Shown here in pieces: positions 1 through 36,968 of a stretch of DNA of 36,968 nucleotides. How positions within the stretch are numbered: the stretch's first letter is position 1; the number at the start of each line of letters is the position of its first letter. Below the pieces are notes generated by a model. That model was not told the DNA's origin. It saw nothing but the letters and a program-made list of their open reading frames with translations, and ran no database searches. Position numbers and translations under genes: made by a program. The stretch lies in the NCBI GenBank assembly GCA_028867335.1, contig JAGWGN010000012.1, positions 1 through 36,968 of the forward strand, read 5' to 3'. Source of the DNA: Microcaldota archaeon (GTDB lineage Archaea; Micrarchaeota; Micrarchaeia; Micrarchaeales; CABMGC01).

Positions 1-212
1 CGAGTGGTGTTGAAGCAGCAAGTAGCAATGAAGTAGAAGATCAGGTTAAACAGGAGTTTTCTGAATATAGTAGTAAGCAATCATATCCATTCATAAGAAA
101 TGCGATGACAGCATTAGACGCGTTAGTATCCCCAGCTATTGCGAAGATACTTGGAGAAATGGGCGGTAAAGCCACCACAATGGCAATCAATTACTTCAAC
201 AACACAGGATAA
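1..212 (+). CDS. C-terminal end of an unrecognised protein (partial)
   Basis: An open frame runs in from the left edge (first full codon at base 3) and stops with TAA at 210-212, giving about 69 residues. The visible part starts Ser/Glu-rich and polar, then becomes a hydrophobic, Ala/Gly/Met-rich helix-like stretch (around LVSPAIAKILGEMGGK) and ends NNTG. I recognise no domain. With only the C-terminus available no function can be given. Confidence 0.5.
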   Translation, partial: SGVEAASSNEVEDQVKQEFSEYSSKQSYPFIRNAMTALDALVSPAIAKILGEMGGKATTMAINYFNNTG

Positions 213-232
213 TGGCATTTACTGGCGTTTAC
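213..232. repeat. 10-bp tandem duplication with one mismatch
   Basis: TGGCATTTAC is followed immediately by TGGCGTTTAC, directly after the stop codon of the partial gene and just before the 237-271 repeat. It is probably small-scale duplication at a recombining or decaying junction. Confidence 0.35.
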
Positions 233-236
233 TGGT

Positions 237-271
237 GAAAATACATGGTGCTTGACGTCGCAGGTTCGGAC
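237..271 (+). repeat. 35-bp direct repeat, copy 1 (left of ankyrin-like gene)
   Basis: The 35 bases here match 1413-1447 with four mismatches by eye, in the same orientation, and the two copies bracket the gene at 357-1322. The core GTCGCAGGTTCGGAC looks like a T-arm of a tRNA (GGTTC box), but no matching stem follows. Bases 241-255 also pair with 285-298 (ATACATG-G-TGCTTGA against TCAAGCACATGTAT), giving a 14-bp stem with one bulge and a loop of about 29 bases. Copy 2 lacks this right arm. Confidence 0.55.
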
Positions 272-356
272 TCCCCATTGAACTTCAAGCACATGTATCA
301 ACGTAATTATTAATACATATGTGGCTAGAGAGATAATCTAACATTGATGGGGAGAC

Positions 357-1322
357 TTAAACCCCGGACTCCCTCTTGGCATTTTCTAGGAGTTCTTTCA
401 ATTTATCAGTATCGCTGTTCCAATTTTGCGTTAAGCTGTCGAGCACGCTCTTTCCCTCCTTATCCGCAATTTTTAGTAGTTCCTTGTCTTTTAGCAGCCA
501 GATTAGAATATTTTCATCCCCTCCCTCTGCCAACTCATGTGCAATGGTAAGACCATCCTTATCAGCTAGTTTTAGTAGCTCCCTGTCTTGTAGCAACTTC
601 ATTTGTAAATTATGCAGTTGGTCAGGAATTTCTATTCTTGATCCGAATTCCCCAGCCAGCCTATTCCCAAGCCTGTGGGCAACACTAAAGCCGTCATCAC
701 TAGCAAGCCTCAACGCTTCTTTATCGTCCAATAATGCGGCAAGCACCCCATATCCGCCCCAGACCGCCAATTCGTCTGCAACACACATATCGTTGTACTC
801 AATAGCCGGTCCATAATTAGTCCTTAATTTTAGTATGTCCTTATGCTGCAAAATCTCCATGCCTATTCTATCACTACATTCTCCGTTTGCCAGTCTATGC
901 GCTACCGTAAGTCCGTTTTTATCAGCCAAGGCTAAGAGCTTAATATCATTCATTAAGGCGAATTCCAACAGCGAAACTCTAACATTTGCAATACTTGAAG
1001 CTCCAATCTCATGTGCCACCGACCACCCGTTTTTATTAACAAGCTTCAATATTTCGTTGCCATATTGGATTAAGTCCATTTGGACAGTTTCATTTCCTGA
1101 TCGTCCTAAGGCATGAGCAACTGTACTGCCTTCCCCATCACTTATCTTTAGCAGATTTTTATCTTTTAACAAGTCTTCTATAAGTTTATTTTGCGTATCG
1201 TTATCTAAATTTGAAACAGAATCGGTAAAGAATTTCTCTATCGATCCATTTGGCATCTCTACGTTGAAGCATTTTATTTGCAATATAAGTTTCTTTACGC
1301 TATTATGGTGAGTATTGAACAT
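357..1322 (-). CDS. Degenerate ankyrin-type repeat protein
   Basis: 321 residues. From about residue 50 to the end it is built of repeats of roughly 33 residues around the pattern LLKLADKDGLTVAHELA (for example ADKNGLTVAHRLA, SDDGFSVAHRLG, ADKDGLTIAHELA). This is an ankyrin-like variant in which VAH/IAH replaces the usual TALH/TPLH. It has no signal peptide or membrane segment, so it is probably a soluble protein-protein interaction scaffold. Its end does not carry the clear motif shared by the other ankyrin proteins in the window, and its repeats are different, so it is a separate subfamily. It stands alone, flanked by direct repeats at 237-271 and 1413-1447. The start at 1322 is the first ATG; a later ATG (MPNGSIEKF) is possible. 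Target and role are unknown. Confidence 0.75.
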   Translation of the reverse strand: MFNTHHNSVKKLILQIKCFNVEMPNGSIEKFFTDSVSNLDNDTQNKLIEDLLKDKNLLKISDGEGSTVAHALGRSGNETVQMDLIQYGNEILKLVNKNGWSVAHEIGASSIANVRVSLLEFALMNDIKLLALADKNGLTVAHRLANGECSDRIGMEILQHKDILKLRTNYGPAIEYNDMCVADELAVWGGYGVLAALLDDKEALRLASDDGFSVAHRLGNRLAGEFGSRIEIPDQLHNLQMKLLQDRELLKLADKDGLTIAHELAEGGDENILIWLLKDKELLKIADKEGKSVLDSLTQNWNSDTDKLKELLENAKRESGV

Positions 1323-1412
1323 ATCATACCTAAGTTTTCCTTTGTTTTAAGAGTTTTTAGGTCTGCCTAGATATTTGTATACTTCCTAAGGTACTTACAG
1401 GCAATTACCATC

Positions 1413-1447
1413 GAAAATGCATGGTGCTCGAAGTCGCAGGTTTGGAC
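1413..1447 (+). repeat. 35-bp direct repeat, copy 2 (right of ankyrin-like gene)
   Basis: Second copy of the 237-271 repeat, with differences at four positions. The pair lies about 1.18 kb apart with a single gene between them, the geometry expected of a recombination-borne cassette or of a duplicated target or attachment site. The surrounding gap (1323-1498) holds no other gene I can support. Confidence 0.55.
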
Positions 1448-1498
1448 ACTCTCCATTTCCAATTTGCGCCGGCAGGCTATGAGTTTGGCGGAATTACG

Positions 1499-1510
1499 CT
1501 TATATTTATA
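1499..1510 (+). promoter_or_regulatory. TATA box for the 1534 gene
   Basis: CTTATATTTATA is centred near 1504, which predicts transcription start near 1530. That favours the ATG at 1534 (leaderless) over the upstream ATG at 1513. Confidence 0.55.
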
Positions 1511-1533
1511 AGATGCTAATTCCAATCCAGATC

Positions 1534-2088
1534 ATGGATGCACCTGTGAAGAGTGAGATAAAGCAGGCAATCGACAAGGCAGAGATAAGCATAATACTTG
1601 ACACATACGAGGACATCTTCTCCGATTTCGACCCAAGGCCATACAGCGAGCGGGCGCTTTCCGAAGACTTCCTGATAGAGGCCAGAAAAAGGGTCAGGGA
1701 CAAGAAAATGGGCATAGAACTCCATTTCCTTATACCTGGCAAAGTCAGGGATGCAACAAGCGAGGCACTGATAACGAACCGGTTGAAGGACCATTTCAAG
1801 AGGCAGCATAGAAGGATAAACGAGGAGTTTTCAAGGAAGAACAGATTCGCCATTGCACTTATGGCCTTTGGCTTGATTGTCGGGCTTGCGGCTGCGCTGC
1901 TCATCTCCTTTGCGAATCTAGGAATGATAGGAGACAACACTGTCGGCATAGTCTTCACAATAGTGAGCTGGTACTCGATATGGACCGGGTTGGATAGGTT
2001 ACTGTTCAAATCCCGCGATGAGACTGCGGACAGAGAGTTTTTCAGGAAGATGGCGAATGCAAAGATAATATTTACGCCTTACTGGTAG
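1534..2088 (+). CDS. Conserved two-TM membrane protein with DIFSDFDPRPYSER domain
   Basis: 184 residues from the ATG at 1534; an upstream in-frame ATG at 1513 would add seven residues but lies too close to the TATA box. The N-terminal cytosolic part contains an acidic, highly patterned stretch (ILDTYEDIFSDFDPRPYSERALSEDFL) that I recall as the hallmark of a family of uncharacterised proteins in bacteria and archaea. Two hydrophobic helices follow (about residues 107-130 and 136-155), then a short charged tail. It may be a small membrane-anchored sensor or scaffold, but no catalytic motif is visible. It is followed by a separate promoter, so it is probably monocistronic. Confidence 0.75.
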   Translation: MDAPVKSEIKQAIDKAEISIILDTYEDIFSDFDPRPYSERALSEDFLIEARKRVRDKKMGIELHFLIPGKVRDATSEALITNRLKDHFKRQHRRINEEFSRKNRFAIALMAFGLIVGLAAALLISFANLGMIGDNTVGIVFTIVSWYSIWTGLDRLLFKSRDETADREFFRKMANAKIIFTPYW

Positions 2089-2203
2089 TTGTAGCCCGCA
2101 ATCTGCTGAAGGTTGTTGCGATAACCGCGGCGTCTTGGGCGGTGAGTATGTATCTAAATTGGCCGCCGAACTCCCCGCAAATATATCCTTGATAGACCCA
2201 AAA

Positions 2204-2212
2204 GATTTAATA
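2204..2212 (+). promoter_or_regulatory. TATA box for the 2236 gene
   Basis: GATTTAATA is centred about 28 bases upstream of the ATG at 2236, consistent with a leaderless mRNA. Confidence 0.45.
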
Positions 2213-2235
2213 ATCAACATTCCTGATTTTAGTGC

Positions 2236-2658
2236 ATGGGAAAGATAAGGACAAGGAGAGTGGCAAGAGAGCTGACGAGCCGGATATCGCAGAGGAGGGC
2301 GGCACTGGTTGCGCTGGTCGCCATCTTCATATTCAACATCGCCGATATACTTGAATACGTAAACTTCGCCCAGATAGTTTTCCCGCCGAGCGCATACGAT
2401 GAGGCGGTCATACTCGCCGCCACACTGCTGGCTTTCTTTTTGCTGTGGCTATCCTGGAAGAGGGAGGCTTTGGCAAGCGAGATTGGGAGGACAAACAGGT
2501 TTCTGATTCTCCTCTTCGCCATAATGCTAGCGGCAGAGATACTCGCACTTTTCGTTGAATGGAACACTGCGGAGATCAGCGACGAACCCTACATGATCAT
2601 ATTTATTCTGCTCGGACTGATGAACAGCCTATGGGGGCCTGCCAAAAATAGCTCGTAG
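2236..2658 (+). CDS. Small polytopic membrane protein, unknown function
   Basis: 140 residues. A basic N-terminus (MGKIRTRRVARELTSRISQRR) precedes about four hydrophobic segments (roughly 22-38, 57-72, 85-106, 118-132), so the N-terminus is probably cytoplasmic by the positive-inside rule. No conserved catalytic or binding motif is visible and I do not recognise the family. It has its own TATA box and is followed 34 bases later by the separately promoted FMN-barrel gene. Confidence 0.65.
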   Translation: MGKIRTRRVARELTSRISQRRAALVALVAIFIFNIADILEYVNFAQIVFPPSAYDEAVILAATLLAFFLLWLSWKREALASEIGRTNRFLILLFAIMLAAEILALFVEWNTAEISDEPYMIIFILLGLMNSLWGPAKNSS

Positions 2659-2662
2659 GAGG

Positions 2663-2673
2663 ATTTATAAATT
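2663..2673 (+). promoter_or_regulatory. TATA box for the 2693 gene
   Basis: ATTTATAAATT is centred 25 bases upstream of the ATG at 2693, a textbook leaderless archaeal promoter. Confidence 0.65.
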
Positions 2674-2692
2674 GAGGAAGCCTACTTGAATT

Positions 2693-3169
2693 ATGAACTC
2701 GCCGTTCCAATCCTACGAGGCCAAGGCTGAGAGCATAATCGAGGTCAACAAGTACATGGTCGTTGCGACAAGCGGCAAGAAGGGCAAGCCTTGGGCGGCG
2801 GCAGTCTTCTATGTGTATGACTACGAGGGGAATTTCTATTTCCTCTCCGCTGTCGACTCCATCCATATCAAGAATGCGACAGAGAACCCCAGCGTCTCCT
2901 TGGTCATATTCGATTCGAACCAGCCTCTTGGCACTTCGGATAGCGTGCAGGTGGAGGGGAAGCTCTCGGTTGCGAAGAAGGCGGATATCAAGAAGGTCAT
3001 AACGCTCTACTGCAAGAAGCTCTTCCCCCGCTCGGATATCTCGCCTTTCGATAGGTACAACCCTGAGGACTATACCGGCGCCTCAGAGTTCCAGTTCTTT
3101 GCGGTAAAGGTGGAGAAGGCCTACACCTCAGGCCCTGACAGGAGGGTTGAGGTGGAGCTACGAAGGTAG
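2693..3169 (+). CDS. Pyridoxamine 5'-phosphate oxidase-like FMN-binding split-barrel protein
   Basis: 158 residues. The pattern of the first ~90 residues fits the split-barrel flavoprotein family: a helix (AKAESIIEVNKYMVVATSG), then strand pairs GKPWAAAVFYVYDYEGNFYFLSA, then DSIHIKNATENPSVSLVIFD, where the family normally holds FMN. The middle strand VQVEGKLSVAKKADIKKVITLYCKKLFP also matches. Members include pyridoxamine-phosphate oxidases, F420- or FMN-dependent reductases and haem-degrading relatives; I cannot assign the substrate. It has its own TATA box and a T-run just after the stop, so it appears monocistronic. It is convergent with uvrC. Confidence 0.85.
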   Translation: MNSPFQSYEAKAESIIEVNKYMVVATSGKKGKPWAAAVFYVYDYEGNFYFLSAVDSIHIKNATENPSVSLVIFDSNQPLGTSDSVQVEGKLSVAKKADIKKVITLYCKKLFPRSDISPFDRYNPEDYTGASEFQFFAVKVEKAYTSGPDRRVEVELRR

Positions 3170-3200
3170 CCGCTATGCGACCCTTTTGAATTCCTTCGCC

Positions 3201-3206
3201 TTTTTT
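3201..3206 (+). terminator. T-run terminator of the FMN-barrel gene
   Basis: TTTTTT lies 31 bases after the stop codon in a convergent gap, without an obvious hairpin. U-tracts of this kind are the known termination signals used by archaeal RNA polymerase with aCPSF1, which is encoded in this window. Confidence 0.45.
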
Positions 3207-3225
3207 ATCATTTGCTTGGCTAGCA

Positions 3226-4833
3226 TTACTTTCCGCCGAACTGGTCCCGCATCTTCATCTGCCTGCGCTTCCTGTTGTACCCGAGCGAGAAGTCGTGAGT
3301 CGCATCCCTGATCCGCCGGAGCAGAAGCATCATCTTGCTGTTGTTGTCAAATCTCCTCGGGAAGATCTCCTCGGGCAGATATATCTCCTCCAGCTTCTTT
3401 GCAAGTCCGATCACAGGCAGGCTCAGCCCGAGAGAGCTCAGCGCGTCCCTTGCGGAGCCGAGCTGCTCGCTTCCCCCGTCTATTAGTATCAGATCAGGCA
3501 TCTTCGCGCCCTCCTCAAGCAGCCTCTTGTACCTTCTGTAGACCGCCTCCTTCATGCTTGCAAAGTCATTTGCGCTATCCACGGTCTTCATCTTGAACTT
3601 GCGGTATCCGCTCTTGTCCGGCTTTGCATCGACAAATCTGACCATCCCGGAAACGATGTGCTCGTCCCCTGTGTTTGAGATGTCAAAGGACTCTATGACA
3701 AGAGGCAGCGAAGGGAGGTTTAGCGAATTCTGCAGATCAACAAGCGCGCTGTCGTGCTCCATGTTCACCTCGATGTTCTTCTCGGCCAGCCCAAGGAGCG
3801 CCTTCTTCTCCCCCTTTATAGGGATTGTGAGGCTTACTGGCGCGCCCCTTAGATCCGAGAAGAACTTCTGAAGGGCCTCCTTTTCTTCCCCGTCTGCCCA
3901 GCAGGAATTGTTTAGTATTATCTCCCTTGGAATCTGATTCGAGGTGTAGAATGCCCTGAGGAACTCCCGCTCAAAGTTCTCCTGGTAGTCCGCGTTGAAG
4001 TCCTTCTTGCCAAGCAGCACGCCCCTTCGAATTCCCATCTGGACAACAATCACCTTCTCCTCAACCCTCTTGAATGCGACGACGTCCTGGTCGAAGTCCC
4101 TCTCATGGTCGACTATCTGCTTCTTTGAGAGCAGCTCGATGCTTGCGAGCTGGTTTCGTATCTCAAGAGCCCGCTCATACTTCAGGTCTCTTGAGGCCTG
4201 TGCCATCTGGTTCTTAAGCGCGATAACGGTCTTCTCGCTTGCGCCCTTTAGGAACTCCCTTGCGCTGTCAACCTGTGTTTGGTACTGCGTCCCATCGACC
4301 TTTCCGATGCACGGGGCGGTGCAGATCCCGATGTGATAGTTTAGGCACTCCCTCTTTGGGAGGGTTGCGCAGGTCCTGAGCTTGAATATCGAGACTATCA
4401 GCTTCTGCAATTCCCTTCTCTGCATCCCATCAGTGTACGGGCCGAAGGATTCCAGCTTTGGGCTGGTCTTTCTGCTGCTAAGTATCCTCGGGAACTTGTC
4501 CCTTGTGAATGCGATGTAGGCGAACGTCTTTGCGTCCTTTAGGCTGATGTTGTACTTTGGCGAGTGCTGCTTTATCAGCTTGTTCTCAAGCAGAAGCGCC
4601 TCGACCTCGTTTCGAACCACTATCCAGTCGATGTCTCTGATCTTGGTTACAAGCTGCCTTGTCTTTATTGCAAGTGCTTCCGGGTTCGAGAAATAGTTCG
4701 AGACACGGTTCCTCAGGTTCTTTGCCTTTCCGCAGTAGAGAATCGTGTTGGTTTCGTCCCTGAAAAGGTAAACTCCCGGATTGGTCGGCACCTGCTTGCC
4801 ATCGAAATCGGAGGGTTTGCCTATTTTCATCAT
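3226..4833 (-). CDS. uvrC: UvrC, excinuclease ABC nuclease subunit
   Basis: 535 residues. UvrC makes the dual incisions around bulky DNA lesions after UvrA/UvrB recognition. The N-terminal GIY-YIG nuclease domain is clear (PGVYLFRD at about 19-26, LYCGKAKNLRNRV after it). A Cys-bearing stretch (CLNYHIGICTAPC) and a UVR motif (IALKNQMAQASRDLKYERALEIRNQL) follow. The RNase H-like second nuclease is also present, with acidic residues in ESFDISN and LILIDGG and the His of DATHDF. The protein ends shortly after that domain (NRKRRQMKMRDQFGGK), so the tandem helix-hairpin-helix domain of most UvrC proteins is missing. The ATG lies 12 bases after the uvrA stop, with GGTGAG as ribosome binding site. 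It is the last gene of uvrB-uvrA-uvrC. Confidence 0.96.
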   Translation of the reverse strand: MMKIGKPSDFDGKQVPTNPGVYLFRDETNTILYCGKAKNLRNRVSNYFSNPEALAIKTRQLVTKIRDIDWIVVRNEVEALLLENKLIKQHSPKYNISLKDAKTFAYIAFTRDKFPRILSSRKTSPKLESFGPYTDGMQRRELQKLIVSIFKLRTCATLPKRECLNYHIGICTAPCIGKVDGTQYQTQVDSAREFLKGASEKTVIALKNQMAQASRDLKYERALEIRNQLASIELLSKKQIVDHERDFDQDVVAFKRVEEKVIVVQMGIRRGVLLGKKDFNADYQENFEREFLRAFYTSNQIPREIILNNSCWADGEEKEALQKFFSDLRGAPVSLTIPIKGEKKALLGLAEKNIEVNMEHDSALVDLQNSLNLPSLPLVIESFDISNTGDEHIVSGMVRFVDAKPDKSGYRKFKMKTVDSANDFASMKEAVYRRYKRLLEEGAKMPDLILIDGGSEQLGSARDALSSLGLSLPVIGLAKKLEEIYLPEEIFPRRFDNNSKMMLLLRRIRDATHDFSLGYNRKRRQMKMRDQFGGK

Positions 4834-4844
4834 GTTTTGCTCAC

Positions 4845-7703
4845 CTAACCAAGAGTCTGCCTGAGGAACCTGCCCGTGTGGGACAACTTCGCTGCCGCAA
4901 TTTCCTCCGGGGTCCCCTTTGCGAGTATCTCGCCCCCCGCCATTCCTCCTTCTGGGCCAAGGTCAATCACATAGTCGCAGCTTTTTACCACGTCAAGATT
5001 GTGCTCGATCACGAACACCGTGTTTCCCTTTGCGACAAGGTTGTTTAGAACGCCAATCAGCCTATTTGTGTCTTCGAAATGCAGACCTGTTGTAGGCTCG
5101 TCGAGCATGTAGACAACGTGCCCCTGCTTGTGCTTGCTTAGCTCCCTTGCAATCTTGATCCTCTGGCTCTCCCCTCCCGATAGGGTTGTTGCGCTCTGCC
5201 CCATCTTTATGTAGCCCAGCCCGACCTCAACTAGCGTTTTGAGCTTCCTTGCGATCGGAGGCAGGTTCTCAAAGAATGCGTACGCCTCCCCCACCTCCAT
5301 GTTGAGAACCTCCGAGATGTTCTTCCCCTTGTAGAGGATCCCGAGCGTCTCCTTGTTGTATCTCTTTCCGTGGCACTCGCTGCACTCGACGTAAACGTCA
5401 GGCAGGAAGTTCATCTCGATCTTTAGGACCCCGTCCCCCTCGCAGGTTTCGCACCGCCCGCCCTTCACGTTGAAGGAGAACCTTCCCTCCTGGTATCCCC
5501 TGACCTGCGCCTCCCTTGTGGATGCAAAAAGCTTTCTTATCTCATCAAAGAGCTTCGTGTATGTTGCAGGATTGCTCCTTGGCGTTCTGCCGATCGGGTC
5601 CTGGTCTATTATGATGACGTTCTGGACAAGCCTTGGAACATCGAATGATTCATATCTGCCGATTCTGTCTGTCTGCTCGCCGAACTTCTTCTTTAGTAGT
5701 GGCATGACCGTCTGATTCATCAGCGTGCTCTTTCCAGAGCCCGAGACCCCGGTTATCCCGCACAGAACTCCCAGAGGAAGCTTCACAGTCACGCTCTTGA
5801 GGTTATTCTCCTTTGCGCCGCTTATCGTAATGTAATCCTTTGGCGTCCTTCTCGTTTTTGGAACCTCAATCTTGAGCTCGCCAGATAGATACTTTCCTGT
5901 GAGGCTCTTCTTGTTTGACATTATCTCCTTCGGAGTTCCCTGCGCCGTTATGTGCCCCCCGTGTACTCCTGCACCAGGGCCGATATCCACGATGTAATCC
6001 GCGGCAAGAATCGTATCGAGATCGTGTTCGACCACTATTAGCGTGTTACCGATGTTTCTGAGCCTCTGGAGCGTTGCGATCAGCTTCTCATTATCCCTTT
6101 GGTGAAGCCCGATGCTTGGCTCGTCAAGAATGTATAGGACCCCCATAAGATTGCTTCCTATCTGCGTTGCAAGCCTTATTCGCTGCGCCTCCCCGCCCGA
6201 GAGCGTCTTCGCCGCCCTTGAGAGCGAGAGGTATCCGAGCCCTACGTTCTTTAGGAATCCCAGCCTCTCATTTATCTCCTTTAGGACCTGGGTCGCTATC
6301 GCAAGCTCCTTCTCGGGGAGCTTTGCCATTAGGCCGCCGAAGAAATCGACGGACTGCTCGATGCTCATGTCCGTCGCATCTATTATGCTCTTGCCATCTA
6401 TCTTCACCGCGAGGACAACGGGCTGCAGCCTCTTGCCAAGGCAGGTCTTGCACGGCTCCGCCTTCATGTACTTCTCTATCTCCTCCTTTCTCCATTCGCT
6501 CTTTGTGTCCTTGTAGAGCCTCATCGTCTGCGGGATTACTCCCTCGAATCCGCTGCTGCGCCTCATCAGCTTTCCAGGATTCCATCTTCCTGATGGTTCC
6601 TCCCGATCCCCATATAACAAAACATTAAGCTGCTTCTCGCTAAATCTCTCGATCGGCTTCCAGACATCGAATCCGTGCCGTCTTCCTGCCGATGCGATCT
6701 GCTCCGCCCTCCAGGCAAGCTCCATCTTTCCGTACACCTCGATTGCCCCATCCATTACCGACTTGGTCCTGTCGGGTATTAGAAGATCAACGGATATCTC
6801 GGTTATCTCGCCAAGCCCGTGGCATGTAGGGCAGGCGCCGAAAGGGCTGTTGAATGAGAACATCCTAGGCTCCAAACTCTCAAAAACGATTTCTGGGTGG
6901 TTTGGGCATGCGCCGAATGTGCTGTATGCGATCTCATCTGCGAATCTGTCAAGCTCCTTTTTCTGGTCCTTGCTGCCGCCCCTGCTTGCAATCACAATCA
7001 TCTTCCCCTTGCCGACAAGAAGCGCCTGCTCGACCGCCTCTGCGATTCTTGACCTTTCCTCCTCGTCTATCTTGACGCTGTCTATCACGGCCTCGATCCA
7101 GTGCTTCTCGTACCTTGCAAGCTTCGCCTCCTCCCTTACCGTGTCAGAGGAGTAGATCTTCTGGTCGATCCTAATCTTTGTGAATCCCTGCTTTCTTAGG
7201 TCCTCGATCACCTGCTCGTGCGTCCCCTTCACGCCCCTGATTATCGGGGCGAGGAAGACCAGCGTCTTGCCCACCGGCTCCATCACCATGCTTGTTATGT
7301 TCTCCGCACTCTGCGGCTTGATCGAGCTGTTGCACTTTGGGCAGTGGTGCGTGCCGATCCTCGCATAGAGAAGCCTTAGGTAATCGTAGATCTCGGTGAC
7401 CGTGCCGACTGTTGACCTTGGGTTCTTGCTTGTTGTCTTCTGCTCTATGCTTATTGCCGGGGAGAGGCCGTCAATGCTGTCAACATCAGGCTTGTCCATT
7501 AGGCCAAGGAACTGCCTTGCGTATGCGGAGAGGCTCTCGACATACCTTCGCTGACCCTCCGCATAGATCGTGTCGAACGCGAGCGTCGACTTTCCAGAAC
7601 CTGAGAGCCCTGTTATGACTATCAGCTTGTTTCGCGGCAGTTCGACGTCTATGTTCTTTAGGTTGTGCTCCCTTGCCCCCTTCACAAATATGCTATCTCT
7701 CAT
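4845..7703 (-). CDS. uvrA: UvrA, excinuclease ABC damage-sensing ATPase
   Basis: 952 residues, the normal family length. It dimerises, finds helix-distorting lesions and loads UvrB. Two ABC modules are visible, with Walker [10 protein letters not shown] near residue 33 and GVSGSGKST in the second half. The signatures LSGGEAQRI and LSGGESQRI and the Walker B/D-loop segments [11 protein letters not shown] and [11 protein letters not shown] are present. All zinc sites are present: CPKC near residue 120 in the UvrB-binding region, CPTC...CKTC, and CETC...CSEC with the usual CEGDG and CHGKRY signatures. The start codon overlaps the uvrB stop (ATGA), so the two are translationally coupled. The gene set is bacterial-type and was presumably acquired by an archaeal ancestor. 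Confidence 0.97.
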
Positions 7704-9667
7704 CTCTCTCTCCTCTCTACTAGTTTCTTCATCTCTTCTATCCTGTCCCTCATCTCGATAGCCTTCTCGAACTGCAGCTCCTCGGCAAAGCGCTTCATGT
7801 CCGCATCCATCCTGATGAGCTCCTTTTGTATGTCAGACTTTCCGAGGTGCTTTATCCCGCTTATTGTGCGCTTCTTTTCCTCGATCTTCTTGATTATCGT
7901 CTTCGGGGTTATCTTGTACTTCTTGTTGTACTCGATCTGCGCCTTTCTTCTCGCCTCGGTTATCCTGACCGCCTCGTCTATCGACTGCGTCCTCTTGTCG
8001 GCGAAGAGGACCACCTTCCCGTCAACGTTCCTTGCGGCCCTCCCCATTGTCTGGATGAGGCTTCGCGCATCCCTTAGGAATCCCTCCTTGTCCGCATCGA
8101 GTATGAAAATCGTTCCTACCTCAGGCAGGTCAAGCCCTTCCCTGAGCAGATTTATGCCGACCAGTATGTCGAACTCCTTTGACCTCAGCTGCCTTACCAG
8201 TTCGATCCGCTCGAGATTTGCGATCTCGCTGTGAAGGTATCTCACCTTGAATCCCTCCTTTGCCAAAAAGTCCGTGAGGTCCTCGGCCATCTTCTTTGTG
8301 AGGGTCGTGACAAGTATCCTGTTCCCCATCGCGATTGTCGCCTTCGCCTGCTCCATCAGATACCTCATCTGCCCCTCGATAGGCCTCACCTCGACAATCG
8401 GGTCGAGCAGCCCGGTTGGCCTAGTGATGAGTTCAACCTCCTGCTTGCTGTGCTGAAGCTCGTATTCCGCAGGTGTCGCGGAGACGAAGAGGGTCGTGCC
8501 CATCTTCTTCTCGAACTCCTCGAACTTCAGCGGCCTGTTGTCGAATGCGCTCGGCAGCCTGAACCCGAAGTCGACGAGGTTCTTCTTCCTCATGTAGTCC
8601 CCGTTGTACATCGCCCTCGACTGCGGGATCGTCTGGTGGCTCTCGTCTATTATCAGAAGGAAATCCTTCGGGAAGTAATCTAGCAAGACGTACGGCGGCT
8701 CCCCCTCCTTCCTCCCGTCAAAGTGCCTGCTGTAGTTCTCGATCCCGCTGCAGTATCCCATCTCCTTTATCATCTCGAGGTCGTACTTCACCCTCTTCTC
8801 GAGCCTCTGCGCCTCGAGCATCGGGAGCTTTGGGAGCTGGTGGAAGAGCTCCGCCCTTATTCCGTCAAGCGCGCCCTGCTGCTTTTCGACAGGCACCACG
8901 TACTGCCTCGCCGGATAGATCACCGTATCATCGATACGGCTGATGACGTCCCCTGTGAGCGGGTGGATCTCCTTTATGGTTGAGACCTCTCCATCCTGCA
9001 GCTCGATTCGGATTATGTTGTCTTCGTATGCCGGTATGACGTCGATTGTGTCCCCCCTGACCCTGAACTTCCCCGGTTCTAAGTTCTGGTCGTTTCGCTC
9101 GTACTGTATCTGGATGAGCGAGTGCAGCAGCTTTTGCCTTGTGGCCTTGAGCCCCTCCCTTAGCCTCACCGACATGCTGTTGAAGTCTTGGGGATTTCCG
9201 ATTCCGTAGATGCAGCTGATGCTCGCGACAACTATCGTGTCCTTTCTGCTCACCAGGCTTGAGACCGCGTGCAGCCTCATCTTCTCGATCTGCTCGTTGA
9301 CTGCAGAGTCCTTCTCTATGTAGGTGTCCGTTGTCGGGATGTAAGACTCCGGCTGGTAGTAATCGTAGTAGGAGACAAAGTATTCCACCCGGTTTTGCGG
9401 GAAGAGCTCCTTGAGCTCGGTGTAGAGCTGGGATGCAAGAGTCTTGTTGTGCGCAATGATCAGGGTCGGCTTCTGCAGCTCCTCGATCACGTTTGCCATC
9501 ACAAAGGTCTTTCCGCTGCCCGTGATGCCCAGCAGGGTCTGCTTTTGGAATTTGGAGAATCCCGAGACTATCTTTGCTATCGCCTCCCTCTGGCCGGGGG
9601 AGGTCTTGTATGGCGATTTAATCTCGAATTTCATCTCTATCCCAAAAGAAAGTAAGTCCTTCTCCAT
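7700..9667 (-). CDS. uvrB: UvrB, excinuclease ABC helicase-like subunit
   Basis: 655 residues from the first ATG. UvrB verifies the lesion with its beta-hairpin and recruits UvrC. Walker A is GITGSGKT and the hairpin region is the classic [21 protein letters not shown]. The DEAD-like box is [11 protein letters not shown], helicase motif VI is QTMGRAARN, and a UVR domain ([27 protein letters not shown]) closes the protein. It is the first gene of the operon. The TATA box at 9683-9690 is only about 20 bases from the ATG at 9667, so the in-frame ATG at 9634 ([15 protein letters not shown], where most UvrB proteins begin) may be the true start. Confidence 0.96.
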
Positions 9668-9682
9668 TTTGCCTTTTCAAGC

Positions 9683-9690
9683 TTTTATAA
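9683..9690 (-). promoter_or_regulatory. TATA box of the uvrBAC operon
   Basis: TTATAAAA on the minus strand is the only good TATA candidate upstream of uvrB. Expected transcription start is around 9660-9665, at or just inside the annotated ATG. Confidence 0.5.
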
Positions 9691-9751
9691 CTAGGGGTGT
9701 TTTGCTTATAGCCAGGTATTTAGGCGACAACTAGGGATTGAGGGGGCGGGT

Positions 9752-10105
9752 TTAGGCCCTTATCAGTACCTTGATCCCATATTTCTCCTTGAAGTATGGG
9801 TACTCCCTGTTCTCCATGAAGAGGCTTACCGAGGCAAGAGTGAACGCCTTCATCCCGTACTTGTCAAGTATCCGCCCCAGGATCTTGTATCTGCCCGGCT
9901 CGAAGCGGACCATTTTCTGCAGATCGTCCTTTAGATACGCTGTGCGGTACTCCGATGACTCGCAAGGGGCCCTGGAGACGCACTTTATGAAGTACTCCCA
10001 CCTCTTGAGGCCCTCCCCCGCATTGAGATATTCCTTGATCTCCTTTTTGGCAAGCGAGATCTGCTTTGCGACCTTTGATTCCTCCTTTGAAAACAAACCT
10101 GCCAT
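9752..10105 (-). CDS. Conserved hypothetical protein, soluble, unknown
   Basis: 117 residues, charged and Lys/Glu/Tyr-rich, with no membrane segment. The N-terminal half is helical and basic (EESKVAKQISLAKKEIKEYLNAGEGLKRWEYFIKC). The rest contains RYKILGRILDKYGMKAF and ends KEKYGIKVLIRA. Two cysteines are present but no metal-binding motif. I do not recognise the family. It has its own promoter: a minus-strand TATA-like AAATATC lies near 10134-10142, about 30 bases before the ATG. It is divergent from the 7-TM/cydAB operon and separated from uvrB by 84 bases. Confidence 0.65.
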   Translation of the reverse strand: MAGLFSKEESKVAKQISLAKKEIKEYLNAGEGLKRWEYFIKCVSRAPCESSEYRTAYLKDDLQKMVRFEPGRYKILGRILDKYGMKAFTLASVSLFMENREYPYFKEKYGIKVLIRA

Positions 10106-10173
10106 CTTGATACCTGATTATATCCTCGCACCGAGATATTTAAGCATTATCCAGCCCTTCGTATCGTAAAAAG

Positions 10174-10183
10174 TTTTTATATT
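10174..10183 (+). promoter_or_regulatory. TATA box of the 7-TM/cydA/cydB operon
   Basis: TTTTTATATT is centred 25 bases upstream of the ATG at 10203, implying a leaderless transcript. Confidence 0.6.
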
Positions 10184-10202
10184 ATACCTCCGATAGTTAT
10201 CC

Positions 10203-10841
10203 ATGCAAAGCGACCAACTTGCTGCTTTAGTGGCTACAGTCCTCACTCTTCTGCTCACAGTTGGGCTGGCGATCGCCTTGAGCAGAAAATACATGGAGAA
10301 GAGGCGCCCGAGCCTGCTGTTTTGGAGCCTTGGGATCTGGGTCTTTGCATTTACCGTGCTGCTTGAGGCAGTCTTTGCCATCGGCATATACACAAGCGCG
10401 CTGATAGACGCATATCTCTTCCTGGTGGCTCTGCTTGTCGAGCTTTTGGCGCTAGGATCCATACAACTAATAAAAAACAGGCTGATCAAAAACGCATACT
10501 ATGCGCTGGCTGCAATCGGCGCCGCTGCCACGGCATACTCGGTTGCGGTAGGGAATGTGGGCAACCTTTTGATGCAGGGTGTCGTTGCGGCGCTTCCGCC
10601 CGACATTGTCATCTATGCATCCTCACTTGCGACGTTCCCTGCCGCCACTGTCTTGGTGATTGTTGCTGCGATGGGATACAGGAGGACCCGCAGCCTCAAG
10701 ATGGTCAGCATAATCGCGGGAGTGGTGGTGGTGAGCGTGGCGGGAACGCTTTATATTGCTTCATTTCCATCATTTCTCTATTACGCTGAGTTCGCAGGCA
10801 TGCTCTTGCTGTGGATGGGCTTCTACGACTTCAGACGCTAG
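10203..10841 (+). CDS. Seven-TM membrane protein, first gene of the cytochrome bd operon
   Basis: 212 residues with about seven hydrophobic helices connected by short basic loops (SRKYMEKRRPS, KNRLIKN, YRRTRSLK), hence cytoplasmic loops. Helix 2 contains FWSLGIWVFAFTVLLEAVFA with a buried glutamate. I do not recognise it as CydX, CydC/D or a known assembly factor. Its coding sequence abuts or overlaps cydA with no gap, so co-translation and a role in assembling, anchoring or tuning the oxidase is a reasonable inference from context only. Confidence 0.75.
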   Translation: MQSDQLAALVATVLTLLLTVGLAIALSRKYMEKRRPSLLFWSLGIWVFAFTVLLEAVFAIGIYTSALIDAYLFLVALLVELLALGSIQLIKNRLIKNAYYALAAIGAAATAYSVAVGNVGNLLMQGVVAALPPDIVIYASSLATFPAATVLVIVAAMGYRRTRSLKMVSIIAGVVVVSVAGTLYIASFPSFLYYAEFAGMLLLWMGFYDFRR

Positions 10842-10843
10842 GT

Positions 10844-12178
10844 GTGGATTTGCTGGTTGTCGACTTTGACAGGTTCCTGATGGGGTTCTCACTTGGTGTT
10901 CACATACCGCTTGCAAGCATCGGGATCGCCCTGCCGCTGATTGTGATGCTCGCCGAGTACCTCGGGATAAGGTATGCTGACAGGAATTTCATGGTGCTTG
11001 CAAAGAGGCTCTCCCTTGCGCTTGTCGTGCTCTTTGCGATAGGGACCGCATCAGGGATGCTAATTGCGCTAAACATCTTGCTCCTATGGCCAAAGTTCAT
11101 GCAGCTTGTCGCGCAGGTCGCGATACTGCCATTCTACCTTGAGACATTCGCATTTTTCATGGAGACGATCTTCCTCAGCATCTACATCTACTCCTGGGGC
11201 AAGTTCAAGAATCCTTATGTGCACCTAATCAGCGTAATTCCAGTCGTCGTGGGGGGATTCCTCTCCGGCGCGCTGATAACGATGATCAACGCCTTCATGA
11301 ACACTCCGGTAGGATTTGACATACAGGCGTATATTTCAAGCGGAGCGGTTACAAACATACAGCCGCTTGCCGTCTTCACAAGCCCATCCGCCCTAATTGA
11401 GCTCGCTCATGTCCTCACAACATCGTGCTTTGCTGCAATCTTCATCTTCATCGCATACATGGCGTACAGGCTGCTTAGGACTCAGGATGAGCAGAAGCGA
11501 AACTACTACATAAAGGGACTCAACCTGCTGATTGTAGTTGGCGCGGTCTTCACAGTTCTTGCGCTTGTAACCGGAATCGTATCAATTGCAACTCTGGTCA
11601 ATCTGCAGCCCGAGAAGTACGCGGCAATCGAAGGGAATCTCTATCCACAAACCTTCGCTCCGGAGAGAATTGGCGGGATACCGGTCGGGAACACATTGCA
11701 GTATTTCATCCCCATACCGGAGCTGCAGAGCATACTTGCAACGGGAAGCCCCTCAGGGATGGTTCCTGGGCTCAGCAGCTATCCTGTAGATACCTGGCCC
11801 CCTCTGATTGTGCACCTTATGTTTGACATAATGGTTGGTTCAGGATTCCTAGTTGCTGGGATACTTGCACTCTTTGTGCTCCTGATACTCCTCAAAAGAA
11901 ATCCCTACGTAAACAGATTAATGCTCTGGCTGATGATAATTGCAGGGGCACTTGCGGTGCTGATACTTGAGATAGGATGGGTGATGGCAGAGCTTGGAAG
12001 GCAGCCCTGGATAATCTACAACGTAATGAGAGTGAGCGACGCAGCAAACTATTCCACTTCCGTGATTCCGATAACCGGCCTGATACTGCTGTTCTATGTA
12101 ATCGCGATACCGCTAACAATAGTTCTGCTAAGGAGAATATTCAGGAACAGGCCACTTGAGGAAGAGTTGAAAGCATGA
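10844..12178 (+). CDS. cydA: Cytochrome bd-type quinol oxidase subunit I
   Basis: 444 residues from GTG 10844, immediately after the upstream stop; an in-frame GTG at 10811 inside that gene is an alternative. CydA binds three haems and reduces O2 with electrons from quinol at the membrane. The haem ligands can be read: His20 (SLGVHIPLAS), His in IELAHVLTTS and Met in DIMVGSGF, matching H19, H186 and M393 of the E. coli protein. The GRQPW signature with its preceding Glu (WVMAELGRQPW) is intact. The paired glutamates of the proton path appear as LETFAFFMET, seven residues apart rather than the usual eight. The quinol-binding Q loop is of the short type. The stop overlaps the cydB start (ATGA). 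Confidence 0.93.
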   Translation: MDLLVVDFDRFLMGFSLGVHIPLASIGIALPLIVMLAEYLGIRYADRNFMVLAKRLSLALVVLFAIGTASGMLIALNILLLWPKFMQLVAQVAILPFYLETFAFFMETIFLSIYIYSWGKFKNPYVHLISVIPVVVGGFLSGALITMINAFMNTPVGFDIQAYISSGAVTNIQPLAVFTSPSALIELAHVLTTSCFAAIFIFIAYMAYRLLRTQDEQKRNYYIKGLNLLIVVGAVFTVLALVTGIVSIATLVNLQPEKYAAIEGNLYPQTFAPERIGGIPVGNTLQYFIPIPELQSILATGSPSGMVPGLSSYPVDTWPPLIVHLMFDIMVGSGFLVAGILALFVLLILLKRNPYVNRLMLWLMIIAGALAVLILEIGWVMAELGRQPWIIYNVMRVSDAANYSTSVIPITGLILLFYVIAIPLTIVLLRRIFRNRPLEEELKA

Positions 12179-13107
12179 ATCCGCTATACATTGCAAACTA
12201 TCTGATATTCTCGATATTTTTCACACTGCTCATAATGGAGATTGGTGCTGCCCTGCTTGCGCTTCTCTCCTACTCAAACTATAGGGAAAAGCTTAGGCGA
12301 TACCTTCTGCCAATATGGGAGGTAAATGGGACTTTCGCTGCATTCTACCTAGTCAACTTTGAGGCAACCTACCCGACACTTTTGGGACTTGCTGGAACCA
12401 TATATGTGCTTCCGCTGCTTCTTGCAGGTGCAGCATTCATACTAAGAAGCGTCTTCCTTGTATACGCAGAGGTGATAGGCGCTGGGGAGTCAGAGCAGAA
12501 ATACATGAGGCTGTATGCGGTCTGCACACTTGTGATGTCTTTCTTTGCAATCTCAGTGCTCGGATCAGGCCTTAGCGGAATTGGAATCAATGTGGCAGCA
12601 AATTCCGCAGAGCTACTCCCTCTGATTCTCAGCCCATTCAACTTGCTGCTGTTCCTTGGGATGGTTCTAATAGCCGCATTCCTCTCGATCAATTACTTTG
12701 AGGTTGGGGGGCGCATGAAGTATGGGACACCCGCTGTATTTGCGGCGATAGCGACAATACTGCTTGGAATCTCCCAATACGCGCCTTCGCTCTTTGCAGG
12801 AATAATCGCAAACATCTATCTCCTAGCAATATCGCTAGCGATACTTGCAGTCACGTTGGTGCTGCAGCTTAGGAAAAACAGGTACGCAAACCATCTCTCC
12901 ATACTCTGGCTTATTATGTCGATAAACCTGCTAGGCATTGCGAATTACCCAAGCATATTCGGCTCACAGAGCATGCTGCAGTACGTTGCGAGCTCGGCAG
13001 GCGCTCTGCCCCTGCTTGTCATAACAACGGTTGGTGGTGCGGCGGTTGCACTCTCGCTTGCGGTTTTGATATATGTTAGCTACATCAGGAAGGATGTTGC
13101 TTACTAA
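12175..13107 (+). CDS. cydB: Cytochrome bd-type quinol oxidase subunit II-like protein
   Basis: 310 residues and about eight TM helices, the expected topology for subunit II, which stabilises the haem-bearing subunit I. Sequence conservation is weak. LLPIWEVNGTFAAFYLVNF near residue 43 aligns with the PVWDGNEVWLI-type signature of CydB, and SVFLVYAEV near residue 95 aligns with the following helix. The call rests mainly on position: it overlaps cydA by four bases (ATGA). There is no CydX-like small ORF or cydCD transporter nearby. Confidence 0.85.
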   Translation: MNPLYIANYLIFSIFFTLLIMEIGAALLALLSYSNYREKLRRYLLPIWEVNGTFAAFYLVNFEATYPTLLGLAGTIYVLPLLLAGAAFILRSVFLVYAEVIGAGESEQKYMRLYAVCTLVMSFFAISVLGSGLSGIGINVAANSAELLPLILSPFNLLLFLGMVLIAAFLSINYFEVGGRMKYGTPAVFAAIATILLGISQYAPSLFAGIIANIYLLAISLAILAVTLVLQLRKNRYANHLSILWLIMSINLLGIANYPSIFGSQSMLQYVASSAGALPLLVITTVGGAAVALSLAVLIYVSYIRKDVAY

Positions 13108-13113
13108 GGGCAC

Positions 13114-13123
13114 ATTTAAAAAG
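13114..13123 (+). promoter_or_regulatory. TATA box of the tRNA-Thr gene
   Basis: ATTTAAAAAG is centred about 46 bases upstream of the mature tRNA 5' end. Transcription would start near 13144 and leave a ~20-base leader for RNase P-type processing. Confidence 0.45.
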
Positions 13124-13164
13124 TTTAACGGGCAAATTAATCTGCATCAGAAACTGCTTCTTAT

Positions 13165-13236
13165 GCCTCAGTAGCTCAGTGGTAGAGCGCTTGTTTTGTA
13201 AACAAGAAGTCGGGGGTTCAATTCCCTCCTGGGGCT
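13165..13236 (+). tRNA. tRNA-Thr (anticodon TGT)
   Basis: A complete 72-base cloverleaf with no intron. Acceptor GCCTCAG pairs with CTGGGGC at 13229-13235. The D-arm contains AGCTCAGTGGTAGAGC. The anticodon stem CTTGT/ACAAG encloses loop TTTGTAA, so the anticodon is TGT. The T-arm is GGGGG-TTCAATT-CCCTC. The discriminator base is T, as usual for archaeal tRNA-Thr, and CCA is not encoded. Confidence 0.97.
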
Positions 13237-13259
13237 TCCTACTAGTTCTATAGGGAAAA

Positions 13260-13269
13260 GTTTTATAGG
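13260..13269 (+). promoter_or_regulatory. TATA box of the S51 peptidase gene
   Basis: GTTTTATAGG is centred about 27 bases before the ATG at 13292. This selects that ATG over the GTG three bases upstream and predicts a leaderless mRNA. Confidence 0.55.
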
Positions 13270-13291
13270 TCTTAATCTTAAACTAAGTGTG

Positions 13292-13900
13292 ATGAGATAT
13301 TATTTATCATCGTATAAAATTGGAAACAAGGCAGACAAGTTAAAGAAAATGATTCCGAAAGGAACGAGTATTGGGCTTATTCCAAATGCCTTAGATTATG
13401 TAAAACTTGAGATAAGAAGAGAGCGTAACCAAAAAACTATGAAAGAATTGACCGACATTGGAATAAGTGTTAAGATGCTGGACCTTCGCAGATATTTTGG
13501 GAAGGAAAAAGAATTAAAGAAGAAAATATACGATCTTGGAGGAATTTGGGTAAGGGGAGGAAACACATTTGTTTTACGGCAAGCAATGAGATTGAGTGGC
13601 TTAGATAAAATACTTAAAAATATGAAGCGGGAAGATTTTCTCTATGCAGGTTATAGTGCAGGGGGATGCGTTTTAAGTCCCGACCTTGAGTATTTACAAA
13701 ACGTAGATGATCCGACTATTACCCCTTACCGCACAAAAAAAGTGATTTGGAAAGGATTAGGATTAATTGACTACGCGTTTTTGCCACACTACAAATCAGA
13801 CCATCCTGAATCAGAAGAGATAGATAAAGAACTTGAATATTGCAAAAAAAATGGCATCCCGTTTAAAACGCTTAGAGACGGCGAGGTAATAATTATCTAG
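13292..13900 (+). CDS. Peptidase S51 (dipeptidase E / cyanophycinase-type) family protein
   Basis: 202 residues. The fold signature is visible in order: MRYYLSSYKIGNKADKLKKMIPKG with IGLIPNALD, then GIWVRGGNTFVLRQAM, then the nucleophile elbow YAGYSAGGCVLSP with Ser in GYSAG. A conserved LPHYKSDHPES segment carries the active-site His candidate. Characterised relatives cleave Asp-Xaa dipeptides or cyanophycin; the substrate here is not predictable. The gene is visibly more AT-rich than cydAB upstream, with AAA and TTA codons frequent. It sits directly behind a tRNA gene, and a 14-base sequence resembling the tRNA T-arm follows it at 13902-13915, so it may be acquired. Confidence 0.88.
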   Translation: MRYYLSSYKIGNKADKLKKMIPKGTSIGLIPNALDYVKLEIRRERNQKTMKELTDIGISVKMLDLRRYFGKEKELKKKIYDLGGIWVRGGNTFVLRQAMRLSGLDKILKNMKREDFLYAGYSAGGCVLSPDLEYLQNVDDPTITPYRTKKVIWKGLGLIDYAFLPHYKSDHPESEEIDKELEYCKKNGIPFKTLRDGEVIII

Positions 13901-13917
13901 TAAGTCGCGGATTCACA

Positions 13918-13929
13918 GCCCAATCGGGC
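13918..13929. terminator. Small hairpin in the convergent gap
   Basis: GCCC-AATC-GGGC is a perfect 4-bp inverted repeat followed by ATATTTTCAC on the plus strand, between two convergent genes. It is possibly a transcription end for the peptidase gene; short, so tentative. Confidence 0.3.
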
Positions 13930-13935
13930 ATATTT

Positions 13936-14355
13936 TCACTTGTTCTTATTATGCTTCTTTTCCACCAATCCACTTCTTGCTTCTCTAATCTTGTCTCTGG
14001 CAGCAATAAACTTGCTGTAATCCTCTATTGTGACTATTTTTCGATCCTCTATGATGCGATGGGTGTCCTTTGAGAACCCATATTTTTTCAATGTTGCATC
14101 GTAGAGCTCATTAAGCCCCTTCCTCTGATATTCGACCAGATCCCTTACAGTATCTGCCATATCCACCCCCTGGCCCCCGCTCGCATATAGGTTCGGGCCG
14201 TATTCGGCGGCCTCTATGTATATCTGGATACTCATTATCTTGTCCCACTCCTGCTCCGTGACCTGCCCAAGAATATTGAGCCCGTCGCTCGCGTTCGGCA
14301 GCATTGAATTTTGCCCTCTGTGGAGCAGTGATTTGAGTTCGCTTACTAGTTTCAT
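13936..14355 (-). CDS. Hypothetical soluble helical protein
   Basis: 139 residues, probably mostly helical, with no membrane segment and no recognised domain. It includes LGQVTEQEWDKIMSIQIYIEAAEYGPN, a glycine-containing turn (ASGGQGVDMADTV), and a basic tail (EARSGLVEKKHNKNK). It lies 12 bases downstream of the 14368-14781 gene on the same strand, so the two are very likely one operon. Confidence 0.6.
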   Translation of the reverse strand: MKLVSELKSLLHRGQNSMLPNASDGLNILGQVTEQEWDKIMSIQIYIEAAEYGPNLYASGGQGVDMADTVRDLVEYQRKGLNELYDATLKKYGFSKDTHRIIEDRKIVTIEDYSKFIAARDKIREARSGLVEKKHNKNK

Positions 14356-14367
14356 AATATCAACATG

Positions 14368-14781
14368 CTATTCTCGGCCCAGTTTGGAAAGTATCTGCTT
14401 GACGGTTGTCACTTCAAGAGTTGCCAACATTGTTTTAGAAACATTTTCAAGATTGTGCCAGTATCCTATCTCATTGGCAGCCACAGAATCAAATTCCTCA
14501 CCAGGACTAAAAAATTTGGTGCTAATTTCAGTTCCGTTTTTATCTCTAGCCGTATATTTTAATGATTTCGCGTCCCCCGTAAGGACTTTTATTGTTTCAC
14601 ACAGGGTTCCAGGATGTGCTCTAAGTCCGCTCTTATCGAGATCCTTTAAATCAGCTCCGATAGCGGTATTCTTTTTAGGATCGATTTGAATTATTGCAAC
14701 ACTTTCGTTATCTAACTGAGTAACTACGTGCTTTCTACCGTACGGCCTCTCCTCCCACTGAACTCTGTTTTTAATCTCCAT
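14368..14781 (-). CDS. Hypothetical protein, possibly cupin-like
   Basis: 137 residues. The C-terminal half (STKFFSPGEEFDSVAANEIGYWHNLENVSKTMLATLEV) has the rhythm of a cupin second motif, with a glycine-glutamate turn, a His next to an aromatic residue and a closing strand. The metal-binding first motif is not evident, so the fold is only a suggestion. It is the first gene of a two-gene minus-strand operon with 13936-14355. A TTTTAAATG-like promoter element lies about 30 bases upstream, near 14810. Base use is more AT-rich than the neighbouring copper cluster. Confidence 0.55.
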   Translation of the reverse strand: MEIKNRVQWEERPYGRKHVVTQLDNESVAIIQIDPKKNTAIGADLKDLDKSGLRAHPGTLCETIKVLTGDAKSLKYTARDKNGTEISTKFFSPGEEFDSVAANEIGYWHNLENVSKTMLATLEVTTVKQILSKLGRE

Positions 14782-14926
14782 CTTTTCATAGTTATTTGGG
14801 CGTTTTTCATTTAAAAGACTAATTCAATGAACGTTTCTAGGGCTTTTTAACCCGCATCACGCCCCCTCCTGAGGTTTTTTTAGCCACCCCACAAAACCAA
14901 TAAGATAGTTGTTGCCAAATAGGATT

Positions 14927-16993
14927 ATGGCAACAGACCCTGTATGCGGAATGCAGGTCAATGAGGCTGAGTCGAAGCTTGTCTCAGAGAGGTCTGGGAG
15001 GAGGTACTATTTCTGCAGCACAACCTGCAAGATTCAGTTTGAAAAGCCTGAAAGAGAGCTAAAAAGCCTGAAAACCGCCCTGCAAATCTCCTGGCCCCTG
15101 ACAGCAGTTGTTGCGGTACTAACGTACATAATTTCACTTGCGTATGGGAACTACCTGATGTTTGTGCTAGCCAGCATAATACAGTTTTATGCGGGCCAGC
15201 GCTTCTACGCGGGAATTATCGATGCTATAAAAAACAGATCGGCAAATATGGACACGCTCATAGCAATCGGTACTAGCGCAGCTTGGCTGTATAGCACGGC
15301 GGTGACTTTCGCGCCAGGCGCTTTTGCAAGCGGGGGAGTGTACTTTGATACTTCAACAATCATAATCTCTCTTATACTGACAGGGACATACCTGCAAAGG
15401 CTTGCAGAAGCCAGGGCCTCCAGCGCGGTGTCTGCGTTAATGGCCCTGCAGCCAAAGGTCGTCCATACAATAGTCCTTGGCAAAATAGTGGACAGGCCGA
15501 TTGAGCAGATAAGGGCAGGGGATTTGCTGCTTGTCAAGACGGGCGAGAAGATACCCACGGATTCGGTTGTAGTATATGGCAGCAGCTCGGTTGACGAATC
15601 GATGATCACGGGGGAGAGCATGCCGATTACCAAGAGGGCGGGGGACAGCGTAATAGGGGGGACAATGAATGCGACAGGACCTCTTAGGATAAAAGCCGCG
15701 AAGGTCGGGGAGGATACGGCACTTTCCCAGATAATAAAGATAGTTGAAGACGCGGCATCAAGCAAAGTGCCAATACAGAAGCTTGCGGACAAAATATCCT
15801 CGTACTTTGTGCCGCTTGTTGTGTTCATCGGGATAGTCTCCTCATTGGCATGGTATCTGATAGGTGGGGTGGGATTAAACTTCGCGACGCTCATATTTGT
15901 AAGCGTGCTGATCATCGCATGCCCCTGCGCACTTGGGATAGCCACGCCGGCGGCCTTGCTGGTGGCATCCGGCAGGGCGGCGAGGGAGGGAATACTGGTG
16001 AAAAGCGGTGAAAGCCTGCAGAGGGCAAGCATGGTTGATGTTGTGGTTCTTGATAAGACCGGAACGCTCACAAAAGGAAAACCTGAGGTTACGGACATAA
16101 TTTCAGTATCGGGAGATAGTACACGGAAGATATTGAGATTTGCAGCCATTGCAGAAACAAACTCGGAGCACGTTATTGGAAAGGCGATAATCGAGAAGGC
16201 GAGTAAAGATAAAATCAGGTTTGAATTTCCAAAAAAGTTCACTTACAAGCAGGGCAGTGGTGTAATCGCTTTGGACAGAGCGGGCAGGAAGATAACGGTA
16301 GGCAACAGGGACCTGTTTGGTAAAGGGCAATTGGAGCATTTGGAGAAAGAGGCCCAAAAGATGGAATTGCAGGGCAAGACAGTGCTTATTGTTGGAGTTG
16401 GCAAAGAGGTGATTGGGATCATAGCGCTTGCGGATGTGCTCAAGGAGGACAGCAGGAGGGCGATAGCCGCTTTGAAAAGCATGGGCAAAGAGATATGGCT
16501 CATTACCGGGGACAATGAGAGGGTCGCAAATGCTATTGCAATGCAGCTTGGCATAAAAAATGTAATGGCGCACACAAAGCCCAAGGACAAAATGAGGAAG
16601 ATAAGCGAGCTGCAAAAGCAGGGCAAGAGGGTAGCCATGATAGGCGACGGGGTAAACGATGCACCTGCCCTGACGAGAGCGGACATAGGCATAGCGATAG
16701 GTGCGGGCACCGAAGTGGCAATACAGGCCGGGGGGATAATACTGGTGAGGAACAGGGTCTACGATGCCGTTGTTGCACTGGAGCTGGGAAAAATGACGAT
16801 GAGCAAGATAAAGCAGAACCTATTCTGGGCTTTTGGGTACAACATAATACTTATTCCGGTGGCGGCAGGAGCGCTCATACCTATTTTCACCACGAGTGTC
16901 TACAACTTTCTGCCGCTGCTTGCCGCGCTCGCTATGGCCTTTAGCTCTGTGACAGTGGTTGCAAATTCGCTGCTTCTGGCAAGGGCAAAATGA
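14927..16993 (+). CDS. copA: Copper-transporting P1B-type ATPase with N-terminal YHS domain
   Basis: 688 residues. It exports Cu+ across the cytoplasmic membrane using ATP. The N-terminus is a YHS/TRASH metal-binding domain (DPVCGM, then YYFCSTTC at residues 27-34) instead of an HMA domain. Membrane metal site: CPC at about 332-334, YN in FGYNIILIP, and MAFSS late in the protein, together the Cu+ (P1B-1) pattern. Catalytic motifs: TGES (actuator), DKTGT with the phosphorylated Asp near 376, GDGVNDAPAL. The usual SEHPL in the nucleotide domain is SEHVIGKAI here. The ATG at 14927 puts the YHS domain at the very N-terminus; an in-frame TTG upstream is less likely. It is followed by two small copper-linked genes. 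Confidence 0.94.
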   Translation: MATDPVCGMQVNEAESKLVSERSGRRYYFCSTTCKIQFEKPERELKSLKTALQISWPLTAVVAVLTYIISLAYGNYLMFVLASIIQFYAGQRFYAGIIDAIKNRSANMDTLIAIGTSAAWLYSTAVTFAPGAFASGGVYFDTSTIIISLILTGTYLQRLAEARASSAVSALMALQPKVVHTIVLGKIVDRPIEQIRAGDLLLVKTGEKIPTDSVVVYGSSSVDESMITGESMPITKRAGDSVIGGTMNATGPLRIKAAKVGEDTALSQIIKIVEDAASSKVPIQKLADKISSYFVPLVVFIGIVSSLAWYLIGGVGLNFATLIFVSVLIIACPCALGIATPAALLVASGRAAREGILVKSGESLQRASMVDVVVLDKTGTLTKGKPEVTDIISVSGDSTRKILRFAAIAETNSEHVIGKAIIEKASKDKIRFEFPKKFTYKQGSGVIALDRAGRKITVGNRDLFGKGQLEHLEKEAQKMELQGKTVLIVGVGKEVIGIIALADVLKEDSRRAIAALKSMGKEIWLITGDNERVANAIAMQLGIKNVMAHTKPKDKMRKISELQKQGKRVAMIGDGVNDAPALTRADIGIAIGAGTEVAIQAGGIILVRNRVYDAVVALELGKMTMSKIKQNLFWAFGYNIILIPVAAGALIPIFTTSVYNFLPLLAALAMAFSSVTVVANSLLLARAK

Positions 16994-17033
16994 AGATATT
17001 TAAACGTAAAGGTTGCAAGTCCAATGTGAGCAA

Positions 17034-17294
17034 ATGGCTGCATTCTCCCAGATAAATGTAAAGGCTGCGGCAATAACCGGGGCAGCTGTAGGATTGCTGT
17101 GCTGGCTTTTGGGCGCAGGAATAGGTTTTAGCGGCATGCCAATGTACGGATTCTTAAATGGCGGCATGATGGGATACTATATGATGGGCTCTTCCGGCTA
17201 CGCGGTTCTGTACCTGATAACGCTTGGAATTGTTGGAGCAGTTGTCGGGGCAATTATCGGCTTTGTGTACAATTGGGCATTGAAGCTCAAATAA
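17034..17294 (+). CDS. Small two-TM membrane protein of the copper cluster (DUF5676-like)
   Basis: 86 residues from ATG 17034; an in-frame TTG at 17013 is less likely. The first helix (about 12-30) follows INVKAAAITGAAVGLLCWLLG. A Gly/Met-rich loop, MYGFLNGGMMGYYMMGSSGY, leads to a second helix, LGIVGAVVGAIIGFVYNWALKLK. The layout resembles DUF5676 membrane proteins, which I recall as frequent neighbours of heavy-metal ATPases. The Met-rich loop could bind Cu+ (inference). A TATA-like ATATTTAAA just after copA (16995-17003) suggests it can be transcribed separately. Confidence 0.7.
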   Translation: MAAFSQINVKAAAITGAAVGLLCWLLGAGIGFSGMPMYGFLNGGMMGYYMMGSSGYAVLYLITLGIVGAVVGAIIGFVYNWALKLK

Positions 17295-17315
17295 TGAATA
17301 TTGTTTGGCGATTTT

Positions 17316-17414
17316 ATGGAGGATTACACCTGTCCCATGCATCCCAAAGTCCACTCCAAGAAAAGGGGGAAATGTCCAGAATGCGGAATGGATCTCATCT
17401 TGTCCAAAAAGTAG
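17316..17414 (+). CDS. 32-residue heavy-metal-binding microprotein (CPMHP...CPECGMDL)
   Basis: A very short ORF starting ATG GAG GAT TAC ACC TGT and ending TAG. It encodes Cys-Pro-Met-His-Pro near the N-terminus and CPECGMDLIL near the C-terminus. This is the complete heavy-metal-binding domain that is usually fused to copper ATPases or CusB-type adaptors as CPMHP(x)n-GKCPxCGMxL. Here it stands alone, about 20 bases after the small membrane protein and downstream of copA. It is likely a Cu+/metal chaperone or sensor domain in trans to the ATPase, whose own N-terminus is a YHS domain. Confidence 0.8.
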   Translation: MEDYTCPMHPKVHSKKRGKCPECGMDLILSKK

Positions 17415-17460
17415 AGGAGGGATCTTAAAGCACATAAAAGCACTCCCCGAAAGCCACTTC

Positions 17461-17470
17461 ATTTTAAATA
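17461..17470 (+). promoter_or_regulatory. TATA box for the 17495 gene
   Basis: ATTTTAAATA is centred about 29 bases upstream of the ATG at 17495, so the mRNA is probably leaderless. Confidence 0.5.
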
Positions 17471-17494
17471 CGAGAAACTCTAGGGGATAGTACT

Positions 17495-17680
17495 ATGGCG
17501 TGTGAATGTGCTAGCTGCGGTAAGCAGATCGAGAAGGACGGGTACTGCTGGGTGTGCAGCGAATGCTATGGGATCTATTGCACTGATTGCGGATATATTG
17601 GAGGGGTTGATTCGGACACCAACAGCTGCGACTGCCCAAACTGCAAGGAATCGATGAACTACACAACCTGCCAGAGCTAG
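17495..17680 (+). CDS. Small cysteine-rich zinc-binding protein
   Basis: 61 residues with ten or more cysteines in CxxC pairs: CASCGKQ, CWVCSEC, YCTDCG, CDCPNCKES. This predicts two or more zinc (or other metal) knuckles in a RING/zinc-ribbon-like arrangement. It is acidic overall and has no other domain. It follows the copper cluster but has its own TATA box, so it may or may not belong to metal handling. Alternatives are an adaptor in transcription or ubiquitin-like pathways; nothing in the sequence decides this. Confidence 0.75.
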   Translation: MACECASCGKQIEKDGYCWVCSECYGIYCTDCGYIGGVDSDTNSCDCPNCKESMNYTTCQS

Positions 17681-17698
17681 ATCTTATGCTCGCTGTTT

Positions 17699-17722
17699 GC
17701 GGGACCTGCCGCCCTTTTGATT
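17699..17722 (+). terminator. Possible hairpin terminator after the Cys-rich gene
   Basis: GCGG (17699-17702) pairs with CCGC (17709-17712) around a six-base loop, followed by a T-rich stretch (CCTTTTGATTT). The geometry fits a simple terminator 19 bases after the stop codon. Confidence 0.35.
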
Positions 17723-17808
17723 TGGTAGTCAACCAGCTCGTTATTGGTTTACATCCCGATAGGAATCGCATTTAAGAGGATTGCTAGGCAGTCACTAATT
17801 AATAAAAA

Positions 17809-18102
17809 TCATGTCCTTAAAGGAGCTACGAGGGTCGCAATCCCGCTTTGGGTTATCTTGTACGTCGTTGAGACCTCAGATCCCGTTATCTCGCCAAGGT
17901 TTTGGACGTCGCCCCTCTTCTGCAGTTTTTTAAGAGCAAACTTCGCAGAATCTATGTGTTTAAGATCCGATTCATCAAATAGCATTCCCTGCTGCTTTGA
18001 GCCGTACGCCAAAATTTGGACTTCTGACTTTTCTGTGTTTTGCTTATTCTTCATTTTCCCACAAACAATATTCCGTTTTTGGAATTTAAATTCTTGATTC
18101 AT
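17809..18102 (-). CDS. Small protein with winged-helix-like C-terminus
   Basis: 97 residues. The C-terminal half (SAKFALKKLQKRGDVQNLGEITGSEVSTTYKITQSGIATL) has the shape of the last part of a winged helix: a helix, a wing with S-x-x-Y-K-I-T and a closing G-I-x-x-L helix, as in MarR/PadR-type regulators. The first recognition-type helix is not obvious, so the call is tentative. It follows the DUF167 gene by 13 bases on the same strand and is probably in one operon with it. A T-run on the minus strand just after its stop (17804-17808) may end the transcript. A second in-frame ATG (MKNKQNT) could be the start. Confidence 0.55.
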   Translation of the reverse strand: MNQEFKFQKRNIVCGKMKNKQNTEKSEVQILAYGSKQQGMLFDESDLKHIDSAKFALKKLQKRGDVQNLGEITGSEVSTTYKITQSGIATLVAPLRT

Positions 18103-18115
18103 CGAGCGTTTTGTC

Positions 18116-18337
18116 CTATTGCATTACCTCCACAAGTTTATCTCGCCCTTTAGCACCCTGTAGAATTCTTATCTTTGACTTGGCAATACCGAAATGCTCT
18201 GCAAGAATCTCGATAAGCATCTTGTTTGCCTTATCCTTGGTTGCTGGTGCAGCTACCTTCACGGCATAGTTTCCCTCGTCCAATTTTGTGAGGATGGAAG
18301 CTCGTGAATTTGGGGTTACACGTACATTTATTTTCAT
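18116..18337 (-). CDS. DUF167 (YggU/UPF0235) family protein
   Basis: 73 residues. The family pattern is clear: VRVTPNSRAS near the start, then YAVKVAAPATKDKANKMLIEILAEHFGIAKSKIRILQGAKGRDKLVEV. This matches the universal LxVrV...PpxdGKANxaLixxLAxxfxvpkxxVxixxGxxsRxKxvxI pattern. The function of this widespread small alpha/beta protein is not established. The leaderless start is supported by CTATAAAAAC on the minus strand about 28 bases upstream, in a TATA region shared with the divergent epimerase gene. Confidence 0.88.
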   Translation of the reverse strand: MKINVRVTPNSRASILTKLDEGNYAVKVAAPATKDKANKMLIEILAEHFGIAKSKIRILQGAKGRDKLVEVMQ

Positions 18338-18361
18338 AATATATTCACTCGCTTCTAAAAG

Positions 18362-18369
18362 TTTTTATA
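18362..18369. promoter_or_regulatory. Single TATA element apparently serving two divergent genes
   Basis: TTTTTATA(G) on the plus strand reads as CTATAAAAA on the minus strand. Its centre is about 28 bases from the minus-strand ATG at 18337 and about 35 from the plus-strand ATG at 18401. No other TATA box is visible in the 63-base gap. Confidence 0.5.
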
Positions 18370-18400
18370 GTAATTCGTGAAGAATAAGATTGGTAAGTTT

Positions 18401-19336
18401 ATGCCGGAACTCAGTGGACTGAACGTTGTCGTTACGGGGGGAGCAGGATTCATAGGCAGCAATCTGGCAGAGCGCCTTTCTAAGGAGAACAACGTGACGA
18501 TAATCGACACTCTCCACAGCGGCTCGCTTGAGAACCTAGAGGCAATCAAGGACAAGGTCACTTTCATCAAGGCAAGGGCAGGGGAAATCGAAAAATTCGC
18601 CAAGGCGCCTGATCTAATCTTTCATCTCGGGATGTACTCCTCCACTCCGATGTACAGGGAGGACAACATGAGGGTGGCAGAGGTCGTAGAGGACTCTGTG
18701 AGACTCTTTAGATATGCCGCGGATAAAAAGGTAAAGGTGGTCTTCGCCTCCTCCTCGTCAATCTACAACGGCCACAAGATGCCGTACAGGGAGGAGTCTT
18801 TTCCATTTGTGACAGATTTTTACACAGAGGCGCGATATTTTGCCGAGCGAATCGCGGAGCTCTACCATAACATGGAGGGGCTTGACGCAATCGGCCTGAG
18901 GCTCTTTGCAGTATACGGGCCCCACGAGCGCGCCAAGAAGACATTTGCAAATCTGGTAAGCCAGTTCATGTGGTCGCTTCTTGAGGACAAGCCACCGATC
19001 GTCTACGGCGACGGGACGCAGACAAGGGACTTCACGTACGTTGACGACATAGTCGACGCCTTCCTGCTCGCAACAAGGCAGAGCGGATACGACGTCTTCA
19101 ATGCGGGAACCTCGAAGAACTACACGATGAACGAGCTGGTCTCAAAGCTCAATGCGGCGATGGGCAAGAACATCGCTCCGAAGTACATAGAGACCCCGAT
19201 CAAGAACTACGTGACAGGAACTCTTGCAGACACCACAAAGTCGGAGAGGGTGCTCGGGTTCAAGGCAAAGGTTACCCTTGATGAGGGAATTGAAAGGCTA
19301 CTGGGGTACTACAACTACGGCAAGGGGCAGCAGTAA
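18401..19336 (+). CDS. NAD-dependent epimerase/dehydratase (extended SDR)
   Basis: 311 residues from ATG 18401; a GTG at 18377 is in frame but sits within the promoter region. The nucleotide-binding motif GGAGFIGSNLAERL is at residues 13-26 and the acidic residue after beta-2 is IIDTLHSG. FASSSSIYNG holds the active-site serine, with RLFAVYGPHE and DFTYVDDIVDAFLLA downstream as in GalE-type sugar-nucleotide epimerases. The catalytic Tyr-xxx-Lys appears as Y141-T-E-A-R145, i.e. Lys is replaced by Arg. It probably acts on a UDP- or dTDP-sugar for surface glycans, but specificity cannot be read. It is convergent with the channel gene (6-base gap). Confidence 0.85.
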   Translation: MPELSGLNVVVTGGAGFIGSNLAERLSKENNVTIIDTLHSGSLENLEAIKDKVTFIKARAGEIEKFAKAPDLIFHLGMYSSTPMYREDNMRVAEVVEDSVRLFRYAADKKVKVVFASSSSIYNGHKMPYREESFPFVTDFYTEARYFAERIAELYHNMEGLDAIGLRLFAVYGPHERAKKTFANLVSQFMWSLLEDKPPIVYGDGTQTRDFTYVDDIVDAFLLATRQSGYDVFNAGTSKNYTMNELVSKLNAAMGKNIAPKYIETPIKNYVTGTLADTTKSERVLGFKAKVTLDEGIERLLGYYNYGKGQQ

Positions 19337-19342
19337 ATGCTC

Positions 19343-19747
19343 CTACAGCTTCTTCTCTACCCTCTTGAGGTCCTTCTTTATGATCTTCTCCTCCTTCACC
19401 AGCTCCCTCTCCCCTGAGCGGACCAGCCTTCCGAAAAACGGGCCGAATATGAAACCCAGTGCGAAGATTACCGCGCCGATTGAGACGAACGCCAGGACCG
19501 ACGCAAGCAGCTTGCCTAGAACTGTCACAGGAATGGTTGTTGGGCCCTCTGCGGTTGCGAGCATACTCATGAAGTAGAAGGAATCTATGTAGGAGTATCC
19601 CTCGACATAGTGGAACGCGATAGTCCCGAAGAACATTATCCCAAAGACGAGCAAAAACGCGAAGAATGCGCGCCTGTAGATCGAATGGTGATGGTAGTGC
19701 ACGTGCGCCTTCCCGAAGAACAGCTCTCCCTCCTCCTGCAGACTCAT
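19343..19747 (-). CDS. Two-TM pore-loop channel protein with non-canonical filter
   Basis: 134 residues. Topology is TM1 (about 26-45), pore helix (YSYIDSFYFMSMLATAEGP), TM2 (about 77-102), and a charged coiled tail (RSGERELVKEEKIIKKDLKRVEKKL). This is the Ion_trans_2 (KcsA-like) layout, and TIPVTVLGKLLASVLAFVSIG after the filter fits the family very well. The filter itself reads TAEGPT instead of TVGYGD, so potassium selectivity cannot be assumed. The His-rich N-terminus (HVHYHHH) is unusual and might bind metal or sense pH. The ATG is leaderless, with a TATA box 26 bases upstream (19767-19780). Confidence 0.8.
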   Translation of the reverse strand: MSLQEEGELFFGKAHVHYHHHSIYRRAFFAFLLVFGIMFFGTIAFHYVEGYSYIDSFYFMSMLATAEGPTTIPVTVLGKLLASVLAFVSIGAVIFALGFIFGPFFGRLVRSGERELVKEEKIIKKDLKRVEKKL

Positions 19748-19766
19748 GAGAATCTATACGCATGAT

Positions 19767-19780
19767 TGATTTAAATATTC
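19767..19780 (-). promoter_or_regulatory. TATA box of the channel gene
   Basis: GAATATTTAAATCA on the minus strand is centred about 26 bases from the ATG at 19747. Confidence 0.55.
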
Positions 19781-19860
19781 TACATAGCAGTTGGGAATTG
19801 GTTCCACCGCCAGCCAGCGATTAGTTTATTAATATATTATTACCTATCAATAACAGATAA

Positions 19861-19865
19861 AGGTG
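19861..19865 (+). promoter_or_regulatory. Ribosome binding site deciding a TTG start (eS26)
   Basis: AGGTG lies five bases before the TTG at 19871; no ATG is available upstream in frame. The TATA-like TTTATTAATATA at 19825-19836 predicts transcription start near 19856, just ahead of this site. Confidence 0.55.
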
Positions 19866-19870
19866 TTATT

Positions 19871-20104
19871 TTGAGAGGATCAGACACATTAGTAAACTGT
19901 GACCAGTGCGGAAGGAGAGTACCAAGCGTTAAGGCCGTTGCATACGAGAAGAGGATCAGCTTCGGAACGGAGCTCCACAATGCAAACGACGTCAGATTTC
20001 TTACGAGCAGAAAGGTGTACTACTGCATAAGCTGCGCAAAGCACAAGGGAATATTCGAGAAGAAGAAGGAGCAGGCGGAGCGCGCTGCGCACAAATACGA
20101 CTGA
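19871..20104 (+). CDS. rps26e: Small ribosomal subunit protein eS26
   Basis: 77 residues from a TTG start. The archaeal/eukaryotic S26e pattern is visible: CDQCGRRVPSVKAVAYEKR near residue 10, then VYYCISCAKHKGIFEKKK. The two CxxC pairs form the zinc site. eS26 sits near the mRNA exit of the small subunit in archaea and eukaryotes and is absent from bacteria, so it anchors the window as archaeal. It is followed 11 bases later by a zinc/TM protein gene, probably in the same transcript. Confidence 0.88.
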   Translation: MRGSDTLVNCDQCGRRVPSVKAVAYEKRISFGTELHNANDVRFLTSRKVYYCISCAKHKGIFEKKKEQAERAAHKYD

Positions 20105-20115
20105 ATGGTTGAGAC

Positions 20116-21141
20116 ATGGCGACGAATCCTGACGAACTTTTGATCTTCAAGCTCAGGGGAATGGGCAAGAAGGCAGAGAAACCGCAGGAGACTAAGGCCA
20201 TCGAGCAGCCAAGGCCGCAGGTCCAGCAGCCAAAGCCCATTTTTGCTCCAAAGCCAACCCCCATAGCCACGCCAAAGCCTGCGCCGACCCAAAAACCTGC
20301 AGAGGCAACCAAGGAGGAGGCGAAGAGGCCGGTTCTCGGAGGATTGTTTTCGTCTACCCAGTCCGCCCCAGAAAAGCCAGTAGTCCAGAAAATGGCAAGG
20401 GAGGAGGTGGAGCAGCAGATGGTCGAGAGCGTCTTCAAGAAGCAGACATTTAACGACGAGTCAAGGCCATCTGGGCTTGAGATAGCGAGGAAGAAGGGCG
20501 GCAGAACCGAGGCGGAGAGCATGGAGGCGGCAAAGGGACTCACGTGCATTAACCACCCATGGAGGCCGGCATACGGGGTGTGCGACTACTGCGACAGGCC
20601 GTTCTGCTACGCGGATCTGGTAGAATACGACAACAAGTTTTACGACTTAGAGCACATCGACAACGTCGCAGGAAAGGCGCCAAGGACAAAGAAGCCCGCA
20701 AACAGCTTCATAAAAATCGCAAGCGTGCTATTCATGGTCAACTCGATACTCCTCTTCTACTCGATAATACCGCAGCTCAGCTTCATCTTCAACTACCTTG
20801 GCAGCATAGGTCCAAGCAATATTCTCGGCACCTTCGATTCCGCGTACGGGATACCGATCTTCAATTTGACGATCAGCATCTTCGGGTTCCTCGCAGGGAT
20901 ACTCGTTATACTTGCCGAAGAGAGGGGAATATTCTTAAGCGGACTTGTAGGGACCCTCATACTTGTCGGGGCGAGCTTCGAGTACCTAAACAGCTATTTG
21001 CCTTACCTGCTTGTCGTCAGCCTAGTAGCCCTCACGACGATCATCTTCCTGGCATACGGAAGGGTGAGTTCCACGACAACATCGTACGCGACGGACATAG
21101 TGGCCCCGGACATAGACTGGCCTAGGATAGAGACATTCTAA
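20116..21141 (+). CDS. Membrane protein with Pro-rich linker and B-box-like zinc domain
   Basis: 341 residues. Residues about 20-75 are Pro/Lys/Gln-rich and low-complexity (PQVQQPKPIFAPKPTPIATPKP), a flexible linker. Residues about 140-180 hold a compact zinc motif, CINHPWRPAYGVCDYCDRPFCYADL, followed by FYDLEHID. This is like the small B-box/zinc finger domains that precede TM regions in archaeal and bacterial membrane proteins. Four hydrophobic helices follow (roughly 200-330). The C-terminal tail (TDIVAPDIDWPRIETF) is outside the last helix. It is co-oriented with eS26, with a GGTTGAG ribosome site 2-8 bases before the ATG. The function is unknown; a regulatory or scaffolding role at the membrane is inference. 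Confidence 0.75.
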   Translation: MATNPDELLIFKLRGMGKKAEKPQETKAIEQPRPQVQQPKPIFAPKPTPIATPKPAPTQKPAEATKEEAKRPVLGGLFSSTQSAPEKPVVQKMAREEVEQQMVESVFKKQTFNDESRPSGLEIARKKGGRTEAESMEAAKGLTCINHPWRPAYGVCDYCDRPFCYADLVEYDNKFYDLEHIDNVAGKAPRTKKPANSFIKIASVLFMVNSILLFYSIIPQLSFIFNYLGSIGPSNILGTFDSAYGIPIFNLTISIFGFLAGILVILAEERGIFLSGLVGTLILVGASFEYLNSYLPYLLVVSLVALTTIIFLAYGRVSSTTTSYATDIVAPDIDWPRIETF

Positions 21142-21242
21142 TTTTGAAAGGGCGGAAAATGAAAAAAACAAAACCATATATGATGTATTTGAATGCCAGG
21201 ATGCAGAGTATATCTCACGCTACCAAGAAAGGGTAAATAAAT

Positions 21243-21758
21243 ATGACAATGGTAACACAAGAAACTGTGAAACAGCAAAGGCCAATTGAAGCAAGATTGG
21301 CAGACGTGAATAACGAGCTCACCCACAAGGTGGCTGAACTGCTAAGGACAAACGTTAAAACCAAGGATCTGAGAGAGCCGATATCGGCCAGTGTTCAGGA
21401 GATACTGAGAATTACAAAGAAGAACAAGATAGTGGTCATAAAAAGATTCCCGACTGTTTCTGCGACAAATGACCAGTTCCATCTGCTTGAGATAGACTCG
21501 ACAAAGAACAGGATCGTATTTGCGACGCTCATGTCCCACCAGAGGAGGAACAGGGGACTTTTGGTGGAATTCGATTCAACCGGAAAGAAGCTGACAATAG
21601 ACAGGACAAAGGTCGCGGAGCTGGCCCAGATGATGGAAATAAGCAACTCCAGAAATAAGGTCAAGGAGCTCGTAAAGAAGCTTGAGATGGACAGATGGAG
21701 AGCAGTGTCTTCTGTGCAAAAAAGCGAAGATAGCACATTTGTGGATTTGATAAGGTAA
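21243..21758 (+). CDS. Hypothetical protein, soluble, unknown
   Basis: 171 residues, charged. The N-terminal third is helical (IEARLADVNNELTHKVAELLRTNVKTKDLREPISASVQEILRITKKNK). A beta-rich middle follows (IVVIKRFPTVSATNDQFHLLEIDSTKNRIVFATLMSHQRRNRGLLVEFD), then a helical end with basic residues (RNKVKELVKKLEMDRWRAVSS). I do not recognise the family. It is convergent with the aCPSF1 gene, and a T-run starts 12 bases after its stop. Confidence 0.6.
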   Translation: MTMVTQETVKQQRPIEARLADVNNELTHKVAELLRTNVKTKDLREPISASVQEILRITKKNKIVVIKRFPTVSATNDQFHLLEIDSTKNRIVFATLMSHQRRNRGLLVEFDSTGKKLTIDRTKVAELAQMMEISNSRNKVKELVKKLEMDRWRAVSSVQKSEDSTFVDLIR

Positions 21759-21770
21759 ACGAGAAGACTA

Positions 21771-21775
21771 TTTTT
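21771..21775 (+). terminator. T-run terminator of the 21243 gene
   Basis: TTTTT in the 15-base convergent gap, reaching into the aCPSF1 stop codon. It is the only T-run near the stop of the plus-strand gene. Confidence 0.35.
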
Positions 21776-23735
21776 ACTTGAACCTTATCGTGTCTAGGTT
21801 CATCGGGGCCCTGCCCTCGATGTGCAGCCTCTGGCCGATTGACCTTGCCAGATCCTCGCACTTCGACTCCTCGCCGTGCATCGTGAACACCTTCTTCGGC
21901 GTAGGCCTTATGTTCTCGGCGAAGCTCATCAGCTGCCTTCTGTCGCTGTGCCCCGAGAATCCCTCGATGTTTTGGACCTGCATGTCGACCTTGAAGTTGT
22001 GCAGCTTGCCGTTCTCGTCAGGAAGGGGTATCTCCTTTAGCCCTGACTGGAGCCTTCTTCCAAGTGATGCTGCGCTGTTGTAACCGACGAACAGAAGGGT
22101 GTTCCTTGCGTCGTCGCATAGCGCCTTGAAGTACTCGACGCTCACTCCCCCGTTCATCATTCCTCCGCTGGCAAGTATGACTGCCGGGCCCTTGTCCACT
22201 ATCTCGGACCTCTCCCCCTTGGCGACCTCGAAGATCTCGCTCTCAAACGGCGATCTGTTGCTAAGTATTCTGTGCTGGAGGTTTAGCTTTAGGTACTCAG
22301 GGTATGCGGTGTGGATCGCGCTCGCCTCAAGGAGCATTCCGTCCAGATATACCGGGGCGTCCAGCTTGTACTTTGGGTTGTTTGCAAAGAAGGCCTCTAG
22401 CACGAGCATTATCTCCTGCGATCTTCCGATTGCAAAGAGCGGGATCAGAACCTTCCCTCCGCTGTCCACCGCCCTCTTGATCGTGTTGACCAAATTGACC
22501 TCCGCATCCTGCCTGTTGACCGAGATGTCGCTCTGCAGGCCGTTTGTACTCTCAAGGAAGAGCGAGTCTATCCTCGGGTACTTGGTGTCTGCAGGGTCGA
22601 GGAGCCTTGTGAAGCCGAACTTGAGGTCGCCGCTGTGGACGATGTTGTACATTCCCTCGCCTATGTGGAGATGCACCGTTGCGCTGCCGAGTATGTGGCC
22701 GGCGTTGTGGTATGTGAGCTTGATCTCGTCAGTTACGTTTGTGACCTCGTGGTAGTCCCTTGTTATCATATGCGAGAGCATCTTGCGGACGTCCTTCTCA
22801 TCGTAGAGAGGCGTCCCGCCGCTTCTCTGCACCAGCTTTAGGTAGTCGAAGTGGAGCAGCGCGATTATGTCCCTTGTTGGGGGCGTGCAGTAGACCGGGC
22901 CCTCGTATCCGAACTTGAAGAGGTATGGGACGAATCCGCTGTGGTCCATGTGCGCATGCGTGAGTATTATCGCGTCTATGTCGTTTATCGTGATGTTTGC
23001 CTGGGCAAGATATGGGAACGCCTTGTTCTGGTCCCCGTTGTCCTTGTTCGCATCCGACCCCTTGACCGACGGCTCCGGGCTCAGGCCGCAGTCGATTAGT
23101 ATCTTCGAGTGGTTGGTCTCAAGCAGAAGCGAGCTTCTCCCCACCTCCCTAAATCCCCCGAGCGCTGTTGCCTTTATCCACTCGCTCTTCATTATGGGCT
23201 TGTTTATCTTCTTCCCGACGGCGGTCAAGAACTTCTTTCTGAAAGGGCTTTCCTGGAGCAGCATCTGCCTAACCCCCTTGATTATGTCGCTGTTCATCGT
23301 AGGGGTCCTAAACACCCTCGGCACCCACTTAGTCTCAATCACAATTCTCTTTAGCGTCATTCCCCCCTTTCCGATGACAAGCCCTGGCTTTAGGGCCTCG
23401 AGGAAGACCTCGCTGAACTCAGGGACAAACCTTATTCCCTCCTCGTTTAGCACCGCCTCCTTCGGAACAATCTCTATGATCTTCTGCTTTGCGGTCTCTG
23501 GGTCCATCAGCTTTGTGTTCTCGCTTCTGATTATCAGCTTCTTCTTTACGGTCGCGCTGATGCTCTTCACTATGTTCTCGTCGCTGAAGATGTATGCTAT
23601 GTCGCGCACGTATATCGCAATGTCAGGCCCCTCGTACTCTGCCTTGATGAATCCTGCATCCTTCGGGATAAGCTCCTCTATTGTCTGAAGGATGTTCTTT
23701 GCATTGTCCTGTTTTTCCTTTTGTTCCTCGCTCAA
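21774..23735 (-). CDS. aCPSF1, KH/metallo-beta-lactamase/beta-CASP ribonuclease and transcription terminator
   Basis: 653 residues. The archaeal homologue of the CPSF73 nuclease cleaves U-rich 3' ends and terminates transcription genome-wide. N-terminal KH-type RNA-binding domains are present (GLVIGKGGMTLKRIV near residue 118). The metallo-beta-lactamase domain starts near 190 with FREVGRSSLLLET. The metal-binding THAHMDHSG is at 259-267, and GSATVHLH with NIVHSGD follows. The beta-CASP domain contains PRIDSLFLEST and ILASGGMMNGG, and the end has GFSGHSDRRQL and TMHGE. It starts with TTG at 23735; AGTGAT just upstream is a good ribosome site and no earlier ATG exists, while the first internal ATG would cut into the KH region. 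Confidence 0.95.
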   Translation of the reverse strand: MSEEQKEKQDNAKNILQTIEELIPKDAGFIKAEYEGPDIAIYVRDIAYIFSDENIVKSISATVKKKLIIRSENTKLMDPETAKQKIIEIVPKEAVLNEEGIRFVPEFSEVFLEALKPGLVIGKGGMTLKRIVIETKWVPRVFRTPTMNSDIIKGVRQMLLQESPFRKKFLTAVGKKINKPIMKSEWIKATALGGFREVGRSSLLLETNHSKILIDCGLSPEPSVKGSDANKDNGDQNKAFPYLAQANITINDIDAIILTHAHMDHSGFVPYLFKFGYEGPVYCTPPTRDIIALLHFDYLKLVQRSGGTPLYDEKDVRKMLSHMITRDYHEVTNVTDEIKLTYHNAGHILGSATVHLHIGEGMYNIVHSGDLKFGFTRLLDPADTKYPRIDSLFLESTNGLQSDISVNRQDAEVNLVNTIKRAVDSGGKVLIPLFAIGRSQEIMLVLEAFFANNPKYKLDAPVYLDGMLLEASAIHTAYPEYLKLNLQHRILSNRSPFESEIFEVAKGERSEIVDKGPAVILASGGMMNGGVSVEYFKALCDDARNTLLFVGYNSAASLGRRLQSGLKEIPLPDENGKLHNFKVDMQVQNIEGFSGHSDRRQLMSFAENIRPTPKKVFTMHGEESKCEDLARSIGQRLHIEGRAPMNLDTIRFK

Positions 23736-23821
23736 AGAATCACTAAAATCCGAAAAATCATAATCTATCCTTGCCGTGGGTTTTTCTCGAACCTGTCATT
23801 ATCGTATTTTCAACTATGCTC

Positions 23822-23827
23822 AAAAAA
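23822..23827 (-). terminator. T-run terminator of the proteasome gene
   Basis: TTTTTT on the minus strand, 33 bases past the psmB stop, without a hairpin. Confidence 0.4.
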
Positions 23828-23859
23828 GCCATTTGGTTCCCTGTGTTCGAGTGGGCAGC

Positions 23860-24495
23860 TTACTTTGCCATCTCATCTACTTCCTCCTTGGAGTACTCCT
23901 TGTAGCCCGCCTTTGTTATCGCAATCACGTGGATCCTGTCGCCGGTTGCTGTGTCCCTCTTCATTGCGATCTTCAGCGCCTTGACGGCGTGCTTTGACAT
24001 CTCCTGGGTCGTCTTTCCAGGCTTATAAACATCCTCCAGGTATCCTAGCGCCACAGGCGATCCGCTTCCGGTCGATGTGAACTTCGACTCTGCGATGTAT
24101 CCGCCCATCAGATCTAGGCTGAATAGCTCAGGCGTTCCGTTGTTCATTCCGCCCAGCAAAAGCTGCACGAAGAACGGCATCATCTTGTTCTCCTGAAGCA
24201 CAAGAGAGAGAAGCGATGTCGCTGCCGTTGGTGAGAGCGGCCTTCCCTCGTTCATCTTGAAGAGCTCGTTTTGCGCCCTTAGCATCTTTACAATGTACTG
24301 TGCGTCTCCGACCCCTCCTGCAATCGTCATTCCCAGGCCCTCGTCTATCCTGTTGACCTTGACCGCCTCAGAGCTTGCGAGGAACGTGTCCGCGCTGGCC
24401 CTTGAGTCAGCTCCGAGAAGTATCCCGTCGCTGCAGACAATGCCTACGGTAGTAGTGCCCTTCAAAATCTTCTCTGAATAGTCCTTATAGTCCAT
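23860..24495 (-). CDS. psmB: 20S proteasome beta subunit
   Basis: 211 residues. It is the catalytic ring subunit of the archaeal proteasome. A 13-residue propeptide (MDYKDYSEKILKG) precedes the autoprocessing site, leaving Thr at residue 14 as the N-terminal nucleophile (TTTVGIVCSDG). Asp17 and Lys33 equivalents are present in GADSRAS and AVKVNRI, and TGSGSPVALGYLED matches the conserved C-terminal region. No alpha subunit is in the window. It lies between aCPSF1 and the TRAM gene, all on the minus strand but each with spacing that suggests separate transcripts. Confidence 0.96.
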   Translation of the reverse strand: MDYKDYSEKILKGTTTVGIVCSDGILLGADSRASADTFLASSEAVKVNRIDEGLGMTIAGGVGDAQYIVKMLRAQNELFKMNEGRPLSPTAATSLLSLVLQENKMMPFFVQLLLGGMNNGTPELFSLDLMGGYIAESKFTSTGSGSPVALGYLEDVYKPGKTTQEMSKHAVKALKIAMKRDTATGDRIHVIAITKAGYKEYSKEEVDEMAK

Positions 24496-24526
24496 ATGGA
24501 TTCGCCTAGATTATACTAAAATAAGT

Positions 24527-24545
24527 AAAAAATGTAAAAATTAAA
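24527..24545 (-). terminator. T-rich terminator of the TRAM gene, next to the psmB promoter
   Basis: On the minus strand, runs of five and six T separated by ACA follow the TRAM stop within 25 bases. The adjoining TTATTTTAGTATAAT region probably supplies the psmB promoter. Confidence 0.4.
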
Positions 24546-24551
24546 CTCCCT

Positions 24552-24782
24552 TTAAATTATTAAACTACCATTACCTATAAAAGGCTTGCCGTCAATCGAC
24601 TCGGCGTACGCGAATGTGCGGTACACTTTCGTGATCTTCACGCGATAGCTCTTGCCAATCCTGGTCTTGGTGTTCTTGATGAAGACAATCAAGTTGTTTA
24701 CCTTGCCTATGCCTTCGCCGTGCGGGTTCTTTGCCGCCACCTTCACATCGTATGTCTCCCCTTCGTTCAGGTTCTCTTCCAT
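24552..24782 (-). CDS. TRAM-domain RNA-binding protein
   Basis: 76 residues, essentially a single TRAM domain: EGETYDVKVAAKNPHGEGIGKVNNLIVFIKNTKTRIGKSYRVKITKVYRTFAYAESI. The family's signature GxGIG/KxxxxxVFVxxxxxGxxxxVxItkv is well kept. Stand-alone TRAM proteins are archaeal RNA chaperones, several linked to cold response. The ATG follows GGGAGTGG, a plausible ribosome site. The upstream region is almost entirely an imperfect inverted repeat (24783-24851). Confidence 0.92.
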   Translation of the reverse strand: MEENLNEGETYDVKVAAKNPHGEGIGKVNNLIVFIKNTKTRIGKSYRVKITKVYRTFAYAESIDGKPFIGNGSLII

Positions 24783-24851
24783 GTTTATCCACTCCCATTT
24801 CGCACACTATAGGCCCCAGGCCCCAAGTGCGCTTTCCAAATGGAGATAAAC
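24783..24851. repeat. Imperfect inverted repeat filling the TRAM 5' region
   Basis: Three nested complementary pairs: GTTTATC (24783-24789) with GATAAAC (24845-24851); CCATTT (24795-24800) with AAATGG (24838-24843); GCACAC (24802-24807) with GTGCGC (24827-24832, one G-U pair in RNA). The loop carries AGGCCCC twice in tandem (24811-24824). The TATA box (GTATTTAAAG on plus, 24859-24868) predicts a start near 24837, so the outer arm may lie upstream of the transcript. Confidence 0.5.
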
Positions 24852-24901
24852 GAGGGGAGTATTTAAAGCTGGTGTGCAAGAATGTCAAATGACGAAGGCA
24901 C

Positions 24902-25585
24902 TTATTCGCGTAAGACCTTTCCGACCGTGTCACTCTCCAAATCCCGGACTATGTCATCGATTTTCTGTGCTCTTTCTGTTTGAATGTTTTGCTTTTTTGT
25001 TGCGCTGAAACTGTTAATTAGGTACTTAATCTCGCTATTGCTGTAGTCCACTGCACGCTTTCCATGGGTGTCCTTTATTTGCGCATCTGCACCATTATCA
25101 AGAAGAAATTTGACAACATTGGTATTGGAATTAATCACAGCTAAAATAAGCGGAGTATGCCCATAATTGTCGCTTTCGTTTATATCTGCATTGTGCTCCA
25201 AAAGCTCTTTTATTACAGGAATATATTCTTCCACTGTAGCTGCCATTAAGGCAGTAAATCCTGATTCGGAGCGTACTTTAGGATTTGCACCGCGTTCTAA
25301 GAGCATCTGTACGATATTAAGATGGCCATGATTTGCGGCCATCATAAGCGCGGTCCAGCCGCCTTTTTTCCTTATTTCTGTAATTGCACCGTTATCCAAA
25401 AGCGACTTTGCAATTTGAATATGGCCGCTACTTGCACAGGCCATAAGAGCGGTCATGCCGAAGCCATCTTGGTGATTCATATCAGCCCCTTTGCTAATTG
25501 CAAGTTTAACACGGTCTAGGCTTCCGACACTCACTGCGCTAAGCAGCTGTTCGTTCATTGATTTCTTCATCAGCTTTATTGCCAT
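24902..25585 (-). CDS. Ankyrin repeat protein with shared C-terminal motif
   Basis: 227 residues from ATG 25585, two bases after the upstream ankyrin gene's stop (a GTG at 25597 would overlap it). Five canonical ankyrin repeats run from about residue 12 to 165 (GMTALMACASSGHIQIAKSLLDNGA, GWTALMMAANHGHLNIVQMLLERGA, GFTALMAATVEEYIPVIKELLEHNA, GHTPLILAVINSNTNVVKFLLDNGA). A linker and the tail AQKIDDIVRDLESDTVGKV follow. The tail fits [DE]I[IV]xxLxxD found in four other ankyrin proteins here. It is soluble, with no signal peptide, and second in a two-gene operon. Role unknown; presumably binds a protein partner. Confidence 0.88.
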   Translation of the reverse strand: MAIKLMKKSMNEQLLSAVSVGSLDRVKLAISKGADMNHQDGFGMTALMACASSGHIQIAKSLLDNGAITEIRKKGGWTALMMAANHGHLNIVQMLLERGANPKVRSESGFTALMAATVEEYIPVIKELLEHNADINESDNYGHTPLILAVINSNTNVVKFLLDNGADAQIKDTHGKRAVDYSNSEIKYLINSFSATKKQNIQTERAQKIDDIVRDLESDTVGKVLRE

Positions 25586-25587
25586 AA

Positions 25588-26046
25588 CTATCCACAACTT
25601 TTCTCAACGTCGCTTTCTAGTCCGTTTATTATGTCCTGGATGTTATCTTTGCGAACCGCCTTCTCAAGAACGGATTTGGCTTTTTCCAGATCGCCAGGAG
25701 CGGAAGAGATGCGGTTAAAGTATGAATCAATAAGCAGTTTAATCTCTTTGGCCATCTTTTTGTTTTTTGGGCCCTTAAGGCTTAGGCAATAATCCATCGC
25801 GGTGCGGTCACTTGAGCTTTGCAAACTTGGATTCGCGCCCTGCTCGAGCAGAAACCTGACTACCTCTATATGCCCGCCCATCACTGCCACCATCAGGGGA
25901 GTCCAACCGTACATTCCGGTACTATTTATGTCTGCTCCTTGCGAAAGAACGTCCTTGACCTGCGAAAGCAAACCTGATTGCGCCCACTTGCGCAATTCTT
26001 GGTTTAAGACGTTTACAGGCCTTTTATTAGCAATCTTATTCATCAT
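25588..26046 (-). CDS. Short ankyrin repeat protein with shared C-terminal motif
   Basis: 152 residues from ATG 26046. Longer in-frame starts upstream (to 26133) would read through the TATA box, so they are unlikely. Two clear ankyrin repeats occupy about 15-80 (LRKWAQSGLLSQVKDVLSQGADINSTGMYGWTPLMVAVMGGHIEVVRFLLEQGA). A basic linker with KGPKNKKMAKEIK follows, then the tail RKDNIQDIINGLESDVEKS, the same motif as its neighbour. It is first in the two-gene minus-strand cluster. Function unknown. Confidence 0.82.
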   Translation of the reverse strand: MMNKIANKRPVNVLNQELRKWAQSGLLSQVKDVLSQGADINSTGMYGWTPLMVAVMGGHIEVVRFLLEQGANPSLQSSSDRTAMDYCLSLKGPKNKKMAKEIKLLIDSYFNRISSAPGDLEKAKSVLEKAVRKDNIQDIINGLESDVEKSCG

Positions 26047-26077
26047 CAACACTAACGATACTATTTCAGAATTTTTC

Positions 26078-26090
26078 ATATATAAACAGT
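26078..26090 (-). promoter_or_regulatory. TATA box of the minus-strand ankyrin operon
   Basis: CTGTTTATATATG on the minus strand. Predicted transcription start is about 26058, 12 bases before the ATG at 26046. The element plus the following AAAAAT resembles the promoter of the plus-strand ankyrin operon at 35212-35228. Confidence 0.5.
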
Positions 26091-26149
26091 CCACAAAATT
26101 GCAGAATAATGAGGAAGTATTGTGGATTTGCAATGCTGTCCAGACGATA

Positions 26150-26773
26150 TTACTTGCCCATCTTTTTTGCGTACAGCACTCCTAGCTCGCCGTTTTGGGG
26201 CGTAAGGAACTCGATTTTGAAACCTAGGGAGGTGAGCTGCTTTTCAAGGACACTACTCCCATGGTGGTACTCTATTATTATCTGGTCGAATTTTTTGAGT
26301 GACTGGCCCAGATTTTTGAATAGGGAGTATTCGCAGCCCTCGCAGTCAACCTTTAGGACCGTGGCCTTTTGCCCCACAAGCGAAGGCTTGTATCCGCTCA
26401 GATAGAGCGTCGCATTCTTTATCCCGTTCCTTTTCAGGTTTTCCTTGCTGATCTTCCAGCGCCCCGCGTCCACCTCGAAGCCGTAGATGTGCCTTGCGCC
26501 CCTGACCGAGAAGTATGTTGCGGTGTCGCCTATGCTTGCCCCAACGTCCACCACCACCTTCCCCTTCACGTCCAGCTTTTTGTACACCTCCTTGACAAAC
26601 ACCTCGTTTAGGGGGAAGGGGGCCCAGTTTATGTACTTGAACCTAAGCTGCCTGCCGCCACATTTTAGGAGCAGCTCGTCGCCCCTTCGCCTTATCTTGC
26701 CGCGAAGCAAAATGAGGCTTGGGAGCAGGTAGTAACCGAGATAGTTTGTGAGCCGTGTTATTAGTTTTGACAT
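26150..26773 (-). CDS. FkbM-family methyltransferase
   Basis: 207 residues. The SAM-binding motif is VVVDVGASIGDTATYFSVRGA near residue 77, followed by IYGFEVDAGRW (motif II). The FkbM signature VLKVDCEGCEYSLF follows, then QIIIEYHHG. FkbM enzymes O-methylate sugars and other hydroxyls, and the family is common in surface-glycan clusters. The N-terminus (LGYYLLPSLILLRGKIRRRG) has a hydrophobic stretch that could associate with the membrane. It lies 41 bases after the GT-C-like gene on the same strand, with GTGAT as ribosome site, so it is probably the second gene of that operon. Confidence 0.9.
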   Translation of the reverse strand: MSKLITRLTNYLGYYLLPSLILLRGKIRRRGDELLLKCGGRQLRFKYINWAPFPLNEVFVKEVYKKLDVKGKVVVDVGASIGDTATYFSVRGARHIYGFEVDAGRWKISKENLKRNGIKNATLYLSGYKPSLVGQKATVLKVDCEGCEYSLFKNLGQSLKKFDQIIIEYHHGSSVLEKQLTSLGFKIEFLTPQNGELGVLYAKKMGK

Positions 26774-26814
26774 TCAATCATCACTCAAAGGCGCGCGGCA
26801 GACTGCAACAAAAG

Positions 26815-29178
26815 CTATCTCTGGAAGGTCACGTTTCTTACCCCGAAGTTAAGGTAAGGGTTCCCCTGCACCGCAGCAGTGTTGTTTGCGGTCACCAAAA
26901 AGAGCTGGTTTATCCCCTTGCTAAGCGAGAGCGTCGTGTTGTACTGGCTTGGGGCTGTGGAGAGCGTGAATGAGGCAACCTGGTTTGTAGGGGAGTTGAG
27001 GTAGAAGATCAGCGGGGCTGAGGAGCCCAGATACGAGGCAGCGGTGAAGTTCATCTTTACCTTGGTGTCGTTCGTGGAGTATATGTCAATTGCCCTCACG
27101 TTTGGGCCCCACCAAAGCGAGCCGAATGTTGAGTTGCATGTGAACTGGTTTGCGCACAGCGTGTATCCTGCGGCCCATGTGCCTGCGGTATAGGATACTA
27201 TCTGCGGGTGGAAGTGGCTTGTCGCATTCTTGGTGGAGAACACAATAGTCGTGTTGTCCTGGTATGAAGGCAACCCGAACACCGAGACGAGGTAGCTGCC
27301 CAGCGTTGTCAGCTCTGAGGTGTTGTACGCCTGTCTTATTATGGAGATGAACGCGGAGTTGTAGTTGATCAGCCAGAAGAGCGTGACGTTGCTGTAGTTC
27401 TCAAGTATGGGTGAAGGGTAGACAAAGCCCTGGCCACTCTGCAGATAGCTTGCGCCCACTGTGAGCGGCATCGTGAGAGACGGAAGCAGCTCGGTCTCAT
27501 TCACCCTTGAGGTGTACCCGCTTATTATCGGCTTGTGGGTTGCGGTCTGGTAGTACATAGAGAGTCCTAGGTAGAGCTCAGGGAAGTAGTTGCTGCTGCT
27601 CTGTATCGCAGGGATCATGACGACACTGTAGTTTCCAGGTATCTGGCCGATCTCATAGTAAGCGTGGGGGATAGTAGGTGTCGCAAATGCGGCGCCTATG
27701 AACTGGCCTGAGAGAGGTATGCCTGCGTACTCGATAAGAATTATGAGCGCAATCACTGCAGCGTACTTCCGCTCTATTCCAAGCATCTGGGGCCGCTTCG
27801 CCTTCGCAAGGTCAAGGACCTCCCTAAATCCGTATGCCGCAAGGATTGCAAGCGCCACGGTGAATATCATGTCGAACCTTGCGGGCTCCCTTATTATGTT
27901 GAAGAATGGTATCGCCTTGTAGATAAGATATATTGAAGGGATTCCCGAAGGCGCCGCCGTTGATGCGGAAGCGGGCAGGCTGCCGAGCTGGATGTATGGA
28001 CCAAGAGAGAGGAGCCCAAAGAGCACAAGCGCCGCAATCCAAGGGAGGGTGTTTGCGAGCTTGTTCTTCTTTTTCTCATACCAGATTCCTAGTGCTGCAA
28101 GTATCATCGCCGCGTATCCAAGGTATGAGATTCTCTCAATCGGATCGATGGAGTATATTGAGCTGTATGATCCCGATAGCCACGAGAAGAGGTTGTTGTA
28201 GGGGCTTGGCAAAAGGAACGATGCGACAGGGTCGCTCCAGAGCATGTTGTGGCCTGCGTCGTTTAGCGCCGAGCCTGCGGAGCTAAGCACCCCATTTGTG
28301 AATGCGCCGGAGATTGGGATCAAAAACGGTGAGCCCAATATTAGTACTAATATTCCCATCACTACGAATGAAATTGCGAACTCTTTGTTTAATATTAAAG
28401 AACGTCTGCTCTTGCTTATCGCATATATTGCCAAGAGCATTATAACAAATAATGCAGTTATTATTCCCTGCTCTGGATCCCCCATGAAGAGAAGAAATAC
28501 AAAACTCACCGCTGCGGCGAGAGAGTAGATCAATTTCTTCTGATTTATCATTCCGAGTACCTTTTCCCCTTTCATCATCGCTGCAGAACGTACTGCATCA
28601 CCTAAGGAATCAGGGGTCTTTTCATGTATCATTTTTAGGAAGAAAAGTATGAAGAGCGGAAGGAACTCGATGTTGGTCCAGTTGATGTGGCCGCCGAACG
28701 CCTGCGCAAGGTGCATTGGGCTGAACGCGAAGATTATTCCTGCGATGAATGCGGCGTACTTGTTTTGCACAAGGTAGTCGGCGAGCAGGTACATGAAGAA
28801 TCCGGAGAGCATGAATGCGAGGAAGAAGATAACGTTGTATGAGAAGAGAAGGCCGCCTAGCTGGAACGGGAAGCTCAGGTACGCTGAGATTGGCGAGAGG
28901 GTCTGGGTGACAAGACTGGCCCCGACCGGATAGTAGAGCATCGGCGTGAAGTAGATTGAGGTGTGAAGGGTGAATGTCGCGTAGTTGACCCACCACATGT
29001 TCCAGAGGTTCTGGTAGAGATCGCCTGCGCCGTTCACTGTTGTGCTTGCGATATGCACGGTGATCGGCCAGAAGACTACAAGCGCTATCGCAAGATAAAT
29101 CAGAAGTATGGGAAGGTACTGCCTTGCGCCGGCGACGAGCTGCTCGCCGAATGAGGCCTTAGAGTTTTTTTCTTCCAT
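26815..29178 (-). CDS. Large polytopic membrane protein, GT-C-type glycosyltransferase-like
   Basis: 787 residues. The first ~470 hold about 11-12 TM helices. The first extracellular loop has an acidic motif (NGAGDLYQNLWNMWWVN) of the kind that coordinates the lipid-linked sugar in GT-C enzymes. SPMHLAQAFGGHINWTNIEFLPLFILFF is typical of the YfhO/GT-C-like membrane family. The C-terminal ~300 residues are an Asn/Thr/Ser-rich extracellular region with many N-x-S/T sites and a beta-sandwich look. It probably transfers sugars from polyprenyl phosphate on the outer face; the acceptor is unknown. It is first in an operon with the FkbM gene and divergent from the flippase. Confidence 0.78.
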   Translation of the reverse strand: MEEKNSKASFGEQLVAGARQYLPILLIYLAIALVVFWPITVHIASTTVNGAGDLYQNLWNMWWVNYATFTLHTSIYFTPMLYYPVGASLVTQTLSPISAYLSFPFQLGGLLFSYNVIFFLAFMLSGFFMYLLADYLVQNKYAAFIAGIIFAFSPMHLAQAFGGHINWTNIEFLPLFILFFLKMIHEKTPDSLGDAVRSAAMMKGEKVLGMINQKKLIYSLAAAVSFVFLLFMGDPEQGIITALFVIMLLAIYAISKSRRSLILNKEFAISFVVMGILVLILGSPFLIPISGAFTNGVLSSAGSALNDAGHNMLWSDPVASFLLPSPYNNLFSWLSGSYSSIYSIDPIERISYLGYAAMILAALGIWYEKKKNKLANTLPWIAALVLFGLLSLGPYIQLGSLPASASTAAPSGIPSIYLIYKAIPFFNIIREPARFDMIFTVALAILAAYGFREVLDLAKAKRPQMLGIERKYAAVIALIILIEYAGIPLSGQFIGAAFATPTIPHAYYEIGQIPGNYSVVMIPAIQSSSNYFPELYLGLSMYYQTATHKPIISGYTSRVNETELLPSLTMPLTVGASYLQSGQGFVYPSPILENYSNVTLFWLINYNSAFISIIRQAYNTSELTTLGSYLVSVFGLPSYQDNTTIVFSTKNATSHFHPQIVSYTAGTWAAGYTLCANQFTCNSTFGSLWWGPNVRAIDIYSTNDTKVKMNFTAASYLGSSAPLIFYLNSPTNQVASFTLSTAPSQYNTTLSLSKGINQLFLVTANNTAAVQGNPYLNFGVRNVTFQR

Positions 29179-29272
29179 GATGATCAGTAAGTTAAGGTAT
29201 ATTCAATAAATAGTTCTTTAAACACCAAGTGCTTTATAGAATTGCAACTTAACAGATTAACTGCGAAATAAA

Positions 29273-29283
29273 AATATTTAAAC
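29273..29283 (+). promoter_or_regulatory. TATA box of the flippase operon
   Basis: AATATTTAAAC is centred 25 bases upstream of the ATG at 29303 (leaderless). The 124-base divergent gap also holds a minus-strand CTATTTATTG near 29204-29213 that suits the GT-C-like gene at 29178. Confidence 0.6.
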
Positions 29284-29302
29284 CCGATTACAAGGCAGTT
29301 CC

Positions 29303-30886
29303 ATGAAGACCAAACAGGAATCGATAGGCAGGCGCGCTACAAGGACATTCTTTGCAAGCGTCGTCGGGAAGTTCGTGGCCGTTTTCATAACAATCGTCGC
29401 GTTTGTGGCCATCGCAAGGCTCCTAGGCCCTAGCAACTACGGGATATACACGGTCGCCATAGGGTACGCGACCTTGATAGGCGGCGTGAGCATCTTCGGG
29501 ATTGCATCCTATTTTGATAAAAACATTGCGTCGCTGAGCTACAAACGAGACGGCAGGGGAATCTCGAAGGTGCTGGCAAACGGATACGCGATAGTCGTGC
29601 CCGTTTCGATCATCCTCGCGGCAATAGGAATTGCGCTGAGCGGATATGTTGCAAATAACCTGCTCCAGAACGCGCACATCGAGGCCTTCACCCTGGTTCT
29701 CGTCTCGATCGATTTGCTGTTTAGCACAATATGGGGGGCGTCCTTCTCCGCGCTGATAGGATTTGGGAGGGGCAAGCTCGCCTCGATATCTTTGGTCTTG
29801 CTTGGCCTAGTGCAACTTGTGCTTGGAATCGCGCTTATTTACGCGGGATATGGGGTGAATGGTGCTATAGCGGGGCTCCTAATCGGAGACGCTGTTGGGT
29901 TTTTGCTCACAACTTATTACATCTACGTCGCATTTGAGGAATATGGCAACCTAAAGCTCTCCTTCCCCAATTTCGATGAGATAAAAAGCACCCTGAAATT
30001 CGCGCTCCCTGTCGCCTCAAACAACTTTTTGTTGATAGGAGGAGTCAGCTTCGGGACCCTCATCCTAAGCGCATATGCCCCAAGCTACATACTGGGCAAC
30101 TACGGCACCGCGCTGAAGGGATTGGGGATGATGAACGTCATTTACGGCACGCTTGCGATAGTCCTCATACAGTCATTCTCGACGATCATATCGGTGACCA
30201 AAAACCGCAAGAGGATCGAGGAGACCTATAACAAGACAATAGCTTACTCGCTCCTCCTCAATCTTCCAGTGGTCGTCTTTGTGGGGGTTTTTGCAAAGCC
30301 ACTGGTGTACCTCTTCCTCGGATCGAACTACTCCCTCGCCCCATTTTACCTGCTAATAATCGCAATAGGCACCTCGCTTACGATAATAAACTCGTTCACA
30401 TCCAGCTTTTTCATCGCATCCGGAAAGGTGAAGAAGCTGATGAGGATATCGTTGATGTCGGTCATTGCGCAGGTGGCGAGCTTGCTGCTGCTGGTTCCAA
30501 ACTTCACTGCGGTGGGCGCTCTGGTCGCGCTTTATATAATAGGTAACACTATCACATTCCTGCTGTTTGTCAGAGGACTGAGAAAGGATTTCGAGATAAG
30601 AATGGAATACAGAAAGCTGCTTGAGATCTTCGTGGCTAGTCTGGTGCTCGGAGCGATCGTCTCGGGCCTGCTCGCCATACCCGGGAATGTGCTCGAGCTG
30701 GCCGCGGGATTTGTTGCCATTGTGCTAATCTATCCACCGCTACTTGTGCTGTTTAGGGCGGTGGACAAGGACACGTTTGATGAGCTGATCCACCTCATAA
30801 ATAACATACCGATCGTGAGCAGTGCCATAATCCACCTGGACCGGTACGCAGGGTTCTTCATAAGGCTCCTTGACGCAAAGAGTTGA
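29303..30886 (+). CDS. Wzx-like oligosaccharide flippase (MATE/MOP superfamily)
   Basis: 527 residues and about 14 TM helices. The N-terminus (RRATRTFFASVVGKFVAVFITIVAFVAIARLLGPSNYGIYTVAIGYATLIGGVSIFGI) is the standard opening of the polysaccharide-biosynthesis/flippase family. Internal repeats LGNYGTALKGLGMMNVIYGTLAIVLIQSFSTIIS and the FLGSNYSLAPFYLLIIAIG segment agree. It would move lipid-linked glycans across the membrane for N-glycosylation or surface polysaccharide. Its stop is followed within four bases by a candidate TTG of the GT2 gene, so the two are one operon. Confidence 0.92.
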   Translation: MKTKQESIGRRATRTFFASVVGKFVAVFITIVAFVAIARLLGPSNYGIYTVAIGYATLIGGVSIFGIASYFDKNIASLSYKRDGRGISKVLANGYAIVVPVSIILAAIGIALSGYVANNLLQNAHIEAFTLVLVSIDLLFSTIWGASFSALIGFGRGKLASISLVLLGLVQLVLGIALIYAGYGVNGAIAGLLIGDAVGFLLTTYYIYVAFEEYGNLKLSFPNFDEIKSTLKFALPVASNNFLLIGGVSFGTLILSAYAPSYILGNYGTALKGLGMMNVIYGTLAIVLIQSFSTIISVTKNRKRIEETYNKTIAYSLLLNLPVVVFVGVFAKPLVYLFLGSNYSLAPFYLLIIAIGTSLTIINSFTSSFFIASGKVKKLMRISLMSVIAQVASLLLLVPNFTAVGALVALYIIGNTITFLLFVRGLRKDFEIRMEYRKLLEIFVASLVLGAIVSGLLAIPGNVLELAAGFVAIVLIYPPLLVLFRAVDKDTFDELIHLINNIPIVSSAIIHLDRYAGFFIRLLDAKS

Positions 30887-30890
30887 TCAC

Positions 30891-31595
30891 TTGAAATACG
30901 ATGACACCACAATAGTCCTCCCGACATACAACGAAGGCAAGAACATCGGCAAGCTAATCGGCATGCTGCTAAAGTCTTACCCAAACATCAGCGTGCTTGT
31001 GGTTGACGACGGCTCAAAGGACATGACGCGCGAGGTCGCAAGGAAGATATCAAAGCTCTACAAAAATGTAAAACTCTTTGACAGATCAGAGGAGGAGCTG
31101 GAGAGGGGACTCACAAACAGCATAGTGGATGGGCTGCTTCTCGCCAAGACAAAGTACGCGATAGTCATGGACGCGGACCTGCAGCACCCCGCCGAAAAGA
31201 TTGCGGACATAAAAGAGGCACTTGGAAGGAGAAACAAGATCGTTGTGGCGTACAGGGCGGAGGTGCCGGGATGGGCGCTCTTTAGGTGGATCGTATCGAA
31301 ATCACTGATAAAGATCGCTTATGGTGTGCTTGTGATCAAAAACGGGAGCAGATGCAGGGACATCTTCTCAGGTTATTTCGGGATAGAGACAGCTTTCTTC
31401 AAGAAGATTTACCAGAGCAACAAGAGCAGATTCGTTGGGGAAGGATACAAGGCGCTATTCGACCTGTTGAAGTGCCTCAGAAGCGGCTCGGTGAAAATCG
31501 CAGAGGTGCCATACACATTCCACATCAGGACCGCCGGGGAGTCGAAAGCCTCATCGAAGCAGGTGATCGCCCTCTTCAGATCGTTCTTCAGCTGA
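30891..31595 (+). CDS. GT2-family glycosyltransferase, dolichyl-phosphate sugar synthase-like
   Basis: 234 residues from TTG 30891, four bases after the flippase stop; a second TTG at 30870, overlapping that gene, is equally in frame. There is no usable ATG. The GT-A fold motifs are clear: TIVLPTYNEGKNIGKLI, VLVVDDGSKDMT, and the metal-binding DADLQHP (DxD region). The pattern matches polyprenyl-phosphate mannose/glucose synthases, which load sugars on dolichol phosphate at the cytoplasmic face. The C-terminus (KASSKQVIALFRSFFS) lacks the TM anchors found in some relatives. It probably supplies the GT-C-like protein. Confidence 0.9.
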   Translation: MKYDDTTIVLPTYNEGKNIGKLIGMLLKSYPNISVLVVDDGSKDMTREVARKISKLYKNVKLFDRSEEELERGLTNSIVDGLLLAKTKYAIVMDADLQHPAEKIADIKEALGRRNKIVVAYRAEVPGWALFRWIVSKSLIKIAYGVLVIKNGSRCRDIFSGYFGIETAFFKKIYQSNKSRFVGEGYKALFDLLKCLRSGSVKIAEVPYTFHIRTAGESKASSKQVIALFRSFFS

Positions 31596-31625
31596 TTCTC
31601 GGACGGAAAATAGGCCAGTGGAAAC

Positions 31626-31635
31626 CTTTTTATAT
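31626..31635 (+). promoter_or_regulatory. TATA box of the sulfate-activation operon
   Basis: CTTTTTATAT is centred near 31631, predicting a start near 31657, inside the palindrome at 31649-31668. Confidence 0.5.
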
Positions 31636-31648
31636 CATCTTAATGTAT

Positions 31649-31668
31649 TATAATGTTATAACATTATA
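31649..31668. promoter_or_regulatory. Perfect 20-bp palindrome, candidate RHH operator
   Basis: TATAATGTTATAACATTATA is its own reverse complement. It overlaps the predicted transcription start of the ribbon-helix-helix gene that begins 15 bases downstream. A further TAATGT half-site lies at 31641, exactly ten bases (one helical turn) before the one at 31651, so the array suits cooperative binding of RHH dimers. Autorepression is the natural inference. Confidence 0.6.
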
Positions 31669-31682
31669 CAACAAGTGAGTGA

Positions 31683-31922
31683 TTGGCGGGCAAGAGGGGG
31701 GCTGTAAAGAGAAAGTACACGACCATCACTATACCTGCCCCGCTCTTTGAGAAGATGACGCAGAGCATAAAGGGAACCGGCTTCTCATCGGTCTCGGACT
31801 ACGTTACATACATACTCAGGGAGACTACCGCAAAGCTCAACGACGCAAAGGCAAACAGGGGGAAGGGCAAGCCTGATGAGGACGAGATAATAAAGAAGCT
31901 CAGATCGCTAGGTTACGTTTAA
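31683..31922 (+). CDS. Ribbon-helix-helix (CopG/Arc-type) regulator
   Basis: 79 residues from a TTG start; GTGAGTGA just upstream gives a weak ribosome site and no ATG precedes in frame. Residues about 10-50 form the RHH fold: a beta strand (KYTTITIPAPLFEKM) then two helices (IKGTGFSSVSDYVTYILRETTAKL). A Lys/Gly-rich linker follows. The C-terminal tail DEDEIIKKLRSLGYV closely resembles the end of the CysD encoded downstream. First gene of the operon, with the palindrome in its promoter, so probably a local regulator of sulfate activation. Confidence 0.88.
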   Translation: MAGKRGAVKRKYTTITIPAPLFEKMTQSIKGTGFSSVSDYVTYILRETTAKLNDAKANRGKGKPDEDEIIKKLRSLGYV

Positions 31923-31930
31923 GTGGTTTC

Positions 31931-32227
31931 ATGAAGACAAACGATGATTTCAAGAGTGTTGCAGAGAGGCTCTGGAAGGACCAGAGCGAGGCGAACTGGA
32001 AGGCGCTCGCCTCATCCCTCAAGAAGGGGAACGTGAAGTACTACAAGGTGTTCTTCGAGAAGAAGAGCAAGCTGAACAAGATCGAGGACCTGCGAAAGTC
32101 CTACGCAGAGCTCTACGACCCAAAGTACAGAAGCGTGGCGAAGGTGCCGATCTTCAAGAAGGGAAAGGCTGGAATGGAGGGGGCGACGATATACCTCAAG
32201 GGGCTGATGGTGAACAACAGAGAGTGA
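31931..32227 (+). CDS. 98-residue protein of the sulfate operon, unknown
   Basis: 98 residues, basic, soluble. Helical N-terminus (DDFKSVAERLWKDQSEANWKALASSLKKGNVKYYKVFF), then KLNKIEDLRKSYAELYDPKYRSVAKVPIFKKGKAGMEGATIYLKG. No domain is recognised. It lies 8 bases after the RHH gene and 4 bases before cysD, so it is clearly co-transcribed. It could be a small partner or assembly factor of the CysD/CysN enzyme or a second regulatory protein; there is no sequence evidence for either. Confidence 0.7.
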   Translation: MKTNDDFKSVAERLWKDQSEANWKALASSLKKGNVKYYKVFFEKKSKLNKIEDLRKSYAELYDPKYRSVAKVPIFKKGKAGMEGATIYLKGLMVNNRE

Positions 32228-32231
32228 TATT

Positions 32232-33020
32232 ATGATAAAACAAGACCTGAAGAGTTTGGAGGAGAAGAGCATATACGTGATCAGGGAGGCGAAGATAAAG
32301 TTCTCTAAGATCGCCGCGCTTTGGAGCATGGGAAAGGACTCGACCGCGATGCTCGGGCTTGCAAGGAAGGCATTCCTTGGAAAGGTTCCGTTCCCGGTGA
32401 TACACATTGACAACGGGATCGATTTCCCCGAGACGTATCAGTTCAGGGAAGAGCTCACAAAGAAGTGGGGGCTTGACCTGATTGTCGCAAAGAGCAAGAT
32501 AAAGCCGGAACTATCCGGATTCGCATGCTGCGGTGCAAACAAGACGGTCGAACTGAAGAAGGTGATGAAGCAGTACGGATTCGACGCGCTGATCGTCTCG
32601 ATTAGAAGGGACGAGCACGGAATCCGCGCAAAGGAGAGGTACTTCTCGCCGAGAAACGAGAAGTTCAAGTGGAACTACAAGGACCAGCCTGCCGAGCTCT
32701 GGGACGACTACTCCTCAAAGCTCGACAACAAGGGGCACGTGAGGATCCACCCGCTGCTCGACTTCAACGAGATCGACATCTGGAACCTCACGCTGAAGAA
32801 CAAGATACCTGTAAACCCGCTCTACTTTGCAAGGGACGGCTATAGGTACAGGAGCCTTGGATGCACACACTGCACAGTCCCTCTCAAGTCGAACGTGAAG
32901 AACATCAACGGCATAATCAAGGAGCTCTCGACAACAAAAATCGAGGAGAGGGCCGGAAGGGAGCAGGACAAGGAAAAAGAATATGTTATGCAAAAATTGA
33001 GAAGTTTGGGTTATATGTAG
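32232..33020 (+). CDS. cysD: Sulfate adenylyltransferase small subunit-like, PAPS-reductase fold
   Basis: 262 residues. It forms adenylyl sulfate from ATP and sulfate with the GTPase CysN. The PP-loop is WSMGKDSTAMLGLARKAF (residues 31-48), like the SxGKDS...LARKAF of CysD, followed by VPFPVIHIDNGIDFPETYQFRE. The family marker RRDEHGIRAKERYFSPR and the QPAELWDDY and RIHPLLDFNEIDIW segments also match. A Cys pair at 99-100 and CTHC at 211-214 recall the CC...CxxC cluster motif of APS reductases. It ends YVMQKLRSLGYM. The last ~15 codons are abruptly AT-rich, in step with the HNH gene that follows. Confidence 0.88.
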   Translation: MIKQDLKSLEEKSIYVIREAKIKFSKIAALWSMGKDSTAMLGLARKAFLGKVPFPVIHIDNGIDFPETYQFREELTKKWGLDLIVAKSKIKPELSGFACCGANKTVELKKVMKQYGFDALIVSIRRDEHGIRAKERYFSPRNEKFKWNYKDQPAELWDDYSSKLDNKGHVRIHPLLDFNEIDIWNLTLKNKIPVNPLYFARDGYRYRSLGCTHCTVPLKSNVKNINGIIKELSTTKIEERAGREQDKEKEYVMQKLRSLGYM

Positions 33021-33027
33021 TGATACA

Positions 33028-33936
33028 GTGCCGTCGATTAAAAAATCAAAAAACAGTAAACACCATGAGAATTACTTGAAATACAAAAAGTATTACATAA
33101 AATACGGGAAGGAAAATTCGGGAATCTATTACAAAAAAAATAGAGAGGAAATTTTAGAAAACAAGCGCATCCATTATAGAAAAAATAAACTTGAGATCTT
33201 AGAAAAGGCCAAGTTATATTATTCCAAAAACAAAGAAAATAGAAAAAGGTACAATAAAAACTACAGAATTAAAAATTTGGAAACGCTTAAGAAACGCGAT
33301 AGAACTTACTATTGGAAAAACAGGGCAAAAATTAGAGATTACAAGATAAAAAATTCTGCGAAGATTGTTTTGCAAAGAAAAATCTACAAAGAGGGGATAA
33401 GACAAGATATTTTGTCCCACTATTCTAATAGCATCGTACCAAAATGTAAGGAGTGTGGAGAAAAAAATCGTTTATTGTTGACGATAGACCACATAAATGA
33501 AAATGGAGCAAAAGAACGAAGAGCGTTAGGGAAAAAGGGGGGGATCGAATTTTACATTTGGTTAAAAAGAAGAGACTACCCCTCTGGATATCAAGTACTC
33601 TGTTACAATTGCAACTGGTTAAAGAGGTACAACAATAAAGAAACTACACGCTCTAAGTACAGTAAAAAAATAAAAATAGACCTTCTATCGCACTACGTAG
33701 ACAAAGATAAAAAAGTTAGGTGCTCACAATGTGGCGAAGAAAGGCTAGACTTGCTTACCTTAGACCACATTAAAGGAGGTGGACACATTGAGCAACAAAA
33801 GCTTGGTTTGAAGGGTACAGAATACTACAGATATCTTGCAAAAAGAAATTATCCACCGGGTTTTAGAATATTATGTATGAACTGCAATGTTTCGGCTGCG
33901 CGCGCTACAATTTCAATGATGAAAATAGGTGTATAA
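33028..33936 (+). CDS. Double HNH-type endonuclease, probable free-standing homing nuclease
   Basis: 302 residues from GTG 33028, with AGTGAT as ribosome site. Residues about 15-115 are a Tyr/Lys/Asn-rich repeat (YYKKNREEI, HYRKNKLEI, YYSKNKENR, YYWKNRAKI), as in DNA-binding tails of phage HNH proteins. Two zinc-HNH-like modules follow: CKECGEKNRLLLTIDHINENGAKE...YPSGYQVLCYNCN (about 140-190) and CSQCGEERLDLLTLDHIKGGGHIE...YPPGFRILCMNCN (about 230-290). Each keeps a DH pair and two CxxC pairs. It is far more AT-rich than the surrounding operon. It sits between cysD and cysN, seven bases after one and one base before the other. Probably selfish, not part of the pathway. Confidence 0.82.
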   Translation: MPSIKKSKNSKHHENYLKYKKYYIKYGKENSGIYYKKNREEILENKRIHYRKNKLEILEKAKLYYSKNKENRKRYNKNYRIKNLETLKKRDRTYYWKNRAKIRDYKIKNSAKIVLQRKIYKEGIRQDILSHYSNSIVPKCKECGEKNRLLLTIDHINENGAKERRALGKKGGIEFYIWLKRRDYPSGYQVLCYNCNWLKRYNNKETTRSKYSKKIKIDLLSHYVDKDKKVRCSQCGEERLDLLTLDHIKGGGHIEQQKLGLKGTEYYRYLAKRNYPPGFRILCMNCNVSAARATISMMKIGV

Positions 33937-33937
33937 A

Positions 33938-35158
33938 ATGATTGTAAAAAACATAACTCTATTGGGACACAAAGACCATGGTAAATCGACTTTAATAGGC
34001 AGCTTACTTATTCAAACAAAATCTGTTACGGAAGCGAGGATAAATGAGGCAAAAAAGATAGCTAAAAAATTTGGCAGAAAGTTCGAGCCAGGCTACATCC
34101 TAGACAGCTTCTCTGAGGAGCGAGAGCAGGAGATGACGATCGACACCACAAGGGCGGAGATGGTCCATAGGGACCTCGCATTCGCATTCATAGACGTGCC
34201 AGGGCATGAGGAGCTCATAAAGAACATGATCAGCGGCGCATCCTACGCAGAGATAGCGCTGCTTTTGGTCTCCGCAAAGGCGGACGAGGGAATAAGAGAT
34301 CAGACAAAGAGACACATATTCATCGCAAGGATGCTTGGAATAAAGAAGCTGATTGTCGCGGTAAACAAGATGGACATGGTTGGATACAACCAGCAAAGAT
34401 TCGAGCAGATAACAAACGATCTTAGGGGATTCATACAGCGAATAGGGTTCGGGGGATCCGAAGTCTACTTTGTCCCTACTTCGGCATACAAGGCGGAAAA
34501 TTTGCTGAAGAAGAGCGCAAACATGAAGTGGTACAAGGGAAAGAGCCTGATAGACCTGCTCTATGTGAACGCGAAGATTGAGGACAAGGAGAAGCAGAAT
34601 GCTCCGCTTAGGATAACCGTTCAGGGGGCAATAGACGCAAAGCAGCAGACACTGGTCGGCAAGGTGGTGAGCGGTAAGGTCAGCATCGGAGAGGAGGTGA
34701 GCATACTCCCATTTGCAGCTCAGGCAAAGATAACATCCATCACTGTAAAGGGGAAGAAAACCAAAAAGGCCCAAGTAAACGATGACATTGCGCTAACATT
34801 CGACAAGCAGATCAGGGAGAATGTGAGGGGCGCGGTAATAGCAAACAAGAACGAGAAGCCGAAAATGACAAGCACCATAGAGAGTCTGATATTTGTTACA
34901 GGGCCGATAAAGAAGAACCTGTCCATAAAGATAAACAGCAACGACGTCAAATGCAAGCGCCTTGAGATCTTAAGGTACCTTGACACTACAACAGGCATGG
35001 AGAGCCCTGAGAAAAGGGCGAAGGAGCTTGAGGCGATAGGCGCGAGGCTTGAGCTTGGCACCAAGATACCTGTGGAGAGCTTTGGCTCAGTTAAGGAGCT
35101 GGGAAGGTTTGTTTTATACAGTGACAAGAAGTTTGCCGGGATTGGGATAGTCGAGTAG
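33938..35158 (+). CDS. cysN: Sulfate adenylyltransferase GTPase subunit (EF1A-like)
   Basis: 406 residues from ATG 33938; a GTG at 33929 would overlap the HNH gene. G1 is GHKDHGKST; switch-I/II ILDSFSEEREQEMTIDTTRAEM and DVPGHEELIKNM; NKMD and TSAYKAEN complete the G motifs. The stretch DQTKRHIFIARMLGIKKLIVAVNKMDMVGYNQQRF matches CysN far better than EF1A. GTP hydrolysis drives APS formation with CysD. Two beta-barrel domains follow. It is shorter than E. coli CysN. The first ~50 codons are AT-rich (AAA, TTA, ATT), switching near base 34083 to the GC-richer local style (AAG, CTG). Confidence 0.9.
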   Translation: MIVKNITLLGHKDHGKSTLIGSLLIQTKSVTEARINEAKKIAKKFGRKFEPGYILDSFSEEREQEMTIDTTRAEMVHRDLAFAFIDVPGHEELIKNMISGASYAEIALLLVSAKADEGIRDQTKRHIFIARMLGIKKLIVAVNKMDMVGYNQQRFEQITNDLRGFIQRIGFGGSEVYFVPTSAYKAENLLKKSANMKWYKGKSLIDLLYVNAKIEDKEKQNAPLRITVQGAIDAKQQTLVGKVVSGKVSIGEEVSILPFAAQAKITSITVKGKKTKKAQVNDDIALTFDKQIRENVRGAVIANKNEKPKMTSTIESLIFVTGPIKKNLSIKINSNDVKCKRLEILRYLDTTTGMESPEKRAKELEAIGARLELGTKIPVESFGSVKELGRFVLYSDKKFAGIGIVE

Positions 35159-35204
35159 GACCTGGTGCAAAAACGCAATAAAGCGTCAATATTCTGCTAA
35201 TTTT

Positions 35205-35229
35205 GATTTTCTTTATATACGAGAAAATC
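35205..35229. promoter_or_regulatory. Inverted repeat enclosing the TATA box of the plus-strand ankyrin operon
   Basis: GATTTTCT (35205-35212) is the reverse complement of AGAAAATC (35222-35229), with TTATATACG between. The TATA box (TTTATATA, 35212-35219) lies largely inside the loop, so a regulator bound to the arms would control TBP access. The site is also similar to the 26078-26090 promoter. Confidence 0.45.
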
Positions 35230-35263
35230 CATAATGACACTGATCCGAGATAAGAGATTTCAT

Positions 35264-35270
35264 GAGGGGG
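35264..35270 (+). promoter_or_regulatory. Strong ribosome binding site of the first plus-strand ankyrin gene
   Basis: GAGGGGG ends seven bases before the ATG at 35278. With a predicted transcription start near 35241 this gene has a real leader, unlike most genes here. Confidence 0.5.
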
Positions 35271-35277
35271 TTGTAAA

Positions 35278-35808
35278 ATGAACAAAAATACATACGCACC
35301 AGGCCCGTATATGGATAAGGAGCTTATTAATTCCGCAAAAGTAGGGGACACAAAAGGTGTAATAAAAGCGATTAGAGACGGGGCCAACATTTGGGGGGCA
35401 AGGGAAGAAGGATCAGGATATACTGCGCTTATGGGTGCAATACAATTTGGCAAGTTGGAGACAGTGAAGAGTCTGCTAGAATGGGGCGCAGCTGCAGTTA
35501 TGGAGGTGGAAACCAGTAACGGCACAACAGCGCTCAACTGTGCAGCATCAAATGCCTGCATAAACGGTGATCGATTGGAGATTCTTAGGCTTCTGCTTAG
35601 GAACGGCGCTCAGGCCAAAGATAAAAATAAAAATGGGAAAACAGCCAGGGATTATGCGTGTTCTGAGGAAGTAAAAGTATTGCTTGACAAATCGGATCCG
35701 TTGTTTTTGAAACTGCAAGAACAGAAAGATGTGCTTGGTAGAAAAGAAGTTTTAAATGAAATAATAAAGGATTTGAACAGCGACACTGATCCAAGAGGGG
35801 ATATTTGA
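35278..35808 (+). CDS. Ankyrin repeat protein with shared C-terminal motif
   Basis: 176 residues. Three to four ankyrin repeats (LINSAKVGDTKGVIKAIRDGANIWGA, GYTALMGAIQFGKLETVKSLLEWGA, TTALNCAASNACINGDRLEILRLLLRNGA) are followed by a charged linker and the tail RKEVLNEIIKDLNSDTDPRGDI. It is soluble and has no signal peptide. First of at least three co-directional ankyrin genes; its TGA overlaps the next ATG by one base. Partner unknown. Confidence 0.88.
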   Translation: MNKNTYAPGPYMDKELINSAKVGDTKGVIKAIRDGANIWGAREEGSGYTALMGAIQFGKLETVKSLLEWGAAAVMEVETSNGTTALNCAASNACINGDRLEILRLLLRNGAQAKDKNKNGKTARDYACSEEVKVLLDKSDPLFLKLQEQKDVLGRKEVLNEIIKDLNSDTDPRGDI

Positions 35809-36572
35809 TGGGATTATTCAAAAAAAGTGCGGTGGACGAAGCAAGAAGAGACACAGATAGAGAGCAGAAGGCAAACCAGATTCTGCGCGATGCTTCTAAG
35901 GCGGGAAACACTTACATGATTATAAGGGCCCTTAAGGACGGCGCAAACATAAACGCATTTGGAGAGGAAGGAAAAACTGCGCTTATGTTGGCAATAGAGA
36001 AAAAGGATGGCAAGGTTAGGAACTTGCTCATGAAAAACGGTGCAAAGATAGATGCAAAGGATAGTGAGGGATGCACCATACTCATGCATGCCGCAGAAGA
36101 GAGAGGAGTAGATATAATAAAACTTCTTTTGGAAGAAGGCGCTAGAGTGAATATTTGGGGCAACTCTAGACAAACGCCACTCATCTATGCAGCAAGGGGA
36201 GGAAATCTAGGGGTAATCAAGCTGCTAATTGAAAAAGGGGCTGCAATAGATCATGCAGACAAAAATGGATGGACGGCTCTGATGTGGGCTATAATGTATG
36301 CTAATGAGGACACCATAAAGCTGCTTTTGGAAGCGGGCGCAAACATCAGGATAGTTGATGTGCATGGCAGGGATGCCCTTACTCTCGCTAGAGAGGGGCA
36401 GGAGAATACAACAGACGAGGAGATGATTAGAATCATCAATCTGATTTCAGAATGGAAGATACGTCCTGAGAAAGAAAGGCAGGAGCTAAACCTTCGAAGA
36501 AAGGAGAGCGTTGAGGATATAATAAGCGATCTAAATGGAGACGTTGCGGATGAGGCAAAGCAAGATGATTAA
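35808..36572 (+). CDS. Ankyrin repeat protein with shared C-terminal motif
   Basis: 254 residues from ATG 35808, overlapping the previous stop (TGATG). Five or six well-formed ankyrin repeats cover about 25-205 (GKTALMLAIEKKDGKVRNLLMKNGAKIDA, GCTILMHAAEERGVDIIKLLLEEGARVNI, QTPLIYAARGGNLGVIKLLIEKGAAIDHA, GWTALMWAIMYANEDTIKLLLEAGANIRI). The tail RRKESVEDIISDLNGDVADEAKQ carries the shared motif. It is the longest member of the cluster; no catalytic domain is attached. Confidence 0.9.
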   Translation: MGLFKKSAVDEARRDTDREQKANQILRDASKAGNTYMIIRALKDGANINAFGEEGKTALMLAIEKKDGKVRNLLMKNGAKIDAKDSEGCTILMHAAEERGVDIIKLLLEEGARVNIWGNSRQTPLIYAARGGNLGVIKLLIEKGAAIDHADKNGWTALMWAIMYANEDTIKLLLEAGANIRIVDVHGRDALTLAREGQENTTDEEMIRIINLISEWKIRPEKERQELNLRRKESVEDIISDLNGDVADEAKQDD

Positions 36573-36939
36573 AAATAAATCAACTGAGGATAGGATCTAT
36601 TGGAACCATGAATTGTTTAGCGCAGCGCGAAAAGGACATACGTGGGGAGTAAAAAGAGCGATTTCGAATGGAGCAGAGCTTGAGTTCGAGGACGAGCTTG
36701 GCTGGACTGCACTAAAGCACGCTATCCACTCAGAAAATTCCAACTCCGTCAAGGCGCTTCTCCAGGCCGGGGCGGATCCCCGAAACTACCTGCAGTACGT
36801 CAGTACAAAAGCGATAGAGAGGCTCTTTGAGCAGTATGACCGGTCACTAAGTAAAGCAAGAAGGCAAAGAGAGGAGCTTGGGAAGCAGGAGAAGCTCAAT
36901 GAGATAATAGAGGACTTAGAAGATGATTTAAGAAAATAA
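36565..36939 (+). CDS. Short ankyrin repeat protein with shared C-terminal motif
   Basis: 124 residues from ATG 36565, overlapping the preceding gene by eight bases (ATGATTAA). In-frame ATGs at 36550 and 36535 are possible but overlap more. About two ankyrin repeats are visible (LFSAARKGHTWGVKRAISNGAELEFEDELGWTALKHAIHSENSNSVKALLQAGADP). A charged helix follows, and the tail KQEKLNEIIEDLEDDLRK shows the shared motif in its purest form. The next ATG begins directly after its stop. Confidence 0.85.
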   Translation: MIKNKSTEDRIYWNHELFSAARKGHTWGVKRAISNGAELEFEDELGWTALKHAIHSENSNSVKALLQAGADPRNYLQYVSTKAIERLFEQYDRSLSKARRQREELGKQEKLNEIIEDLEDDLRK

Positions 36940-36968
36940 ATGTCCCTCGACAAAGAGGTCAAAATGTT
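36940..36968 (+). CDS. Start of a further gene in the ankyrin operon (partial)
   Basis: ATG follows the previous TAA with no gap and stays open to the window edge, reading MSLDKEVKM. From position it is likely another member of the operon, but nine codons identify nothing. Confidence 0.4.

Follow-up and report, generated by a model that had tools for sequence, protein, structure and literature searches.

A phased palindrome at a sulfate-activation promoter of Micrarchaeota as the probable operator of a ribbon-helix-helix regulator

In a Micrarchaeota genome, a long palindrome lies over the predicted transcription start of a small putative ribbon-helix-helix (RHH) gene that precedes genes for sulfate activation. 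Is this palindrome an operator, and if so, of which genes? The preliminary description had taken it for the autoregulatory operator of a sulfate-activation operon. The features concerned, all within the window (the whole stretch of DNA analyzed, 36,968 nt), are collected in Table 1.

Table 1. Promoter elements and genes of the putative sulfate-activation operon in the window
Feature	Position	Strand	Evidence
BRE/TATA-like element CCTTTTTATATC of the RHH-orf98-cysD-cysN operon promoter	31625..31636	+	Sequence; same element before the operator in relatives
Third half-site TAATGT, 10 bp upstream of the first half-site of the palindrome	31641..31646	+	Sequence; offset counts in orthologous promoters
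Perfect 20-bp palindrome TATAATGTTATAACATTATA	31649..31668		Sequence and shuffle test
Conserved putative operator core TAATGT-N4-ACATTA over the predicted transcription start	31651..31666		Conservation in relatives
Putative RHH regulator, 79 aa	31683..31922	+	ORF; orthologues; AF2 model and fold matches
orf98, conserved small protein between RHH and cysD	31931..32227	+	Position kept in almost every Micrarchaeota locus
cysD, sulfate adenylyltransferase subunit 2	32232..33020	+	PF01507 2.2e-38; NF003587 CysD 2.7e-85; 1zun_A 2.1e-49
HNH-type gene between cysD and cysN	33028..33936	+	Weak HNH match
cysN-like EF-1alpha-family GTPase, presumed sulfate adenylyltransferase subunit 1	33929..35158	+	PF00009 4.6e-43; linkage to cysD

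Direct reading confirmed that the 20-bp sequence is exactly self-complementary. No perfect palindrome in the window was longer, and no other reached 20 bp. Perfect palindromes of at least this size arose in 0.05% of cases when the local 81 nt were shuffled, and in 6% of dinucleotide shuffles of the whole window. Because of the latter figure, the palindrome alone is not compelling, and palindromicity by itself gave only moderate evidence for a site. The second-longest perfect palindrome, AATATTAGTACTAATATT (18 bp, 28337-28354), lies inside a large membrane-protein ORF.

The stretch from 31619 reads tGGAAACCTTTTTATATCATCTTAATGTATTATAATGTTATAACATTATACAACAAGTGAGTGATTG. Here TAATGT begins at 31641 and again at 31651, and ACATTA at 31661, which puts the three hexamers in a single 10-bp register; the third TAATGT claimed ten bases from the next was indeed there. 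The TATA-like element GAAACCTTTTTATATC spans 31627-31634, and a transcription start about 25 bp downstream of its center would fall inside the palindrome, as the preliminary description had predicted. A scan of the window for sigma-70 promoters and terminators gave no matches, as expected for an archaeon.

The upstream regions of 65 orthologous RHH genes (the first group of Micrarchaeota, window included) were compared, with a match defined as at least 11 of the 12 fixed bases. TAATGT-N4-ACATTA matched in 60 of them, 53 perfectly, in each case just downstream of the TATA box. By the same definition, 0.25% of 3,250 shuffles matched, none perfectly. The central four bases were free (TATA in 25/60, otherwise many variants), and the outer TA pairs varied too. 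The 20-mer as such is therefore not the conserved unit; what is constrained is two (or three) phased hexamers. Absence of the palindrome upstream of orthologous RHH genes had been named as the result that would speak against an operator. The opposite was found: the site was near-universal and extended to other phyla (below). At the sequence level, this conservation is decisive evidence that the site is real.

Extra half-sites were present at offset -10 in 17 of the 60 loci and at the mirror offset +20 in 19, compared with a mean of 0.94 at other offsets, and they were always directed towards the dyad. The phasing is thus statistically real. The distance from the TATA center to the palindrome was bimodal, either 5-9 or 14-20 bp, one turn apart. 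The palindrome occupies slots 1 and 2 or slots 2 and 3 of the same 10-bp ladder; the window belongs to the latter type and has a hexamer in each of the three slots.

Pattern searches of the window's own genome (960 kb in 61 contigs) found the 20-mer once when up to 3 mismatches were allowed, and TAATGTN4ACATTA once at 0-1 mismatch. The 17 further sites at 2 mismatches were fewer than the 27 obtained with a reversed control pattern, and a wider regulon in this genome was dismissed as noise. In its own genome, the RHH protein would thus appear to be a single-target local regulator.

Across the relatives, the core was also typically found once per genome, at the RHH gene. Second sites were present at TauE/SafE permease promoters in some Micrarchaeota (L139, L140, L141), and in L144 and L148 they preceded a phosphodiesterase/nucleotide-pyrophosphatase gene; the RHH protein appears to control these genes there as well. 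Other second sites, in L137, L142 and L146, lay near contig ends, and those in L142 and L146 seem to be additional copies of the RHH promoter. Second sites inside genes (L147, L149) were discarded as chance.

The palindrome overlaps the predicted start, where AT-rich sequence is common, and might then be only a core-promoter or RNA element, such as an initiator or a 5' hairpin, with no regulator involved. An element of this kind would not be expected typically once per genome and restricted to RHH/sulfate promoters, nor to show symmetry and 10-bp phasing across several phyla, GC-rich genomes included. Transcripts starting within the palindrome would also be unable to form the full hairpin. We consider this explanation very improbable.

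What operon does the site precede? The proposed sulfate-activation operon was supported by the strong CysD match and the CysN-like GTPase. NCBIfam models of both CysN and EF-1alpha matched the latter below their cut-offs, and it was therefore called CysN by its linkage to cysD. The order RHH-orf98-cysD-cysN is the standing one in Micrarchaeota relatives.

The HNH-type gene is missing at this position in nearly all relatives, where cysD and cysN are adjacent. It contains two CxxC-bearing HNH-like segments and overlaps the start of cysN. A related gene follows cysD in L086, and a different gene is inserted upstream of cysD in L143. The inserted genes in the window and in L143 are possibly free-standing homing endonucleases. 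The operon region is flanked by ankyrin-repeat genes, one on the - strand (25588-26133) and three consecutive ones on the + strand (35278-36939) with similar C-terminal endings (EIIxDLxxD).

The product of orf98 had no significant family match. The gene adjoins cysD in most Micrarchaeota loci, and its product is a possible third component of the sulfate-activation complex. A small RHH gene followed by a small uncharacterized gene, with a palindrome over the promoter, also resembles an antitoxin-toxin (TA) pair with an ordinary TA operator, and ParD antitoxins were among the top fold matches of the RHH protein. A type II antitoxin is expected to be constantly paired with its toxin gene. On the other hand, orf98 was not detected beside RHH in four loci of the order (L076, L084, L089, L091), nor was it seen in other phyla, where RHH remains with sulfate genes. 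There was no PADLOC match for RHH, and a TA module would not typically stay linked to cysDN across almost every Micrarchaeota locus, as RHH does. A TA pair is very unlikely.

A natural control was provided by a second Micrarchaeota group (14 loci, in the second family of the order), in which RHH and orf98-cysD-cysN are oriented divergently. On the cysDN strand, 13 of these loci carried a TATA-like element (e.g. GGTTTTTATATC, CCTTTTTATACC) with a TAATTA-N4-TAATTA-type palindrome close behind it, mostly in two copies, and then the orf98 start. The regulator gene is inverted in these loci, and the operator is retained at the sulfate promoter. Because the divergent loci keep the site at the cysDN promoter, we prefer 'operator of the sulfate operon' to 'autoregulatory' only. 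The original proposal was supported, the sulfate operon as target better than autoregulation alone; binding by the RHH protein is predicted.

The divergent loci also bear on whether the protein might activate, alone or as a dual regulator that turns on the sulfate genes under sulfur limitation. Seen from the RHH gene, their sites precede its own TATA-like element, which would suit an activator, and some RHH proteins, such as AmrZ, both activate and repress (PMC3325190). On the cysDN strand, however, whichever way the RHH gene is turned, the sites are downstream of the TATA element and cover the predicted start, which is hard to fit to an activator. The archaeal RHH regulators reviewed are mostly promoter-occluding repressors (PMC5569661). 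Activation therefore seems unlikely, and repression is the reading followed here.

The RHH gene starts with TTG, directly after an in-frame stop, and its orthologues were found in 83 of 98 related genomes. Neither Pfam nor NCBIfam contained a family that matched the protein; the family is new to both. The best PDB match of its profile, to the N-terminal RHH part only of Pyrococcus horikoshii NikR (2bj1), was non-significant (E=0.08). The AF2 monomer (pLDDT 77) had helices at 19-28 and 37-57 after a strand-like TTITIP, which belongs to the predicted beta-strand segment RKYTTITIP, with no strand assigned. Most of the top Foldseek matches of the model were RHH proteins (ParD2, NikR at prob 0.93, Arc), all with E>0.6. 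The putative RHH assignment is based on the sequence pattern, the weak NikR match and the AF2/Foldseek results.

Profile searches detected the family in 44/148 genomes of the phylum titled Lokiarchaeota, 16/151 of the phylum of L133, and 19/148 of the phylum of L135 (titled Woesearchaeota). Genes resembling those for Sat, APS kinase, CysD, CysN or PAPS reductase were located within about 1.5 kb of RHH in 30/30, 10/16 and 11/19 fetched loci, respectively. By Pfam identity, the neighbors in Asgard and other archaea were sat, APS kinase, cysDN or TauE genes.

Boxes of TAATTA were present within 130 bp in 40 of 57 upstream regions of the other phyla, where they were tenfold denser than in the remainder of the loci. 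A spacing of 10 bp separated 33 pairs of boxes and one of 20 bp a further 9, compared with 1 and 0 elsewhere in the same loci. Two GC-rich genomes carried TTTAATTACATATAATTGAA and TTAATTACACATAATTGAA just before RHH. In 27 of 65 loci in other phyla, no strong TAATTA/TAATGY palindrome was found within 130 bp upstream of RHH, for some of them because RHH is not the first gene of its operon. In L128 and L129, the order is TauE-Sat-AP-APS kinase-RHH, with RHH last, and the only strong site in 12 kb lies before TauE, the first gene.

An Asgard subgroup (L159, L164, L167) has TAATGC/TAATGT boxes in place of TAATTA, in four-box arrays at 10-bp pitch (TAATGC-N4-GCATTA-N4-TAATGC-N4-GCATTA in L159). In four loci of the Woesearchaeota-titled phylum (L216, L217, L218, L222), a second RHH-like ORF, beginning RTTIQVS, is located just upstream of the sulfate RHH gene and near a TACATAATTNTATGTA-like palindrome. 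This is possibly a second regulator with its own operator.

Which residues distinguish the two codes? Arg10, Ser35 and Asp39 separated users of TAATGY from users of TAATTA, and Arg10 was present in all TAATGY users examined. Arginine in the RHH sheet is reported to favor guanine, and lysine adenine (PMC10853773). Judged from known RHH structures, Arg10 would share a face with the contact positions Tyr12/Thr14/Thr16; it is a candidate specificity residue that may pair with the G of TAATG. In a tree (72 columns), the TAATGY code could have arisen only once or twice, so the covariation is suggestive and serves as a lead. Replacement of Ser by Thr in the strand (TTVSIP to TTITIP) was rejected as the sole switch, since L159, L164 and L167 use TAATGY with TTVSIP.

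Taken together, the palindrome and the phased third half-site are very probably the operator of RHH-orf98-cysD-cysN, with the 79-aa RHH protein as the cognate repressor predicted to bind it. TAATTA is itself palindromic, and the pitch is 10 bp whether TAATGY half-sites are inverted, direct or everted. From this constancy we infer that one two-fold symmetric dimer would be centered on each hexamer (TAATGT or its complement), which its two-stranded ribbon would read. Neighboring dimers, one helical turn (10 bp) apart on the same face of the helix, could touch and would bind cooperatively.

The array begins just past the TATA element and covers the predicted start, and for this reason promoter occlusion is proposed: occupancy would block assembly of TBP, TFB and RNA polymerase, or the start itself. 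RHH proteins often bind over the start site or promoter of their own gene, oligomerize along the DNA and exclude the preinitiation complex (reviewed in PMC5569661). Sulfate activation, through both the regulator and CysDN, would likely come under negative feedback. On these sequence grounds, the RHH protein is very probably a dedicated autorepressor of sulfate activation, with repression and cooperativity predicted.

What might the repressor sense? In the window, RHH ends in KKLRSLGYV and CysD in QKLRSLGYM. L73, L76, G77 and Y78 were invariant in 58 RHH sequences. CysD of the same operons ends in KLR(A/S)LGYM, where bacterial CysD (1zun_A) aligns with KKRQGY. Ends of the type L..LGY, or close variants, were found in 291 of 4,211 ORFs of the fetched loci, which overlap so that the counts are not independent: 186 RHH, 100 CysD, 4 PAPS-reductase-like and 1 other. 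The tail KLxxLGY is thus nearly exclusive to RHH and CysD among the ORFs of the loci examined.

The most attractive reading of the tail is a shared docking site, which might let the regulator sense the state of the enzyme; alternatively, the tail may be a degradation signal common to both proteins. A larger model is tentative and, in our estimate, rather doubtful. In it, the RHH tail would mimic that of CysD, both would compete for a partner (e.g. CysN or the CysDN assembly), and free versus assembled enzyme would set repression; together with the Arg10-paired switch from TAATTA to TAATGY, this would make a multi-phylum sulfate-activation regulon.

A search of open-access papers found no RHH or other regulator of archaeal sulfate activation. 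The present analysis gives a family, an operator code and a likely regulon for Micrarchaeota, Asgard archaea and further lineages represented mostly by metagenomes. The series TAATTA, TAATGT and TAATGC at a constant 10-bp pitch provides natural operators with which changes in the DNA specificity of a beta-ribbon can be studied.

Like MetJ, Arc, CopG and NikR, the protein is predicted to have a short N-terminal strand and two helices, with phased symmetric sites and a putative operator over its own promoter; symmetric and tandem phased sites in that position, expected of an RHH autorepressor, were found. It differs from them in forming its own family without a Pfam or NCBIfam model, in its hexamers at 10-bp pitch and in its CysD-type C-terminal tail. 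Its predicted contact residues are Y/F-T-T/S, where Arc or MetJ have charged residues. Unlike NikR, the 79-aa protein has no C-terminal ACT-like nickel-binding domain.

The RHH regulators of archaeal viruses SvtR, AvtR and F55 share with it archaeal promoters, tandem or inverted AT-rich sites and autorepression by occlusion, which is predicted here (PMC5569661); the present protein is cellular and linked to sulfate activation, with other site sequences. CdrS, the haloarchaeal cell-division regulator (PMC8406309), is likewise small, cellular and archaeal, but has other target genes and no sulfate linkage. The Omega repressor of the MetJ/Arc family (omega-epsilon-zeta) differs in its 7-bp boxes (NATCACN) and its plasmid/TA context. 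It binds as one dimer per short box, to palindromic and non-palindromic boxes, cooperatively (PMC4803016), which is the arrangement predicted here.
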